From: Oribacterium sp. NK2B42 | Lineage (GTDB): Bacteria; Bacillota; Clostridia; Lachnospirales; Lachnospiraceae | Direction: 5' to 3' | DNA length: 64,000 nucleotides | Assembly: GCF_000424445.1 (NCBI RefSeq) | Contig: NZ_AUJX01000008.1 | Coordinates: forward strand, 1-64,000 | In this document: positions 1 through 64,000 of the stretch, one piece after another | How positions within the stretch are numbered: the first letter of the stretch is position 1 | Layout of the letters: each line of letters starts with the position of its first letter | Notes under the pieces: model-generated | What the model was told of the DNA's origin: nothing | The model's input: the letters and a program-made list of their open reading frames with translations, nothing else | Databases searched by the model: none | Made by a program: the position numbers and the translations under genes

Positions 1-138
1 CATTGAGTAGAATTTCCCAATGACTGCCCACAAGGAAGGACCAAAACGAGTGAAAGCATCAGGATAGTATTGCTTTAGCAAAGATATCATCTTTGCCTGA
101 TAGGCGGCATGACCGCCTAGGTTAATAGGCTTGCACAT
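1..138 (-). CDS. 5' part of an unidentified protein, possibly a transposase (runs off window)
   Basis: An open frame reads from an ATG at 138 to the window edge, giving 46 residues that begin MCKPINLGGHAAYQAK and continue with a Tyr/Phe/Trp-rich stretch (YYPDAF, RFGPSLW, GKFYS). A strong ribosome binding site (GGAGGTG, complement of 146-152) lies seven bases upstream, so this is a genuine gene start. I do not recognise the family securely. The composition and the accessory surroundings (toxin-antitoxin pair, gene remnant) make an insertion-sequence transposase plausible, but that is inference. The rest of the gene is outside the window. Confidence 0.45.
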   Translation of the reverse strand, partial: MCKPINLGGHAAYQAKMISLLKQYYPDAFTRFGPSLWAVIGKFYSM

Positions 139-590
139 GAACAAACACCTCCGATCGAGAATTATCCGGCGCCGCGAAGGACGCATTTACTTCTTAATCA
201 GATAGGCCGCGAAGCGGCCGCAGATTTGGGAGGATTTGTCAAGTCCTATATTTGGTATTTTTTAAAAAAATGGGGGGATTTGAGAAATGGAACAAAAGAA
301 AAAGCCCTTGGAATCTAGGCTAAAGATTCCGAGAGCCTATCGAGAGGTCGGGGGGGGGAAACCCGCCTTCTGACATGGGAGGAACCCCTCCTGAGATGAA
401 CGGTGCAGCCGGCCAGACCGGAACCGGAGAGACTCTGCCTGAGACCAGCGCGGCAGCCGGATAATCAATATAATTTATAATTGGGCTTTGGTAATGTACA
501 TTTAAACAGATATGTCACTCTAACAGAAAAAATATACTGTTTGAAAAACACCTTCTTGTGTTACACTTGAATACACAGGGAGGTGTTTTT
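139..590. other. non-coding stretch between the partial gene and mntA
   Basis: This gap holds a G+C-rich hairpin (GGCCGC-gaa-GCGGCC, 205-219), an A/T-rich stretch with poly-A and poly-T runs around 250-300, a 7-bp hairpin GGAATCT/AGATTCC (310-330), a run of nine G residues (350-358), and the short gene remnant described separately. No complete gene is visible. It looks like insertion-sequence end debris, but no terminal inverted repeat could be paired because the other end is outside the window. Confidence 0.4.
324..464 (+). pseudogene. remnant of a Gly/Pro/Thr-rich secreted-protein C-terminus
   Basis: Directly after an in-frame TAA at 321 an open frame runs to a TAA at 462-464. It encodes a low-complexity tail (SGGGNPPSDMGGTPPEMNG..., ending GETLPETSAAAG). 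There is an internal ATG at 375 but no convincing ribosome binding site. The composition resembles the linker regions of exported proteins elsewhere in this window, such as the Gly/Pro/Ser stretch of the gene at 4359 and the ET/AA tails of the genes at 8379 and 10491. I infer a leftover 3' end of a surface-protein gene cut by a rearrangement. It could also be a chance frame. Confidence 0.3.
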
Positions 591-998
591 ATGTTGGCAG
601 ATGAAAGAAGATTAGCTGCAATAGAGAGAATAAAAGACCTTATACCACTACAAAAAAAGTTGAGTTTTGCCTTTCCGGAAGATGTATATAATGTGTTTGT
701 ATTTGGAAGTTACCCTACAGTGCGTTACGAAAAGGGCATAAGTGATGTGGATATAGCCGTCTATGCAGATGATATAGATATTTACATGAGAATATCCGTA
801 ATCATAGAGGAGTTTTTTGAGGAAAAGGGAATCCCGCTAGACTTATTCTTTATCGATGTAAGAAATCCGGCTCCTATATATCTTGCACCATTACATTCAC
901 AGATACAGTTTACTGATTACTATCCGGAAGAATTGATTAGATTTGAACAGGAATGTGAAGCTATGCTTTCACAAATTAAAAGAGGTATGGCGGTATGA
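591..998 (+). CDS. mntA: MntA-type antitoxin (minimal nucleotidyltransferase)
   Basis: Predicted nucleotidyltransferase of the MNT family, the antitoxin half of MNT-HEPN (type VII) toxin-antitoxin systems; known members transfer AMP to a tyrosine of the partner HepT. The 135-residue protein carries the signature Gly39-Ser40 followed after eleven residues by Asp52-Val-Asp54 (GSY...SDVDIAVY), the metal- and nucleotide-binding motif. The start at 591 is chosen because GGGAGGTG ends five bases upstream; a GTG at 558 in frame lacks such a site. The stop overlaps the next start (ATGA at 995-998), so the two genes are translationally coupled. The pair is A+T-rich compared with the core genes downstream, suggesting transfer. 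Confidence 0.85.
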   Translation: MLADERRLAAIERIKDLIPLQKKLSFAFPEDVYNVFVFGSYPTVRYEKGISDVDIAVYADDIDIYMRISVIIEEFFEEKGIPLDLFFIDVRNPAPIYLAPLHSQIQFTDYYPEELIRFEQECEAMLSQIKRGMAV

Positions 999-1537
999 AG
1001 TTGGACGAAAGCATAATTAATCAATTTGATCTGGAACCTAATCATGTTAGCGAACCGGTCAATGTGATGAAAGCATCTGAGGTACTCAATTTCATGAAAG
1101 AAAGTGCCGACAGGATTGTGGCAAAAAGTAAAATTTATTTTGATTCATCAGATGCTGATATTCAGGCTGATTGCTTGGACATTGTTTCAGTTAGACTTAA
1201 TGATTTTGCCCAATCATTTATGGATATTGTCATTTTTCTCAGAAAGGAAGAAGGAAGCTATAATGGGAAGTCTTCTTCTTTAAGGTACTGCATAACAAGC
1301 TATTATACGTTAATAAATGGATTACAAGACATTGAAAAACAGTTTCTCACGGAATTGCTGCTTCGAAATGAAATAACACATGATTATTTTAACAGAGAAA
1401 TACATTTGCAAAAGCTTATATCTTTAATGCAGAATTGTGCAGAAGGTTCTGTTGAGGTATATAAACAACTGGCTAAAATATGTGAAGATAAAAAGCTGAA
1501 TAATAGGTACGTTGATAAGAATTCGAGACCAAATTAG
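995..1537 (+). CDS. hepT: HepT-like HEPN RNase toxin
   Basis: Predicted HEPN-domain ribonuclease, the toxin partner of the upstream nucleotidyltransferase. The 180-residue, all-helical-looking protein contains Arg124-N-E-I-T-His129-D-Tyr131, an exact match to the Rx4HxY motif that forms the RNase site; in characterised pairs the Tyr (here Tyr131) is the residue AMPylated by MntA. It has a longer N-terminus than minimal HepT proteins (about 110-140 aa), with about 25 charged/polar residues before the first helix. It follows the antitoxin with a 4-bp overlap and ends before a bidirectional terminator. Toxin activity is inferred from family knowledge only. Confidence 0.8.
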   Translation: MKLDESIINQFDLEPNHVSEPVNVMKASEVLNFMKESADRIVAKSKIYFDSSDADIQADCLDIVSVRLNDFAQSFMDIVIFLRKEEGSYNGKSSSLRYCITSYYTLINGLQDIEKQFLTELLLRNEITHDYFNREIHLQKLISLMQNCAEGSVEVYKQLAKICEDKKLNNRYVDKNSRPN

Positions 1538-1551
1538 GTTTTAATGAAAGA

Positions 1552-1591
1552 AGAGTCATTCAGAACAAAAATGTTCTGAATGGCTCTTTTT
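1552..1591. terminator. bidirectional terminator between hepT and the HTH gene
   Basis: A 16-bp inverted repeat (AGAGTCATTCAGAACA / TGTTCTGAATGGCTCT, one G-T pair) spans 1552-1587 and is followed by TTTT on the plus strand; adenines precede it on the left for the minus strand. It sits exactly between two convergent genes. Confidence 0.85.
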
Positions 1592-1835
1592 ATGATGGTT
1601 TTACTAATGTTTCCAAAGGAATTTGAAGAATCTCGGAAAGGAGTTTAACTTCTATGTCGCTTACAATACGTAAACCTGATTCAGTTCGGTGAACTATGTG
1701 GTAATCCAAATCAAGCCCATGAACTTGTAAAAATGCAGCAAACTCACGTAAGGAAAGGTTGTGGTCATCTCTATATTGCTTTATATAAAGTCCGGTTATA
1801 TTTAATCTCCCGTTAGAATCAGTTGATTTTGCCAT
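1590..1835 (-). CDS. small XRE-type helix-turn-helix protein
   Basis: An 81-residue protein with a helix-turn-helix fold: LYIKQYRDDHNLSLREFAAFL, then a second helix region ending in SGLRIVSDIEVKLLSEILQIPLETLV, the usual layout of short XRE/Cro-like DNA-binding proteins in clostridia. The start at 1835 (MAKSTDSNG) is preceded by AAAGGAG, so the longer frame up to 1895 is not used. It is convergent with mntA-hepT, so it is probably not their autoregulator, but it may be cargo of the same island. The target is unknown. Confidence 0.7.
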   Translation of the reverse strand: MAKSTDSNGRLNITGLYIKQYRDDHNLSLREFAAFLQVHGLDLDYHIVHRTESGLRIVSDIEVKLLSEILQIPLETLVKPS

Positions 1836-2028
1836 GGTAACTCCTTTGAATAAACACAAGGAGTATATTCCATAATATGGAACATGTTGTCCCATCAGAT
1901 GAGACAGAAAGGGGTAATTGCTGTATAATGTAACTATATTTTAGAGGTTAAGTAAATAAAAATCTCTGTAGTTTTTAGTGACTCCAGATATGGAGAATAT
2001 GGATTATACATTTGTTTGATTAAGTCTT

Positions 2029-2748
2029 TTGATACGCAGAAAAAACAAGTCCTCTAGTGAAAGGAGTAAGTATATTATCTTGGCTGTTCTTTTGCTGATG
2101 TGTGGAATCACTTTATATGCTGCATCGGGAATTATTGGTGCAGGGGCTGAAACATTATCAAATAGTTATAATGCAGCTTATGCTTCCGAAAAAAGTCTTG
2201 CATATCAGGAACAGTATGACAAATATTTTGTTAAAGCAGAAAATAATTATCATGTCAGTAATCGGGTGGCAATTTCTATAGGTGATTTGAAAGAAATCGC
2301 AAAACTTGAAGTACTTAAAGTCAGTGATGTTGAATATATCGTAGAAGATAGTTCTGATAACAGTAATGGAATCACATCCTGGCTGGAGGTTCCCGGGCAG
2401 GGAACATATGTTGTTGATCTTCAAGCGGCAGAGTTCATAACGGATGATGAGAGGGCGTATGTGAAAGTCAGAGCACCATATCCGGAACTTACTAACATTT
2501 CTATTGATTATGCAAATGTTAAGAAGATGTTTTTTAAAAATGATATTCTTAATGACAGCTATAAAGTTGGTGAGGAACTGGCACAGAGGCAGCTTAATTC
2601 GGCAGATATGCTTATTAAGAAAGAATTTGCATCTAATGAAAGGTTTTATTTAAGTGCACAGGACGCCGCTGTAAGCACCATACAGTGTCTTGTAAGGCAG
2701 TTAAATCCTCAAAATACGGATATGATAGTTGAAGTTGAGTTTTATTAA
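2029..2748 (+). CDS. membrane-anchored DUF4230 protein
   Basis: A 239-residue protein with a basic N-terminus (RRKNKSSSERSK), one transmembrane helix (about 14-36, YIILAVLLLMCGITLYAA) and an extracellular part. The central SWLEVPGQGTYVVDL, the following PELTNISIDYANVK and a helical C-terminal region resemble the DUF4230 family, whose function is not known. The start is uncertain: TTG at 2029 is used because it keeps the positive residues before the helix, but no clear ribosome binding site precedes it and an in-frame TGA lies at 2017. The gene is A+T-rich like the toxin-antitoxin pair and ends at a strong terminator. Confidence 0.55.
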   Translation: MIRRKNKSSSERSKYIILAVLLLMCGITLYAASGIIGAGAETLSNSYNAAYASEKSLAYQEQYDKYFVKAENNYHVSNRVAISIGDLKEIAKLEVLKVSDVEYIVEDSSDNSNGITSWLEVPGQGTYVVDLQAAEFITDDERAYVKVRAPYPELTNISIDYANVKKMFFKNDILNDSYKVGEELAQRQLNSADMLIKKEFASNERFYLSAQDAAVSTIQCLVRQLNPQNTDMIVEVEFY

Positions 2749-2760
2749 AAAGTAATTAAA

Positions 2761-2803
2761 AAAGAGTCCTTTGGAATATGAGTTATTCCAAAGGACTCTT
2801 TTT
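2761..2803 (+). terminator. rho-independent terminator after the DUF4230 gene
   Basis: Perfect 18-bp inverted repeat (AAAGAGTCCTTTGGAATA and its complement, loop TGAGT) followed by a T run. Confidence 0.9.
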
Positions 2804-3016
2804 AGTTCACTCAAAGATATAATTTAGATTCGGCTTGTACATATTCTGACCAAATGGGTAAATAATTATTTTTCTTCAGCATGGTTTAAGCTTAGTGAAT
2901 TAAGATACAGCCATACAGGTCAGAAAATGGGATGGAAAAGGAAGACCTGCTATATGACGATTTCATTTTGATATATGTATGAAACAGCGTTTGACCTTCT
3001 GAAAGGAGCAGTAATT

Positions 3017-4264
3017 ATGTATATAGAAACAGCACTTATAAAGATAGCGGTGATACCGGCATATGAGCCGGATGAAATGCTTATAGAAGTTGCATCTGAG
3101 GCAGCAGCTTCTGGCTTTGAAGTTGTAGTGGTGGATGACGGATCTGCGTCAGGAAACTCTGTTAAGAGCGGAATAGTTCCTGTAGAAAAATATGACAGAA
3201 TTTTCGGAGACGTCATGAGTTTTGCCCATGTGATACGTTACCCTGAAAACAGAGGAAAGGGGTATGCTATGAAGCAGGCTTTTGCCTACATCAAAGAAGA
3301 GTACAAATATGAAGACAACTATGCGGTAGTAGTCATCGACTCTGACGGACAGCACAGGATTGTTGACGCTGCAAGACTGGTGGAGCATGCTGCTGTACAC
3401 CCCGGGACTCTTGTACTGGGAAGCCGCAAGCAGGGACCGAGTTCACCGCTCAGAAGCCGTATAGGCAATGGAATAACCAGAAATGTGTTCAGACTTCTTT
3501 CGGGAGTCAGCATTTATGACACCCAGACAGGACTCAGGGCCTTTTCAAAAAAGCTTATGGACAGGATGCTCTCGGTTCCGGGGGACCGCTATGAATACGA
3601 AATGAATATGCTCATGGATCTTGCCCGGGAGCAGGTACCCATGGAAGAGCTTCCTATCGAGACTATATATATCGACAACAATGCAGGCAGCCACTTTAAT
3701 CCCATTAAGGATTCGATACGTATCTACAGGGAGCTCTTCAGGTTCAGCCTTTCCGGTTTTGCCGCTTTTCTCATAGATTTTGCCATTTTCGGATGCATCG
3801 TAGAACTTTTCGGAAAAACAGCCTCTGTCATGCTTTGTGCCAATGTTTTCGCCCGTTTGATCAGCGCCACAGCGAATTACAGCATCAACCGGAATTTTGT
3901 TTTCGCAGGTACCGATAATGAATACATTGAGACTGAAAAAAAGAATAAAGAGAGTGTGGCAAATTCTGCAGGAAAGTATATTCTCCTTGCAGTGACCATT
4001 CTTGTTTTAAATACAACACTTCTTTGTGCAGTAACAAAATTTATTCCGGTGAACCCAATGATTGCAAAAGTCTGCATAGAGATACTGATGTTCTTCGTGA
4101 ATTTCACACTTCAGAGACGATTTGTATTTGCATCATCAGGAAAGGGAGTTGAACAAACTAAAGTTTTTGCACAGCCTATGAGGGTTGAGGCAAAACAGAC
4201 CGGGGAGAATAAAGACCTGGCTAAAGGAAAGCACAATCCCTTTCAGGATTACGGGGTAGCATAA
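3017..4264 (+). CDS. GT2 glycosyltransferase fused to a GtrA-like membrane domain
   Basis: A 415-residue fusion. Residues 8-225 are a family 2 glycosyltransferase of the DPM1/GtrB type: VVDDGS near 38-43, the metal-binding DSDGQH at 108-113, and GSRKQGPSSPLRSRIGN. Such enzymes move a sugar from a nucleotide donor to polyprenyl phosphate on the inner face of the membrane. Residues 235-385 form a GtrA-like domain with about four helices (FSLSGFAAFLIDFAIFG, NPMIAKVCIEILMFFVNF), a presumed flippase or anchor for the lipid-linked sugar. The start at 3017 has AAAGGAG nine bases upstream. It heads a three-gene cluster with a NAGPA-domain protein and a 4-TM protein. The sugar is not predictable. Confidence 0.85.
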   Translation: MYIETALIKIAVIPAYEPDEMLIEVASEAAASGFEVVVVDDGSASGNSVKSGIVPVEKYDRIFGDVMSFAHVIRYPENRGKGYAMKQAFAYIKEEYKYEDNYAVVVIDSDGQHRIVDAARLVEHAAVHPGTLVLGSRKQGPSSPLRSRIGNGITRNVFRLLSGVSIYDTQTGLRAFSKKLMDRMLSVPGDRYEYEMNMLMDLAREQVPMEELPIETIYIDNNAGSHFNPIKDSIRIYRELFRFSLSGFAAFLIDFAIFGCIVELFGKTASVMLCANVFARLISATANYSINRNFVFAGTDNEYIETEKKNKESVANSAGKYILLAVTILVLNTTLLCAVTKFIPVNPMIAKVCIEILMFFVNFTLQRRFVFASSGKGVEQTKVFAQPMRVEAKQTGENKDLAKGKHNPFQDYGVA

Positions 4265-4358
4265 AACAGTAATGATACTGATCTGCTTGCCATGAACCAA
4301 AGCCGGAGTAATACAGGAACCGGATATCAGAAAATGAATAGAAAATAAGGAACAGGAT

Positions 4359-5705
4359 ATGAAGGAATTTTTCAGCAGCTGGAAATACAGACTGACAGCA
4401 TTTCTGGCTCTCACAACATTTACGGGATATGCGCTTTTGGACACATTTGTAATCCCAAGAAGTTATACAGAAGGAACAGTGCAGCAGTCGGTGGCACTGA
4501 ATACCGAAGGAACGGTAGAGGTCGATAAAAGCGTGTTTGAAACCGCAAAAGGAACCGGTGCCAATGCCGAGAATCTGGGTAAATCAGAGGAGGATGCTTC
4601 CGAAACTGAGAGTGGATCCGGAAGCAATACAGATACTGCTTCAGAGGAGCATTCCAAAAAAAGCAGACCGGAAAGATCTGAAGGCAGCGGTGACGGAGAA
4701 AGCACTGAAGGAGAAAGCAAAAAAAGAATGAAAGCGGGAGAAGATTTCCCAGGCTTCCCACCTTCAGGAATGGGAGAGAAACCATCAGGGATGCCTGGGA
4801 AAAAGCCTTCTGGTAAGCCGGGCAGTAAATCTTCCGGAACATCCGAAAATAAAGAAAGCAACACTTCCAAGGCTGAGGAAGCAGTATCAACAACTATAGA
4901 TACAGTTAGTTCAGATGAAGTTATCGGAACCTACACTGACAGTGTTAAGACCATAACCTTAAGTGAGTACAGGTCAAATGATACCTCCATTTACGTTGCG
5001 GACATACAGCTCCTGGGAGATGCCACCGAGCTTGATGAATCAGCCTTCAGTGCTGATGATCTGATACAGACAGCCTTTGCGGATGATACTTACGGTAAAA
5101 ATGTAAAGGAAGCCACCTCTGTGACTGCTGAAGAAAATGACGCAATTCTTGCCATCAACGGAGATTTTTACGGGGCGCAAAATGACGGATATGTTATAAG
5201 AAACGGAGTTCTTTACAGATCCACCTCAGGAGGAAATGAGGATCTTGCCATACTCGCAGACGGAAGCTTCGAGATTTTCTCGGAGAATGACCTTTCCGCA
5301 GAGGAGGTTCTGGCTGCCGGAGCGGTGGATGTTCTCAGCTTCGGACCTGGTCTTGTGGAGAGCGGAGAAATAGCCGTAACAAAGGATGAGGAAGTAGGTA
5401 AGGCCATGGCCTCCAATCCGAGAACAGCTATAGGTATTCTGGAGGACGGACACTATGTATTTGTGGTTACGGACGGAAGAACCGATGAGTCAGAGGGCCT
5501 GACATTGTACCAGCTTGCAGAGTTTATGCAGAGTCTTGGCTGCTCAACGGCCTACAATCTCGACGGCGGAGGCTCAAGTACTCTGTATTTCAACGGTGAG
5601 ATCATCAACAAGCCCACCACAGGCGGAAATAATATAAAGGAAAGATCAGTCAGTGACATAGTTTACCTGGCGAAGGAGACTGATTCTGCGACAGAAAGTA
5701 CCTGA
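4359..5705 (+). CDS. membrane-anchored NAGPA-domain protein (phosphodiester glycosidase family)
   Basis: A 448-residue protein: one N-terminal membrane helix (about 12-32), a low-complexity linker from about 45 to 170 rich in Ser, Glu, Gly, Pro and Lys (PSGMGEKPSGMPGKKPSGKP), then a phosphodiester glycosidase (NAGPA/DUF2233) domain. Family landmarks are NGDFYG (about 267), NPRTAIGI (about 356) and NLDGGGSSTLY (about 400). Human NAGPA removes GlcNAc from phosphodiesters, and bacterial members are linked to exopolysaccharide or teichoic-acid-like polymers. With the upstream glycosyltransferase this suggests trimming or capping of a phosphate-linked surface sugar, which is inference. It is likely displayed outside the membrane. 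Confidence 0.85.
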   Translation: MKEFFSSWKYRLTAFLALTTFTGYALLDTFVIPRSYTEGTVQQSVALNTEGTVEVDKSVFETAKGTGANAENLGKSEEDASETESGSGSNTDTASEEHSKKSRPERSEGSGDGESTEGESKKRMKAGEDFPGFPPSGMGEKPSGMPGKKPSGKPGSKSSGTSENKESNTSKAEEAVSTTIDTVSSDEVIGTYTDSVKTITLSEYRSNDTSIYVADIQLLGDATELDESAFSADDLIQTAFADDTYGKNVKEATSVTAEENDAILAINGDFYGAQNDGYVIRNGVLYRSTSGGNEDLAILADGSFEIFSENDLSAEEVLAAGAVDVLSFGPGLVESGEIAVTKDEEVGKAMASNPRTAIGILEDGHYVFVVTDGRTDESEGLTLYQLAEFMQSLGCSTAYNLDGGGSSTLYFNGEIINKPTTGGNNIKERSVSDIVYLAKETDSATEST

Positions 5706-5722
5706 CGGAAGGAAAACAGATA

Positions 5723-6208
5723 ATGAAAGAAAACAGTATTAAAGATAATAATAAGATAAAAGACAAAATGCCTGCCATTAAAAGGCAGGATAAACACGGA
5801 GAAGCAACAGGAAAAGTAATGGGCTATGTTCTCATCACTATAGCAGTTGCCTTATTTGGAGCTATTTATGAGTATTTCAGCTTCGGGGTTTATTCCTACT
5901 ATATGATATATGCCTTTGTCATTCCATTGATTTTAGGTGTATTGCCGTGGATTTTTATTGCGTCAGACCGAATGGGAAAGGGAGCAGCGGAAAAGGATTT
6001 TCCGCCAATGTACACCATAAACTTATGGGGTTCCGGCATTGCCACCCTGACTGTGGGTTCGGTTTTTCACGGAATACTTGATATTTACGGAACCACCGGT
6101 TCACTGTCAAAGGTTTATTTCATAGTGGGAGCCGTACTATTACTGGTAGCTGTCATGACTTTTATCGGCGACAAGGAAAAAAGAATGGCTGATGCGAGAA
6201 TAGCATAA
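5723..6208 (+). CDS. four-helix membrane protein of unknown function
   Basis: A 161-residue protein with a charged N-terminus (about 30 residues, Lys/Asp/Asn-rich) and four predicted membrane helices (about 33-52, 57-78, 103-122, 130-147), ending in a short basic tail. I recognise no domain. It starts 17 bases after the NAGPA gene with AAGGAAAA before the ATG, so it belongs to the same transcription unit and may help the glycosyltransferase or export of its product. Confidence 0.7.
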   Translation: MKENSIKDNNKIKDKMPAIKRQDKHGEATGKVMGYVLITIAVALFGAIYEYFSFGVYSYYMIYAFVIPLILGVLPWIFIASDRMGKGAAEKDFPPMYTINLWGSGIATLTVGSVFHGILDIYGTTGSLSKVYFIVGAVLLLVAVMTFIGDKEKRMADARIA

Positions 6209-6235
6209 TTGAAAAATTGTAAATCAAGATCAGGT

Positions 6236-6286
6236 ATAACCCCTGCGGATGAGGCGCTTAGGAAAGCGTTTCACCGCGGGGGTTAT
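6236..6286 (+). terminator. terminator-like hairpin after the glycan cluster
   Basis: Long imperfect inverted repeat ATAACCCCTGCGG...CCGCGGGGGTTAT with an inner GCGCTT/AAAGCG pairing. The T tract begins only some 14 bases later, so it is a weaker terminator or a structured 3' end. Confidence 0.6.
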
Positions 6287-6464
6287 TCAAAACTGTATTA
6301 TTTTTTTAGATACATATTTTATATTGTGACAATTTCTGTAAAAAATATGTTATTTTTTTTATGCTTTCTATAAAATCACACTGTTTTAATAGAGAATAGT
6401 GAGATATACTTAAAGCGAATGGCGTTTTTGCAAAGTTCACAAAAACAGAACAGAGGAGAATCAA

Positions 6465-8129
6465 ATGATTTCGATTTTGGTAAGCCTGATAGGAGGACTT
6501 GGCCTCTTTATTGCAGGTATGTACATGATGAGTCATGGTATCGAGAAAGTCGCAGGTAACAAGCTGCGAAAGATACTGGAGACGTTTACAAGAACCAGAC
6601 TGACGGGAGTGCTGGTGGGACTGTTCTTTACAGCTGTTATACAGTCCTCCAGTACAGCGACGGTTATGGTTGTAACCTTTGTTAATTCCGGTTTGATGGC
6701 ACTTTCCAATGCCTGCGGTATCATACTTGGTGCCAATATAGGTACCACCGTAACGGCGATGCTCGTAGCCTTCAGGTTATCGGCTATAGCACCGATATTT
6801 GTTTTCTTCGGTGCCGTAATGATGAACTTTATTCCCAATCCTACTGTGAAGAAATCCGGTGAGATAGTGATGGGATTCGGACTTCTGTTTGTGGGTATAT
6901 CCACCATGTCAAGTTCCATGGCAGCCCTCAGAGAGATCCCGGCTGTCATAACCTTCCTGTCAAGCTTCACGAATCCGGTGCTGGGCGTGCTTATGGGATT
7001 TGTTATAACATCCATCGTTCAGTCGTCATCAGTGACTGTTTCAATCCTCGTAGTTATGGGTTCCATGGGACTCGTAGATCTCAGGATATGTATGTTCATC
7101 ATCCTTGGATGTAACATCGGAGCCTGCTCAAGTGCGGTTCTCACAGCGCTTCAGGGAAATAATAACGCAAAGCGCGCAGCGCTCATTCACCTGCTTTTCA
7201 ATATCTTCGGAACGATCCTGATGTTTGTCCTCCTGCTTTTGTTTTCACCGCAGATCGAAACCATCATCAGAACTATTTCAGGAACCGGAGATGATCCTGG
7301 ATCCCTGGGACGAAATATCGCGTTTGCCCATTTCATCTTCAAGGTATTCCAGGTAATTGTATTCTATCCGTTTATGGATCAGATCATAAAGCTGACTTAT
7401 GTTCTTGTTAAGGATGGCGAAAAAACGGAAGACAGCGAAGATATTTTCAAGCTCAGATATATCAATCTTAACAAGCTTCCTAACCCTGCAGTTGCCATTT
7501 ATATGGCTAAACAGGAAATGGAGAGAATGGCTAATGCTGCTTTCACAAATCTTACTACGGCCATGGATTGTCTTCTCAACGAAGATGTTTCGGGAGTTGA
7601 GAAGGTCTATGAAACAGAGAAATATATCGACTGGCTTTGCGAACAGATCAATACCTACATGACAAAGATCAACCAGAATGCCATTCCTTTGCGTGATGCG
7701 GATCTCATCGCAGGATATTTCCACGTTTGCTCGGATATCGAACGAATCGGAGACCATGCAGAAGATATAGCTGACATAGTTAAGTATTTTAATGAAAAAG
7801 ACGTTCATCTGTCACAGACTGCAAAAGAAGAGCTTACAGGCATGATGTCTATTGTTAAAGAGCTTATGAAGGATTCTCTGGATATGTTTGTTACAGGAGA
7901 TATGACAAACATGGAGAAGGTCACAGATCTTGAGAATCAGACAGATAAGCTTGAACGTGAGCTTCAGGATAAGCATATACAGCGACTCAGCGAAGGTTTA
8001 TGTTCCGCTCAGGCAGGTGTATTCTTCTCAGATATTATTTCCGGAATTGAGCGTGTAGGAGACCATGCCACAAATATCGCATTTTCACTTTATAATGCGA
8101 AGAACCGCAGAAATGATAAGGCAGGTTAA
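6465..8129 (+). CDS. Na/Pi cotransporter family protein with C-terminal PhoU domain
   Basis: A 554-residue inner-membrane protein of the NptA/YjbB type. Residues 1-310 contain the two inverted repeats of the transporter with the hallmark QSSSTATVM (about 60) and QSSSVTVSI (about 185). Residues 340-545 are two PhoU-like helical bundles with RIGDHAEDIADI and RVGDHATNIAF. Members export or import phosphate with sodium, and the PhoU part is thought to regulate flux. GAGGAGA lies seven bases upstream of the ATG. It is a stand-alone gene between two terminators; no pst genes are nearby. Confidence 0.9.
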   Translation: MISILVSLIGGLGLFIAGMYMMSHGIEKVAGNKLRKILETFTRTRLTGVLVGLFFTAVIQSSSTATVMVVTFVNSGLMALSNACGIILGANIGTTVTAMLVAFRLSAIAPIFVFFGAVMMNFIPNPTVKKSGEIVMGFGLLFVGISTMSSSMAALREIPAVITFLSSFTNPVLGVLMGFVITSIVQSSSVTVSILVVMGSMGLVDLRICMFIILGCNIGACSSAVLTALQGNNNAKRAALIHLLFNIFGTILMFVLLLLFSPQIETIIRTISGTGDDPGSLGRNIAFAHFIFKVFQVIVFYPFMDQIIKLTYVLVKDGEKTEDSEDIFKLRYINLNKLPNPAVAIYMAKQEMERMANAAFTNLTTAMDCLLNEDVSGVEKVYETEKYIDWLCEQINTYMTKINQNAIPLRDADLIAGYFHVCSDIERIGDHAEDIADIVKYFNEKDVHLSQTAKEELTGMMSIVKELMKDSLDMFVTGDMTNMEKVTDLENQTDKLERELQDKHIQRLSEGLCSAQAGVFFSDIISGIERVGDHATNIAFSLYNAKNRRNDKAG

Positions 8130-8137
8130 AACGTAAT

Positions 8138-8181
8138 AAAAAAGCAGCCATGTGATTGTTGCATCACATGGCTGCTTTTTT
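8138..8181 (+). terminator. terminator of the Na/Pi transporter gene
   Basis: Perfect inverted repeat AAAAAAGCAGCCATGTGAT / ATCACATGGCTGCTTTTTT with a TGTTGC loop; the palindromic poly-A/poly-T ends let it work in both directions. Confidence 0.9.
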
Positions 8182-8202
8182 GATTTGAAATAATTTTGGG
8201 AG

Positions 8203-8252
8203 TAATCCACCGGGGACGGTTCTCGCTGGCGAGAACCGTCCCCGGTGGATTA
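8203..8252. repeat. perfect 50-bp palindrome of the GGGGACGGTTCT family
   Basis: Two 24-base arms (8203-8226 and 8229-8252) are exact reverse complements with only TG between them. The core CCGGGGACGGTTCT recurs in the palindrome at 58173-58218. It lies behind a complete terminator, so it is not needed for termination. A second small hairpin (GCGGCTTTAGCCGC) and the palindrome AATTATTCggtGAATAATT (8276-8294) follow. Confidence 0.85.
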
Positions 8253-8335
8253 TTGCGGCTTTAGCCGCGGTTAGTAATTATTCGGTGAATAATTCAGGAT
8301 TATGCAATTGAGAATTGAAAATAACGGACGGTATC

Positions 8336-8363
8336 AAAAAAGGCAGGTCTTTAGACCTGCCTT
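8336..8363 (-). terminator. terminator of the minus-strand SGNH-like gene
   Basis: AAGGCAGGTCT / AGACCTGCCTT with a TT loop, with an A run at 8336-8341 that reads as a T run in the direction of the gene ending at 8379. Confidence 0.85.
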
Positions 8364-8378
8364 CCGGTGTTTATAGAT

Positions 8379-10115
8379 TTATCCGGCAACACTTTCTGCT
8401 GCATTGCCGCTGGCATCGATTCCGCCTGCTGCAAAGTCTGCAGCAGCTGCCTGTGTATCAACAGCGGTCTCAAAGCCTGTGCTGTTGTCTATGGCTGTTT
8501 CTGCCTGAGTTTCCATAGCGGTTTCTGCTACGGTCTCAGCAACAGTTTCTGCAGCAGTCTCGATTACAGCGGTTTCTGCTGCAGTGGTTTCTGCCACAGC
8601 AGCGGCAGTTTCTGCTCCTGCGGCAGCAGTAACGGTTTCCTTGTGAGTGATTACCTCATTTGCAGATCTTGTAGGAGCAACCTGTGTTCTGATTCCTGTC
8701 TCGAGGTTTCCTGAGTCATCATTTATAACTTCGTACCACTCGCCCTGATAATACTCATAAAGTAAACCATCGATATACTTTGTATCACCGTCCCGGTTTC
8801 CTTCGGGAGCAGCAGTCTCGGTTTCCTCTGAACCGGGACCTCCGGATCCGTTTTCATCTTCGGTTTCACCGAATAACGCTCTGATTTCTTCTGTACTTAA
8901 CTGATGAATCTCCTTTGTTTCGAACTCATCATAGGACATAGGGAGCTTAACATTACCTGAAACGATGATACCTGCAAAGGTATTGGCCTCGTCAGATGAT
9001 CCGAAGGATACGGTTATGGTTTCTGCCGGCTTAAAATCATCGTTAATAAGTGCAATATGCTGCTCTGATTCTGTGCCCTTAAAATCCACTGTGGAGCGTC
9101 CGAAAGGATTGCCGTCAACAGTAACGTAAACATCATTGGAGCCCGGAAGATATTCATAGTCGATTGCAAGTAGACCTGAAACAGGATTATCGTTATCATC
9201 ACGGATGTAATCTGCAAGATACACATAAGTAGTGTCATCAATCTTCTCAAAGTCACCTGCAGATATGTAAGTAAAGTTTTCAAGAGCATCTGAAGCTGCG
9301 TCGAGGGTTTCTGACGCAGTATCGAGAGTCTCACAGTTTTCCGAGTGCTCACGGATTGCCTTAATGATCGCATCCGAAACTGCTGCATTACCGTCAGCAT
9401 TCTGATTTATCTTATCATCAGCAACGGTATCTGCCGCATTGCTGCCGTTTGCTTCCATAAGCTTTGCTACATCTACCGTCAAACCGTAGTAGTGATCTGT
9501 GATGTTCTGAATTGCGGAAGCATTGTCATCGGCGTAGCCTTCAGGATTAGTGACAGAAGAAGGCTCGACGAGAGAAATGAGGGTTGCTTCCGGGCATCTC
9601 TTTGCAAGAGCACGGATGAGGCCTTCATAGAAAATTCCGAAGCTTGAAGGCTCATCGTGGTTTCCAAAGCTAAGAATAACCGCATCATACTCCACATCCT
9701 CGGGGAGCTGCTTTGCAACAGCATAGCCTGAGTAAACGGTGTTGTCCGAAGGAAGAGAATAGTTGTCCAGCAGAACCTCGGAGCCGAAGGCCTCTGTTAT
9801 CTTTGAGGAAAGAAGCTCAGCCCATGCTGCAGAGGAATCCTCGAGATTGCTTCCCGCAGCAAATCCATCGCCTATGACTAAAACTGATACAGGCTTTCCG
9901 TTATTGAGCTTCGTGTAAAAATCTCCGGTTTCGGCGCTCTCGTTTGTCTCTTTCTGCTGACCGGCAGAGGTTTCGGCTAATGTTGTCTCCTGAGGTGTCA
10001 CGGCAGAGTTGTTCTGACTGCTGACGGCGGCGATGCCAAGCAGTATAACCGCTAAGCCGGCGGCTCCACCGATACAGGCTTTTTTGTTATTCTCAAAAAA
10101 AGTTTTGAAATCCAT
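8379..10115 (-). CDS. membrane-anchored SGNH-fold protein lacking catalytic residues (paralogue 1)
   Basis: A 578-residue protein: a membrane helix near 14-31, a Thr/Glu-rich spacer, an SGNH/GDSL-like domain (about 75-270), a beta-rich domain (about 295-410) and a long Ala/Thr/Glu tail (ETAAETVAETV type). The block that should read GDS is GDG (82-84), the GxND block reads GNHD, and the C-terminal DxxH block has no His (DDKINQNADG). An active esterase is therefore unlikely; a binding or structural role is inferred. The start at 10115 is set by AAGGAGAT seven bases upstream. It shares its whole layout with the gene at 10491 on the same strand, so the two arose by duplication. Confidence 0.7.
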   Translation of the reverse strand: MDFKTFFENNKKACIGGAAGLAVILLGIAAVSSQNNSAVTPQETTLAETSAGQQKETNESAETGDFYTKLNNGKPVSVLVIGDGFAAGSNLEDSSAAWAELLSSKITEAFGSEVLLDNYSLPSDNTVYSGYAVAKQLPEDVEYDAVILSFGNHDEPSSFGIFYEGLIRALAKRCPEATLISLVEPSSVTNPEGYADDNASAIQNITDHYYGLTVDVAKLMEANGSNAADTVADDKINQNADGNAAVSDAIIKAIREHSENCETLDTASETLDAASDALENFTYISAGDFEKIDDTTYVYLADYIRDDNDNPVSGLLAIDYEYLPGSNDVYVTVDGNPFGRSTVDFKGTESEQHIALINDDFKPAETITVSFGSSDEANTFAGIIVSGNVKLPMSYDEFETKEIHQLSTEEIRALFGETEDENGSGGPGSEETETAAPEGNRDGDTKYIDGLLYEYYQGEWYEVINDDSGNLETGIRTQVAPTRSANEVITHKETVTAAAGAETAAAVAETTAAETAVIETAAETVAETVAETAMETQAETAIDNSTGFETAVDTQAAAADFAAGGIDASGNAAESVAG

Positions 10116-10283
10116 TGTTATCTCCTTAATACCAATGCTGTGAAAGGCTAATGCTTTGGCCATCCACGGTTGATGCGCAATGTTTTTCATTTGTGCGCAA
10201 GGTGCTGATTAACACAGTGATTAATAATACTTTCATTAGCGATAAAAATCAATTAACTTTATTTGAATATTCTCGCAAAATGA

Positions 10284-10360
10284 GGTCAAAGGTAACAGTT
10301 CAGCCAGTGGACCATGGGGACGGAGTTAGTGGTTCACCGGCTGAACTGTTACGGTCAAAG
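10284..10360. mobile_element. 61-bp MITE-like inverted-repeat element with 8-bp direct repeats
   Basis: Positions 10292-10352 form a hairpin: GTAACAGTTCAGCC at one end and its exact complement at the other, with pairing extending to 23 bases per arm (two mismatches) around a 15-base loop containing GGGGACGG. The element is flanked immediately on both sides by the same octamer, GGTCAAAG (10284-10291 and 10353-10360). Adjacent identical octamers are the expected footprint of a transposition event. The element is far too short to encode a transposase, so any movement would depend on one elsewhere. Confidence 0.7.
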
Positions 10361-10427
10361 GGTAATAGCCCGTTCCTGGTACGTGTGGTCATAGCCGGGA
10401 GATATACCTTTACTTATGGATTGTCCG

Positions 10428-10471
10428 AAAAAACAGAGCCTCCGGTCAGCCTTAGCTGACAGGGGGCTCTG
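10428..10471 (-). terminator. terminator of the second SGNH-like gene
   Basis: Inverted repeat CAGAGCC...GGCTCTG with a further GGTCAGC/GCTGAC pairing; adenines at 10428-10433 give the T run for the minus strand. Confidence 0.8.
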
Positions 10472-10490
10472 AAAGATCGTTATTGAATGA

Positions 10491-12437
10491 TTAAGGAGTG
10501 ACTGTTATGCCTACGGTTGGACCTGCAGTATTCCACTGACTGACATCTATTCCCTGACCGGCTTCAACAGTGTAGGGGACTGTAGGCACTACGATGGTGG
10601 CAGAGTCGGCAGGATCACTGATAACAGCCTGTTCGGTTGCTTCAGGTGTTTCTGCTGCTGCGGTTTCGGGGACTACTTCTGCCTCTATCTGCGCGGATGT
10701 TTCTGCGGCAGTAGTCTGAACAGGTGCTGTTTCGGGAGCAGCGGTTTCAGTGGCTTGAGCGGATGTTTCGGCAGGAGCTGAAGTCTGCTTCGGAGCAGCT
10801 TTTTTCGCAGGAGCCTTGGTTTCGGAAGCTTTGGTTTCCTTTTTGGTCTCTTCCTGCTTTTTCTTATCCTTTTCTGCTTCGCTTTCGGTCTCTTTCTTTA
10901 CAGTATCAGCCTTAGTTTCTTCTGCAGTTGTTTCCTGAACCTTGGTTTCCGCCGCAGTAGTTTCTGCAACAGTAGTTTCCTCTGCAGTAGTTTCCTCAAC
11001 GGTGGTCTCGGGAGCCGTAGTTTCCGGTGGAAGAGGAAGCTTCTCGTACTTGTCATGAGGCTGATTGAAATTGAGATTTCCGGATATGATGAGTCCATGG
11101 AAACCGTCTGCCTGTTCCTTTGTGGCGAAGCTGACTGCGATACTGTCATTAATTGAAGCATCATTATCAACTATACGTATATGTCTTTCGGGAGCTGCAT
11201 CCTCCTTTTCAAAAGAAAGACCTCCGAAGATGTCATTGTCGATAACTACCTGGGCGGTGTTGTTTCCGGTGAGATAGTCATAATCAAGGCCGATCATACC
11301 GACGGTTTCCGAACCGAGAGCCATAAGCTCCTGTGCGCCAATGATGAAGTTGCAGTCATCGAGACGCTGGAAACTGTCTGATGCGATGTAGTAGTAATGA
11401 TCGTAAAGAGTAGCATCAGGGTTAACAGGTGCTATGGTTCCATCGGCATCCACTGTTGAAACTGTTGCCCCCACGGCATTATCCTTCTCCGGAACATTGT
11501 CCCCGGGATTTCTGAGTCTTTCATCAATCTTACGAACTATCCAGTTTGCATAGAGCTTCTGGCCGTCGGCATTGGGAAGAAGACCGTCATCTGTGAAAGT
11601 GTTCACATCCTGACCTGTAACCATAAAGGCTTCACCCATGTTGGCAACGATGGCACCATAGTGCTCAAGAAGGTTTTTTGCATAGGTGGCGGTTTCATCT
11701 GAATATCCGCCCGGCTCTGTTAACGATGCTGATTCGATCAGGCCAATGATCTCTGCGGAAGGATATTGCAGCTTTATGGAACGAAGCAGGCCCTCATACT
11801 GAAGGTCAAAAGTAAACGGCGCATCATAGTAACCTAAAGCTACGATAACCGCATCATAGACAGAATCCTTATTGCCGGCTGCCTCATTCATGAGAGTCAC
11901 ATAGGCAGAGTAGGCGTTGTTTCCGTTAGGAAGAGAAAGATTATTTACCAAAACCTCTGATCCGAATTTTTCTTTAATATTTAAAGCCAGAAGATCTGTC
12001 CAGTTTGTTCCGTCCTTAGCGCCTGCGCCTGTGCCGAACACATCACCGATAACAAGAATGGAAACCGGCTCACCGGCATTAAGCTTATGGAGAAAGCTGT
12101 TTTCCTCCGGAAGAACAGCAGAAGCTGCCTCTGAGCCATTACCATTTGTGATGATATTTCCGTCTTTATCTGTCTCCGGCTGAAGTCTTTCATTTGCGGC
12201 ATTGATGCGTTCTGCATTAACAGATTCATCGATGGCATCTTCAGTGATGGCGGTGTGTACCATATAACCGAAGGCACCGATTATGGCAACTATCATCAGT
12301 ATAAGCACTGTAAGTAGTGTTGTGCCTTTTTTTGTAAGCGTGGAACCGGTGTTGTTACCGGAGCCGGGTTCATTTGGGGAAGCTGCAGCTGACTCGTTTG
12401 CTGTTTCAGGAACATTGTTCTTTTCGTCTTTACTCAT
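10491..12437 (-). CDS. membrane-anchored SGNH-fold protein lacking catalytic residues (paralogue 2)
   Basis: A 648-residue paralogue of the gene at 8379: a polar cytoplasmic N-terminus, a membrane helix near 40-60, an SGNH-like domain (about 125-320), a beta-rich domain (about 345-465), then a long ETT/EET/AET repeat region with a Lys/Glu-rich middle. The catalytic blocks are lost here too: GDV (131-133) for GDS, GYYD for GxND, and DDGLLPNADG where a His is expected before Pro. The last 25 residues contain GIDVSQWN, which looks like the opening strand of a GH25 lysozyme domain, but the protein stops eleven residues later. GAGGGA precedes the ATG. Confidence 0.7.
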   Translation of the reverse strand: MSKDEKNNVPETANESAAASPNEPGSGNNTGSTLTKKGTTLLTVLILMIVAIIGAFGYMVHTAITEDAIDESVNAERINAANERLQPETDKDGNIITNGNGSEAASAVLPEENSFLHKLNAGEPVSILVIGDVFGTGAGAKDGTNWTDLLALNIKEKFGSEVLVNNLSLPNGNNAYSAYVTLMNEAAGNKDSVYDAVIVALGYYDAPFTFDLQYEGLLRSIKLQYPSAEIIGLIESASLTEPGGYSDETATYAKNLLEHYGAIVANMGEAFMVTGQDVNTFTDDGLLPNADGQKLYANWIVRKIDERLRNPGDNVPEKDNAVGATVSTVDADGTIAPVNPDATLYDHYYYIASDSFQRLDDCNFIIGAQELMALGSETVGMIGLDYDYLTGNNTAQVVIDNDIFGGLSFEKEDAAPERHIRIVDNDASINDSIAVSFATKEQADGFHGLIISGNLNFNQPHDKYEKLPLPPETTAPETTVEETTAEETTVAETTAAETKVQETTAEETKADTVKKETESEAEKDKKKQEETKKETKASETKAPAKKAAPKQTSAPAETSAQATETAAPETAPVQTTAAETSAQIEAEVVPETAAAETPEATEQAVISDPADSATIVVPTVPYTVEAGQGIDVSQWNTAGPTVGITVTP

Positions 12438-12543
12438 AATTAAAAATCCCTCATTTTTTCATACTTTCTCAATTATAAAAAGGAATAGGGTTTTTTTCTA
12501 GTTTTTTTAATGCTTTTTCAGGCAATGTGGTATCATGGTAGCT

Positions 12544-13272
12544 ATGTTGTACGATAGAGACATTAGAGAACCCCTGTTTTCCTTTCTTGAAGATACCTAT
12601 GGGAAAATCAGGATAATAGAAGAAAAGATTATGGGCAGCAGCCGGGCGGATGTGGTTATGGTTACGGAAGACAGCCTTTACGGAATAGAGATCAAGTCGG
12701 ATGCAGACACCTACGTGCGACTTTCCGGGCAGGTGAAGGATTATGACAGATTCTTTGACTATAATTACATTGCCGTGGGAACAAGCCATGCCATGCATAT
12801 AGAGGAGCATGTACCTGACTACTGGGGCATCATAACCATAGAAGAAGTGGACGGAGAACCGGACTTCTACATATTAAGGAAACCAAAGGAAAATCCCCAT
12901 ATCAGATATGAAGAAAAGCTGAGTCTTCTGTGGAGACCTGAGCTCCAGCGCATAGTGGGACGAAACCTCGAACACAAGTATGATTACCTCAGTAAAAAAG
13001 AGGTGATAAAAAGAATATCTGCCCAAATTAGTTATGATTGTCTAAGAAAAGAGATATCGACAGAGCTGTTTGAGAGAGACTATAATACTGTTTTGGATGA
13101 GATCAACCGGTTCCGTGTTGAAAAAATGAAGGCAAAACCCAGGCGAAAAAAGAGGCGTCTCAAGGGCAGCTCTGCAGTTTTGACTTCTGACGGAAAAACG
13201 ATCAAAAAGCCGGATCTTAAGGTATCGCACATCGTGAGACCTAAGAAGAAAAAAGCATCGAAGAAGAGGTAG
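12544..13272 (+). CDS. sce7726-type nuclease-like protein
   Basis: A 242-residue soluble protein. The first 120 residues resemble the sce7726/MmcB-like PD-(D/E)XK group: LYDRDIREPLFSFL, RADVVMV, then GIEIKSDADTYVRLSGQVKDY with a candidate Glu-x-Lys catalytic pair. The last 60 residues are extremely basic (KPRRKKRRLK, RPKKKKASKKR), as expected for nucleic-acid binding. The start is uncertain: ATGs at 12535 and 12544 are both weakly preceded by a ribosome binding site, and the second is chosen because family members begin close to the RDIREPL motif. It is followed 9 bases later by a transporter gene. Its role is not known. Confidence 0.6.
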   Translation: MLYDRDIREPLFSFLEDTYGKIRIIEEKIMGSSRADVVMVTEDSLYGIEIKSDADTYVRLSGQVKDYDRFFDYNYIAVGTSHAMHIEEHVPDYWGIITIEEVDGEPDFYILRKPKENPHIRYEEKLSLLWRPELQRIVGRNLEHKYDYLSKKEVIKRISAQISYDCLRKEISTELFERDYNTVLDEINRFRVEKMKAKPRRKKRRLKGSSAVLTSDGKTIKKPDLKVSHIVRPKKKKASKKR

Positions 13273-13281
13273 GTTCAAAAT

Positions 13282-14229
13282 ATGGAAAGCTTTTTTATAG
13301 CAGCCAATGCAGTAATACCGTTTATTTGTTATATGATGTACGGATACATCATAAGACATTTGGGATTTGGGGACGAAGCTTTCTATAATAAGCTCAACCA
13401 GATCGTGTTCAAGGCATTTTTCCCCTTACTGATGTTCAACAATCTCTATACTGCGGACGTGGACATAGGGGGTAATGCTTCCCTCATAGCCATATTCGCA
13501 GGCGTTCTCATAGCCATTATCCTTTTATGTATCCTGCTGGTTCCGGTTTTTGTAAAGGAAAATCCGAGAAAGCCGGTTATCATACAGTCAATCTGGCGAA
13601 GCAATACTCTTATGTTTGCTTATCCTCTATGTGTCAGCATGTATGGAGACGATTATGGAGCACTGGCGTCACTGGTTATAGCCACAATTGTACCTATATA
13701 TAATATCGGTGCGGTTATCATTTTTACACTTTTTGACAGAAGTGCAGGTTCAAAGGTTGATGTCAGAAAAATCGTCATTAATATCCTTACAAATCCTCTG
13801 ATAATAGGTGCCATTGCCGGAAGTATATTTAAATTTGCGGGCTGGCAGATTCCGACATCTGTAATGAAACCCATCGGTGATTTTGCGTCCATGACTACAC
13901 CGATTTCCATCTTCATACTGGGTGCAACACTTTCACTGCCTGATATAGGCAAGAATGTCAATGTTATCGTGACCACCTTATTCTTAAAGCTTATAGCAGT
14001 GCCTGCATTTATACTTGTGCTGATGTATATGATCGGCTACAGGGGACCTGAACTCTTCATCGCTTTCAGTCTTTATGCCACCCCTATTGCCGGAGCTTCT
14101 TTTCCTATGGCTCAGAACATGGGCGGAGACGGGGAGCTTCAGGGTCAGCTTCTTGCCATAAGTACTGTTTTATCACTGTTCACCATATTCTTCTGGATAA
14201 TGAGTCTCACAGCGGTGGGTATTTTCTGA
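13282..14229 (+). CDS. AEC family transporter
   Basis: A 315-residue integral membrane protein with about ten helices, of the auxin efflux carrier (AEC) family. Typical features are the N-terminal ANAVIPFICYMMYGYIIR, ILTNPLIIGAIAG in the middle and TPIAGASFPMAQNMGG in the last third. Bacterial members carry small organic acids such as malate; the substrate here is not predictable. AGAGGTAGG lies upstream of the ATG. It lies 9 bases behind the nuclease-like gene and the two probably share a transcript, although their functions are not obviously linked. Confidence 0.85.
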   Translation: MESFFIAANAVIPFICYMMYGYIIRHLGFGDEAFYNKLNQIVFKAFFPLLMFNNLYTADVDIGGNASLIAIFAGVLIAIILLCILLVPVFVKENPRKPVIIQSIWRSNTLMFAYPLCVSMYGDDYGALASLVIATIVPIYNIGAVIIFTLFDRSAGSKVDVRKIVINILTNPLIIGAIAGSIFKFAGWQIPTSVMKPIGDFASMTTPISIFILGATLSLPDIGKNVNVIVTTLFLKLIAVPAFILVLMYMIGYRGPELFIAFSLYATPIAGASFPMAQNMGGDGELQGQLLAISTVLSLFTIFFWIMSLTAVGIF

Positions 14230-14540
14230 TGCCATAGTCTGTCACAAAATGGTTGATTTTGATAGCTGCTATCATTTTCGACTATATCAAAAGCATAAAT
14301 CATCAAAGATATAATAAACCGTGGGAAATCCATGAAAATATGATAAATTAGTCAGGTGGATCATGATATTTCAACGGGACATTAATGATACATGAATGAA
14401 AGAATATCTAAGAATTTCAGATGTTTTTTCGCGTTGACTACGAAAGTCAACATTTTTATAATGTTCCATGAGATAATGACAGATTTTTATCAGTTTATAT
14501 TCGGTGGGCATTTTGTTCCCGGACACAGGAGGATATACCA
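14230..14540 (+). other. leader and promoter region of galK
   Basis: This 311-base gap contains a small inverted repeat GATAGCtGCTATC near 14258, the galK promoter with overlapping inverted repeat (14433-14462), and a leader of about 70 bases. No gene is supported. Confidence 0.6.
14433..14462 (+). promoter_or_regulatory. galK promoter with overlapping operator-like repeat
   Basis: TTGACT (14434-14439), a 17-base spacer and TATAAT (14457-14462) make a near-consensus promoter. The -35 box is the left half of a perfect inverted repeat, TTGACT-acgaa-AGTCAA (14434-14450), so a repressor bound there would block polymerase. The same TTGAC-N7-GTCA arrangement occurs before galE (15804-15819). Confidence 0.75.
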
Positions 14541-15716
14541 ATGGATCTTTCATTTAAAGAAGGCGTTTTAAAAGCATTTGAAGAGAAATTCGGCGCATCA
14601 GATGGCGTAAAGTGCTATTTTGCACCCGGACGAGTAAATCTCATCGGAGAGCATACCGATTATAACGGAGGTCATGTTTTCCCCTGTGCACTTACTATAG
14701 GAACTTATGCAGCGGCAAAAAAGAGAGATGACCGTAAGCTTCGTTTTTACAGTGTGAATCTCGACAAAACCGGTGTTATAGAAACATCGCTTGATGAGTT
14801 CAAACCTTTAAAAGATGATAATTGGACATCCTACTTAAAGGGAGTTATGTGGGCCTTTGAAAAGAGAGGCTTTAAGATGGACCGGGGTCTTGATATAGCT
14901 ATCTATGGAAACATTCCCAACGGATCGGGCCTTTCTTCCAGCGCATCCATCGAGGTTCTCACAGGATTTGTTTTGAGAGATCTCTATGGTTTCGATGTGA
15001 CAAATGTTGACCTTGCTGTCATTGGCCAGGATGCGGAAAACAACTACTGCGGCATGAACTGCGGGATCATGGATCAGTTCGCAAGCTCCATGGGTAAAAA
15101 GGATAATGCTATCTTCCTGGACTGTGCCACACTCAATTACGAATATGCTCCCGTGGTTTTAAACGGAATGAAGCTGGTGGTTACCAATACAAACAAGAAG
15201 CATAAGCTTGTGGGCTCAGCGTACAATGACAGAAGAAGAGAATCCGAGGAGGCAAGAAAGATACTTGCTTCCGTTGCAGGAATAAAGACACTTGGCGACC
15301 TCAGCAACGAGGATTTTGAAAAGCATAAGGATGCTATCAAGGATCCGGTTGTTCAGAAGAGAGCAAAGCATGCTGTATATGAGAATAACCGCACTCTGAC
15401 AGCTGTTGCGGCATTAAAGGCCGGAGACATTGAGACCTTCGGAAAGCTTATGAATGCTTCGCATGTTTCCCTGAGAGATGATTTCGAGGTTAGCTGTGAG
15501 GAGCTTGACGTTCTTGTTGAAGAGGCCTGGAAGGTACCCGGAGTTCTGGGCTCACGTATGACCGGCGGCGGATTCGGCGGCTGTACTGTTTCCATCGTAA
15601 AAGATGAGGCGGTTGAAGACTTCAAAAAGCTTGTGGGTGAGGCCTACAGAAACCGTGTGGGTTATGACTGCACATTCTATGTTGTAAGCATTGGCGACGG
15701 TCCACAGGTGATTTAA
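14541..15716 (+). CDS. galK: galactokinase
   Basis: Phosphorylates alpha-D-galactose at C1 with ATP, the first committed step of the Leloir pathway. The 391-residue protein is full length for the GHMP kinase family: the galactokinase signature GRVNLIGEHTDYNGG (about 30-44), the ATP-binding PNGSGLSSSAS (about 130), MDQFASSMG with the catalytic Asp, and TGGGFGGCTV near the C-terminus. AGGAGGATATACC precedes the ATG. It is followed by galE and galT, and galM and a phosphoglucomutase lie elsewhere in the window, so the pathway is complete. Confidence 0.97.
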   Translation: MDLSFKEGVLKAFEEKFGASDGVKCYFAPGRVNLIGEHTDYNGGHVFPCALTIGTYAAAKKRDDRKLRFYSVNLDKTGVIETSLDEFKPLKDDNWTSYLKGVMWAFEKRGFKMDRGLDIAIYGNIPNGSGLSSSASIEVLTGFVLRDLYGFDVTNVDLAVIGQDAENNYCGMNCGIMDQFASSMGKKDNAIFLDCATLNYEYAPVVLNGMKLVVTNTNKKHKLVGSAYNDRRRESEEARKILASVAGIKTLGDLSNEDFEKHKDAIKDPVVQKRAKHAVYENNRTLTAVAALKAGDIETFGKLMNASHVSLRDDFEVSCEELDVLVEEAWKVPGVLGSRMTGGGFGGCTVSIVKDEAVEDFKKLVGEAYRNRVGYDCTFYVVSIGDGPQVI

Positions 15717-15803
15717 ATTAGTGATGTTAATGCTGATTAAAGTGCATTTGTTTTGTGGATAGATTCATATATGACGAATGTGCTTTGAATAGAGCCGATT
15801 CTG

Positions 15804-15819
15804 TTGACATTTTATGTCA
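15804..15819. promoter_or_regulatory. operator-like inverted repeat upstream of galE
   Basis: TTGACA-tttta-TGTCAG: same half-site and spacing (TTGAC-N7-GTCA) as the repeat overlapping the galK -35 box. It lies about 46 bases before the galE start. No good -10 box stands 16-18 bases after TTGACA, so here the motif is better explained as a protein site than as a -35 box. Confidence 0.5.
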
Positions 15820-15865
15820 GATAAAAGTGGCGAAAGACAAGTGTTTGTAAATGAGAGGAGACCAT

Positions 15866-16882
15866 ATGAGAATTCTTGTAACAGGCGGTGCCGGATATAT
15901 CGGAAGCCATACATGTGTTGAGCTTCTTAACGAAGGCTATGAAGTAGTTATCATTGACAATCTTTATAATTCCAATCAGAAGGCAGTTGAACGCATCGAA
16001 GAGATAAGCGGAAAGAAGGTAAAGTTCTATCAGGAGGATCTTCTGGACAGAGCAGCCGTTAAGAAAATTTTCGATGAGAATGAGATAGATGCAGTTATCC
16101 ATTTTGCAGGACTCAAGGCTGTAGGTGAGTCAGTTCACAAGCCGGTTGAGTATTACCGCACAAATATCGGTTCAACCTTGAATCTTGTTGAAGAGATGCG
16201 TGCTCACGGAGTAAAGAATATCATTTTCTCAAGCTCCGCTACTGTTTACGGAGATCCTGCCGAAATCCCTATCACAGAGAACTGTCCTAAGGGAACCTGC
16301 ACCAATCCTTACGGCTGGACCAAGTGGATGCAGGAGCAGATCCTTACAGATGTTCATACAGCAGATCCTGAGTGGAATGTTATCCTCTTAAGATATTTCA
16401 ATCCTATCGGAGCTCATGAGTCAGGTCTCATCGGTGAGGATCCTAAGGGCATTCCTAACAACCTTCTTCCTTATGTTGCACAGGTTGCCATCGGAAAGCT
16501 TCCGGAGATCAATGTATTCGGAAATGACTACGATACACCTGACGGAACCGGAGTTCGTGACTACATCCATGTAGTTGACCTTGCAAAGGGACATGTTAAG
16601 GCTATCGAGAGATTTGCAAAGAATGACGGTGTATTTGTATGCAATCTCGGAACAGGACATGGTTATTCTGTTCTTGATGTTATCCATGCTTTTGAGAAGG
16701 CCTGCGGCAAGAAGCTTCCTTATGTTATTAAGCCTAGACGTGACGGTGATATCGCAACCTGCTATTCAAGTCCTGCTAAGGCAGAGAAGGAGCTCGGCTG
16801 GAAGGCGCAGTTCGATCTCGAGGATATGTGCAGGGATTCCTGGAACTGGCAGCAGAAGAATCCGAATGGGTATAACTCTTGA
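15866..16882 (+). CDS. galE: UDP-glucose 4-epimerase
   Basis: Interconverts UDP-galactose and UDP-glucose using bound NAD. The 338-residue protein has the N-terminal Rossmann motif GGAGYIGSH, the Ser of SSSATVYG, and the catalytic pair Tyr-x3-Lys in [11 protein letters not shown]. The start at 15866 (MRILVTGG) is chosen because GAGAGGAG lies just upstream; an in-frame ATG at 15851 overlaps that site. It sits between galK (149 bases upstream) and galT (23 bases downstream). Besides galactose use it can supply UDP-galactose for surface polymers. Confidence 0.96.
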
Positions 16883-16905
16883 TTCATAGTGAAATGGTAC
16901 AGAAA

Positions 16906-18495
16906 ATGGATATACAGAATGAAATAAAGAAGCTTGTTGCTTATGCTTATAGAACTGCTCTTATCGATGAAAGCGATATTACATGGGCGCTTAATACGGT
17001 TGCGCTGAATTTGAAGGTGGATGAAGTGACCTCAACTAAGGATGAGGTCTTGGAAGAGGCGGAGAAGATTCCGTTTGATGAGGTTGAGGCAGAGGAGTTT
17101 AAGACTGCTACGGAAAACGGGATTGTTGATGATGGGTCATATCTTGAGAATGTTCTGAAGGTGCTCAATGATTATGCGGTGGAGCATGGTCTTACGGAGG
17201 GGGATTCCGTTGTATACAGAGACCTGTTTGATACAAAGCTTATGGGGGCTCTGACGCCCAGACCTTCAGAGGTTCAGGCAAATTTCTCGGATCTTTATGA
17301 GGAGGATCCGAAGGTTGCTACTGACTGGTACTATACATTCTGCAGAGATACTGATTATATAAGACGCTACAGAGTAAAGAAGGATCTGAAGTGGAAGACT
17401 GAAACAGAGTATGGGGAGCTTGACATTACCATAAATCTCAGTAAGCCGGAGAAGGATCCGAAGGCTATTGCGGCAGCAGGAAAGGCAAAGCAGACGGGGT
17501 ATCCCAAGTGTCAGCTTTGCTGTGAGTGCGAGGGTTATGCCGGACGTGTTGATTATCCGGCAAGAGAGAATCACCGTATCATCCCTATCGAGATCCAGGG
17601 CCAGGAGTGGGGATTCCAGTATTCACCATATGTTTATTACAACGAGCATTGCATCGTTCTGAATACCAAACATACCCCGATGAAGATCGATAAGAGCGCA
17701 TTTTTGAAGCTTTTCGATTTTGTCCGTCAGTTCCCGCACTATTTTGTGGGTTCCAATGCTGACCTTCCCATAGTCGGTGGTTCCATCCTTGCACACGAGC
17801 ATTTCCAGGGTGGAAACTATGAGTTCGCCATGGCAAAGGCTCCTGTAGAGAGAAGCTTTGTTGTACCGGGCTTTGAGGATATTAAGGCCGGAGTTGTAAA
17901 ATGGCCGATGTCGGTTATCCGTCTTACCGGTGAGAATATTGCAAAAATAGCTGATCTTGCGGATCATATCCTCGGGGCATGGAGGGGCTACACTGATGAA
18001 GCTGCATTTATCTTTTCAGAGACTGACGGTGTTCCTCACTCAACCATCACTCCCATAGCGAGAAAGGTTGGGGAAGAGTACCAGCTTGACCTGGTGCTTC
18101 GAAACAATATCACCACCGAGGAGCATCCGCTGGGAGTTTACCATCCTCATGCGAAGCTCCATCATATAAAGAAGGAAAATATCGGACTTATCGAGGTTAT
18201 GGGTCTTGCGGTACTGCCCAGCCGGTTAAAGCAGGAGATGGCAGAGCTCAAGGAAGCGTTCATTTCCGGTAAGGACTTAAGGGATATTCCTGAGCTTGAG
18301 AAGCATGCCGACTGGTTCGACGAGTTTATGGAGGAGTATTACAGACGTGACATCGAGGTCAATGCCGAGAACTTCGACGATATCCTCCGGGATGAGATCG
18401 GAAAGGTCTTCATGCATGTCCTTGAAGATGCAGGAGTTTACAAGCGTACCCCTGAGGGACAGGCTGCATTTGACAGGTTTATAAAGACACTGTGA
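16906..18495 (+). CDS. galT: UTP/UDP-glucose--hexose-1-phosphate uridylyltransferase, Firmicutes type
   Basis: Exchanges galactose-1-phosphate with UDP-glucose to give UDP-galactose and glucose-1-phosphate. About 529 residues, the length of the Lactobacillus-type (class II) GalT rather than the 350-residue enterobacterial type. Seen motifs are LAHEHFQGGNYEFA (about 298), YHPHAKLHHIKKEN (about 416) with the HPH triad, and LIEVMGLAVLPSRL. The start is uncertain: ATGs at 16894 and 16906 both have weak ribosome binding sites, as expected for a gene coupled to galE, which ends 23 bases before. Confidence 0.93.
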   Translation: MDIQNEIKKLVAYAYRTALIDESDITWALNTVALNLKVDEVTSTKDEVLEEAEKIPFDEVEAEEFKTATENGIVDDGSYLENVLKVLNDYAVEHGLTEGDSVVYRDLFDTKLMGALTPRPSEVQANFSDLYEEDPKVATDWYYTFCRDTDYIRRYRVKKDLKWKTETEYGELDITINLSKPEKDPKAIAAAGKAKQTGYPKCQLCCECEGYAGRVDYPARENHRIIPIEIQGQEWGFQYSPYVYYNEHCIVLNTKHTPMKIDKSAFLKLFDFVRQFPHYFVGSNADLPIVGGSILAHEHFQGGNYEFAMAKAPVERSFVVPGFEDIKAGVVKWPMSVIRLTGENIAKIADLADHILGAWRGYTDEAAFIFSETDGVPHSTITPIARKVGEEYQLDLVLRNNITTEEHPLGVYHPHAKLHHIKKENIGLIEVMGLAVLPSRLKQEMAELKEAFISGKDLRDIPELEKHADWFDEFMEEYYRRDIEVNAENFDDILRDEIGKVFMHVLEDAGVYKRTPEGQAAFDRFIKTL

Positions 18496-18573
18496 CGGGA
18501 ACGTACAGTGGCAGTTCACCCGGGGATTCACTCTGCTTATGCTCCGGCTTAACTCATATATTGTGACATAAAA

Positions 18574-18611
18574 AAGCCGTAACACTTTGTCTTTTCAAAG
18601 TGTTACGGCTT
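18574..18611. terminator. bidirectional terminator between galT and the Uma2 gene
   Basis: Perfect 16-bp inverted repeat AAGCCGTAACACTTTG / CAAAGTGTTACGGCTT with an A run before and T-rich sequence after it; it separates two convergent genes. Confidence 0.9.
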
Positions 18612-18615
18612 CATT

Positions 18616-19176
18616 TTAGATATTTTCGAAAATACGTGATAATTCGATGCTTAAATCAGGATATGTATGCATCGCTATAGATGAGAAATGAGGATAAGCC
18701 ATCATTTCAGGGGCGTAGTCATTATCTGCGAGATAACGTACAATGACTTTTCGCTGAAGATCCACTACCCAGTATTCCTGAACACCAATCTTGGCATACA
18801 CAGCCATCTTGTCAGTATAATCCTGTTTCTTTGTGGATTCGGATGTGACTTCTGCAACGAACACCGGAACAGAATGTACTCCATCGCTATGAATTCCACT
18901 GCTGTCACATACTGTCATAACATCCGGAAGGAAAAAATTGGCATCGTCATTACATAGCTCGTTGCAGTATAGAGCAACATTTTCTGTAAACACTTCACAA
19001 TCTCCGTTGCGAGCTTCTATATATCTCTCCAAAGCAGTACTGATCATGCGTATAGCTCTATTGTGTTCTACTGTGGTTTTGTCGGTTATTACGAGATGGT
19101 GACTTATCAGTTCCGCGTGAGATTCCATTGCGGCAACTTCTTCAATGGTATATTTTATATAGGATAATGCCTCCAT
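18616..19176 (-). CDS. Uma2 family (DUF820) putative endonuclease
   Basis: A 186-residue protein of the Uma2/DUF820 group, a PD-(D/E)XK nuclease fold mostly known from cyanobacteria and scattered in Firmicutes. The core reads FLPDVMTVCD, then PVFVAEVTSESTKKQDYTDK, with Asp and Glu-x-x-Ser where the fold places its catalytic acids, and GVQEYWVVDLQRK. GGAGAACC precedes the ATG. It is a stand-alone gene pointing against galT. Its function is unknown; these genes often multiply in genomes like mobile cargo. Confidence 0.8.
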   Translation of the reverse strand: MEALSYIKYTIEEVAAMESHAELISHHLVITDKTTVEHNRAIRMISTALERYIEARNGDCEVFTENVALYCNELCNDDANFFLPDVMTVCDSSGIHSDGVHSVPVFVAEVTSESTKKQDYTDKMAVYAKIGVQEYWVVDLQRKVIVRYLADNDYAPEMMAYPHFSSIAMHTYPDLSIELSRIFENI

Positions 19177-19275
19177 GATGGTTCTCCTGAAAAGGTCGTT
19201 TACTATAATTGAAAAAAAGAGGGAAGCTAAAGCCTTTCACTTATCTCAATTGAAGCCTTATTATTCGTCCGGATG

Positions 19276-19914
19276 TTAAATCATCGAAACACCAAAGGAG
19301 TTCACGAGACCGTCGATGGGCTGGCCGGCTTTACAAAGTGGGCACTCGTTGTAGTCGGCATAAGCATAGTCCGGGAGATCGTTTTTGCCGTAAACTGAAA
19401 CTACTGGGATACCGTTGTAGGCAGTGATGGCACTGAATACAGCCGTAACACCGCTTAACTTGCCGCCATAGTACTTTACAGCCTCGATAACCTTGTTTAT
19501 GGATTTTCCGGTGGAGACGGAGCCCTCAAGTATGAGAACATTCTTGCCCCTTACCATAGGCTTAATGTTGTCTCTGAAAATGATCTGGGAGTTGGTGTTG
19601 AACTCCGGCTTTATGATATAGATGGTCTTGTGGGCATTGGTATTCATGGCGCCGCTTTTAGTAAGTTCTTCTGCGATAAATGCGCCTATGACCTCTGTGC
19701 CTTCATCGCAAATTATGGTATCTACGACCAGACCGAAAAGGTATCTCTCCACAAGCTTAGCAGCTACAGTATGAGCTTCGGAAGCTCTGGTCTTGACTGT
19801 AGTAAGGTCTATATAATAGTTGGTGTGAGAGTGGTTTGTGGCGAAATGTCCTCTTGTGACCTTCAGTGGTAATGATATTCCCGTAACTTCGATTTTCTGA
19901 TAGCTGTTTTCCAT
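19276..19914 (-). CDS. orotate phosphoribosyltransferase-like protein
   Basis: A 212-residue type I phosphoribosyltransferase fold most like PyrE. The PRPP-binding loop is VLILEGSVSTGKSI (about 133-146); canonical enzymes have two acidic residues where this has Glu-Gly, and TG(G/K)S is kept. The C-terminal CPLCKAGQPIDG contains a CxxC pair. AAGGAG precedes the ATG. No other pyrimidine genes are adjacent, so it may be a specialised or regulatory PRTase and not the biosynthetic PyrE; upp, a second PRTase, lies at 32.6 kb. Confidence 0.7.
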   Translation of the reverse strand: MENSYQKIEVTGISLPLKVTRGHFATNHSHTNYYIDLTTVKTRASEAHTVAAKLVERYLFGLVVDTIICDEGTEVIGAFIAEELTKSGAMNTNAHKTIYIIKPEFNTNSQIIFRDNIKPMVRGKNVLILEGSVSTGKSINKVIEAVKYYGGKLSGVTAVFSAITAYNGIPVVSVYGKNDLPDYAYADYNECPLCKAGQPIDGLVNSFGVSMI

Positions 19915-20275
19915 TTTTACTCCTTATCCTGTTTCCCGATGAAACATAATTTGATCATATTCTATGATCCGTGTCACGTAACCTGATGAATTCATTATAT
20001 CATCTCGGTTAATAAAATAAATATTATTTTCAAGAATACATAAATTTGGAACATCATATCCCTGGACGGGATTTCGGATGAAGGAGACTGACGGATATGT
20101 AAGAAAAACGTAAGTATAAAAAAGAACGTACGTGTGGAAAATTCGGAGAAGAGGGGGTATTATTAAGAAAATAGGTGATTTTGATAAAATGCCACAACTT
20201 GATAAAAATGTCATATTTATGATATAGTTCAAGAAATTGTGTGTAAATAGCAGCAAGATTTTTAAGGAGTTTTAA
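19915..20275. other. divergent promoter region between the PRTase and topoisomerase genes
   Basis: An A/T-rich 361-base gap between divergent genes. On the minus strand TATAAT (complement of 19994-19999) is a candidate -10 box for the PRTase. On the plus strand two TTGATAAAA copies (near 20178 and 20201) precede an A/T-rich stretch and AAGGAG before the topoisomerase start. No gene or clear hairpin was seen. Confidence 0.5.
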
Positions 20276-22201
20276 ATGGCAGAGAAATACGATGCGTCGA
20301 GTATCACGGTTCTGGAGGGACTTGAACCGGTTAGAGTGAGACCCGGTATGTACATCGGTTCCGTAGGTTCCAGAGGTCTCAATCACCTCATCTACGAAAT
20401 CCTGGACAATTCGGTGGATGAGCATCTGGCGGGATATGCCAAGAATATATGGATAACATTGGGAAAGGATGGCTCCTGTACCGTTCGTGATGACGGTCGA
20501 GGAATCCCTGTAGGCATGCATCAGAAGGGAGTTTCCGCAGAGCGAGTAGTCCTTACAACCCTTCATGCCGGCGGAAAGTTCGACAGCAAGGCATACAAAA
20601 CCTCCGGCGGTCTTCACGGTGTAGGTTCATCAGTTGTTAATGCTCTGTCATCCTACCTGAGAATCCGTGTTTATCAGGACGGAAAGATTTCGGAAGATAC
20701 CTATGAGCGCGGAAAACCAACAACAGAGCTTGTTAAGGGACTTCTCCCTGTTGTGGGAAAGACAAAGGAGACAGGAACAGAGACAACCTTTATCCCCGAT
20801 CCGGAGATATTTGAAAAGACAAGATTCAAGGAGGACTGGCTTCAGTCAAGACTTCATGAGACTGCATACCTTAACCCGGAGCTTACCATCCATTATCGGG
20901 ATGACAGAGATGAAGTTCCTGTTATTAAGGAGTTCCATGAGCCTGAAGGAATCATTGCCTTTGTCAAGGATGTAAATAAAGAGAAGGAAAAGGTTACTCC
21001 CGAGATTTACTTCAAGGGTGAGTCTGAGGGAACAACCCTTGAGTGCTGTATCCAGTTTACGGATGACTTTGAGGAGAATGTTCACGGCTTCTGTAACAAC
21101 ATTTTCACCCAGGAGGGCGGAACACATATTACAGGCTTTAAGACCAAGTTTGCCCAGCTCATAAACAGCTATGCAAGACAGCTTGGACTTCTCAAGGAAA
21201 AGGATGATAACTTCACCGGTGCCGATACCCGTAACGGTATGATGGCTGTAGTTGCGGTAAAGTATCCGGATCCTATTTTTGAAGGACAGACCAAAACCAA
21301 GCTTGCAAGCCAGGAGGCAGGAAAGCATGTTGCGGCCATAGTGGATTCCGAGCTTCAGCATTATTTTGACAGAAATGTAGAGGTTGTAAAGTCCATCATC
21401 ACCTGCGCAGAGAAATCAGCGAAGATCAGAAAGCAGGAACAGAAAGCCAGGAGCAATATGCTCAGCAAGTCAAAATACAGTTTTGACTCAAACGGTAAAC
21501 TTGCGAACTGCATTTCCAAAAATCCGGAGGAGTGTGAGATTTTCATCGTAGAGGGAGATTCTGCGGGCGGTTCTGCAAAGAATCACAGAGACAGACGTAC
21601 CCAGGCTATCCTTCCGCTTCGTGGAAAGATACTGAACGTAGAGAAAGCTTCCATAGATAAGGTTCTTGCCAATGCTGAGATCAAGACCATGATCAATACC
21701 TTTGGATGTGGATTCTCAGAGGGCTACGGCAATGACTTTGATATCACAAAACTCCGCTATGACAAGATCATACTTATGACCGATGCGGATGTGGATGGTT
21801 CACATATCGATACATTGCTCCTTACCTTCCTTTACAGATTTATGCCTGACCTTATCACAGAGGGGCATGTTTATGTTTCCATGCCGCCGCTTTATCAGGC
21901 TATACCTCACAACAAGAAGGAAAAACCGGAGTATCTTTATGATGAATCTGCGCTTGTAAAATATCAGAAGAACCACAAGGTCGGAAGCTATGAGCTGAAG
22001 CGATTCAAGGGTCTTGGTGAGATGAATCCGGAACAGCTTTGGGAGACAACCCTCAATCCGGAAAACAGAATTTTAAAGAGAGTTGAGATAGAGGATGGAC
22101 GTCTGGCATCTGAGGTTACCAGCATGCTTATGGGTTCAGAGGTAGGACCGCGCCGCGATTTCATACATGATCACGCCGATGAGGCTGAGATTGACGCCTA
22201 A
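20276..22201 (+). CDS. parE: type IIA topoisomerase subunit B (topoisomerase IV-like ParE)
   Basis: ATPase/TOPRIM subunit. 641 residues: GHKL ATPase with EILDNSVDEH, DDGRGIPVGMH and SGGLHGVGSSVVNALS in the first 130 residues, transducer domain to about 400, TOPRIM with EGDSAGGSAKNHRDRR (about 425) and DADVDGSH (about 502), and a short C-terminus. GyrB and ParE cannot be told apart by this subunit alone; ParE is preferred because the partner gene lacks the GyrA box and the pair is not beside dnaA-dnaN-recF, the usual place of gyrBA in Firmicutes. AAGGAG precedes the ATG; the partner follows 138 bases later. Confidence 0.75.
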   Translation: MAEKYDASSITVLEGLEPVRVRPGMYIGSVGSRGLNHLIYEILDNSVDEHLAGYAKNIWITLGKDGSCTVRDDGRGIPVGMHQKGVSAERVVLTTLHAGGKFDSKAYKTSGGLHGVGSSVVNALSSYLRIRVYQDGKISEDTYERGKPTTELVKGLLPVVGKTKETGTETTFIPDPEIFEKTRFKEDWLQSRLHETAYLNPELTIHYRDDRDEVPVIKEFHEPEGIIAFVKDVNKEKEKVTPEIYFKGESEGTTLECCIQFTDDFEENVHGFCNNIFTQEGGTHITGFKTKFAQLINSYARQLGLLKEKDDNFTGADTRNGMMAVVAVKYPDPIFEGQTKTKLASQEAGKHVAAIVDSELQHYFDRNVEVVKSIITCAEKSAKIRKQEQKARSNMLSKSKYSFDSNGKLANCISKNPEECEIFIVEGDSAGGSAKNHRDRRTQAILPLRGKILNVEKASIDKVLANAEIKTMINTFGCGFSEGYGNDFDITKLRYDKIILMTDADVDGSHIDTLLLTFLYRFMPDLITEGHVYVSMPPLYQAIPHNKKEKPEYLYDESALVKYQKNHKVGSYELKRFKGLGEMNPEQLWETTLNPENRILKRVEIEDGRLASEVTSMLMGSEVGPRRDFIHDHADEAEIDA

Positions 22202-22339
22202 GAAACAGTTCATTAGATATATTTTTCGTATATGGCGGTTTTGTAAAAAACGTCCTATGTAAGCAGAATTCACAGGCATCACACAAATGATGACTGTGAG
22301 CCCCAAAGTAAAGAGAATAGATATAATTAAGGATTAATT

Positions 22340-24577
22340 ATGGCAGAACAGATTTTAACAACCGAATATTCGGAGGAGATGCAGAAAAGCTACCTGGATT
22401 ATTCCATGAGCGTTATCACTTCAAGAGCGGTTCCGGATATTCGTGACGGACTTAAGCCGGTACAGAGAAGAGTACTTTTTGACATGGATCAGCTTCATGC
22501 TAACCATGACCACCCAACCTATAAGTCAGCCCGTATAGTGGGTGACACCATGGGTAAGTATCACCCTCACGGAGATGCATCCATATACGATACACTGGTT
22601 GTCATGGCGCAGGATTTCAAGCGTATGCAGCCGGTTATCCATGGACAGGGTAATTTCGGTTCCATAGAGGGAGATTCCGCAGCGGCTCCGCGATATACAG
22701 AGGCGAAGCTTGAAAAGTTTACCGATGACTGCATGCTGGCAGATCTTGATAAGTCGGTGGAGTTTCAGGCGAACTATGATGAGACACTGACAGAACCGGT
22801 TGTACTCCCTGCCAGAATACCTTATTTCCTTTTGAATGGTTCCGAGGGTATCGCGGTAGGTATGGCTACATCAACTCCAAGCCACAATCTGGGAGAGATC
22901 ATTGACCTTATCCTTGCTTATCTCAGAAATCCTGCCATGGGAACTGCCGATATGATGGAGTATCTTAAGGGACCTGATTTTCCTACAGGCGGAATCATCG
23001 CCAACAAGTCAGAGCTTGTGGATATTTACCGTTCCGGAACGGGAAAGCTGAAGCTCAGAGGAAAGCTTGTATTCGAAAAGAAGGAAGGAAGATCCGACAG
23101 AGATAAGCTTGTGGTGACTGAGATACCATACACCATGATCGGTCAGGGTATCATGAAGTTCATGCAGGATACGGCACAGCTTGTGGAGAACAGAGTGCTT
23201 CCAGAAATCACAGACATTTCCAACCAGTCAGACAAGAACGGTATACGTATCGTACTTGACCTTAAGAACGGCGCTGACATTGAAAGAATAAAGAACGTCC
23301 TTTATAAGAAAACAAAGCTGGAGGATACCTTCGGCGTAAATATGCTTGCCATCAATGAAGGACGCCCGGAGACCATGTCTCTTCGCGGAATCATCAAGGC
23401 ATACCTTAAGTTCCAGTATGAGATTCTCGGAAAGAAGTACAAGAATTTACTTGATGCCGAGATAGACAAGAAGGAGATTCAGGACGGTCTCATCAAGGCA
23501 GTTGACCTTATTGATGCCATCATTGCACTTCTCAGAAGCTGTAAGTCCCAGGCTGATGCAAAGAAAGCTCTTATGACGGGAGACATTGAAGGCATTAAGT
23601 TCCGTGACAGAGATAAAGAGTTTGAAAAAACCATCAGGGAGTTTACATTTACAGAGCGACAGGCACAGGCAATCCTTGACATGAAGCTCAGCAAGCTCAT
23701 AGGTCTCGAGCTTATCGAACTGAAAAAGCGTCATGCAGAGACTCTCAAGAAGATAAAGGAGTACAGGGGTATTCTTGGAAGCCGTGACCGTATGAACGAG
23801 GTTATTTCCGAAGACCTTATGTTTATAAAGTCCCAGTATGCAAAGCCCAGAAGAACTCTTATAGAGGACGGCAGGGAAGCGGTATTCAATGATAAGGAAG
23901 TCCAGGAAATAGACGGATACTATGTTCAGGACAAGTTTGGATACTGCAAGATGATAGATGATGCTACTTACCAGCGTAATCAGGAAGCTCTTGAGTCCGA
24001 AAGCAGGTTTATCTTCAAGTGTAAGTCGACAGACAGAGTGCTTATATTTACCGATAAGGGCAATATGCATCAGATAAAGTGCCAGGATGTGCCTCTCGGT
24101 AAATTTAAGGACAAGGGCATACCTATTGATAACATCAGTAAGTACAATGCTAACGACGAAGAGATCGTTTATGTAAATGTCAAATCGGTACTTAACGGAA
24201 AGACTCTTGTATTCGCTACAAAGGACGCTATGGTGAAGCTGGTTGAGGCAAGCGAGTTTGAAACCGCGAACAAGCTTGTGGCTGCCACAAAGCTTAACGA
24301 TGGTGATAAAGTGGTAAGCATTCAGGTGATGGGTTACGAGACGGACATCGTCTTCAGAACCAGAGACGGTTATTTCCTGAGATGCTCCCTCAGTGATGTG
24401 CCTTTACAGAAGAAGAACAGTAAGGGAGTTGTTGCCATCAAACTCGGAAAGGGTGATGAACTGAGAGATGTCTACCTTATGGGTGTTGATCCTGTGGATA
24501 TAAAGGTAAACGGAAAGATGCTGTCACTTAACAGACTTAAGCTGGCAAACAGGGCAGGTAAAGGGACTAAACATTAA
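22340..24577 (+). CDS. parC: type IIA topoisomerase subunit A (topoisomerase IV-like ParC)
   Basis: DNA breakage-reunion subunit, 745 residues. It has SRAVPDIRDGLKPVQRRVL, the quinolone region GKYHPHGDASIYDT, and the catalytic Tyr119 in AAPRYTEAKL; residues 500-745 form the beta-pinwheel. No QRRGGKG-like GyrA box is present; the corresponding place reads YQRNQEALE. Without the box a pinwheel does not wrap DNA, so decatenation and not supercoiling is expected. Residue 80, equivalent to E. coli GyrA Ser83, is Ala. The gap from subunit B contains a small hairpin (22270-22298) and a TATAAT shortly before the start, so it may also have its own promoter. Confidence 0.8.
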   Translation: MAEQILTTEYSEEMQKSYLDYSMSVITSRAVPDIRDGLKPVQRRVLFDMDQLHANHDHPTYKSARIVGDTMGKYHPHGDASIYDTLVVMAQDFKRMQPVIHGQGNFGSIEGDSAAAPRYTEAKLEKFTDDCMLADLDKSVEFQANYDETLTEPVVLPARIPYFLLNGSEGIAVGMATSTPSHNLGEIIDLILAYLRNPAMGTADMMEYLKGPDFPTGGIIANKSELVDIYRSGTGKLKLRGKLVFEKKEGRSDRDKLVVTEIPYTMIGQGIMKFMQDTAQLVENRVLPEITDISNQSDKNGIRIVLDLKNGADIERIKNVLYKKTKLEDTFGVNMLAINEGRPETMSLRGIIKAYLKFQYEILGKKYKNLLDAEIDKKEIQDGLIKAVDLIDAIIALLRSCKSQADAKKALMTGDIEGIKFRDRDKEFEKTIREFTFTERQAQAILDMKLSKLIGLELIELKKRHAETLKKIKEYRGILGSRDRMNEVISEDLMFIKSQYAKPRRTLIEDGREAVFNDKEVQEIDGYYVQDKFGYCKMIDDATYQRNQEALESESRFIFKCKSTDRVLIFTDKGNMHQIKCQDVPLGKFKDKGIPIDNISKYNANDEEIVYVNVKSVLNGKTLVFATKDAMVKLVEASEFETANKLVAATKLNDGDKVVSIQVMGYETDIVFRTRDGYFLRCSLSDVPLQKKNSKGVVAIKLGKGDELRDVYLMGVDPVDIKVNGKMLSLNRLKLANRAGKGTKH

Positions 24578-24734
24578 ACATAATCGCGGGTTATGGTAAA
24601 AAAATCGACATATAATTCACGTTATAGCCATAGCTTAAACTAGATATAATTAAAAGTTTATTGATTTACATAGCTTTTAGTAATATAAAAGAGCAAAGGG
24701 ATATTTTTTGCATTAATCAGAAGGGCTGAATATA

Positions 24735-24850
24735 TTGGCATCTGTATGTCGGAAATAACCGGTGAATAACAGGCATTTACAGAATCGGGATGCATGGCAT
24801 CCGTTTGTCAGAAGCAACCGGTGAAAAATGCGTCTATTGAAGAGGAGAAA
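24735..24850 (+). repeat. imperfect tandem duplication in the asd leader
   Basis: Two segments about 58 bases apart share the pattern TGGCATCYGTWTGTC followed by GAA and AACCGGTGAA (24738-24772 and 24796-24830). Copy 2 continues into the asd ribosome binding site. Read in the frame of copy 2, both begin (M/L)ASVC(Q/R)K, with a TAA in copy 1. No known riboswitch fold was recognised. Confidence 0.6.
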
Positions 24851-24856
24851 ACAGTT

Positions 24857-25939
24857 ATGGAGAAATTAAAAGTTGGTGTTCTCGGTGCAACAGGTATGGT
24901 TGGACAGAGATTCATCACACTTCTTGAGAATCACCCATGGTTTGAGCTTACAACACTTGCTGCTTCACCAAGATCTGCAGGACAAACCTATGAGAAGGCG
25001 GTTGAGGGAAGATGGAAGCTTGATGTTCCGATGCCCGAGTCCGTTAAGGGCATGATCGTAAAGGACGTTTCCAAGATTGATGAAGTTGTAAAGGACGTCG
25101 ATTTTGTATTTTCTGCAGTAGATATGAAGAAGGATGAGATCCGTGTTTTTGAGGAGGCTTATGCCAAGACGGAAACTCCGGTTGTCTCCAACAATTCTGC
25201 TCACAGATGGACACCGGATGTTCCGATGGTAGTACCTGAGATCAACCCGGATCATTATCAGCTTATCGAAGCTCAGAAGAAGAGACTCGGTACAACCCGC
25301 GGATTTATCGCTGTTAAGCCTAACTGTTCCATTCAGTCATATGCACCGGCTCTTGCCGCATGGCGTAAGTTCGAGCCATACGAGGTTATCGTTTCCACAT
25401 ATCAGGCTATTTCCGGCGCAGGAAAGAACTTTGAATCTTGGCCTGAGATGGAGCACAACATTATCCCATACATCGGCGGTGAGGAAGAGAAGTCAGAAAA
25501 GGAGCCTTTAAGAGTTCTCGGTACCTTTAAGGGAGATCATATCGATCTTGCGGAGGATATAAAGATTTCCGCACAGTGCATCCGTGTTCCTATCCTTAAC
25601 GGACACACTGCAACAGTATTTGTTAAGTTCCGCAAGAACCCGACAAAGGAAGAGCTTGTACAGGCGCTGAGAGAGTATTCAGGTGAGCCTCAGGCACTTA
25701 AGCTTCCTTCAGCTCCGGAGCATTTTATCCAGTATCTTGAGGATGATAACCGTCCGCAGGTTGCTCTCGATGTTAACTACGAGAGAGGTATGGGTATCTC
25801 CATCGGACGTATCCGTGAGGATTCCATCTATGACTGGAAGTTTGTAGGTCTCAGCCACAATACACTTCGCGGCGCAGCAGGCGGTGGAGTTGAGGCAGCA
25901 GAGTATCTTGCAGCCAAGGGATATATTACAAAGAAATAA
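24857..25939 (+). CDS. asd: aspartate-semialdehyde dehydrogenase
   Basis: Reduces aspartyl phosphate to aspartate semialdehyde with NADPH, the branch point to lysine/diaminopimelate, threonine and methionine. The 360-residue protein has GATGMVGQRF at the N-terminus, the catalytic Cys in KPNCSIQSYAP (about 157), YQAISGAGK and the His of LNGHTATVF. It belongs to the archaeal/fungal-like ASADH branch, common in clostridia. The start at 24857 (MEKLKVG) follows GAGGAGAAAACAGTT; an in-frame ATG at 24794 lies inside the leader duplication. No other lysine or threonine genes are adjacent. Confidence 0.95.
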   Translation: MEKLKVGVLGATGMVGQRFITLLENHPWFELTTLAASPRSAGQTYEKAVEGRWKLDVPMPESVKGMIVKDVSKIDEVVKDVDFVFSAVDMKKDEIRVFEEAYAKTETPVVSNNSAHRWTPDVPMVVPEINPDHYQLIEAQKKRLGTTRGFIAVKPNCSIQSYAPALAAWRKFEPYEVIVSTYQAISGAGKNFESWPEMEHNIIPYIGGEEEKSEKEPLRVLGTFKGDHIDLAEDIKISAQCIRVPILNGHTATVFVKFRKNPTKEELVQALREYSGEPQALKLPSAPEHFIQYLEDDNRPQVALDVNYERGMGISIGRIREDSIYDWKFVGLSHNTLRGAAGGGVEAAEYLAAKGYITKK

Positions 25940-25960
25940 AAAAGCGGAATGAAACATGAT

Positions 25961-25995
25961 GCCCCCGCCGGTTTAAGACCGGTGGGGGCTTTGCG
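25961..25995 (+). terminator. terminator of asd
   Basis: Perfect 12-bp inverted repeat GCCCCCGCCGGT / ACCGGTGGGGGC, loop TTAAG, followed by a short TTT stretch. Confidence 0.85.
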
Positions 25996-26082
25996 TTGAT
26001 AAAGAAAAATAGCGAGATTAATGCTGTGCATTTATGATATGATTATAAGAAATACCGGAATACATTAGTGGAGGTCTGAAAT

Positions 26083-26715
26083 ATGTCAAATATAAGGTTA
26101 ACGTATTATGGTCATTCGTGTTTTAAGGCGGATTCAAAAGACGGTTCAGTTGTATTTGATCCCTATGAAAACGGCAGTGTACCGGGATTAAAGGTGCCGT
26201 CGGGTTTGACAGCGGATATGGTTATCTGTTCTCATGAACACCATGACCATAATGCTGCCTCACTTATTTCTCTGAGCAGAAAAGATCATGGTCTCAGATA
26301 CCATAACATTCTTGTGCCTCATGATGATGCAAACGGAAGCAAGAGGGGCATGACAAAGGTATCCTTCGTGGAGATGGAAGACCTTGTGATTGCCCACCTT
26401 GGAGACATTGGCAGACTGCCGGGTGAAGATGAGTATGAAGAATTGAAAAAAGCTGATGTTGTACTGCTTCCATGTGCAGGAGTCTATACCATAGACTCGG
26501 CTCAGGCGTTGGAGATCATCAGACATTTGAAGACGCCATGTTTAAAGGTGCTTATGCATTTCAGAGAAGGGGCAACGGGATATGATGTTCAGGAGGATAT
26601 ACAGCATATAATGTCTGTGATTCCTGGGGTTCAGAGAATTAAGGAGTCATCCATTGAAATAGATGCCCGGAATGTTCCGGATGAAATCATTACACTGATT
26701 CCCGAACAGAACTGA
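26083..26715 (+). CDS. MBL-fold metal-dependent hydrolase (UPF0173/UlaG-like)
   Basis: A 210-residue metallo-beta-lactamase-fold protein. It starts with the YYGHSCF motif typical of the UlaG-like/UPF0173 group, has FDPYENG, and the metal site SHEHHDHN (about 49-56), with later His residues in IAHLGDIG and LMHFREG completing the set. The substrate is unknown. GTGGAGG precedes the ATG. It ends 35 bases before cls and the two probably share a transcript. Confidence 0.85.
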   Translation: MSNIRLTYYGHSCFKADSKDGSVVFDPYENGSVPGLKVPSGLTADMVICSHEHHDHNAASLISLSRKDHGLRYHNILVPHDDANGSKRGMTKVSFVEMEDLVIAHLGDIGRLPGEDEYEELKKADVVLLPCAGVYTIDSAQALEIIRHLKTPCLKVLMHFREGATGYDVQEDIQHIMSVIPGVQRIKESSIEIDARNVPDEIITLIPEQN

Positions 26716-26750
26716 GAGTCGGTCATGAGAGGCATTTTTTGAGGTAAAAC

Positions 26751-28328
26751 ATGATGAATAATAATAACGACGAGCAGCAGACCTACGAGGGTAGAAAAGA
26801 AACACATAACGGTATAAAGCGAATGGTATTTGTGGGGATAGCCCTGCTGATAGAAATCCTGATAGTGCTTTTGCTGTTTACAAAATTATGGGATTATGCG
26901 GAGTGGATAAACATTGGCATGAGGATACTGGCGTTAGTGCTGGTACTGGGAATCTATGCCCAAAACAAAACGGCAGCCATGAAGATGCCCTGGATCATTC
27001 TGATACTTGTACTTCCTATCATGGGGGTTTCGCTGTATCTTCTCATAGGATTGAATGGGTATACCCGGAAGATGAGGGACCGGTATCGCAGGATAGATGA
27101 GGTTCTTATGCCTATACTCCCGAAAAATACCGAGGTCTATGAAAAATTAAAGGAGACTGATCGGGCAGCGGCCGGAATTTCGCATTATATTGCAACAAAT
27201 GCTCTGTATCCGGTTTATCAGAATACCCTCATCAAGTACTATGACAGTGCAGCAGATGGTCTGGAAGCACAGCTCACTGCTCTGGCAAAGGCAAAAACCT
27301 TTATTTTCATGGAATATCATGCAATAGATGATTCTGTCTCCTGGAACCGGATTGAAGAGGTTCTGGCGGAGAAGGTGAAGCAGGGTGTTGAAGTCCGGGT
27401 TTTCTATGATGATATGGGAAGCATCGGTTTTATAAATATGGATTTTTGCAAGAAGCTTGAGGCAAGGGGGATTAAATGCCGTGTGTTCAATCCTCTGGCT
27501 CCCGGATTTAATGCTTTTCTTAACAACAGAGATCACAGAAAAATAACTGTTGTGGACGGTTATGTAGGGTTCACCGGAGGCTATAATCTTGCGGACGAGT
27601 ATTTCGGGCTGAAACATCCCTTTGGTTTATGGAAGGATACGGGAATAAGACTTGAGGGCGAAGCGGTAAGGTCTCTGACCGTTACCTTCCTTGAAATGTG
27701 GAATGCCGTAAGTGATGAAGATAAGGACGATGTGGAATTTGGAAGGTTTTTCCCTGAGGATGCCACGGTAGCAGGCGAAAATGCATTCATTCAGCCCTAT
27801 GCTGACAGTCCCATGGATGATATACATGTTGGGGAGGATGTATATATAAGTATCGTTGAGAAGGCGGTTAAGTACTGTTATTTTGTGACTCCCTATCTCA
27901 TTATCACCGATGAGATGGCCCATGCCATGGCTCTTGCGGCGGAAAGAGGCGTTGATGTCCGTGTTATCACTCCGGGAATTCCGGACAAAAAGATGGTTTA
28001 CAATGTGACACGGTCCTTCTATAACTCACTGGCAAGACACGGAGTCAGGATGTATGAATGGACTCCCGGATTCTGCCATGCGAAGATGTGTGTTGCAGAT
28101 GATGTCATGGCCACCTGCGGTACCATAAATCTCGATTACAGAAGCCTGTATCACCATTTTGAGAATGGATGTTTCATCGCCCACAGTGAAGTGGTACCGG
28201 CTATCCGTCGCGATTTTGAAAAAATGTTTTCGGAAAGTACAGAGGTCACTGAAGAATACAGTACTGTTAAAAGCTCATATCTTAAATTATCGCAGCTGTT
28301 CCTGAGGCTCTTTGCAGAGCTGATGTGA
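26751..28328 (+). CDS. cls: cardiolipin synthase (phospholipase D family)
   Basis: Condenses two phosphatidylglycerols to cardiolipin and glycerol at the membrane. The 525-residue protein has two N-terminal membrane helices (about 25-45 and 55-100 as a long hydrophobic pair) and two HKD motifs: NRDHRKITVVDGYVGFTGG (about 262) and FCHAKMCVADDVMATCGT (about 443). Length and layout match Firmicutes Cls. GAGGTAAAAC precedes the first of two adjacent ATGs. A hairpin with a T run about 65 bases downstream ends the unit. Confidence 0.95.
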   Translation: MMNNNNDEQQTYEGRKETHNGIKRMVFVGIALLIEILIVLLLFTKLWDYAEWINIGMRILALVLVLGIYAQNKTAAMKMPWIILILVLPIMGVSLYLLIGLNGYTRKMRDRYRRIDEVLMPILPKNTEVYEKLKETDRAAAGISHYIATNALYPVYQNTLIKYYDSAADGLEAQLTALAKAKTFIFMEYHAIDDSVSWNRIEEVLAEKVKQGVEVRVFYDDMGSIGFINMDFCKKLEARGIKCRVFNPLAPGFNAFLNNRDHRKITVVDGYVGFTGGYNLADEYFGLKHPFGLWKDTGIRLEGEAVRSLTVTFLEMWNAVSDEDKDDVEFGRFFPEDATVAGENAFIQPYADSPMDDIHVGEDVYISIVEKAVKYCYFVTPYLIITDEMAHAMALAAERGVDVRVITPGIPDKKMVYNVTRSFYNSLARHGVRMYEWTPGFCHAKMCVADDVMATCGTINLDYRSLYHHFENGCFIAHSEVVPAIRRDFEKMFSESTEVTEEYSTVKSSYLKLSQLFLRLFAELM

Positions 28329-28394
28329 ATGCTGTATACCCAACGAGATGGTTCTCAGGGTTGAGAATCGTCATAAATGACACCTGTGGTTGAT

Positions 28395-28440
28395 AAAACC
28401 GGAGATGGTTTTCGTAAGGAAGAACCGTCTCCGGTTTTTC
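28395..28440 (+). terminator. terminator of cls
   Basis: AAAACCGGAGATGGTTTTC pairs with GAAGAACCGTCTCCGGTTTTT. Another hairpin, GATGGTTCTCA/TGAGAATCGTC (28347-28372), lies just before it. Both contain the GGTTCT core seen in the dispersed palindromes. Confidence 0.75.
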
Positions 28441-28589
28441 CCTTAATCCCACTACTACAAGGGGGGATTTTGGTGTATAATGGTCGGAGCAAATTCGGGG
28501 ACGGACGGCTTTTTTGAATCAGACAAAAAGCCGGACTCCTTCTAAATGAAGGAGAGAAATCTTCTCCGTTGGAAATGGAGGAATCTGAA

Positions 28590-29651
28590 ATGTCAGTAAA
28601 AGAATCGGTTTTAGGAAAGCTTCAGGATGGAACTGAGGTTAAGAGATATACATTGACAAACGGTAATGGTACAGAGGCCAGCTTCACAGATTTAGGCGCA
28701 ATCTGGCTTACTATGCTGGTGAAGGACAAAGAGGGAAACAAGAGAGATGTGGTTCTCGGTGTTGATAATGTTGAGATGCTGCTCAGGAACCCCGGTCACA
28801 TGGGAGAGCCTCTGGGTCGTAACGCAAACCGTATCGGCGGCGGATCCTTTGAGATCAACGGAAAGACCTATGAGCTTACGAAGAATGACAAGGGTGTTAA
28901 CAACCTTCACTCAGGACTTGATTACTGGAGAAACAGAGTATGGGATGCAGAGTATGACAATTCCGGACTCGGCAGCTATGTGATGTTCTCGATCATTTCA
29001 CCGGACGGTGACCAGGGATTCCCCGGAGAGGCAAAAGTTTCTGTGACATATACATTGGCAGAAGACGATAGTCTCAGCATCCACTATACAGGAACAGCCG
29101 ATCAGGACACAGTATTTAACATGACAAATCATGCTTACTTTAATCTCGACGGATACGACAGCGGAGATGCCATGGACCAGATAGTATGGATCAATGCTGA
29201 CCGTTTTACACCTGCCAACAAGAATTCTATTCCTTACGGTGATATAGCATCTGTTCAGGGTACACCAATGGATTTCACCACACCGAAGCCTATAAAGAGA
29301 GATCTCAAAACGGATTTTGACCAGCTTAATTTTGCCGGAGGTTTCGATCATAACTGGGTGCTTAATGATTTCGACGGAAATGTAAGACTTGTGGCCACAG
29401 CTTTCTCCGAAAAGTCAGGCATCAAAATGTCAGTATACACAGATCTTGAGGGAATGCAGTTCTATACAACCAATTCCATGGCTACTGACTTTGAAGGAAA
29501 GGGTGGAGTTCATTTCGGACCGCACCACGGATACTGTTTCGAAACACAGCATTATCCTGACTGCCTGCATAAGGCAGATTGGCCGACATCTATAGTCAAA
29601 GTCGGTGAAGAATACGACACCACCACGGTTTTCAAGTGGGAAGTAAAGTGA
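28590..29651 (+). CDS. galM: aldose 1-epimerase (mutarotase)
   Basis: Interconverts the alpha and beta anomers of galactose or glucose, feeding galactokinase. The 353-residue protein shows GRNANRIGGGSF (about 75), NNLHSG with the first catalytic His, FNMTNHAYFNLDG with the second, GFDHNWVL, and a catalytic Glu region near HYPDCLHKADWPT. The start at 28590 is chosen because TGGAGGAATC precedes it; an upstream in-frame ATG at 28569 has no such site. The leader has TATAAT at 28476 and a GGCTTTTT/AAAAAGCC hairpin (28507-28532). It lies 10 kb from galKET. Confidence 0.93.
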   Translation: MSVKESVLGKLQDGTEVKRYTLTNGNGTEASFTDLGAIWLTMLVKDKEGNKRDVVLGVDNVEMLLRNPGHMGEPLGRNANRIGGGSFEINGKTYELTKNDKGVNNLHSGLDYWRNRVWDAEYDNSGLGSYVMFSIISPDGDQGFPGEAKVSVTYTLAEDDSLSIHYTGTADQDTVFNMTNHAYFNLDGYDSGDAMDQIVWINADRFTPANKNSIPYGDIASVQGTPMDFTTPKPIKRDLKTDFDQLNFAGGFDHNWVLNDFDGNVRLVATAFSEKSGIKMSVYTDLEGMQFYTTNSMATDFEGKGGVHFGPHHGYCFETQHYPDCLHKADWPTSIVKVGEEYDTTTVFKWEVK

Positions 29652-29718
29652 TCATAGTTACTATTCAGAGCATTTAAGGATTAAACTGAATAATAATTGA
29701 TATTATAAAGAGGTTTTA

Positions 29719-31728
29719 TTGAAAAAGTTATTTATAGCGGAGAAGCCCTCCGTTGCGCAGCAGTTCTCCCAGGCTCTCGGCATGAAGAATGTCAGGAGAG
29801 GCGACGGATTTCTCGAGGATGAAAACTATGTCATAACCTGGTGCGTAGGACATCTGGTGCAGTTGTCCTATCCCGAGGCTTATGATGAGTCTTTGAAAAA
29901 GTGGAGTTTTGACACGCTGCCCTTTATTCCCGGGGATTCCGAGTGGAGATACGAAGTCGGAAAGAGTACGAAAAAGCAGTTTCAGGTAGTTTCCAAACAG
30001 CTCAATCGTGAGGATGTGGACACCATATATGTCTGCACCGATAGCGCCCGGGAGGGAGAATATATTTACCGCCTTGTGGAGATGATGGCTAAGGTGCCGG
30101 AATCCAAAGAGAAAAGGAGAGTCTGGATAGATTCACAGACCAATGAGGAGATACTTAGGGGCATTCGTGAAGCAAAGCCTGACAGTGCTTATGATAATCT
30201 TTCGGCCGCTGCCTTTTCACGGGCCAAAGAGGATTATCTCATGGGCATAAATTTCAGCAGAGCTCTGTCCCTTAAATACAGTAACCGTATAAGACGGGAG
30301 CTCAACATGGATCGTAATGACAAGATGGTGGTGGCTGTCGGACGTGTCATGACCTGTGTCCTGGGAATGATAGTAAAGCGTGAGCAGGAGATCAGAGCCT
30401 TTCAGAAGACGGTTTTCTACCGTATCCTGGGAGATTTTGACATCGGAAACGGTGCCGTGATCACTGCGGACTGGAAGGAAAACCCGGGCTCAAAGAAGTA
30501 CGCACCAACAGAGATATATGACGGAAAGGGCTTCCTCAAGCAGGGTCGTGCCGTAGAGTTTATGAAGAGTTTCATGCCTTTTCCAAGAGAGGCGGAGGTT
30601 ACAGGCCTGGAAAAGAAGAAGGAGACAAAGAATCCGCCCCTTTTATATAATCTTGCAGAGCTTCAGAATGACTGCTCAAAGATGTTTAAGATAAGTCCCG
30701 ATGAGACCCTGGCCATAGCCCAGGAGCTTTATGAAAAGAAATTAACCACCTATCCCCGTACTGATGCGAGGGTTTTATCTACTGCCGTATCAAAGGAGAT
30801 AGCAAAAAACATAAAGGGACTTTCCACCTATGAGCCGGTGGCGGCAGCGGCTCAGGAGATACTTGAAAACGGGTCCTATAAAAACATAGGAAAAACCAGG
30901 TATGTGGATGACAAGAAGATCGCCGATCACTATGCGATCATTCCTACCGGTCAGGGGCAGAGGGAGTATCAGTCCTTAAAGCCTCTGGCTAAGAAGGTAT
31001 ATGAGTTGATTTGCCGGAGGTTTCTTGCTATCTTTTATCCGCCGGCAGTTTATCAGAAGATTGCATTGTCCATAAGCTGTAATGATGAGACCTTCACGGC
31101 CGGAACGAGAGCTTTGAAGGAAGAGGGTTATCTGAAGGTTGCCAATGTCAAAAAAGATGCTTCGAAAGCCGCAGAGGGAGACAGCGGTACCGGAAGTGCG
31201 ACCGGTGACGGACAGCCGGAGGGCGGACAGGACTCTGAAGAAACCGGAGACAAAGACGGACGCCTGAGTGAAGCGCTTTTGAAGCTTAAAAAGGGTCAGA
31301 AGATAAGCCTTCGTACCCTTCAGGTGAAAGAGGGAGAAACTTCACCGCCTAAGAGATATACTTCCGGATCAATGATCCTTGCCATGGAAAATGCCGGAAA
31401 TCTCATAGAGGATGAGGATCTGAGAGCTCAGATCAAGGGTGCCGGAATCGGCACGAGTGCTACCAGAGCCGGAATACTCACAAAGCTTGTGGATGATAAG
31501 TATGTGTCACTTCAGAAAAAGACACAGATCCTGACACCTACAAAGCTTGGTGAACATATAGCCTATTATGTTAAGATATCCATACCCCATCTTCTCAATC
31601 CGAAGCTTACGGCTTCCTGGGAAATGGGTTTAAGCTCCGTTGCCGAAGGAAAAATAAGCGAGCGGGAATATATGGATAAGCTGGAGCAGTTCGTAAGGGA
31701 AAAGACAGAGAAGATCAGGTCAATGTAA
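29719..31728 (+). CDS. topB: DNA topoisomerase III
   Basis: Type IA topoisomerase that passes single strands and decatenates. 669 residues: TOPRIM at the N-terminus (FIAEKPSVA, VGHLVQL, CTDSAREGEYI), the cleavage domain with the catalytic Tyr in LTTYPRTDARVL (about 346), and IGTSATRAGIL. A Gly/Ser/Glu/Asp-rich insertion (about 480-515) interrupts the last third, and no C-terminal zinc ribbons are present. Many clostridia carry one chromosomal and several plasmid-like copies; the neighbours here are housekeeping genes. The start is TTG with AAGAGGT upstream. Confidence 0.9.
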   Translation: MKKLFIAEKPSVAQQFSQALGMKNVRRGDGFLEDENYVITWCVGHLVQLSYPEAYDESLKKWSFDTLPFIPGDSEWRYEVGKSTKKQFQVVSKQLNREDVDTIYVCTDSAREGEYIYRLVEMMAKVPESKEKRRVWIDSQTNEEILRGIREAKPDSAYDNLSAAAFSRAKEDYLMGINFSRALSLKYSNRIRRELNMDRNDKMVVAVGRVMTCVLGMIVKREQEIRAFQKTVFYRILGDFDIGNGAVITADWKENPGSKKYAPTEIYDGKGFLKQGRAVEFMKSFMPFPREAEVTGLEKKKETKNPPLLYNLAELQNDCSKMFKISPDETLAIAQELYEKKLTTYPRTDARVLSTAVSKEIAKNIKGLSTYEPVAAAAQEILENGSYKNIGKTRYVDDKKIADHYAIIPTGQGQREYQSLKPLAKKVYELICRRFLAIFYPPAVYQKIALSISCNDETFTAGTRALKEEGYLKVANVKKDASKAAEGDSGTGSATGDGQPEGGQDSEETGDKDGRLSEALLKLKKGQKISLRTLQVKEGETSPPKRYTSGSMILAMENAGNLIEDEDLRAQIKGAGIGTSATRAGILTKLVDDKYVSLQKKTQILTPTKLGEHIAYYVKISIPHLLNPKLTASWEMGLSSVAEGKISEREYMDKLEQFVREKTEKIRSM

Positions 31729-31816
31729 AGGCTTGCTGCAATGGTGATCATCCGGGTGAACATAAAGTAGTTCGGTAATATGAAAAAACATGCTCTCATT
31801 TGAGATGAAAACGCAG

Positions 31817-31835
31817 CAGTTCGGCCGGTGAACCA
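31817..31835. repeat. solitary arm of the GTAACAGTTC element
   Basis: CAGTTCGGCCGGTGAACCA matches, with one base difference, the complement of the right arm of the 61-bp element at 10292-10352. The opposite arm is absent here. It may be a decayed copy. Confidence 0.5.
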
Positions 31836-31893
31836 GTACAACGTATTTTAAGTTTCTGGCACATTCACAGTTAGATGAAAACAGGAGAAAAAA

Positions 31894-32571
31894 GTGAAAA
31901 AGAGTGATATGACAATAGAGGCCATGTATGACCTCAGTTACACAGAGGCGGGGGAGGCATTTTCAGGATGCACGTACCCTTGGGAGGTACTTCCGAAAAT
32001 TCATGATTTTATCGCGGCCTACGGACCGACTCTTTCAAAGGAGGAGTATGATGAAGTAAAGCCCAATGTCTGGATCCACAAGACTGCCAAGGTCTTTGAT
32101 TCTGCTTATTTTGCGGAGTATATCATTATCGGACCCGAGACAGAGGTCAGACAGTGTGCATTTCTCCGGGGCAATATCATTGCCGGTAAAGGTTGTGTCA
32201 TAGGTAATTCCTGTGAGCTTAAAAATGTTATTATCTTTGACGGAGTGCAGACACCACACTATAATTATGTGGGAGATTCCATTCTTGGATATAAATCACA
32301 CATGGGAGCTGCGTCACTTACATCAAATGTAAAGTCCGATAAGAAGCTTGTGAAAGTGCATGCTGAGGACGGAGACATTGAAACCGGACTCAAGAAGTTC
32401 GGTGCCATGCTCAGTGACCATGTTGAGGTAGGCTGCGGTTCGGTACTTAATCCCGGCACGGTTATCGGAAGGAACACAAACATTTACCCCCTTAGTTCCG
32501 TAAGGGGCTGTGTGGATTCTGATTCCATCTATAAGTCAAAGGATGAGATCATAAGAAAAACAGAAGATTAA
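31894..32571 (+). CDS. left-handed beta-helix (hexapeptide-repeat) transferase-like protein
   Basis: A 225-residue protein of the LbH group related to the C-terminal half of GlmU: repeated [IVL]G/AxxxxI steps from about residue 60 on (VWIHKTAKVFDSAYFAE, IIGPETEVRQCAFLRGNII, GKGCVIGNSCELKN, VGCGSVLNPGTVIGRNTNIYP). Members annotated as UDP-N-acetylglucosamine pyrophosphorylase-like have no N-terminal nucleotidyltransferase, and this one also lacks it. An acyl- or nucleotidyl-transfer role is likely but the substrate is unknown. The start is GTG with AGGAG nine bases upstream; upp follows after 25 bases. Confidence 0.75.
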   Translation: MKKSDMTIEAMYDLSYTEAGEAFSGCTYPWEVLPKIHDFIAAYGPTLSKEEYDEVKPNVWIHKTAKVFDSAYFAEYIIIGPETEVRQCAFLRGNIIAGKGCVIGNSCELKNVIIFDGVQTPHYNYVGDSILGYKSHMGAASLTSNVKSDKKLVKVHAEDGDIETGLKKFGAMLSDHVEVGCGSVLNPGTVIGRNTNIYPLSSVRGCVDSDSIYKSKDEIIRKTED

Positions 32572-32596
32572 ACACTTTTTATAAAGGAGATTTTAA

Positions 32597-33241
32597 ATGG
32601 ACAACAATTATGGATCAAATGTAACAGTTCTCAACCACCCTCTGCTTACTCACAAGATTTCACTTCTTCGTGATAAGGCAACGGGAACAAATGAGTTCAG
32701 ACAGCTTGTGGAAGAGATCGCCATGCTTATGGGGTTTGAGGCTCTTCATGATCTGCCCACAAAGCTTGTAGAGATCGATACGCCTATCGAGACAGCAAGT
32801 GTTCCTATGCTTGCCGGCAGAAAGCTTGCCATCGTCCCGATCTTAAGAGCAGGACTTGGCATGGTTTCAGGACTCACAGCTCTTGTGCCAAGTGCCAAGA
32901 TCGGTCATATCGGTTTGTACAGAGATGAGACTACACATCAGCCGGTTGAGTATTTCTGCAAGCTCCCTCATCCTATCGAAGAGAGACAGATAGTTGTATG
33001 TGATCCTATGCTTGCAACAGGCGGATCTGCTGTTGATGCTATCACCCAGATCAAGAGACACGGCGGAAAGAAGATCAAGTTTATCTGCATTATCGCTGCT
33101 CCTGAGGGTATAAAGAAGCTTGTTGAGGCACATCCAGATGTTCAGGTTTATGTCGGAAACGTAGACAGATGCCTTAATGAAAATGCTTATATCTGTCCGG
33201 GACTCGGAGATGCCGGAGACCGTATTTTCGGAACAAAGTAA
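32597..33241 (+). CDS. upp: uracil phosphoribosyltransferase
   Basis: Salvages uracil with PRPP to UMP. The 214-residue protein matches the family throughout: [26 protein letters not shown], the PRPP loop [10 protein letters not shown] (about 136) and the uracil-binding [17 protein letters not shown] at the end. AAAGGAG precedes the ATG. It is probably cotranscribed with the LbH transferase gene. Confidence 0.97.
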
Positions 33242-33297
33242 TGGTTTTTATGATAAAAAAAGAAGCGGACCGGTATAGAACCAATCCACTTTATGTC

Positions 33298-33378
33298 TGC
33301 CGCCAGCCGGACTTGAACCGGCATGGATAAACCGCGCGATTTTGAGTCGCGTGCGTCTGCCAATTCCGCCATGGCGGC
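33298..33378 (-). tRNA. tRNA-Leu (anticodon CAA)
   Basis: On the minus strand GCCGCCA pairs with TGGCGGC as acceptor stem; the anticodon arm is CGCGA-CTCAAAA-TCGCG, giving anticodon CAA; the T arm is CCGG-TTCAAGT-CCGG. A short variable arm (GGTTTATCC region) fits class II tRNA-Leu. CCA is not encoded. It is transcribed against upp and polA. Confidence 0.93.
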
Positions 33379-33457
33379 TTAAGACCTATATAAATTAGCA
33401 CATTATCGAAAGGTTTTCAAGTCGAATCGATGCCGATTTTGACCCATCAATAACATT

Positions 33458-33796
33458 ATGACATGCCTGGATGCCCGAAAAAAAATTTATGATTATCTGA
33501 ACAACAAGCTGACAGATGCAGAGCTTAAGGATTTTATCGATCATGTGAACGGATGTGACGAATGTATGGATGAGCTCAGGATCACCCATATGGTTTACAG
33601 AGGTGCGGCGGAGCTGGATTCCGATGCGGACACCAATCTGAACATCGACGAAGCGCTTAAAAGGACAATAAGTGATTCAAAGTTCTATCTGTTTAGACTG
33701 TTTGCCAGAAGGATAGCTGCTATGGTTGTGGATGCCATAGCTTTTTGGGCTGTACTGATCATTTTTCTAATGCAGATCAGGATGTGGATCATGTGA
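33458..33796 (+). CDS. zinc-finger anti-sigma-like small membrane protein
   Basis: A 112-residue protein with an N-terminal zf-HC2-like segment: Cys3, then His-Val-Asn-Gly-Cys-x2-Cys near 29-36 (HVNGCDECMDEL), the HxxxCxxC zinc site of anti-sigma factors, and one C-terminal membrane helix (about 84-108). No sigma factor gene is adjacent, so a partner cannot be named. It ends 13 bases before polA. The ribosome binding site is weak. The assignment rests on the short motif. Confidence 0.55.
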   Translation: MTCLDARKKIYDYLNNKLTDAELKDFIDHVNGCDECMDELRITHMVYRGAAELDSDADTNLNIDEALKRTISDSKFYLFRLFARRIAAMVVDAIAFWAVLIIFLMQIRMWIM

Positions 33797-33809
33797 AGAG
33801 GAGATAATT

Positions 33810-36566
33810 TTGTCAGATAAACTTTTACTTATAGACGGACATAGTATCATGTCTCGTGCTTTCTACGGAATCCCGGAGCTTACCAATTCTCAGGGATTGC
33901 ATACAAACGCGGTATATGGGTTTTTAAACATTCTTCTGAAGGTTCTGGATGAGGAACAGGCAGACCATCTTGCGGTGGCATTTGATGTTCATGAGCCCAC
34001 CTTCAGACATAAAATGTTTGAGGGTTATAAGGGAACACGTAAGCCTATGCCTCAGGAGCTTCACGAACAGATTCCCGTTATTCAGGAGGTCCTCACGGCT
34101 ATGCACATTCCGCTTTTGAAAAAAGGCGGATTTGAGGCGGATGATCTTTTGGGAACAGTTGCAAAAAGAGCCCAGGCAAAGGGAGTGGAGGTAACCATAG
34201 TTTCCGGAGACAGAGACCTTCTTCAGTTAAGTGATGAGCATATCAAAATCTATCTGCCCAAAACCTCCAAGGGCGTGACTACCGCGGAAATCTATTATCC
34301 CGATGATGTGAAGAAAACCTGGGGAGTGACCCCGGCGGAATTCATAGATCTGAAGGCTCTTATGGGTGACACCTCGGACAATATTCCCGGAGTGGCAGGT
34401 CTCGGACCCAAATCTGCCGAGTGGATAATAGAGAAGTATCATGACATCGAAACCGCACATGAAGCAGCTGTTTCAGGGGATCCTGAATTCAAGGTTCCCC
34501 GTAAGCCGAAGGCTGCCCAAATGCTTATCGAGGAGTGGGATAATGCAAAGCTCTCCAAAATCCTCGCCACCATCAACATTGATTCGCCCATAGATTTTGA
34601 GTATGATGATGCGAAGGTGGAGAATATGTTTAACGAAGAGTCTTTTGAAATGATAAAAAGACTCGAGCTTAAATCTCTTATCAAGCGTTTTGATGTAACC
34701 TCTCTTAACATTGAACAGCATCAGGATTTTGATCTTTCAGAGATAAAGTCTGTTGATGATCCTTTTATGGCGAAGATCGCCTTTAAGGATGCTGCAAGTC
34801 AGGGGGCGGCAGGTTTCTGTATAGTTCATAAAGCATCGGTTCAGGAAAATGCTGTGGGACAGATGGAAATGGTATTTGATGAAGAACCGGATGCAGAAGC
34901 TAAAGATCAGGAAGCATCCGATACCACAGAGCTCTTCTTTGCCCTTGAGGGCGGCAGATACTTCAGATTCCATGGCTTTGACTGGAAAAAGGAGCTTAAG
35001 GAGCTGTCCCTTAAAGAGGGGATGCATCTCTATACCATGAACCTTAAGTCTCAGCTTTATGATTGTGATTTTTCCCCTGAGAGCAATGTTCTCGATCTGT
35101 CAATTGGGGCTTATGTCATTAATCCACTGAAGGATACCTATACCTATGAGGATCTGGCCAGAGATTTCATGTCGGTGACATTACCATCGGAAAAGGAACT
35201 CAGGGATCGTTTCAAGGTGGCTTCGAAATCGGACACATCAGACGACCACAAGCTTCTTTCGACAGTTGAGGAAACAATGGGGGCATATACTGCCATAGTG
35301 GCAGAGGGAGCTTTTAAGGCGGTTATGGATAAGCTTGAAGAGCTTCAGGAGATGGAGCTTTTCAGAGACATTGAGATGCCACTTGTATATACCCTTTACA
35401 ATATGCAGGTGGCGGGAATCCTGGTCGATAAGGCGGCTCTTCTTGACTATGGAAAGGAGCTTAAGGCCGGTATAGAAAAGCTTCAGAAAAGTATTTATGA
35501 GGATGCCGGAATAGAATTCAATATCAACTCGCCGAAGCAGCTTGGTGAGATCCTGTTTGAAAGACTTGGACTAAAGGGCGGAAAGAAGACCAAATCAGGA
35601 TATTCTACAGCTGCGGATGTGCTTGAAAAGCTTGCGGAGGAAAATCCGATAGTCAGAGATATACTTGAGTATCGTACACTCAGTAAGCTGAATTCGACAT
35701 ATGCCGAGGGCCTCCTCGGATTCATACGTGAGGATGGCAGAATACACGGAGAGTTTAACCAGATGGTTACAGCCACAGGACGTATTTCCTCCACAAACCC
35801 GAATCTTCAGAACATTCCCATCAGAACAGAGCTTGGAAGAAGGTTCAGAAAGGTATTTGTTCCGTCGCCGGGATGTGTTTTCATTGATGCCGACTATTCA
35901 CAGGTGGAGCTTCGCATTCTGGCTTCACTTTCGGGAGATCCGAAGCTTATTGAGGCATACAAGGATGCCAGGGATATCCATGCGGTTACAGCATCTCAGG
36001 TATTTCATATACCGCTTTCGGAAGTCACAGAGCAGCAGAGGCGTAATGCCAAGGCCGTTAACTTCGGTATAGTTTACGGTATTTCTGCATTCGGACTCAG
36101 TGAGGGCCTGTCCATAAGCCGTGTGGAAGCAAAGGAATATATAGAAAGATACTTTGAAACATACCCGGATGTTAAGAAATATCTGGACGGTGAAGTGGAG
36201 TTTGCCCGTAAACATGGTTATATAAAGACTGTTTTCGGAAGACGGAGACCTGTTCCGGATATCAATGCTTCCAACTTTATGAGAAGATCCTTCAGCGAAA
36301 GAGTTGCGATGAACAGTCCTATCCAGGGATCAGCCGCGGATATCATGAAGAAGGCCATGAACGAGGTTGACAGGGCACTTCGTGAAGGCGGTTACAAGTC
36401 AAGGATAGTTGTTCAGGTTCATGATGAGCTTTTGATAGAAGCCCCTATAGAAGAGAAGGATAAAGTAAGAGAGCTTCTGGTTGAAAAGATGCAGAATGCC
36501 GTAAAGCTTAAAGTACTTCTGGTGGCTGATGCAAGCGAAGGATATAACTGGGACGAGGCTCATTGA
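33810..36566 (+). CDS. polA: DNA polymerase I
   Basis: Gap-filling and Okazaki-fragment polymerase, 918 residues. The N-terminal 5'-3' exonuclease (about 1-290) has LLLIDGHSIMSRAFY, GFEADDLLG, SGDRDLLQL and GDTSDNIPG. The middle proofreading domain is degenerate (no DxE motif; around 370 it reads DTTELFFALEGG), as usual for Firmicutes. The polymerase domain has MVTATGRISSTNPNLQNIP, DYSQVELRILA (motif A) and QVHDELLIEAP (motif C). The start is TTG with GAGGAGA upstream. coaE and a walJ-like gene follow, a common Firmicutes order. Confidence 0.97.
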   Translation: MSDKLLLIDGHSIMSRAFYGIPELTNSQGLHTNAVYGFLNILLKVLDEEQADHLAVAFDVHEPTFRHKMFEGYKGTRKPMPQELHEQIPVIQEVLTAMHIPLLKKGGFEADDLLGTVAKRAQAKGVEVTIVSGDRDLLQLSDEHIKIYLPKTSKGVTTAEIYYPDDVKKTWGVTPAEFIDLKALMGDTSDNIPGVAGLGPKSAEWIIEKYHDIETAHEAAVSGDPEFKVPRKPKAAQMLIEEWDNAKLSKILATINIDSPIDFEYDDAKVENMFNEESFEMIKRLELKSLIKRFDVTSLNIEQHQDFDLSEIKSVDDPFMAKIAFKDAASQGAAGFCIVHKASVQENAVGQMEMVFDEEPDAEAKDQEASDTTELFFALEGGRYFRFHGFDWKKELKELSLKEGMHLYTMNLKSQLYDCDFSPESNVLDLSIGAYVINPLKDTYTYEDLARDFMSVTLPSEKELRDRFKVASKSDTSDDHKLLSTVEETMGAYTAIVAEGAFKAVMDKLEELQEMELFRDIEMPLVYTLYNMQVAGILVDKAALLDYGKELKAGIEKLQKSIYEDAGIEFNINSPKQLGEILFERLGLKGGKKTKSGYSTAADVLEKLAEENPIVRDILEYRTLSKLNSTYAEGLLGFIREDGRIHGEFNQMVTATGRISSTNPNLQNIPIRTELGRRFRKVFVPSPGCVFIDADYSQVELRILASLSGDPKLIEAYKDARDIHAVTASQVFHIPLSEVTEQQRRNAKAVNFGIVYGISAFGLSEGLSISRVEAKEYIERYFETYPDVKKYLDGEVEFARKHGYIKTVFGRRRPVPDINASNFMRRSFSERVAMNSPIQGSAADIMKKAMNEVDRALREGGYKSRIVVQVHDELLIEAPIEEKDKVRELLVEKMQNAVKLKVLLVADASEGYNWDEAH

Positions 36567-36776
36567 TATGTACAGTGAGATAAACCGGTTCCGGTTCACA
36601 TGGGTAGATAATGGGAATACGCAAGATTTATTAATTTTCGGTGAGAGGAATAGGTTTGGCTGATCAGCTCATTGAGACCAATGAAGTTAATATACATTCC
36701 ATGGGAGAAATGTCAAATAAGACGTTTCTTTCATGGAACTTAAATCTATAGACGATATATAGAAAGAAAAGATGGA

Positions 36777-37175
36777 ATGGCTTTAATAGAAAAAACAGAT
36801 ATAATGCACCTGGGTTTTTTAAAAAAGGAGAGCTTTACGGGTTCCTCCGAAGGCATGCGTTATCGCATGTCCAAGGTGGTTTATAAGGATCCCGATACTG
36901 AACTTTTGAAAAAAATCGAAGCAGGGGAAGCGGATTATCCCGTGGATAAAAAGACCGGAGAAAAAATCATGAATCCTACAAAGGAAAGGCTTCGTCTGGG
37001 TGTCTGGGCCTGGCCGGAACCCTTTTCCTTTGATAAGACGCCGGAGGATAAAAAGCTATATAAAGAGCTTGCTTTTGATGAAGCCGGAGTTATGGAAGGA
37101 CTTGACTGGCTGAATGCACGGAAGAGGGAACAGGACTGGGCAGAGCTTAGGATATCATGGAAAGACCGGTCATAG
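36777..37175 (+). CDS. conserved-looking protein of unknown function, 132 aa
   Basis: A hydrophilic 132-residue protein with no membrane segment, rich in Lys, Glu and Trp. I recognise no family. Motif-like parts are GFLKKESFTGSSEGMRYRM and GVWAWPEPFSFDKTPEDKKLYKELAFDEAG. Its last 12 codons (WAELRISWKDRS) and stop are the first unit of a 39-bp tandem repeat that continues toward coaE. GATGGA precedes the ATG. The reading frame has normal codon use for its neighbours, so it is probably real. Confidence 0.65.
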   Translation: MALIEKTDIMHLGFLKKESFTGSSEGMRYRMSKVVYKDPDTELLKKIEAGEADYPVDKKTGEKIMNPTKERLRLGVWAWPEPFSFDKTPEDKKLYKELAFDEAGVMEGLDWLNARKREQDWAELRISWKDRS

Positions 37176-37272
37176 CGGGCAGAGCTTGGGATATCATGAA
37201 AAGTCCGGTCACAGCGGTCTGAGCATAGGATATCATGGAAAGACCGGTCATGACGGACAGGGTCTAAGATGG
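37138..37272 (+). repeat. 39-bp tandem repeat, three full units and one partial
   Basis: Units start at 37138, 37177, 37216 and (partial) 37255; each holds GAGCWTRGGATATCATGRAA followed by ..CCGGTCA. The period is exactly 39. Unit 1 contains the stop of the 132-aa gene; the others lie in the gap before coaE. In the frame that joins coaE they read as a 13-residue repeat (GQSLGYHGKTGHS type). Confidence 0.9.
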
Positions 37273-37326
37273 TTTACGGAGACCGGCTTTCGGAAAGAAG
37301 CATTGCAGAATGAGGCAAAGAGACAG

Positions 37327-37938
37327 ATGGTAATCGGAGTTATAGGAGGTGTCGGTGCAGGTAAGTCTACAGTACTTGACACCCTGGAAAAAGACTATGG
37401 GTTTGTGATCCTGAAGACGGATGACATAGCCAAGTCTTTTTATGTTGACGGAAATTCTGTTTTTGAAAAACTGAAAGAGCTTCTCGGTGAAGACATTCAA
37501 AAAGAGGACGGTACTGCGGATCTTAAGGCAATTGCAAAAAAGCTGTATGGAAGCGGGAAGGATCACATTCGAAAAAAGGTCGATGGAATAGTACATCCTG
37601 CTGTGTGGGAATACGTCCGAAAAGAAATCGGCTCCCGGGATGCGGATTTTGCGGTAGAGACAGCATTACCAAATGAAGCTTTTACAGATTTATGCGATGA
37701 GATCTGGGCAGTATATGCGGAAAGGTCAGTCAGAGTTAAGCGCCTTATGGAAACAAGGGGCTATACAGAAGAAAAGGCCCGTGATATGATTCTTTCGCAA
37801 ATCGGGGATGATGAATATGAGAAAATCGCCACATTCAGGATCGACAATACGGGCTCCCCGGAAGAGACGGTTAAAATGATCGGGAATCACATGAGGGATT
37901 TTTTTGGTGAATACAATCCGGCTGTTCAGATGCTGTAA
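37327..37938 (+). CDS. coaE: dephospho-CoA kinase
   Basis: Phosphorylates dephospho-CoA, the last step of CoA synthesis. From MVIGVIGG the protein has 203 residues, the usual length, with the P-loop GGVGAGKST, LKTDDIAKSFY, the DGIVHPAVW block and VKRLMETRGYTEEKARD lid. The open frame extends 71 codons upstream without a stop, through the 39-bp repeats, and starts at an ATG at 37114. I choose 37327 because family members start there, but its ribosome binding site is poor, so an extended protein with a His/Gly-rich repeat head cannot be excluded. Confidence 0.85.
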   Translation: MVIGVIGGVGAGKSTVLDTLEKDYGFVILKTDDIAKSFYVDGNSVFEKLKELLGEDIQKEDGTADLKAIAKKLYGSGKDHIRKKVDGIVHPAVWEYVRKEIGSRDADFAVETALPNEAFTDLCDEIWAVYAERSVRVKRLMETRGYTEEKARDMILSQIGDDEYEKIATFRIDNTGSPEETVKMIGNHMRDFFGEYNPAVQML

Positions 37939-38006
37939 TCCTTCCCGGAAGGGTGGATGCACCCCGGTGTTCCGGATTATGAAGTTATTGAAAGGTTTTG
38001 ATTTTA

Positions 38007-38825
38007 ATGAGGTTTACAAGCATTGCCAGCGGTTCAGGCGGGAACAGCACATACATAGGCACAGAGAGTACCCATATCCTCGTAGATGCAGGGGTGACCA
38101 TGAAGGCCATAAACACAGGACTTCATGAATTGGATCTGGAGCTTAAGGATATAAATGCCATATTCCTTACCCATGAGCATATAGACCATGTCAGGGCAGT
38201 CGGAACCATTGCAAGAAAATACGGCATACCTATGTACGGAACCCTGGGAACTCTCAGGGAGGTAATGCTCAATAAGACATTGGGAGATGTTCATAAAGAC
38301 AATCTTTTTCCGATCCTTCCCGACAGTACCATGGAAATAGGCGACCTCCGGATATGTCCCTTCAGTATATATCATGATGCTGCGGATCCAGTGGGCTACA
38401 GAGTGGAGACTATGGGTGAAGATAAACCGGATGCGGCTAAAAGGGTTGCGGTTGCTACGGATCTCGGGCATTATGACGATTATATCGCTGAGCATCTGAG
38501 AGACCTGGATGCTATGGTGATTGAATCCAATCATGACGTTAAAATGCTCAGCACCGGACCGTATCCAATGTCTCTGAAGCGACGCATATTAAGTGACCAT
38601 GGACATCTCAGCAATGACAATTGCGGACTTCTTCTGGATTCCATACTCTCAAGACGCGTGAAGCATGTTTTTCTGGGACACCTCAGTAAGGAGAACAACC
38701 TTCCGGTTTTGGCATTAAACACAGTCAGGCGGGAGATAGACAAGTCTGATTCCGAGCACAAATCTGGAGAGATAAACATTACCGTTGCCCACAGGAACCG
38801 GATTTCGGAAATCGTTGAGATTTAA
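38007..38825 (+). CDS. MBL-fold hydrolase, WalJ/YycJ-like
   Basis: A 272-residue metallo-beta-lactamase-fold protein starting MRFTSIASGSGGNSTYI, a hallmark of the YycJ/WalJ group (5'-3' exonuclease-like proteins linked to cell division and DNA repair). Metal ligands are in LTHEHIDHVRAVG, and there are ATDLGHY, ESNHD and LGHLSKENN. The start at 38007 is set by AAAGG upstream; an in-frame TTG lies nine bases earlier. Usually walJ lies beside walRK; here it follows polA-coaE. Confidence 0.85.
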   Translation: MRFTSIASGSGGNSTYIGTESTHILVDAGVTMKAINTGLHELDLELKDINAIFLTHEHIDHVRAVGTIARKYGIPMYGTLGTLREVMLNKTLGDVHKDNLFPILPDSTMEIGDLRICPFSIYHDAADPVGYRVETMGEDKPDAAKRVAVATDLGHYDDYIAEHLRDLDAMVIESNHDVKMLSTGPYPMSLKRRILSDHGHLSNDNCGLLLDSILSRRVKHVFLGHLSKENNLPVLALNTVRREIDKSDSEHKSGEINITVAHRNRISEIVEI

Positions 38826-39057
38826 GAAGTTTCATCCGGCGTGGTTTAACGATATAGGTTTCCGACCTGCCCTGAGAAAAGGATTTCCATAATAAAGGCT
38901 TGTGCGCTTATAGGTGCCATAACTCCGGGTGATTGTATTTAAAAATGAAGGCAAATTATGGAATATTAAACTTGTTTTTTTATTGCATCGATGCTTATTA
39001 TAGAAGAAACTTGCAGGCTGAAATGTGTCAGCGGCTTTATGGATTCAAGGAGGTTTT

Positions 39058-39333
39058 ATGAAAAAGGCGATTATTACCGTTGTTGGTAAGGACAGTGTAG
39101 GTATCATAGCGAAGGTGTGTACATTTCTTTCAGAGGCAAATATCAACATCCTTGATATTTCACAGACCATCACAGGCGGATTTTTCAATATGATGATGAT
39201 CGTCGATGTCTCCGATATAAAAGAGCCTTTTGACAAGGTTGCGGGAGAGCTTACACAGTACGGTAAGGACCGGATCGGTGTGGATATCAAGATGCAGCTT
39301 GAAGAGATTTTCACCATGATGCACAGAATCTGA
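39058..39333 (+). CDS. ACT domain-containing protein (UPF0237)
   Basis: A 91-residue protein consisting of one ACT domain (AIITVVGKDSVGIIAKVCTFLSEANINILDISQTI) with a second half rich in Met and Ile. ACT domains bind amino acids or other small ligands. AAGGAGG precedes the ATG at 39058. It is followed after 74 bases by the UPF0210 gene, a pairing conserved across many Firmicutes, so it probably senses a ligand for that protein. Confidence 0.9.
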   Translation: MKKAIITVVGKDSVGIIAKVCTFLSEANINILDISQTITGGFFNMMMIVDVSDIKEPFDKVAGELTQYGKDRIGVDIKMQLEEIFTMMHRI

Positions 39334-39407
39334 TATTCATAGAATTATGATATCTGCGAAGTGATGAAGTGATACTTCTTCCATCATGTAGTACCAAAGG
39401 AGAATAT

Positions 39408-40790
39408 ATGGCAATTTTAAATGATGTTGTAAATGCTGTTGAGGTATCTGAAACCAACAACATGATAGAGCATAACAATCTTGATGTTCGTACCATAACC
39501 ATGGGCATCGGTCTTCTTGACTGTGCGGCACAGGATGTTGATACATTTTGCGACAATATATATAAAAAGATAACCAAGTATGCAAGAGACCTTGTAAAGA
39601 CAGGTGAAGAGATTTCAAAGGACTACGGTGTGCCTATCGTAAACAAGAGAATCTCGGTAACTCCCATAGCCCTTGCCGGCGGCAGTGCCTGCAAGTCGAC
39701 AGAGGATTTTGTAAAGGTAGCCCATACTCTGGATAAGGCTGCCAAGGCGGTAGGGGTTAATTTCCTTGGGGGTTTTTCGGCTGTCTGCCAGAAGGGGATG
39801 TCACCGGCGGATGAGATGCTCATGAGGGCCATTCCCAGAGCTCTTGCAGAAACGGATATAGTTTGTGCATCGGTCAATCTCGGTTCTACCAAGACCGGTA
39901 TCAATATGGATGCCGTAAGACTTATGGGAGAAATGGTAAAGGAAGCCGCTGAGCGCACTAAAGATACAGACTCCTCGGCATGCTCCAAGCTGGTTGTATT
40001 TTGTAATGCTCCTGATGATAATCCGTTTATGGCCGGAGCCTTTCACGGAGTTTCCGAAACTGACTGCATTCTCAATGTAGGCGTTTCCGGACCCGGTGTG
40101 GTACGTGATGCTTTGCGTAATGCTCAGGGTCTTGATTTTGAGGAGCTGTCAGAGCTTATAAAGAAGACAGCCTTCAAGATAACGAGAGTAGGACAGCTGG
40201 TGGCGAAGGAAGCTTCAAGGAGACTGGGAGTTCCTTTCGGAATCATCGATCTTTCTCTTGCACCAACACCTGCCATCGGAGATTCTGTGGCAGATATTCT
40301 GGAGCTCATGGGCCTTGAAAAGGTTGGGGCTCCGGGAACCACAGCTGCTCTTGCTATGCTTAACGACCAGGTTAAGAAGGGCGGTATCATGGCATCCAGT
40401 TCAGTCGGAGGACTCAGCGGTGCATTCATCCCGGTATCTGAGGACCAGGGCATGATCAATGCAGTTGAGGCCGGTGCCCTTAATCTCGAGAAGCTTGAAG
40501 CCATGACCTGCGTATGCTCCGTAGGTCTTGATATGATCGCTATTCCGGGAGATACCACAGCCGCAACCATTTCGGGCATCATAGCTGATGAGGCGGCCCT
40601 TGGCATGGTGAACCAGAAGACAACCGCGGTCAGAGTTATTCCGGCATACGGCAAGAAGGTTGGAGACCATGTTGACTTTGGAGGCCTTCTCGGCCATGCA
40701 CCGGTTATGGCGGTCAATACCTTTGACTGCTCGGCTTTTGTTAACAGAAAGGGCAGGATCCCTGCGCCGATACACAGCTTTAAAAACTAA
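39408..40790 (+). CDS. PFL family protein (UPF0210/DUF711)
   Basis: A 460-residue protein matching the UPF0210/DUF711 family, whose fold resembles pyruvate formate-lyase/ribonucleotide reductase but which lacks a known reaction. Seen features are [74 protein letters not shown] and the tail [16 protein letters not shown] precedes the ATG at 39408. It is linked to the ACT-domain gene upstream and ends at a terminator. Confidence 0.9.
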
Positions 40791-40797
40791 GGAGAAT

Positions 40798-40830
40798 AGT
40801 CCGGAGGGCCGATGCTCTCCGGACTAATTA
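40798..40830 (+). terminator. terminator of the ACT/UPF0210 unit
   Basis: AGTCCGGAG / CTCCGGACT stem with a GGCCGATGCT loop, followed by an A/T-rich stretch. Confidence 0.75.
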
Positions 40831-40913
40831 TTTGTGATATTTATGCCGAAGTAGACAAGTGTGATGTATCGTGATGCAGGAGTTTTTTGGAATAAAATAA
40901 CAACAGAGGGCTT

Positions 40914-42362
40914 ATGTACAACGGAAAAAATGTGATCGGAATAGTAACTGAATTTAATCCTTTCCATGAGGGACATAAATATCTGATAGACAGTATCAGG
41001 CTCCGCTATGGCGACTGCTATGTGGTTGCGGCCATGTCCGGGGATTTTGTTCAAAGGGGAGAGCCTGCTATATATGATAAATATGAGAGAACCTGGGCGG
41101 CGCTTCAGGGCGGTGTTGATATGGTGGTGCAGATTCCGGAGATGTTTTCGACGTCCTCTGCGGAGGATTTTGCTGCGGGGGGAGTTGCGACGTTAAGATC
41201 TCTTGGACTTGTTGACATTCTGCTGTTTGGTTCTGAATCCGGGGATCTGGATCATCTCATGAGGATTGCAGATCTCGAGCTGGATTCCGGAAGTAAAGAG
41301 AATGCCAAATTAAATGCTGCCATAAGGGACAATGTTGAAGCCGGTATGAGTTATGCAAAGGCCAGGGCGGAAGCCATAAGTCTGGTGCTTTCCGGAGATG
41401 ATGAAAAGGCTTTTGAAAATATACTTGACAGTGTATCCGGAGGAAACCCTGATGAGGATTTAAATAACTGGAAAAAGTCTGAAAACATAGGTGAGCCGGG
41501 TCTTCCGGCGGATGCCCGGGATAGTGCCGGTCTTCTGAAAAAAAACGATCCTTCATCGGGCGCCATGGCCTCAAGGCTTCTCCCCAATGACATTCTGGGA
41601 GTTGAGTATATAAAGGCAGTAAAAAGGCAGGGAGAGTGTTTCCGCATTGACTGTATCAGGCGGAACCAGAAATTTGAAAGTGCCCATGCTATTCGTGATG
41701 CGATTAAGAATCCTCAGTCGGAGGATGGGGATGTAAGCATTAACCGATCATATGCGGACGTGGATATGCTGTCAGATATGCTGAGCTACAGAATGCTGCA
41801 GCTGTATTATCTTGACCGTATGTCGCCTGAACAGCCATCGGCTTTTATGGACTATCTGGATGTGTCCAGGGAGATAGCTGATGCTTTGAAAAAACAGATA
41901 CATGACCGTATGACATTTACTGAAAGAATAGAAGCCATAAAATCGAAAAATTACACTTATACCCGCATTTCGCGAGCTCTGCTCCACATTCTTTTGGGAA
42001 TCCGTAAGAAGGATGTCCGGGTTCTCCGGGGAAGATTTTTCGGGGAAGCGGATATGATGCCGTATGTGAGGATTCTTGGCATTCGTAAAAGAGCCAGAGA
42101 TATGCTTGGCAGCGTGAAAACTACGGTGGTAACTTCGGCTTCGAAGTATGAAAAGCAGCTTTTCTCGGTTCGCAGGAAGGAAACTATCGAGACACCGGAG
42201 GAGCTTATCCTCAGTATCAATGCTTCCCATGCGGAAGCTTTGTTTAATCAGGATATGTATTCTGCGGATATATATAATAAAGTGTATAGTCCCAGAGAAC
42301 GTGAAGACGGATTGATAAGTTACGGGAATGAGTTTACACAAAAATTTTTAATCGTTGACTAG
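40914..42362 (+). CDS. tmcAL: tRNA(Met) cytidine acetate ligase-like nucleotidyltransferase
   Basis: Homologue of B. subtilis TmcAL (YlbM), which acetylates the wobble cytidine of elongator tRNA-Met using acetate and ATP. The N-terminus carries the HIGH-type motif EFNPFHEGHKYLI and MSGDFVQRGEPAIYDKYERT, with AEDFAAGGV after it; the C-terminal half has RISRALLHILLGI and YVRILGIRKRA. At 482 residues it is longer than the roughly 400 usual; the excess is a low-complexity stretch near 155-225 (DEDLNNWKKSENIG, KKNDPSSGAM). Acetate kinase, which makes or uses acetyl phosphate, lies 3 kb downstream. The start ATG has a weak ribosome binding site. Confidence 0.85.
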   Translation: MYNGKNVIGIVTEFNPFHEGHKYLIDSIRLRYGDCYVVAAMSGDFVQRGEPAIYDKYERTWAALQGGVDMVVQIPEMFSTSSAEDFAAGGVATLRSLGLVDILLFGSESGDLDHLMRIADLELDSGSKENAKLNAAIRDNVEAGMSYAKARAEAISLVLSGDDEKAFENILDSVSGGNPDEDLNNWKKSENIGEPGLPADARDSAGLLKKNDPSSGAMASRLLPNDILGVEYIKAVKRQGECFRIDCIRRNQKFESAHAIRDAIKNPQSEDGDVSINRSYADVDMLSDMLSYRMLQLYYLDRMSPEQPSAFMDYLDVSREIADALKKQIHDRMTFTERIEAIKSKNYTYTRISRALLHILLGIRKKDVRVLRGRFFGEADMMPYVRILGIRKRARDMLGSVKTTVVTSASKYEKQLFSVRRKETIETPEELILSINASHAEALFNQDMYSADIYNKVYSPREREDGLISYGNEFTQKFLIVD

Positions 42363-42471
42363 AGTTTTATGGTATCATTTATCTATTGAAAAGAGTCGGT
42401 TCGGAAACATTGGCACAGGGCAATTTCATCGGGCGGCATGGGTCCGGGGCGGCTGAAGATAACGGAGGCAG

Positions 42472-42807
42472 ATGATGAAGCTTGTTTATGCAATTGTACG
42501 TAATGATAATGAGGATGATGTGGTGGATGCGCTGAATGCTTCTCATTATCAGGTAACGAAGCTTGCCAGTACTGGAGGATTTTTACGTAAGGGGAATTCC
42601 ACTCTTATGATCGCTACAGAGGATGATAAGGTTGACGAATGTGTTGAGATCATAAAAAATGAATGCGGAAACCGGCAGAATATAACCGTCAATATGCCTT
42701 ATGTTTCCGGCACCTCCATGAACACCTATTCCACCATGCCGATGCCGGTGGAGGTCGGCGGTGCCACGGTGATGGTGGTCAATCTGGAGAGATTTGAGAA
42801 GTATTGA
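42472..42807 (+). CDS. darA: DarA/PstA-like cyclic-di-AMP receptor
   Basis: A 111-residue PII-like protein of the DUF970/YaaQ family, known in Firmicutes to bind c-di-AMP as a trimer. Typical features are MKLVYAIVRNDNEDDVVDALN, the ligand-loop TKLASTGGFLRKGNSTLMI, and the end VEVGGATVMVVNLERFEKY. GGAGGCAG precedes two adjacent ATGs (42472 and 42475). No c-di-AMP cyclase is nearby; effectors of this receptor are not known in general. Confidence 0.9.
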   Translation: MMKLVYAIVRNDNEDDVVDALNASHYQVTKLASTGGFLRKGNSTLMIATEDDKVDECVEIIKNECGNRQNITVNMPYVSGTSMNTYSTMPMPVEVGGATVMVVNLERFEKY

Positions 42808-42823
42808 ACCGGAACACATTTTG

Positions 42824-42851
42824 TCCTTGATTTTGTGCAGAAAATCAAGGA
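42824..42851 (+). terminator. hairpin after darA
   Basis: Perfect 11-bp stem TCCTTGATTTT / AAAATCAAGGA with a GTGCAG loop; T-rich bases follow weakly, so termination strength is uncertain. Confidence 0.6.
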
Positions 42852-42860
42852 GTTTGTGGC

Positions 42861-42888
42861 TTGAACGGTAAGTCTAATCGAGTATAAT
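42861..42888 (+). promoter_or_regulatory. promoter of pta
   Basis: TTGAAC (42861-42866), 16-base spacer, TATAAT (42883-42888), leaving a leader of about 155 bases before pta. Confidence 0.65.
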
Positions 42889-43050
42889 AATTATGAATGT
42901 CAAATTGTATACAGAGCTACACCTGTGTGCATTAAAAACATAAACCTGTCACTGTGTATCTGCCGGTTCTTTCAACAGGAGGTTGGTGAGAAGAGGCATG
43001 TCGCAGATGATTAAAATTATAATGTGTATATTGAGAGGAGAATGACACCA

Positions 43051-44046
43051 ATGGCTATTATTGATGAGATCAAGGCTAAGGCAAAAGCAGACAAGAAGAC
43101 TATCGTACTTCCTGAGTCTATGGACAAGAGAACCTTCGAGGCTGCTGTAAAGATTACAAAGGAGGGTATCGCTAACGTTGTTCTGATCGGTACTCCTGAA
43201 GAAATTGCCAGGAACGGTGAGGGATTTGATCTTACAGGCATTACAGTTGTGGATCCATACAACGATGCCAACAAGCAGAAGTACATTGATAAGTTCGTAG
43301 AGCTCAGAGGCAGCAAGGGTGTTACTGCTGAGTCAGCCAAGGAGCAGATGGAGAAGGATTATATGTACTATGCATGTCTTATGTGTAAGTGCGGTGATGC
43401 TGACGGTGTTGTTTCCGGTGCATGTCACTCAACAGGTAACACTATCAGACCGGCTCTCCAGCTTCTTAAGACAAAGCCGGGCATCAAGTCTGTTTCAGGT
43501 TTCTTCCTTATGGAAACAGATGCAAAGGAGTACGGCGAGAATGGTACATTCGTATTCGCTGATTGTGCAGTAAACGTAGATTTCGATTCAGAGAAGCTTG
43601 CTGAGATCGCAGCACTTTCTGCTGAGTCTTTCAAGAGCTTTGTTGGCGCAGAGCCAAAGGTAGCCATGCTTTCATATTCAACAAAGGGAAGTGCAAAGCA
43701 TGATGATGTAACAAAGGTTGCAGAGGCTGTTAAGATTGCTAACGAAAAGTATCCTGATATCAAGCTTGACGGTGAGCTTCAGCTTGATGCAGCTCTTGAT
43801 CCTACAGTTGCAGAGCTCAAGGCTCCGGGCAGCGCAGTTGCAGGTCATGCAAACACACTCGTATTCCCTTCACTTGAGGCAGGAAACATTGGCTACAAGC
43901 TCGTTCAGAGACTTGCTCATGCCGGCGCTTACGGTCCTGTTCTTCAGGGTCTTTCAATGCCTGTTAACGACCTTTCAAGAGGCTGCTATGCAGACGATAT
44001 CGTAGCAGTAGTTGCTATGACAGCTGTTCAGGCTCAGAATGCTTAA
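43051..44046 (+). CDS. pta: phosphate acetyltransferase
   Basis: Converts acetyl-CoA and phosphate to acetyl phosphate. The 331-residue short form (no N-terminal DRTGG domain) has KTIVLPESMDKRTFEAA at the start, DGVVSGACHSTGNTIRPALQ, and the end region GPVLQGLSMPVNDLSRG. The start at 43051 (MAIIDEIKAK) is ten bases after GAGAGGAG; the ATG at 43042 is too close to that site. It precedes ackA by 140 bases and takes acetyl-CoA made by the pyruvate:ferredoxin oxidoreductase at 54.6 kb. Confidence 0.97.
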   Translation: MAIIDEIKAKAKADKKTIVLPESMDKRTFEAAVKITKEGIANVVLIGTPEEIARNGEGFDLTGITVVDPYNDANKQKYIDKFVELRGSKGVTAESAKEQMEKDYMYYACLMCKCGDADGVVSGACHSTGNTIRPALQLLKTKPGIKSVSGFFLMETDAKEYGENGTFVFADCAVNVDFDSEKLAEIAALSAESFKSFVGAEPKVAMLSYSTKGSAKHDDVTKVAEAVKIANEKYPDIKLDGELQLDAALDPTVAELKAPGSAVAGHANTLVFPSLEAGNIGYKLVQRLAHAGAYGPVLQGLSMPVNDLSRGCYADDIVAVVAMTAVQAQNA

Positions 44047-44057
44047 CTAAGAATTAA

Positions 44058-44092
44058 AGGGTCAGGCCCTGGTGACTTGACCCTGTTTCTTT
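44058..44092 (+). terminator. terminator or attenuator between pta and ackA
   Basis: AGGGTCA / TTGACCCT stem with an inner GGCCCTGGTGAC loop, followed by TTTCTTTTT. Confidence 0.65.
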
Positions 44093-44186
44093 TTATGTTT
44101 TAGTACCGCGGTTCGTGGGACTTGAAGCTACAAAACGAAAAAACGGAGCACGACGCTTCATAATATGATTTTAGGAGAAAAAACCA

Positions 44187-45386
44187 ATGAAAATTCTTGT
44201 TTTAAACTGTGGATCTTCTTCACTTAAGTACCAGCTCATCGACATGGAGAATGAGTCAGTTCTTGCCAAGGGTCTTTGCGAGAGAATCGGAATCGACGGT
44301 TCAAAGCTCACACATAAGGCTCCGGGTAAGGATGATTTTGAGCTTGAGACAGCTATGCCTGATCACGGCGTTGCAGTTAAGCTTGTATTTGATGCTCTTA
44401 CAGACGCAGCACACGGTGTCGTTAAGTCTGTTGATGAGATCGGTGCTATCGGTCACAGAGTACTTCATGCCGGAAAGAAGATCACAGAGTCTATCGTTGT
44501 TAATCAGGAGGTAAAGGATATCATCCGTGAGTGCTTCGACCTTGGACCTCTTCACAACCCTGCAAACCTTCTTGGTATCGAGGCTTGTGAGAAGGTTGTT
44601 CCCGGTAAGCCAAACGTTGCTGTATTTGACACAACCTTCGGTATGACTCTTCCTGAGAAGGCATTCTACTATGCGATCCCTACAGAGTACTATGAGAAGT
44701 ATGGTATCCGTCGCTACGGTTTCCACGGAACATCTCATACATTCGTTTCTCACGAGACAATCAAGTTTGGAAATCTTGATCCTGAGAAGGCAAAGGTTAT
44801 CGTTTGCCACCTTGGAAACGGTGCCTCTGTTTCTGCTTCTATCGGTGGAAAGGGTGTAGATACCTCTATGGGTCTTACTCCGCTTGAGGGTCTCATCATG
44901 GGAACACGTTCAGGTGATATCGATCCTGCAGTAGTACAGTTCCTTGCAAATCATGAGCATCTTTCAGTTGACGAGGTTCTCAACATCCTTAACAAGAAGT
45001 CAGGTGTTCTTGGTCTTTCGGGCGTTTCTTCAGACTTCCGTGATGTAGGGAAGGCTGCCGCTGAAGGCAATCACATGGCTCAGGTTGCTCTTGATGCATT
45101 TGAGTACAGAGTTGCCAAGTACATCGGTGCATACGCTGCTGCAATGAACGGTGTTGATGCTATCGCTTTCACAGCCGGTGTTGGTGAGAACGACAAGAAT
45201 GCACGTAAGCGCATCGTTGATCAGTATCTCGGATTCCTCGGCGCAAAGATCGATGATGAGAGAAATGATGTTCGCGGTAAGAATACACTTATTTCTTCAG
45301 ATGATTCAAAGGTTAAGATCTTCCTTATCCCTACAAATGAAGAGCTTGCCATCGCACGTGACACACTTCGCCTTGTAGAAGCTTAA
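44187..45386 (+). CDS. ackA: acetate kinase
   Basis: Makes ATP and acetate from acetyl phosphate. 399 residues, full length: KILVLNCGSSSLKYQLID at the N-terminus, GHRVLHAGKK, FHGTSHTFVS, CHLGNGASVSA (about 206), GLTPLEGLIMGTRSGDIDP and FTAGVGEND near the end. AGGAG lies a few bases before the ATG. Codon use is strongly biased (CTT, GGT, AAG), as in nifJ and pta, in line with high expression. Confidence 0.98.
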   Translation: MKILVLNCGSSSLKYQLIDMENESVLAKGLCERIGIDGSKLTHKAPGKDDFELETAMPDHGVAVKLVFDALTDAAHGVVKSVDEIGAIGHRVLHAGKKITESIVVNQEVKDIIRECFDLGPLHNPANLLGIEACEKVVPGKPNVAVFDTTFGMTLPEKAFYYAIPTEYYEKYGIRRYGFHGTSHTFVSHETIKFGNLDPEKAKVIVCHLGNGASVSASIGGKGVDTSMGLTPLEGLIMGTRSGDIDPAVVQFLANHEHLSVDEVLNILNKKSGVLGLSGVSSDFRDVGKAAAEGNHMAQVALDAFEYRVAKYIGAYAAAMNGVDAIAFTAGVGENDKNARKRIVDQYLGFLGAKIDDERNDVRGKNTLISSDDSKVKIFLIPTNEELAIARDTLRLVEA

Positions 45387-45403
45387 TAATTTGCCAATAT
45401 CTC

Positions 45404-45439
45404 GACCGGAGCATTTTTCATGTTCCGGTCTATTTTTTT
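45404..45439 (+). terminator. terminator of ackA
   Basis: GACCGGAGCA / TGTTCCGGTC stem followed by TATTTTTTT. Confidence 0.85.
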
Positions 45440-45465
45440 CAGTAGTAGATTATGACGATAACGGA

Positions 45466-45510
45466 AGAAAATGGAAGGGATGGGTGCGTCACCCGTCCCT
45501 TCCATTTTCT
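45466..45510. repeat. 45-bp palindrome of the AGAAAATG family (compact form)
   Basis: Arms of 21 bases (45466-45486 and 45490-45510) starting AGAAAATGGAAGGGATGGG are complementary except for one G-T pair, with CGT between them. The arm differs by two bases or fewer from the outer arms of the larger element at 60202-60359. It lies in the ackA-rpmF gap, after the ackA terminator. Confidence 0.85.
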
Positions 45511-45610
45511 GCACCATTTCAAATACTTTGAAAATTTTGCTTGCAATTCTCTGAGTAACGTAGTATCGTATATCGAGCGTGCAATTGCTAAAATCAAATA
45601 AGATTTTTGC

Positions 45611-45639
45611 TTGACATAAAATAACCGGTTGGATATAAT
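45611..45639 (+). promoter_or_regulatory. consensus promoter of rpmF
   Basis: TTGACA (45611-45616), exactly 17 bases, TATAAT (45634-45639): a perfect match to the vegetative sigma consensus, about 28 bases before the rpmF start. Confidence 0.9.
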
Positions 45640-45667
45640 TTCTCGGTATGACGAAGGAGGTGTAAAT

Positions 45668-45850
45668 ATGTCAATTTGTCCTAAGAATCATTCATCCAAG
45701 GCTCGCAGAGATTCAAGAAGAGCTAACTGGAAGATGGGAAAGATGAACCTTGTAAAGTGTTCAAAGTGTGGTGCTCTTGTTATGCCTCACAGAGTCTGCA
45801 AGGCTTGCGGATCTTACAACAAGCGTGAGATCGTTAAGGTTGAAGACTGA
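45668..45850 (+). CDS. rpmF: 50S ribosomal protein L32
   Basis: A 60-residue zinc-binding ribosomal protein: SICPKNHSSKARRDSRRANW at the N-terminus and two CxxC pairs (CSKC and CKAC) for zinc, the C+ form. AAGGAGGTG precedes the ATG at 45668. The usual upstream neighbour in many bacteria, the DUF177/YceD gene, is not in the 281-base gap, and rpmF has its own consensus promoter and terminator. Confidence 0.97.
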   Translation: MSICPKNHSSKARRDSRRANWKMGKMNLVKCSKCGALVMPHRVCKACGSYNKREIVKVED

Positions 45851-45877
45851 TCTTTACCGATTTAATAAGAGATAATT

Positions 45878-45910
45878 AACCCTGAAGTGCTATGCTTCAG
45901 GGTTTTTTCT
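45878..45910 (+). terminator. terminator of rpmF
   Basis: AACCCTGAAG / CTTCAGGGTT stem, loop TGCTATG, followed by TTTTTT. Confidence 0.9.
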
Positions 45911-46123
45911 GTGTATGGAAATATTCAAAAACCGTTGAAGTTGTTAAATGGGAGCTACGTGGTATAATGACTTAAGTTGTTTCCCCGGGGTGCAGAGATA
46001 CTAATGTGAAGGATTTTATTCATCACAATTTGTACCGCCGGCTGAAAAAGCCGGAATGGATATCAGTGTGAGAAAATTCTTACAAATTATCCCGGTGCAC
46101 TAAGGCATCGGAATGGAGTTTTT

Positions 46124-47362
46124 ATGAAAAGGTTATTAACGGTGATCATGCTGCTGAGTCTGATGATGATCGGATGTCAGAAGCATTCGCCTATAGTCTA
46201 TAGCGTGAATAAGTCGGATGAGCTTATACAATACGAATCTGAATCCATTGAGGAATCCAGGTTTATGGAGTCACTTGAGGAGCAGATAAAAATCGAGGAA
46301 TCCGAAAGTGCGGCCATAGAACAGGCGGCTATCTGGACAAAAAAGGTGCCGGATAAACCTCCGGTTAAGGTAAAGGGCGTCTACATCAGTTCGAAGGTTG
46401 CGGGAGCGGAGAAAATGAAGACGATCGTTGAGCACATTGATGCCACCGAGATCAACGCAGTCGTCATAGATATCCTGGAAGATAAGGGACATATCGAGTA
46501 CAAGATGGGTGGTGAACTCATCGATTCCATCGGTTCGGTGCAGGAGACCATTCCGGACATCGATGCACTCATGTCTATGCTGAAGGAGCATAATATTTAC
46601 GCCATTGCCCGTATAGTAACCTTCAGGGACCCTTTCCTTGAACAGGTTAAGCCGGAGTGGCTGAACCACAATAATGACGGAACGGTATTTCACGATGCCT
46701 CCGGTATGACATGGATCAATCCCTATAACCGTGAAGCCTGGGAGTATAAGGTGCAGGTAGCGGAGCAGTGTGCTGACGCGGGTTTTGATGAAATACAGTT
46801 TGACTATGTGAGATTCTGTACGGAAAAGGGCATGAACAATGTTACTTACACCGATGAAGAAACCCAGGGCATGGACAAGACAGAGATCATCACTGAATTT
46901 ATCAAGTTTGCTTCGGACAGACTGGCGGATAAGAACGTGTTTATGTCTGCGGATGTTTTCGGAACCATCATTGGCTCCTATGTTGATACTATTTCGGTAG
47001 GACAGGATTATCCGGTTATGGCAAGCGCTGTGGATTATATGTGCCCCATGATCTATCCTTCCCATTACGGAAACGGAAATTTCGGGCTGGATGTCCCGGA
47101 CAGGCATCCTTATGAAGCTATACTTGGCGCCTGCAATGCTTCCAAAAAGGATCTTGCTTTAGAGGAGGTTGAGGGCGTGCATCAGGCAAAGGTTCGTCCA
47201 TGGCTTCAGGGATTTACGGCTTCATATCTTTCGAGTTATATCCATTACGGACCTGAAGAAATAAGACAGGAGATACAGGCGGTCTACGATGCCGGCTATG
47301 ATGAGTGGCTTATATGGAATGCCAACAATGAGTATCAGTGGGATGCGTTCTTGCCGGCGTGA
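46124..47362 (+). CDS. putative glycoside hydrolase lipoprotein (DUF4015)
   Basis: A 412-residue exported lipoprotein: signal peptide with lipobox LMMIGC (Cys18), a Glu/Ser-rich helical spacer (about 25-75), then a TIM-barrel-like DUF4015 domain starting KVKGVYISSK. Motifs include NAVVIDILEDKG, YAIARIVTFRDP, WINPYNREAWEY, FDEIQFDYVRF and the ADVFGTI and MCPMIYPSHYG segments; the Asp/Glu residues on barrel ends fit a glycosidase. The substrate is unknown, presumably a surface polysaccharide. GGAG precedes the ATG. It is a separate unit before leuS. Confidence 0.85.
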   Translation: MKRLLTVIMLLSLMMIGCQKHSPIVYSVNKSDELIQYESESIEESRFMESLEEQIKIEESESAAIEQAAIWTKKVPDKPPVKVKGVYISSKVAGAEKMKTIVEHIDATEINAVVIDILEDKGHIEYKMGGELIDSIGSVQETIPDIDALMSMLKEHNIYAIARIVTFRDPFLEQVKPEWLNHNNDGTVFHDASGMTWINPYNREAWEYKVQVAEQCADAGFDEIQFDYVRFCTEKGMNNVTYTDEETQGMDKTEIITEFIKFASDRLADKNVFMSADVFGTIIGSYVDTISVGQDYPVMASAVDYMCPMIYPSHYGNGNFGLDVPDRHPYEAILGACNASKKDLALEEVEGVHQAKVRPWLQGFTASYLSSYIHYGPEEIRQEIQAVYDAGYDEWLIWNANNEYQWDAFLPA

Positions 47363-47435
47363 GGCTGATAAGGTACGGAATTGATATTAGGTTATAACAG
47401 TTATGCCGGATATTCCTTTGGATGCTCTAAAATCT

Positions 47436-47463
47436 TTGACGTAAGGATTCTTTCTGTTATAAT
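47436..47463 (+). promoter_or_regulatory. promoter of leuS-uvrC
   Basis: TTGACG (47436-47441), 16-base spacer, TATAAT (47458-47463), about 130 bases before leuS. The leader shows no T-box signature. Confidence 0.7.
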
Positions 47464-47595
47464 TAGATTTCGTTGATATAAGTGCCTGTGTCCTATGAAG
47501 AGCAGGCAGATATTGACTTTCCGGACTTATGATAAGCCGGGATGCCGGAAGGCAGAAAAGTTACTTCAACATGATTTCACAAGGGGAAATTGGTT

Positions 47596-50013
47596 ATGCA
47601 ATATAATTTTAAGAAAATCGAGCCTAAGTGGCAGACAAAGTGGAAAGAGGCTGATGCCTTCAAGGCAGTGGACTTTGATAAGCGCCCAAAATGGTATGGA
47701 CTTGTAGAGTTCCCATATCCGTCAGGAGCGGGAATGCACGTTGGACATATCAAGGCATATTCAAGTATCGAGGTTCTTGCACGTAAGAGAAGAATGCAGG
47801 GCTACAATGTTCTGTTCCCTATGGGATTTGATTCCTTCGGACTTCCTGCGGAGAACTATGCTATCAAGACCAATACACATCCGCACATCATCACAGAGAA
47901 GAATATCGATCATTTCAAGGAACAGATGAGACAGGTTGGATTTTCTTTTGACTGGTCAAGAGAGATTGCAACTTCACATGCGGATTACTATAAGTGGACA
48001 CAGTGGATCTTCCTTCAGCTCTTTAACAAGGGACTTGTATTCAGAGCAAAGACTCTCGTAAACTATTGCCCAAATTGTAAGGTGGTTCTTTCCAATGAAG
48101 ACTCACAGGGTGGTAAGTGTGATATCTGCCACAGTGATGTAGTTCAGCTTCCAAAGGATGTCTGGTACCTGAAGATCACAAAATATGCAGACAGACTTCT
48201 GGATGGTCTTGATGACGTTGAGTATCCTGAAAGCATCAAGCAGCAGCAGATAAGCTGGATCGGACGTTCCACGGGTGCATTCGTTAACTTCGAGCTTGCG
48301 GATGAAAGCAATGGAGCTGTTCTCGATAAGCTTGAGATCTATACCACAAGATGCGATACCCTTTACGGAGTAACCTTCATGGTTGTTGCTCCGGAGCATC
48401 CTGCCCTTGATAAGTACAAGGACAAGATTACAAACTGGGATGAGGTTCTGAAGTATAGAGAGGACGCTGCCAAGAAGACAGAGTTCCAGCGAACTCAGCT
48501 TGTAAAGGATAAGACCGGCGTAAAGATTGCAGGTCTTAAGGCTGTAAATCCTGTTACAGGAAAGCAGATCCCTGTATTTATCGCGGATTATGTAATGATG
48601 GGCTATGGAACAGGAGCTATCATGGCTGTTCCTGCTCACGATCAGAGAGACTATGATTTCGCGAAGAAATTCGGCGTAGATATCGTTGAAGTTATAAAGG
48701 GCGGAGACATTGAAAAGGAAGCCTATACAGGCGACGGAGAGATGGTTAACTCTGACATCCTTAACGGATTCACAAACAAGAAGGATTCTATCGCAAAGAT
48801 GCTCACTGTTCTTGAGGAAAAGGGCATCGGACACAAGGGCGTTCAGTACAAGATGAAGGACTGGGCATTCAACCGTCAGCGTTACTGGGGAGAGCCTATT
48901 CCTCTTATCCACTGTCCTCAGTGCGGAACTGTCGGTGTTCCTGAGGATCAGCTGCCACTTACACTTCCGGATGTTGAGAATTTCGAGCCGGGTACTGACG
49001 GTCAGTCACCGCTTGCAAAGATTGAAAGCTTCGTAAACTGCACATGCCCTAAGTGCGGCGGTGCAGCAAAGAGAGAGACAGACACCATGCCTCAGTGGGC
49101 AGGTTCCTCATGGTATTTCCTGAGATTCTGCGATGCCAACAATGACAAGGCATTTGCCGATGCAGATAAACTTAAGTACTGGCTTCCGGTTGATCATTAC
49201 AACGGCGGTATGGAGCACGTTACCAGACACCTTCTTTACTCAAGATTCTGGCATCAGTTCCTTTATGACCAGAAGCTGGTTCCTACACCGGAGCCTTATG
49301 CAAAGAGATCCTACCAGGGACTTATCCTCGGACCTGACGGAGAGAAGATGTCCAAGTCAAAGGGTAATGTTATCGATCCGCTGAACATCGTTGATACTTA
49401 CGGTGCAGATACACTTCGTGCATACGTTCTCTTTATGAGTGACTATACAGCAGCTGCTCCATGGAGCGATGAAGGAGTGCGTGGCGTTAAGCGTTTCCTT
49501 GACCGAGTAGCGGGTCTTACAGATATCGCAACACTTGACAAGGAAGATCCGGGCCTTGAGTCAAAGCTTCACAAGACCATCAAGAAGGTTTCCGATGATA
49601 TCGAGCGTATGAAGTTCAATACTGCCATCGCAGCGTTGATGACTCTCATCAATGACTTCACAAAGGCGGGAGCTATCACAAAGAATGACCTTATTGTGTT
49701 TATAAAGCTCCTTCATCCGTTTGCACCTCATCTTACCGAGGAGATTTATGAGACTCTCGGAGGCGAGGGACTTCTTACACTGGCTCAGTGGCCGGAGTAT
49801 GATGAAGAGAAGACAAAGGATGCAGTCATCAACATGGGTGTTCAGGTTAACGGTAAGGTACGTGGTAATGTTGACATCCCTGCTGAAGCTGATCAGGATG
49901 CAGCAGTTGAGGCTGCCAAGGCTGATCCTCAGATCAACAAGTTCCTTGATGGCAAGAACATCGTTAAAGTTATCTTTGTAAAAGGAAAGATACTGAACTT
50001 CGTAGTTAAGTAA
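47596..50013 (+). CDS. leuS: leucyl-tRNA synthetase
   Basis: Charges tRNA-Leu; class Ia, 805 residues, full length for bacteria. It shows the HIGH motif in YPSGAGMHVGHIKAY (about 40), a CxxC zinc knuckle (YCPNCKVVLSNEDSQGGKCDIC type, about 157-178), the editing domain with TRCDTLYGVTFMVVAPEH, a second CxxC pair (CPQCGT and CPKCGG), and KMSKSKGN (about 577). The start at 47596 follows AAGGGGAAAT. uvrC starts 5 bases after its stop. Confidence 0.97.
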   Translation: MQYNFKKIEPKWQTKWKEADAFKAVDFDKRPKWYGLVEFPYPSGAGMHVGHIKAYSSIEVLARKRRMQGYNVLFPMGFDSFGLPAENYAIKTNTHPHIITEKNIDHFKEQMRQVGFSFDWSREIATSHADYYKWTQWIFLQLFNKGLVFRAKTLVNYCPNCKVVLSNEDSQGGKCDICHSDVVQLPKDVWYLKITKYADRLLDGLDDVEYPESIKQQQISWIGRSTGAFVNFELADESNGAVLDKLEIYTTRCDTLYGVTFMVVAPEHPALDKYKDKITNWDEVLKYREDAAKKTEFQRTQLVKDKTGVKIAGLKAVNPVTGKQIPVFIADYVMMGYGTGAIMAVPAHDQRDYDFAKKFGVDIVEVIKGGDIEKEAYTGDGEMVNSDILNGFTNKKDSIAKMLTVLEEKGIGHKGVQYKMKDWAFNRQRYWGEPIPLIHCPQCGTVGVPEDQLPLTLPDVENFEPGTDGQSPLAKIESFVNCTCPKCGGAAKRETDTMPQWAGSSWYFLRFCDANNDKAFADADKLKYWLPVDHYNGGMEHVTRHLLYSRFWHQFLYDQKLVPTPEPYAKRSYQGLILGPDGEKMSKSKGNVIDPLNIVDTYGADTLRAYVLFMSDYTAAAPWSDEGVRGVKRFLDRVAGLTDIATLDKEDPGLESKLHKTIKKVSDDIERMKFNTAIAALMTLINDFTKAGAITKNDLIVFIKLLHPFAPHLTEEIYETLGGEGLLTLAQWPEYDEEKTKDAVINMGVQVNGKVRGNVDIPAEADQDAAVEAAKADPQINKFLDGKNIVKVIFVKGKILNFVVK

Positions 50014-50018
50014 AATAT

Positions 50019-51911
50019 ATGCGAGACAACAGTAAATTTAATTTTGATGAAGAACTGAAAAAACTCCCGGCTTTGCCGGGAGTTTATCTTATGCATGGAC
50101 CCAAAGACGAAATCATTTACGTCGGCAAGGCGAAGGTCCTTAAAAACCGTGTAAAACAGTATTTCCAGAAGTCCTATAAAAAATCAGCGAAGATCCAGCA
50201 GATGGTGAGTCTGGTGGAGAGATTCGAATATATAGTTGTAGACTCCGAGCTTGAAGCCCTGATGCTGGAAAACAATCTCATCAAGGAGCATAAACCTAGA
50301 TACAATACACTGCTTAAAGATGACAAAACCTATCCATATATCAAGGTTACCTTTGAACAGTACCCGAGGGTTCTCAAGGTCAGGAAAAGAGCTACGGATA
50401 AAGGTAAATATTTCGGTCCCTATGCCTCAAACGATCAGGTAAATGAGGTTATAGACCTTATACGAAGGACTTTCCATATAAGAAACTGCAATAAGGTATT
50501 TTCAGAGGATGCACCCCTTGCCAATAAGTGCATGTACTATGACATCCATCAGTGTGACGGGCCCTGCATCGGCAGACAAAGTAAGGCTGATTATAAAATT
50601 CAGGTAGATAAGGCCATAGATTTTCTTAACGGAAAGTATGAGGATATCGTGAAGGAACTGCATCGCAAAATGATGAGGGCTTCCGATAATCTGGATTTTG
50701 AAACTGCCATGGAAATGAGGGATCTTATTAAGGCCATTGAAGCTGTGCAAAACAGGCAGAAGATTGTTGCCTATGATTCCGGTGACCGGGATATCATAGG
50801 TATGAGAAGAGAATTTTCTGACTGTATCGTTCAGATATTCTTCGTCCGGGACGGAAAGATCATAGGAAGAGACCATCAGTTTGTAGACATCGATCAGGAA
50901 GAAAGCGATGAAGAGATCCTCAACGATTTTATAGAGCAGTATTATAACGGAACGCCTTTTATTCCTCACGAGCTCTGGGTTCAGACGGAGCTCCCCGAAA
51001 AAGCCATACTTGAACAGTGGCTTAGTCGCGAGAAGGGCAGAAAGGTAAGCATTATCACTCCTCAGATAGGCAAAAAGGAAAAGCTTGTGGAGCTTGCCAT
51101 CACCAATGCCGGAATTCTCATGAACCGTTACAGACAGCAGTACCGTGAGCAGGATGCAAAATGTGCCAGGGCGGTTAAGGAGCTTCAGGATATCATCGGT
51201 CTTGAAAAGCCGCCTATCCGCATCGAGTCCTACGATATTTCCAATACCATGGGAGCTCTTAACGTCGGTTCCATGGTGGTGTATCAGAACGGTAAGCCCA
51301 AGAATAATGATTACAGAAAGTTTCGTATCAAAACGGTTCAGGGACCGGATGACTATGCGTCCATGTATGAGATGCTTACCCGCCGCTTTGAACATGGTCT
51401 GAGTGAGATGAAGGATAATGCAGTCGCCGGAAAGGATGATTCCATGGGTTCCTTTTCAAATTTCCCGGATCTTATCTGTATGGATGGAGGCAAGGGACAG
51501 GTTAATGTCTGCAGGCAGGTGCTTTCGGAGCTTGGCATAACCTCGGTGGAGGTCTGCGGTATGGTTAAGGATGATCATCACAGAACAAGAGCACTTTTGT
51601 ATGATGACAGGGAACTGCCTCTTGCTGAAAACAGTGAAGCCTTTAAGCTGCTCACCCGTATTCAGGATGAGGTTCACAGATTTGCCATAACCTATCACCG
51701 CTCACTTAGGGAAAAGAGCCAGATAAAGTCATTGCTGGATGATATAAAAGGCGTGGGAGAGGTACGAAAGAAGGCGCTGATGAAACGGTTCGGAGACATT
51801 GATCACATAAGAGCCGCGTCCCTGGAGGAGCTTATCGGCTGCCCTTCAATGGATGATCATTCTGCGAGACAGGTGTATGACTTTTTCCACAGAGAGCAGA
51901 GTGTGTGTTGA
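50019..51911 (+). CDS. uvrC: excinuclease ABC subunit C
   Basis: Makes both incisions in nucleotide excision repair. 630 residues: GIY-YIG nuclease at the N-terminus (LPGVYLMHGPKDEIIYVGKAK), a Cys-rich part (CMYYDIHQCDGPCIG, about 175), the UVR motif (HRKMMRASDNLDFETAMEMRD), the RNase H-like nuclease with ESYDISNTMGALNVGSMVVYQNG, and a C-terminal helix-hairpin-helix (LDDIKGVGEVRKKALMKRFGD). It begins 5 bases after leuS without its own strong ribosome binding site, so it is probably translationally coupled. Confidence 0.96.
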   Translation: MRDNSKFNFDEELKKLPALPGVYLMHGPKDEIIYVGKAKVLKNRVKQYFQKSYKKSAKIQQMVSLVERFEYIVVDSELEALMLENNLIKEHKPRYNTLLKDDKTYPYIKVTFEQYPRVLKVRKRATDKGKYFGPYASNDQVNEVIDLIRRTFHIRNCNKVFSEDAPLANKCMYYDIHQCDGPCIGRQSKADYKIQVDKAIDFLNGKYEDIVKELHRKMMRASDNLDFETAMEMRDLIKAIEAVQNRQKIVAYDSGDRDIIGMRREFSDCIVQIFFVRDGKIIGRDHQFVDIDQEESDEEILNDFIEQYYNGTPFIPHELWVQTELPEKAILEQWLSREKGRKVSIITPQIGKKEKLVELAITNAGILMNRYRQQYREQDAKCARAVKELQDIIGLEKPPIRIESYDISNTMGALNVGSMVVYQNGKPKNNDYRKFRIKTVQGPDDYASMYEMLTRRFEHGLSEMKDNAVAGKDDSMGSFSNFPDLICMDGGKGQVNVCRQVLSELGITSVEVCGMVKDDHHRTRALLYDDRELPLAENSEAFKLLTRIQDEVHRFAITYHRSLREKSQIKSLLDDIKGVGEVRKKALMKRFGDIDHIRAASLEELIGCPSMDDHSARQVYDFFHREQSVC

Positions 51912-52113
51912 AAAACTGTTCATTTTTCTTACGTAAATCTGTCTTGTATTTAATGAAAATCACAATATACAAAAATTATTATTGCTGATAAGATGATGTG
52001 AGTAAAAATAGGATTTACTTCTTGCCGCTTTTTCTGTGACATTGTGAGAATGTCATAAGACAGTGGGCGGTGCCTGCATGGGTGAGAAGTATCATATATA
52101 TGGAGATAGATTT

Positions 52114-54165
52114 ATGGCAGACAGATTTGAAGATATGGCCGGAAAACGTACGGCATCCAGGGCTCGCGGGCAATCCAGAGCCCGGGGTTCACAGCAGAGC
52201 GAACGCAGGAGCACATCTTCCCGTGTGAACTCGCAGAATAATACAACAAGAAGTTCCAACAACCGATATAACAGAAGACCTGACAGAGAACCGAATTACG
52301 GTATTATCATAGGATCTGCCGTTGCAGCTGTGATATTGGTGGGAGGACTGGTTTTTGCCCTTAAGGGCGGCTTGGGCGGCTCATCAAATTCTTCGATAGA
52401 AGAGACTACTTATGCGGTAGAAGAAACATTGGACCCTAACAGCATACATGAGGATGTTTACCTTGACATCAGTTCTTTTGCAGCGGGGGCTCAGCTTTTA
52501 AATATCAATGGAATGAATCAGCAGCAGGTTAAGGATGCCATAAAGGCTCAGTATACCTGGAATCTGGTGGTTAACAATACAAATCCCCTGTTAAGTAAGT
52601 TCAGCATGCCGGAGCTTTCTTCCGGTGAAACTTCCTCGGAGACCGCAGCTGAGGCAGGGATACAGGCTGACAATGATGGGACTGAGCAGACGGTTGAGGT
52701 TGAGAATCCGTATTCATCCATAACCATAAGACCTGAGGCATCAAGCTTTGCTGTTCCGGATCTTATTGAGGCAAACCTTGATGAGATGATCGCACAGATT
52801 TTTGAAGACATTAAGTCAAAGGAGACTCAGGAAACCAAGGAAAGTTCTTCCGAAAATGAGTCAGAGAGCAGCACGGAGACGGAAAGTGTTGTAACTGCGG
52901 ATTATGCATTGGCACTTCCGGATTTTAAGTCCCAGATAAATGACTACATGTCACAGCTTGCCACTGTGTGGAAGATGAATCCCAAAAATGGTGACATAAC
53001 TTCCTATGACCGTGACACAGGAGAGTTTGTTTTCGGAGGTTCTGTTGACGGTTATGAGCTTAATGCTGAGACTACTGCTGCCAAAGTCATGGAGGCCATA
53101 AATAATCACAATTACTCATCTCAGATTGATGCGGACGGAAAAACAGTTTCGGCTTCTCTGGATTCGATTAAGGATAAGTACAAGATCATCGGATCCTTCA
53201 CTACCAAGACTACTTCCAATTCCATCCGTAACGGGAACATCAAGCATGCGGCCGCAGCCATAAACGGTACCGTTCTCCAGCCGGGAGAGGAATTCTCTTT
53301 CAATCAGACTGTGGGACAGCGTACAGAGGAGAAGGGCTACGGCGGAGCACCGGCTTATAATGAAGGTGAGGTTGTTACCGAGGTCGGCGGAGGTGTGTGC
53401 CAGGTATCATCCACACTTTACAATGCTGTTTTCCGCGCCGGACTTACCACAACCTACAGAAGATCACACACCTTTGCGCCTACATATGTTACCCCGGGGA
53501 CAGATGCTACGGTTTCCTGGCCGGGACCTGATTATAAGTTTGTTAATGATTCAGATCACGCCATAGGAATCCGTACCTGGTATTCGGATCAGACCATGAA
53601 TGCTCAGATTTACGGAGTAAGGGTTCTTCCTGAGGGAGTATCATGGGAACTTGTTTCGGAGAAAGCCATGGATCTCCCTGTACCTGATCCTGTTATCATT
53701 ACTGAGGGAACAGAGTCAGAGGGTAGTGCCGGATCGGAATGGCAGGCATACAAGGTTATTCACAAGGCAGACGGAACTACAGAAAAGGTCAAGGATCACT
53801 ACACACATTACAGTGGTCATACACCTAAGAAATATTCTCCTGAGATTGCAGCGTCTATTGCTGCAGAACAGGCCGCGGCAGCGGGTCTGACAGCTGCTAC
53901 CGATGAAAACGGTCAGGCTGTAGTTGAGACACCGGCGGGTGAATCCGGAGACAGTACCGAGTCCACGGAGCATGAAGTGGTTGAGAGACCTGAGGATAAC
54001 AGTGAGCCCGAAGAGGAAAATGAGCCTGTGCATGAGGCACCGTCTGCTCCCGCTCCGGAAACAAATGCCGAAACCGTTCATGAATATATAGAGGGTCCGG
54101 TTCCTGTATTGGGAGATTCTTTGAATGAAGGACTTATCGAGGAAGGCCCTGTAGTGGGCGGCTGA
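52114..54165 (+). CDS. VanW family membrane-anchored protein
   Basis: A 683-residue protein: an Arg/Ser/Asn-rich cytoplasmic head (about 70 residues), a membrane helix (about 78-98, YGIIIGSAVAAVILVGGLVFA), an extracellular peptidoglycan-binding-4-like region with Glu/Ser/Thr-rich insertions (about 160-285), and a VanW domain (about 375-510): HAAAAINGTVLQPGEEFSFN, EVGGGVCQVSSTLYNAVF and SWPGPDYKFVND. The tail is Glu/Pro-rich. VanW is associated with vancomycin-resistance clusters but most copies, as here, stand alone and have an unknown wall-related role. The start at 52114 follows GGAGATAG. Confidence 0.85.
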   Translation: MADRFEDMAGKRTASRARGQSRARGSQQSERRSTSSRVNSQNNTTRSSNNRYNRRPDREPNYGIIIGSAVAAVILVGGLVFALKGGLGGSSNSSIEETTYAVEETLDPNSIHEDVYLDISSFAAGAQLLNINGMNQQQVKDAIKAQYTWNLVVNNTNPLLSKFSMPELSSGETSSETAAEAGIQADNDGTEQTVEVENPYSSITIRPEASSFAVPDLIEANLDEMIAQIFEDIKSKETQETKESSSENESESSTETESVVTADYALALPDFKSQINDYMSQLATVWKMNPKNGDITSYDRDTGEFVFGGSVDGYELNAETTAAKVMEAINNHNYSSQIDADGKTVSASLDSIKDKYKIIGSFTTKTTSNSIRNGNIKHAAAAINGTVLQPGEEFSFNQTVGQRTEEKGYGGAPAYNEGEVVTEVGGGVCQVSSTLYNAVFRAGLTTTYRRSHTFAPTYVTPGTDATVSWPGPDYKFVNDSDHAIGIRTWYSDQTMNAQIYGVRVLPEGVSWELVSEKAMDLPVPDPVIITEGTESEGSAGSEWQAYKVIHKADGTTEKVKDHYTHYSGHTPKKYSPEIAASIAAEQAAAAGLTAATDENGQAVVETPAGESGDSTESTEHEVVERPEDNSEPEEENEPVHEAPSAPAPETNAETVHEYIEGPVPVLGDSLNEGLIEEGPVVGG

Positions 54166-54187
54166 AAAGTCAATAATTATAACTGTC

Positions 54188-54235
54188 AAAAACCGCATGT
54201 CTATGGTGAACTGCTACCGGACATGCGGTTTTTTC
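54188..54235 (+). terminator. terminator of the VanW gene
   Basis: AAAAACCGCATGTC / GACATGCGGTTTTTT stem with an 18-base loop and T run. Confidence 0.88.
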
Positions 54236-54571
54236 TATATATTTCAAACACCTTTGGAAAAGAGGAGGCCACGGATCCGGCATATGTCCGGAGCATTCAG
54301 GGAGTTGGATGCTATGGTTTCGGGGTGGAATTATTTTTTTGGCGGAATGCATCGGATATTGTTTTTGATTTTGTACAACATATACTATAGTAATTCACTG
54401 GGAATTGCCTCTTTTATGCATTTTTCTTGTATTTTTTCATGTACGAGGCCCTATTTCTTTGCATTTTACGGCGGAAATGCTATAATTTCCTACAGTATGA
54501 TATCCTTTTTATAAGGTTCATATAATAAAAATCACATTCATGTAACGATTCATTTTTTAGGAGGAATTCTT
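54236..54571 (+). other. leader region of nifJ
   Basis: An A/T-rich gap with a candidate promoter (TTGCAT 54459-54464, 16-base spacer, TATAAT 54481-54486) and then about 85 bases to the start. No convincing gene or regulatory fold was seen. Confidence 0.5.
54459..54486 (+). promoter_or_regulatory. promoter of nifJ
   Basis: TTGCAT (54459-54464) and TATAAT (54481-54486), spacer 16; the best -10 box in the gap. Confidence 0.6.
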
Positions 54572-57500
54572 ATGGCAAGAAAAATGAAAACCATGGATGG
54601 TAATCAGGCTGCTGCACATGCATCATATGCATTTACAGAAGTAGCCGCCATCTTCCCCATCACCCCTTCATCAGTTATGCCGGAGCATGTTGATGAGTGG
54701 GCAACAGAAGGCAGAAAGAACATTCTCGGTGAGACCGTTCAGGTAACTGAGATGCAGTCTGAGGCCGGTGCTGCAGGTGCAGTTCACGGATCACTCGCTG
54801 CTGGTGCTCTTACAACTACCTTCACAGCTTCTCAGGGTCTTCTTCTTATGATCCCTGATATCTACAAGGTTGCCGGTGAGCAGCTTCCTGGTGTATTTGA
54901 TGTATCTGCACGTGCAGTTGCATCTCACGCACTTTCCATCTTTGGTGATCATTCAGACGTTATGGCATGCCGCCAGACCGGTGCTGCTATGCTTTGCGAG
55001 TCTTCCGTACAGGAAGTTATGGACCTTACACCTGTAGCACACCTTGCTGCACTTAAGGGACGCATTCCTTTCATCAATTTCTTTGATGGTTTCAGAACTT
55101 CTCACGAGATCCAGAAGATCGAAGAGTGGGATTATGAAGATATTAAGGATATGGTTGACTGGGAGTACATCGACGAGTTCAGAGCTCGCGCACTTAACCC
55201 TAATCATCCTGTAGAGAGAGGTTCAGCTCAGAACCCTGATATCTTCTTCCAGGCACGTGAGGCATCTAACCCTTACTACGATGCACTTCCTGCAATCGTT
55301 CAGGAGTACATGGACAAGGTTAATGCTAAGATCGGTACAGACTATAAGCTTTTCAATTACTATGGTGCAGCAGATGCTGAGCATGTAATCGTTGCTATGG
55401 GTTCTGTAAATGATACTATTGAGGAGACAATCGATTACCTTGCAGCTAAGGGCGAGAAGGTTGGTGTAGTTAAGGTTAGACTTTACAGACCGTTCTGCAC
55501 AGACGCTCTTCTTAAGGCTATTCCTGAGACTGTTAAGCAGATCACTGTTCTTGACAGAACTAAGGAGCCCGGTTCTATCGGTGAGCCTCTTTACCTTGAT
55601 GTTGTTGCAGCTCTTCAGGGCAGCAAGTTCCAGGGCGTTAAGGTATTCTCAGGACGTTATGGTCTTGGCTCAAAGGATACAACTCCTGCACAGATCGTTG
55701 CAGTATATAAGAATACAGAGAAGAAGAGATTTACAATCGGTATCAACGATGATGTAACATATCTTTCACTTCCTATCGGACCGGCTCTTGATACAACACC
55801 GGAAGGAACAGTAAACTGTAAGTTCTGGGGTCTTGGCGCTGACGGTACAGTAGGTGCTAACAAGAACTCTATCAAGATCATCGGTGACAACACAGATATG
55901 TACGCTCAGGCTTACTTTGATTATGATTCAAAGAAGTCCGGCGGTGTTACTATGTCTCACTTAAGATTTGGTAAGAAACCTATCAAGTCAACATACCTCA
56001 TCAAGAGAGCAAACTTCGTAGCTTGCCACAACCCTGCATACATGACAAAGTTCAACATGGTACAGGAGCTTGTTGATGGTGGTACATTCCTCCTTAACTG
56101 TGTATGGAGCAAGGATGAGATCGCTGATCATATCCCTGGCCAGGTTAAGAAGTACATGTATGATCACAAGATCAACTTCTACATCATTAACGGTGTAAAG
56201 ATCGGTATCGAGACAGGCATGGGTCCTACTCGTATCAATACAATCCTTCAGTCAGCATTCTTCACACTGACAGGTATCATTCCTCCTGCAGAGGCTAACA
56301 AGCTTATGAAGGATGCAGCTCAGAAGACATACGGCCGTAAGGGTGAGGATGTCGTTAAGAAGAACTGGGCAGCTATTGATGCCGGTGCTAACGCATTCGA
56401 GAAGATCGAGATTCCTGCAGACTGGGCTAATGCTCAGGACGAGGGACTTGAGTTCAAGGATAAGACAGAAGGTAAGAAGGAAGTTCTTGACTTCGTTAAC
56501 AACATCCAGAACGCTGTTTCAGCACAGGAAGGTAACGGACTCCCTGTATCAGCATTCAAAGATTATGTAGATGGTACAACACCTTCAGGTACAGCTGCAT
56601 ACGAGAAGAGAGGTATCGCAGTTAACGTTCCTCAGTGGAATCCTGATAACTGTATCCAGTGTAACTTCTGTTCATATGTATGTCCTCACGCAGCTATCCG
56701 TCCGTTCGCTTACACAGCAGACGAGGCAGCAGCAGCTCCTGCAGGAGATGTATGCAAGGATATGACAGGTATGCCTGGTTACAAGTTCGGCATCAAGGTA
56801 TCAGTTCTTGACTGTACAGGTTGCGGATCTTGTGCAAACGTATGTCCTGGTATGAAGGGCAACAAGGCTCTCGAGATGAAGCCTATCGCACAGGAGCTCG
56901 ACAGACAGAAGTTCTTCGATTATGCTGAGAAGCTTCCTGAGAAGGACGAGGTTATCGCTAAGTTCAAGGAGACAACTGTTAAGGGATCACAGTTCAAGAA
57001 GCCTCTTCTTGAGTACTCAGGTGCATGTCCCGGATGTGGTGAGACACCTTATGCTAAGCTCATCACTCAGCTCTTCGGTGACAGAATGTACATTGCAAAT
57101 GCTACAGGATGTTCATCAATTTGGGGTAACTCATCACCTTCTACACCTTACACAGTAAATGCTAAGGGCCAGGGTCCTGCATGGGATAACTCACTCTTCG
57201 AGGATAACGCAGAGTTTGGTTATGGTATGCTTCTTGCTCAGAATGCTATCCGTGGCAGACTTAAGAAGGAAGTTGAGGCACTTGCAGAGAAGGATGCATC
57301 TGTTAAGGATGTATGCCAGGAGTGGCTTGACACATTCGGTGTAGGTGCAACAAACGGTGCAGCTACAGATAAGCTTGTTGCAGCTCTTGCAGACAAGACT
57401 GATGATCTTTCAAAGGATCTTGTAAAGAATAAGGACTTCCTGTCAAAGAAGAGCCAGTGGATCTTCGGTGGTGACGGTTGGGCTTACGATATCGGATTCG

Positions 57501-58099
57501 GCGGACTTGATCACGTACTTGCTTCAGGCAAGGATATCAACGTTATGGTATTCGATACTGAGGTTTACTCAAATACAGGCGGACAGTCATCTAAGTCAAC
57601 ACCTACCGGTGCAGTAGCACAGTTTGCTGCAGCAGGTAAGGAGACAGGTAAGAAGGATCTCCCTGGTATCGCAATGTCTTACGGCTACGTATATGTTGCA
57701 CATATCAACATGGGTGGTGATATGGCTCAGACAGTTAAGGCTATTACTGAGGCTGAGGCTTATCCAGGTCCATCACTTATCATTGCTTATGCTCCATGTA
57801 TCAACCATGGTATCAAGAAGGGCATGGCAAAGGCTATGGAAGAGGAGAAGCTTGCACTTACAACAGGTTACTGGAATAACTTCAGATTCAACCCTAACGG
57901 CGGTGACAAGAAGTTCACTCTTGACTCCAAGGAGCCTGATTTCACAGGATATCAGGACTTCCTTAAGGGAGAGGTTCGTTACCTTTCACTTGGTCTCAAG
58001 AACCCTGAGAGAGCTAAGGCACTCGATGAGCAGAACCAGGCTGAGTCAGAGGCTAGATATGCACACCTTAAGAAGCTGAACGATCTTTACAATAACTAA
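54572..58099 (+). CDS. nifJ: pyruvate:ferredoxin (flavodoxin) oxidoreductase
   Basis: Oxidises pyruvate to acetyl-CoA and CO2, reducing ferredoxin: the central step of energy metabolism in this anaerobe. 1175 residues, all domains in one chain: the pyruvate/TPP domain with YAFTEVAAIFPITPSS at the start, the gamma and delta parts, two 4Fe-4S motifs (NCIQCNFCSYVCPHAA, about 696, and CTGCGSCANVCPG, about 755), and the TPP domain with ACPGCGETPYAKL, GCSSIWGNSSPSTPY and VFDTEVYSNTGGQSSKS. AGGAGG precedes the ATG. Codon use is highly biased, in line with abundant expression. Confidence 0.97.
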   Translation: MARKMKTMDGNQAAAHASYAFTEVAAIFPITPSSVMPEHVDEWATEGRKNILGETVQVTEMQSEAGAAGAVHGSLAAGALTTTFTASQGLLLMIPDIYKVAGEQLPGVFDVSARAVASHALSIFGDHSDVMACRQTGAAMLCESSVQEVMDLTPVAHLAALKGRIPFINFFDGFRTSHEIQKIEEWDYEDIKDMVDWEYIDEFRARALNPNHPVERGSAQNPDIFFQAREASNPYYDALPAIVQEYMDKVNAKIGTDYKLFNYYGAADAEHVIVAMGSVNDTIEETIDYLAAKGEKVGVVKVRLYRPFCTDALLKAIPETVKQITVLDRTKEPGSIGEPLYLDVVAALQGSKFQGVKVFSGRYGLGSKDTTPAQIVAVYKNTEKKRFTIGINDDVTYLSLPIGPALDTTPEGTVNCKFWGLGADGTVGANKNSIKIIGDNTDMYAQAYFDYDSKKSGGVTMSHLRFGKKPIKSTYLIKRANFVACHNPAYMTKFNMVQELVDGGTFLLNCVWSKDEIADHIPGQVKKYMYDHKINFYIINGVKIGIETGMGPTRINTILQSAFFTLTGIIPPAEANKLMKDAAQKTYGRKGEDVVKKNWAAIDAGANAFEKIEIPADWANAQDEGLEFKDKTEGKKEVLDFVNNIQNAVSAQEGNGLPVSAFKDYVDGTTPSGTAAYEKRGIAVNVPQWNPDNCIQCNFCSYVCPHAAIRPFAYTADEAAAAPAGDVCKDMTGMPGYKFGIKVSVLDCTGCGSCANVCPGMKGNKALEMKPIAQELDRQKFFDYAEKLPEKDEVIAKFKETTVKGSQFKKPLLEYSGACPGCGETPYAKLITQLFGDRMYIANATGCSSIWGNSSPSTPYTVNAKGQGPAWDNSLFEDNAEFGYGMLLAQNAIRGRLKKEVEALAEKDASVKDVCQEWLDTFGVGATNGAATDKLVAALADKTDDLSKDLVKNKDFLSKKSQWIFGGDGWAYDIGFGGLDHVLASGKDINVMVFDTEVYSNTGGQSSKSTPTGAVAQFAAAGKETGKKDLPGIAMSYGYVYVAHINMGGDMAQTVKAITEAEAYPGPSLIIAYAPCINHGIKKGMAKAMEEEKLALTTGYWNNFRFNPNGGDKKFTLDSKEPDFTGYQDFLKGEVRYLSLGLKNPERAKALDEQNQAESEARYAHLKKLNDLYNN

Positions 58100-58120
58100 T
58101 AATTGAATAAAGTGAGTTTA

Positions 58121-58149
58121 AAGGAAGCCGGCGAAAGCCGGCTTCCTTT
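58121..58149 (+). terminator. terminator of nifJ
   Basis: AAGGAAGCCGGC / GCCGGCTTCCTT stem with a GAAA tetraloop followed by TTTC. Confidence 0.9.
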
Positions 58150-58172
58150 CGTATGCATCAGTCAACGTGGTG

Positions 58173-58218
58173 AGCCAACGGGGACGGTTCTATCCGGAAA
58201 GAACCGTCCCCGTTGGCT
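58173..58218. repeat. 46-bp palindrome of the GGGGACGGTTCT family
   Basis: Arms AGCCAACGGGGACGGTTCT (58173-58191) and its exact complement (58200-58218) around the loop ATCCGGAA. The inner part of the arm is the same as in the palindrome at 8203-8252; the outer bases differ (CCAAC against CCACC). It lies after the nifJ terminator. Confidence 0.85.
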
Positions 58219-58380
58219 TAAATGATAACATGGTTGGAGTAATCTTTTTTCTGTGGTACTATTTAGCAGTGCATATGATATTGACCATCAAATAAATATA
58301 TTTAAAAGCTGGTTTGAACGGCATATGTATGTTGGGAATAAACATTAAAAAATGGTTTATAGAGGAGTATATGAATAGCT

Positions 58381-60084
58381 ATGAATTATGTAGATCAATA
58401 TAAACTCTGGTGCGAGAAAGCAATTGGCGATAAGGACGTTGTGGCTGAACTTAATGCTATGACAGGAGACGATAGTAAAATAGAAGATGCCTTTTACCGT
58501 GATCTTGCTTTTGGTACAGGAGGACTTCGTGGAGTTATAGGTGCCGGAACAAACCGCATGAACATTTATACCGTTGCCAAGGCATCACAGGGTCTTGCGG
58601 ATTATGTGATTAAGAACTTCAAGCCAGAGGATCGCAAGATCGCCATCAGCAGAGATTCCCGTATCAAGTCAGATATATTTGCCGAAATAGCGGCAGGAGT
58701 TTTTGCTGCCAATGATATCCGGGTATACATTTATAAAGATATCATGCCGACACCGTGCCTCAGCTTTGCGGTTCGCGAGCTTCAGTGTGCTGCCGGAATC
58801 ATGGTGACCGCAAGTCACAATCCTTCAAAATATAACGGATATAAGGTTTATGGTGCTGACGGATGCCAAATCACTACAGAAGCTGCCGAACAGATTCTGA
58901 CAGAAATAGAGAAACTGGATATCTTCCGTGATGTCAAAAATGCTGACTTCAGGGAAGCTATGGAAGCAGGAAAGATCAGCTACATAAGCGATGAAGTTTA
59001 TACCAAATTCATAGAAGCAGTTAAGAGCCAGTCGGTACTTACGGAGGAAGATAAGGTAAACAGAGATCTTGCCATAGTTTATTCGCCATTAAACGGTGCA
59101 GGTCTTAAACCCGTAACAAGAGCCCTTACGGAAACCGGCTTTACGAACATCACAGTTGTAATGGAACAGGAAATGCCTGATGGTAATTTCCCTACCTGTC
59201 CTTACCCAAATCCCGAGATCAAAGAAGCCATGGCCCTCGGTATGGAGTATGCCGCCCGTAATCAGGCTGACCTTCTCCTTGCAACAGATCCCGACTGCGA
59301 CCGCTGCGGTATCGCAGTTAGAAATGACAAGGGAGAATATGTACTCCTTTCCGGAAATGAAACCGGAATGCTGCTGCTTGACTTTATATGCAGCCAGAGA
59401 GTAAAGGCAGGAACCATGCCTGAGAATCCTTTGATGGTAAAAACTATAGTTACCATCGATATGGCTGAGCGTATTGCGGAAGATTACGGTGTAAAGACCA
59501 TCAATGTTCTTACAGGATTCAAATTTATCGGCGAACAGATAGGAAAGCTGGAGGCAAAGAGCGAAGAGAACAGATACATTTTCGGTTTTGAAGAGAGCTA
59601 TGGATATCTTACCGGCTCCTATGTAAGAGATAAGGACGCGGTTGACGCTGCCTTCATGATCTGTGAGATGTTTGCCTTCTACAGATCAAAGGGAATCGGA
59701 CTCCTGGATAAACTTAACGAACTCTACGAAAAATACGGCTTTGCCCTGAACACACTTCACAGCTACGAGTTCGAGGGTTCTGCAGGCTTTGCCAAAATGC
59801 AGGCGATCATGAAGCATTTCCGCGACGCCTATAACAGCAAAGAACTTGTATCCTTCGCCGGAAAGAAAATCGAAAAACTCCTTGATTATTCTGAAGGTCT
59901 TGATGGGCTTCCAAAGTCAGACGTTCTTAAATTCCTGCTTCAGGACAACTGTTCCCTGGTAGTACGCCCTTCAGGCACAGAACCCAAGGTCAAAGCCTAC
60001 ATCTCAGTCAGCGCTCCAAACCTTGCTGCAGCCACTGATGAGGAAAATAGAATAACAGAGGAACTTCAGAACTACTTCAATTAA
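58381..60084 (+). CDS. pgm: phospho-sugar mutase (phosphoglucomutase/phosphomannomutase)
   Basis: Interconverts glucose-1-phosphate and glucose-6-phosphate, or the mannose pair. 567 residues, as in Firmicutes PgcA: GTGGLRGVIGAGTNRMN at the N-terminus, the phosphoserine loop TASHNPSKYNGYK (about 139), the metal loop DPDCDRCGI (about 303), GFEESYGYL and the phosphate-binding RPSGTEPKVK (about 531). It joins the gal genes to glycolysis. The start is odd: GAGGAG is 13 bases from ATG 58381 but 3 bases from another ATG (58371) that opens a 10-codon frame overlapping the start. Confidence 0.93.
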   Translation: MNYVDQYKLWCEKAIGDKDVVAELNAMTGDDSKIEDAFYRDLAFGTGGLRGVIGAGTNRMNIYTVAKASQGLADYVIKNFKPEDRKIAISRDSRIKSDIFAEIAAGVFAANDIRVYIYKDIMPTPCLSFAVRELQCAAGIMVTASHNPSKYNGYKVYGADGCQITTEAAEQILTEIEKLDIFRDVKNADFREAMEAGKISYISDEVYTKFIEAVKSQSVLTEEDKVNRDLAIVYSPLNGAGLKPVTRALTETGFTNITVVMEQEMPDGNFPTCPYPNPEIKEAMALGMEYAARNQADLLLATDPDCDRCGIAVRNDKGEYVLLSGNETGMLLLDFICSQRVKAGTMPENPLMVKTIVTIDMAERIAEDYGVKTINVLTGFKFIGEQIGKLEAKSEENRYIFGFEESYGYLTGSYVRDKDAVDAAFMICEMFAFYRSKGIGLLDKLNELYEKYGFALNTLHSYEFEGSAGFAKMQAIMKHFRDAYNSKELVSFAGKKIEKLLDYSEGLDGLPKSDVLKFLLQDNCSLVVRPSGTEPKVKAYISVSAPNLAAATDEENRITEELQNYFN

Positions 60085-60122
60085 CAGCAATGTAAAATCA
60101 TAAGGACTGTTCCGGCAGTCGG

Positions 60123-60179
60123 GGGTAACAGTTCGGTCAAGGTTCTGGTTTATCCAGGACCTAGCTGAACTTGTTACCC
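60123..60179. repeat. 57-bp palindrome related to the GTAACAGTTC element
   Basis: The arms begin GGGTAACAGTTC and end GAACTTGTTACCC; pairing continues inward (GGTCAAGGTTCTGG against CCAGGACCTAGCT) with a few mismatches to a loop TTTAT. The terminal GTAACAGTTC is the same as in the 61-bp element at 10292-10352, but no direct repeat flanks this copy. Confidence 0.75.
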
Positions 60180-60201
60180 GTGTAAATAAATAGAACATGT
60201 A

Positions 60202-60359
60202 AGAAAATGCAAGGGATGGGTGGCTAGGCTTGCGGGTTGAAAGAACAGACGGTACATTCATGTACGAACCGGATGCACGTCAGTGCAGTCGGGGCGAACA
60301 TGAATGTGCCGGATGTACTTTTCAATCCCGTGGGCCGTCACCCATCCCTTGCATTTTCT
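60202..60359. repeat. 158-bp extended palindrome of the AGAAAATG family
   Basis: Outer arms of 21 bases (60202-60222 and 60339-60359; AGAAAATGCAAGGGATGGG...) are perfectly complementary. The inner segments pair too: GCGGGTTGAAAG...GGTACATTCATGT (60232-60262) with ACATGAATGTGCC...CTTTTCAATCCCGT (60298-60331). A loop of about 35 bases remains. The outer arms match the compact palindrome at 45466-45510. Confidence 0.85.
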
Positions 60360-60471
60360 GGCCGGTCAGCCATTTTCTTTCCGGTTTTCGCTACCTTCTT
60401 GCCGAATCACCCCTTTACGTGATAAGATATATAAGTTAACTTATGTCTATTTTTCAGAATAGGTGGTTTTA

Positions 60472-61806
60472 ATGAGAAAAATAATAGTGGCAGTGGTTGG
60501 CCGTCCTAATGTAGGAAAGTCAACATTGTTCAATCTGATCGCAGGAAAGCAGATCTCTATCGTAAAAGATACCCCGGGTGTTACAAGAGACAGAATCTAT
60601 GCTGATGCGGAATGGCTTAATTATAAATTCACATTGGTTGATACAGGAGGAATCGAACCGGACAGTAAAGATATCATTTTGTCGCAAATGAGATCCCAGG
60701 CGCAGCTTGCCATAGATACGGCAGACGTCATCATATTTGTGACAGACGTAAGAACCGGCTTAGTGGATGCTGATTATGAGGTAGCGGATATGCTCCGTAA
60801 ATCAGGTAAGCCCATAGTTCTCTGCGTCAACAAGGTCGACAGCTTTAAAAAGTATGGCGATGATATCTATGAGTTCTACAATCTGGGACTCGGTGATCCT
60901 TTCGGTGTCTCGTCGGCTAACCAGATGGGAGTGGGAGACCTTCTTGATGAGGTTGTCAAAAATTTCCCTGCTAAAGTCGGAGATGAGGAAGAGGATGATT
61001 CCATAAAGGTAGCATTGATCGGAAAACCGAATGTAGGAAAGAGCTCTGTGGTCAACAAGCTTTTGGGACAGAACAGAGTTATAGTTTCCGACATTGCCGG
61101 AACCACGAGAGATGCCATAGATACAAAGATCGTACATAACGGAAAAGAGTATACCTTTATCGATACCGCAGGACTTCGTCGTAAAGGAAAGGTTACAGAT
61201 GATATAGAAAGATACTCAGTCATTCGTACAGTGTCGGCTGTAGACAGAGCTGACATCTGTCTTGTGCTTATTGATGCTACCCAGGGAATAACAGAAGGGG
61301 ATGCCACCATCGCCGGTATTGCTCATGAATCCGGTAAGGGTGTTATTATCTGTGTCAATAAATGGGATGCGATCCAGGATAAAACCGATAAGACCATCAA
61401 TGAGTTTACCGCAAAGCTGAAGGAAAAGTTTGCCTACATGCCATATGCGGAGTATCTGTTCATTTCGGCTGAAACAGGTCAGAGGTTGAATAAAATCTTC
61501 GACCTGGTGGATCAGGTGAGAGAGAACCAGACCATGCGTATCCGTACCGGTGTTCTCAATGAGATCATGACCCGTGCGACTGCCATGAAGCAGCCGCCAA
61601 GTGACAAGGGCAAGAGACTTAAGCTGTTCTACATGACACAGACAGCGGTAGAACCGCCTACATTCGTTATTTTTGTAAATGATGTTCAGCTTATGCATTT
61701 TTCCTACACAAGATATATCGAGAATCAGATCAGAGATGCCTTCGGGTTCAAGGGAACCCCGCTTAAGTTCCTGATCCGTGAAAGAAAAGGCGGGGAAGAA
61801 GAATGA
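60472..61806 (+). CDS. der: ribosome biogenesis GTPase Der (EngA)
   Basis: Essential double GTPase needed for 50S assembly. 444 residues: first G domain with GRPNVGKST, DTPGVTRDR, DTGG and NKVD; second with GKPNVGKSS (about 185), DIAGTTRDAID, DTAGLRRKGK and NKWD; then the KH-like domain (from about 355) and a basic tail. The start at 60472 follows GGTGG; an in-frame GTG lies nine bases earlier. The stop overlaps plsY by 4 bases. Confidence 0.97.
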   Translation: MRKIIVAVVGRPNVGKSTLFNLIAGKQISIVKDTPGVTRDRIYADAEWLNYKFTLVDTGGIEPDSKDIILSQMRSQAQLAIDTADVIIFVTDVRTGLVDADYEVADMLRKSGKPIVLCVNKVDSFKKYGDDIYEFYNLGLGDPFGVSSANQMGVGDLLDEVVKNFPAKVGDEEEDDSIKVALIGKPNVGKSSVVNKLLGQNRVIVSDIAGTTRDAIDTKIVHNGKEYTFIDTAGLRRKGKVTDDIERYSVIRTVSAVDRADICLVLIDATQGITEGDATIAGIAHESGKGVIICVNKWDAIQDKTDKTINEFTAKLKEKFAYMPYAEYLFISAETGQRLNKIFDLVDQVRENQTMRIRTGVLNEIMTRATAMKQPPSDKGKRLKLFYMTQTAVEPPTFVIFVNDVQLMHFSYTRYIENQIRDAFGFKGTPLKFLIRERKGGEEE

Positions 61807-62450
61807 TGGATATTACACATATTGTGATTGCTATTGTTGTAGGGTATCTCTTTGGTAATATTCCCAGCGGATATCTTTACGCAAAAGCTCATGGAGTCAA
61901 TATATTCAAGGTTGGATCCGGAAATCCCGGAACCACCAACATTTCCAGAACATTTGGAAAAAAAGCCGGAGCAACTGTACTTCTTATGGATATGGCTAAG
62001 GCCATAATACCAATTCTTTTCCTTAATATGTTATGGAAGCCTGCGACCTTTGACGAAAGCGCGCTTATAACGCTGCTTACCGGAGCCGGAGCTGTGCTGG
62101 GTCATGACTTTCCTTTTATTCCGAAACTGAAGGGCGGAAAGGGCATAGCTACTTCCTGGGGACTTATCCTGGCTTTTGACTGGAAGCTGGGAATAGTACT
62201 TATTCTGATATTTATCCTGGTAGTAACCGTTACCGGATATGTAAGTGTCGGGTCAATTACAGCGTCAGCAATGTTTTTTATATTAACAGCATTGTTTGGA
62301 CGCATGGGTTTACTCAGGTTTTCATCAGAGATATATCCTTTGGTATGCGGCATTACTTTTGTTATGTCTGCACTTGCTATATGGCAGCATAGAAGCAACA
62401 TTGACCGCCTTATGAAGGGTAAAGAAAGTAAATTTCATTTTAAAAAGTGA
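61803..62450 (+). CDS. plsY: acyl-phosphate:glycerol-3-phosphate acyltransferase
   Basis: Transfers an acyl group from acyl phosphate to glycerol-3-phosphate, the first step of phospholipid synthesis in Firmicutes. 215-residue membrane protein with about five to six helices and the three family motifs: GNIPSGYLYAK, GSGNPGTTNISRTFGKKAG and KLKGGKGIATSWG. It starts with ATGATG overlapping the der stop, so translation is coupled. It is followed by gpsA, which makes its glycerol-3-phosphate acceptor. Confidence 0.96.
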   Translation: MMDITHIVIAIVVGYLFGNIPSGYLYAKAHGVNIFKVGSGNPGTTNISRTFGKKAGATVLLMDMAKAIIPILFLNMLWKPATFDESALITLLTGAGAVLGHDFPFIPKLKGGKGIATSWGLILAFDWKLGIVLILIFILVVTVTGYVSVGSITASAMFFILTALFGRMGLLRFSSEIYPLVCGITFVMSALAIWQHRSNIDRLMKGKESKFHFKK

Positions 62451-62545
62451 CACAATGGCGGGAGAGCTCATAAATGTGTAAGGGTTATTGACCTGCACCA
62501 TATTATGGCGATTCCCGCCATCATTTAATTAAAGGGGAAATATTT

Positions 62546-63553
62546 ATGAAGACAGCGGTAATAGGTGCCGGCACATGGGGCACTGCTTTGGCGATTCTTT
62601 TGGCTCACAACAACCATGAGACAGTTCTCTGGACCAGATCTCTGGAGAATGCTGAGACAATGGAGGTGAGCAGAAAACATAAAAATTTACCTGATGCGGT
62701 GTTGCCGCAGGGCTTGAAGGTTACCTCGGATATGCAGCAGGCGTTACAGGACAGAGACATGATAGTTCTTGCTGTTCCTTCCATATATATCAGGGAAACT
62801 TCGAAGAAGATGTCCGGCTACATACGTCAGGGTCAGGTTATAGTGTCTGTTGCAAAAGGCATTGAAGCTGATTCCTTAAAGACCATGACTGATGTCATAG
62901 AGGAAGAAATACCCCAGGCGGATGTGGCGGTGCTGTCGGGACCGAGCCATGCGGAAGAGGTGTCAAGATTTATTCCCACAACCATAGTTACAGGAGCAAG
63001 AACCGAAAAAACTGCCAGATTTATCCAGGATACTTTCATGTGTGACTGCTTCAGGGTTTACATTAATCCGGACATAAAGGGTATCGAAATCGGAGGCGCT
63101 CTCAAGAATGTGGTTGCTCTCGCTGCGGGAATAGCGGACGGTCTCGGTTACGGAGACAACAGCAAGGCAGCCCTTATCACAAGAGGCATCGCTGAGATCA
63201 CTAGGCTTGGTGTAAAAATGGGATGTGACATAGAAACCTTCCAGGGACTCAGCGGAATAGGTGATCTGATAGTTACCTGTGCCTCCATGCATTCCAGAAA
63301 CCGAAGAGCCGGAATACTTATAGGTCAGGGAAAATCCTATAAGGAGGCCATGAAGGAAGTGGGACAGGTTGTCGAGGGTGTATATGCATCCAGAGCGGCA
63401 TTGCAGCTTGCCGAAAAGTATAATGTGACCATGCCTATAGTTAGTGAGATAAATCAGGTATTGTTTGAAAACAAGTCTCCTGAAAAAGCTGTTGAGGATC
63501 TCATGATGAGGGACAGAAGGCTGGAAAATCAGGGGCTTTGCTTCAATAAATAA
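62546..63553 (+). CDS. gpsA: glycerol-3-phosphate dehydrogenase [NAD(P)+]
   Basis: Reduces dihydroxyacetone phosphate to glycerol-3-phosphate, the substrate of PlsY encoded just upstream. 335 residues, full length: GAGTWGTALAILLAHN (dinucleotide binding), LSGPSHAEEV, the catalytic Lys in GGALKNVVALAAGIADGLGYGDN, and the GLSGIGDLIVTC block with SRNRRAG. AAAGGGG precedes the ATG. The 95-base gap from plsY contains a hairpin ATGGCGGGA/TCCCGCCAT with a long loop. It ends before a large terminator. Confidence 0.97.
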   Translation: MKTAVIGAGTWGTALAILLAHNNHETVLWTRSLENAETMEVSRKHKNLPDAVLPQGLKVTSDMQQALQDRDMIVLAVPSIYIRETSKKMSGYIRQGQVIVSVAKGIEADSLKTMTDVIEEEIPQADVAVLSGPSHAEEVSRFIPTTIVTGARTEKTARFIQDTFMCDCFRVYINPDIKGIEIGGALKNVVALAAGIADGLGYGDNSKAALITRGIAEITRLGVKMGCDIETFQGLSGIGDLIVTCASMHSRNRRAGILIGQGKSYKEAMKEVGQVVEGVYASRAALQLAEKYNVTMPIVSEINQVLFENKSPEKAVEDLMMRDRRLENQGLCFNK

Positions 63554-63689
63554 GACAATCGGATTTTTTGTCGTATTCAGGCATAAAATCAACACATTTT
63601 GGCAAACGAATCATCCTCTGAGGCAGTCAAAACAGATATAGAGAAATCAAGTAACGGGTTCAAGCTTCAACTTATATCGCACATAACCG

Positions 63690-63765
63690 CAGGTTATCGA
63701 AAGAAAAATTGATTTGCTTTTTTGTTATAAAAGCAATTGACTTTCGATAGCCTGTTTTTTATAAT
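63690..63765 (+). promoter_or_regulatory. gpsA terminator that also carries the next gene's promoter
   Basis: CAGGTTATCGAAAG (63690-63703) pairs with CTTTCGATAGCCTG (63741-63754), with an inner GCTTTT/AAAAGC pair, followed by TTTTTT: a terminator. The 3' arm contains TTGACT (63737-63742) and, exactly 17 bases on, TATAAT (63760-63765), so the T run is the promoter spacer of the lipoprotein gene at 63884. Confidence 0.75.
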
Positions 63766-63883
63766 CAAATAAAGGTTTTCAGTATCAGATATTTGGACTT
63801 ATGGGGTTACGTAGGGCGTGTCTGATCAGTATGGAATGAACCGGAGGCCGGTTCTAAAAAGAAGACTTAGGAGGAGAATAGTA

Positions 63884-64000
63884 ATGAAAAAAGTTTTAAG
63901 TGCTGTACTCGCAGGTGCTATGGCAGCTTCACTTGTTGCCTGCGGTTCTTCATCAACAGGAACAACAGCAACAACAGCCGCAGCTTCAGGAGATAAGGCA
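63884..64000 (+). CDS. N-terminus of an exported lipoprotein (runs off window)
   Basis: Thirty-nine codons are visible. They encode a lipoprotein signal peptide (MKKVLSAVLAGAMAASLVAC, lipobox LVAC, Cys20) followed by a Ser/Thr/Ala-rich linker (GSSSTGTTATTAAASGDK). This layout is typical of substrate-binding proteins of ABC sugar transporters in Lachnospiraceae, but the part that would show it is outside the window. GAGGAG precedes the ATG and a strong promoter lies about 118 bases upstream. Confidence 0.8.
   Translation, partial: MKKVLSAVLAGAMAASLVACGSSSTGTTATTAAASGDKA

Follow-up and report, generated by a model that had tools for sequence, protein, structure and literature searches.

A 61-bp MITE-like element with IS66-type ends and a REP-like core in Oribacterium sp. 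NK2B42

Why does a palindrome of only 61 bp stand between two identical octamers in the genome of Oribacterium sp. NK2B42, and what could have placed it there? The window, that is the whole stretch of 64,000 nucleotides that was analysed, corresponds to C7:1-64000 in a draft assembly of 95 contigs totalling 3.79 Mb. Read directly, it holds the octamer GGTCAAAG in perfect form at 10284-10291 and again at 10353-10360, enclosing 61 bp (10292-10352) which start GTAACAGTTCAGCC and finish GGCTGAACTGTTAC. These are exactly the coordinates and repeats given in a preliminary description, which had also judged the element too short to code; at 61 bp it is indeed noncoding. It is intergenic, flanked by two minus-strand genes, at 8379-10190 and 10491-12437, that encode GDSL-like proteins. 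The arms (10292-10314 and 10330-10352) are each 23 nt long with 91% complementarity and a perfect outer 14 nt, and folded as RNA the element gives -38.8 kcal/mol (z = -8.4 versus shuffles).

Its anatomy is 16 + 29 + 16 bp. The left terminal inverted repeat, GTAACAGTTCAGCCAG (10292-10307, plus strand), matches the right end perfectly over its outer 14 bp, and its terminus is identical to that of a resident IS66-family element. The core (10308-10336, plus strand) is a 29-bp REP-like hairpin, TGGACCA-TGGGGACGGAGTTAG-TGGTTCA, copies of which occur with and without terminal repeats. The right terminal inverted repeat (10337-10352, minus strand), supported by the sequence and a terminus search, reads CCGGCTGAACTGTTAC on the plus strand. 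The general plan of the 61-bp form is a 16-bp end, a 29-bp hairpin unit (TGGACCA-15 nt-TGGTCCA) and a second 16-bp end; in a sister form of ~101 bp two units in inverted orientation, separated by a short spacer (TTTT..AAAA), lie between the ends.

The family is well represented in the genome. At no more than one mismatch the 14-base terminus GTAACAGTTCAGNC gave 130 matches compared with 4 for a reversed control pattern, and sequence related to the 61-bp element was found at around 40 places, the best with 97% identity over 60 bp; hence the 61-bp structure is not due to chance. We parsed the fetched stretches into 54 non-overlapping pairs of facing ends (at most 4 mismatches per end, 40-800 bp apart), a permissive pairing whose longest and most mismatched members probably include chance ones, so that the result is weakened rather than inflated. 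Perfect 8-bp duplications flank 16 of the 54 copies, all with different octamers, as against 0-1 copies with exact flank identity at any other length (4-7 and 9-14 bp). Furthermore, mean 8-bp flank identity across the 54 pairs is 0.63 versus 0.29 (maximum 0.39) in shuffled pairings. The roughly 70% of parsed copies that lack a perfect duplication may reflect age, deletion or mis-paired ends.

Two size groups stand out, one of 61-63 bp (17 copies whose core could be read) and one of 99-103 bp; perfect 8-bp duplications accompany elements of 47, 53, 61-63, 99-102 and 569 bp. No ORF of at least 200 aa spans any of the 39 elements with enough flank. The same terminus also bounds long palindromes of 283 bp and elements of 348-569 bp with internal repeats (GACTCA.../ATGAGTCAT), some of them flanked by the 8-bp duplication; what these elements have in common is the terminus, not the interior. 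Two near-perfect palindromes of ~283 bp with this terminus (C1:114162-114444 and C1:291907-292188; L225 and L226) are without flanking duplication, and at L221, L223, L224, L315 and L324 the terminus accompanies arrays of ~55-60-bp internal repeats with GACTCA / GGGTCAT motifs. Within the window itself these ends recur in degenerate form (GTAACAGTTCGGTC ... GCTGAACTTGTTAC) as a second pair of ~54 bp at 60125-60178; its flanking octamers do not match, and it is probably an old relic of the family. Adjoining it at 60202-60359 is a nested palindrome of 158 bp, which may be a further small mobile element; its outer arms (AGAAAATGCAAGGGATGGGTG) are perfect over 21 bp.

Among 84,980 species genomes, exact matches to a 23-base segment of the end most frequent in the family were confined to Oribacterium (KHPX15, P6A1 and the metagenome-assembled RUI013). 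Within the genus, terminus GTAACAGTTCAGNC is enriched in RUI013 (G011), KHPX15 (G013), G007 and G005; many other genomes have it at close to background frequency. The 120 scattered single matches of the 14-mer in a viral collection equal the chance level for 14 bases and were discarded.

Two of these relatives preserve the window locus without the element, each with one octamer-like site rather than two. The counterpart in the window reads ATGA-GGTCAAAG-(61 bp)-GGTCAAAG-GGTAATAGC; the locus is continuous in RUI013 as ATCC-GGTCAAAT-GGTAATAGC and in KHPX15 as ATCC-CGTCATAA-GGTAATAG, where the single site has diverged (CGTCATAA). Using 14 joined flank pairs as query against the relatives, we found six more insertions whose orthologous sites are continuous, mostly with a single octamer: C1:209182 and C24:26564 are empty in RUI013, C5:163205 and C31:36912 in KHPX15, and C17:67314 and C4:29276 in both, the KHPX15 alignment being poorer at C4. 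The mobility of the element is thus supported by comparison, in line with the transposition that had been proposed for it; the word 'recent' in that proposal holds just relative to the split from RUI013 and KHPX15. Neither of the two outcomes named beforehand as refuting the proposal, further copies lacking flanking duplications or element-free relatives retaining both octamers, was seen. The 47-bp copy on C20 was considered as a product of in-place shrinkage from ~101 bp and rejected, the ~104 bp of DNA found there in the relatives being unrelated.

The need for a transposase from elsewhere had been foreseen, and the genome does contain ends of the IS66 family that carry this terminus and are flanked by 8-bp duplications. 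Six contigs start or stop ~310-325 bp inside an element carrying this terminus, three with left ends (C5, C18 and C63) and three with right ends (C62, C1 and C48). They re-pair by their flanking octamers, C5 with C62 (CATAAATA), C18 with C1 (TGGTGTGG) and C63 with C48 (AAAGAAGC), and both ends of the split element begin GTAACAGTTCAGCCGACCC, a pattern that we read as a three-copy insertion sequence (IS) whose interior was collapsed by the assembler. The right end encodes a 56-aa C-terminus matching positions 336-386 of 387 of NCBIfam NF033517 (transpos_IS66; E = 1.4e-9), a fragment that had no match in Pfam, and this C-terminal stretch of ~56 aa is the part of an IS66 transposase that is assembled between these ends. 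In a further genus of the family (L385) an IS66-type C-terminus stops ~50 bp inside GTAACTGTTCAGCC. IS66 elements have 8-bp direct repeats and ends starting GTAA (PMC11946415), and the ends of ISPsy43 start GTAACCGTCCGGGCA (PMC12888890).

In the draft assembly, which lacks the central part of the IS66 element, no complete transposase was found between exactly these termini. The Pfam IS66 loci on C62 and C57 of this genome lack these ends, and none of the PF03050 loci across the genus has exactly them; the other IS66 loci of the genus, several of which reach contig ends, have no GTAACAGTTCAGCCG ends. An IS66 end on C40 was rejected as a second parental IS, having its own ends (GTTACTGTTCACAGG) and sitting inside another element. 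Around 20 contigs of G000 terminate within a gene for an IS200-like Y1 transposase, the assembly being broken there by an IS200 element present in many copies. On the strength of the termini together with the transposase fragment, which make a strong case for the IS66 assignment, the likely source of transposase is an IS66-family IS with the GTAACAGTTCAGCCG terminus at both ends.

Other origins for the locus have to be weighed against this one. An ordinary intergenic hairpin, either a terminator or a regulatory site with a chance repeat of the octamer, would suit a strong hairpin between two same-strand genes. However, a promoter and terminator scan at the element gave nothing above chance and no terminator-like site, an Rfam search returned no family and just sub-threshold microRNA noise, and the element is absent from orthologous sites and has dispersed copies with their own duplications, so that we give this explanation almost no credence. 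Movement by a different DDE transposase making 8-bp duplications, IS256-like or other, with a terminus that is alike by chance, is improbable. IS families other than IS66 do produce 8-bp duplications, and with the interior missing from the assembly no complete transposase was seen between these ends; against this, the only coding sequence that adjoins these ends with matched duplications is the IS66 C-terminus, and the GTAAC start is consistent with IS66. Slightly less probable again is a REP/REPIN-type element moved by a RAYT, an HUH tyrosine transposase. Its appeal lies in the core, a short palindrome that occurs alone or in inverted pairs and that in some dozen places has no recognisable GTAAC ends around it (the unit core GGGGACGG(A/G)GTT has 94 matches in the genome versus 5 for the control), and in the presence of a RAYT gene on C1 (192934-193726; 263 aa; NF047646, E = 1.6e-14). 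The palindromes flanking that gene are different (CCACCGGGGACGGTTCTCGCC) and have only GGGGACGG in common with the core; a hybrid at C8:21924 (L295) joins a left half of the MITE to a right half of the RAYT-associated palindrome. Enzymes of the IS200/IS605 type make no target duplications, unlike the clear 8-bp duplication at GTAAC-ended elements, and the terminal repeats also bound elements with unrelated interiors. The window element moreover is one unit rather than an inverted REP pair, which is seen in the ~101-bp sisters, and it has a duplication, while the single RAYT identified has other palindromes at its flanks. The RAYT route is thus disfavoured for the 61-bp element and possible for core copies without terminal repeats. 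We use 'REP-like' for the core without claiming descent from a RAYT-moved REP. Three copies of a perfect palindrome, CCACCGGGGACGGTTCTCGCCGGCGAGAACCGTCCCCGGTGG, also lie around the RAYT-type gene and its neighbour (C1:192000-194500; L255).

Granted IS66-type ends, the 61-bp form may itself never have been mobile, the ~101-bp form being the mobile MITE from which 61-bp copies arose in place by deletion between TGGTCCA direct repeats. We regard this as a substantial possibility, somewhat short of an even chance. Taking one repeat-to-repeat interval out of the 101-bp form leaves the 61-bp sequence, and deletion between the two TGGTCCA repeats of the longer form would yield exactly the shorter one. 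In-place shrinkage is moreover seen at the C31 insertion, which has 101 bp here versus a 36-bp internally deleted remnant in RUI013, both between unchanged AAAGCATT repeats, and each of the two core sequence types is found in short as well as long elements, implying that shortening (or lengthening) took place more than once. Pointing the other way, the four checked 61/62-bp insertions common to relatives (L399, L408, L410 and L413) hold 61 bp there also and never 101. Short copies had short nearest neighbours at a fraction of 0.72 versus 0.53 expected, a value reached in 44 of 500 permutations. More tentatively, and with less confidence than in the deletion route, we suggest that a REP-type palindrome became enclosed by minimal IS66 ends and is now spread by a DDE transposase, in which case the 61-bp form, and perhaps forms of 47-63 bp, would be mobile in their own right.

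Comparison with known systems places 10292-10352 as a well-supported MITE with IS66-type ends. The element is short and noncoding, with terminal inverted repeats, a duplication of fixed length, dispersed copies and empty sites, and ends common to a resident IS. Like the IS66 family, it has ends starting GTAAC and an 8-bp duplication, and an IS66 transposase C-terminus adjoins the same terminus in this genome; unlike that family, it is noncoding, of 61 bp rather than 2-3 kb, and its interior is unrelated to the IS. MITEAba12/ISAba12 (PMC6382973) and MITEPsy1 (PMC3189936), bacterial MITEs on which a resident IS acts in trans, are similarly short and noncoding, with terminal repeats and duplication length matching a resident IS and homology limited to the ends. 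They differ in size (113 and 100 bp versus 61 bp), in the IS66-type ends found here and in that one terminus is here common to several element sizes and interiors. With REP/REPIN sequences, in which a deletion within a pair can leave a singlet (PMC3116915, PMC3733652), the element shares a palindromic unit of ~29 bp, found alone or as two inverted copies separated by a short spacer, whereas here the core lies inside DDE-type terminal repeats with an 8-bp duplication, and its 7-bp stem and 15-nt loop fall outside REP classes GTAG and CGTC. Published MITE ranges are 70-300 bp (PMC3733652) and ~100-400 bp (PMC3116915), so that at 61 bp it is shorter than those published. Our literature search found no IS66-derived MITEs among the papers that it covered, which is no proof of absence. 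We consider the element a member of a new MITE family, unusually short and with an unusual REP-like filling, rather than a new kind of system.

Collectively these data are consistent with a model, which we hold with high confidence, where the IS66-family transposase of a resident IS with the same ends moves the element. This DDE enzyme would bind the terminal repeats GTAACAGTTCAGCCG of ~14-16 bp, cut the element out or copy it, and join it to the target at an 8-bp stagger, thereby doubling the octamer. Because the middle of the IS is missing from the assembly and its gene is partly assembled, we infer both the responsible enzyme and its present activity.

REP-type palindromes normally depend on a RAYT or lack a known mover. 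If the 61-bp form is itself mobile, it would be among the smallest natural elements moved by a DDE enzyme. The element offers a clean example from nature of the small amount of DNA that may suffice for an IS66-type transposase, namely two ends of ~16 bp and a 29-bp hairpin. Given that one terminus surrounds many unrelated interiors in a single genome, the minimal recognition sequence can be read by comparison. The association of REP-like cores with IS66-type ends also bears on how REP palindromes lacking their own transposase could spread, a question left open in earlier work (PMC3733652).
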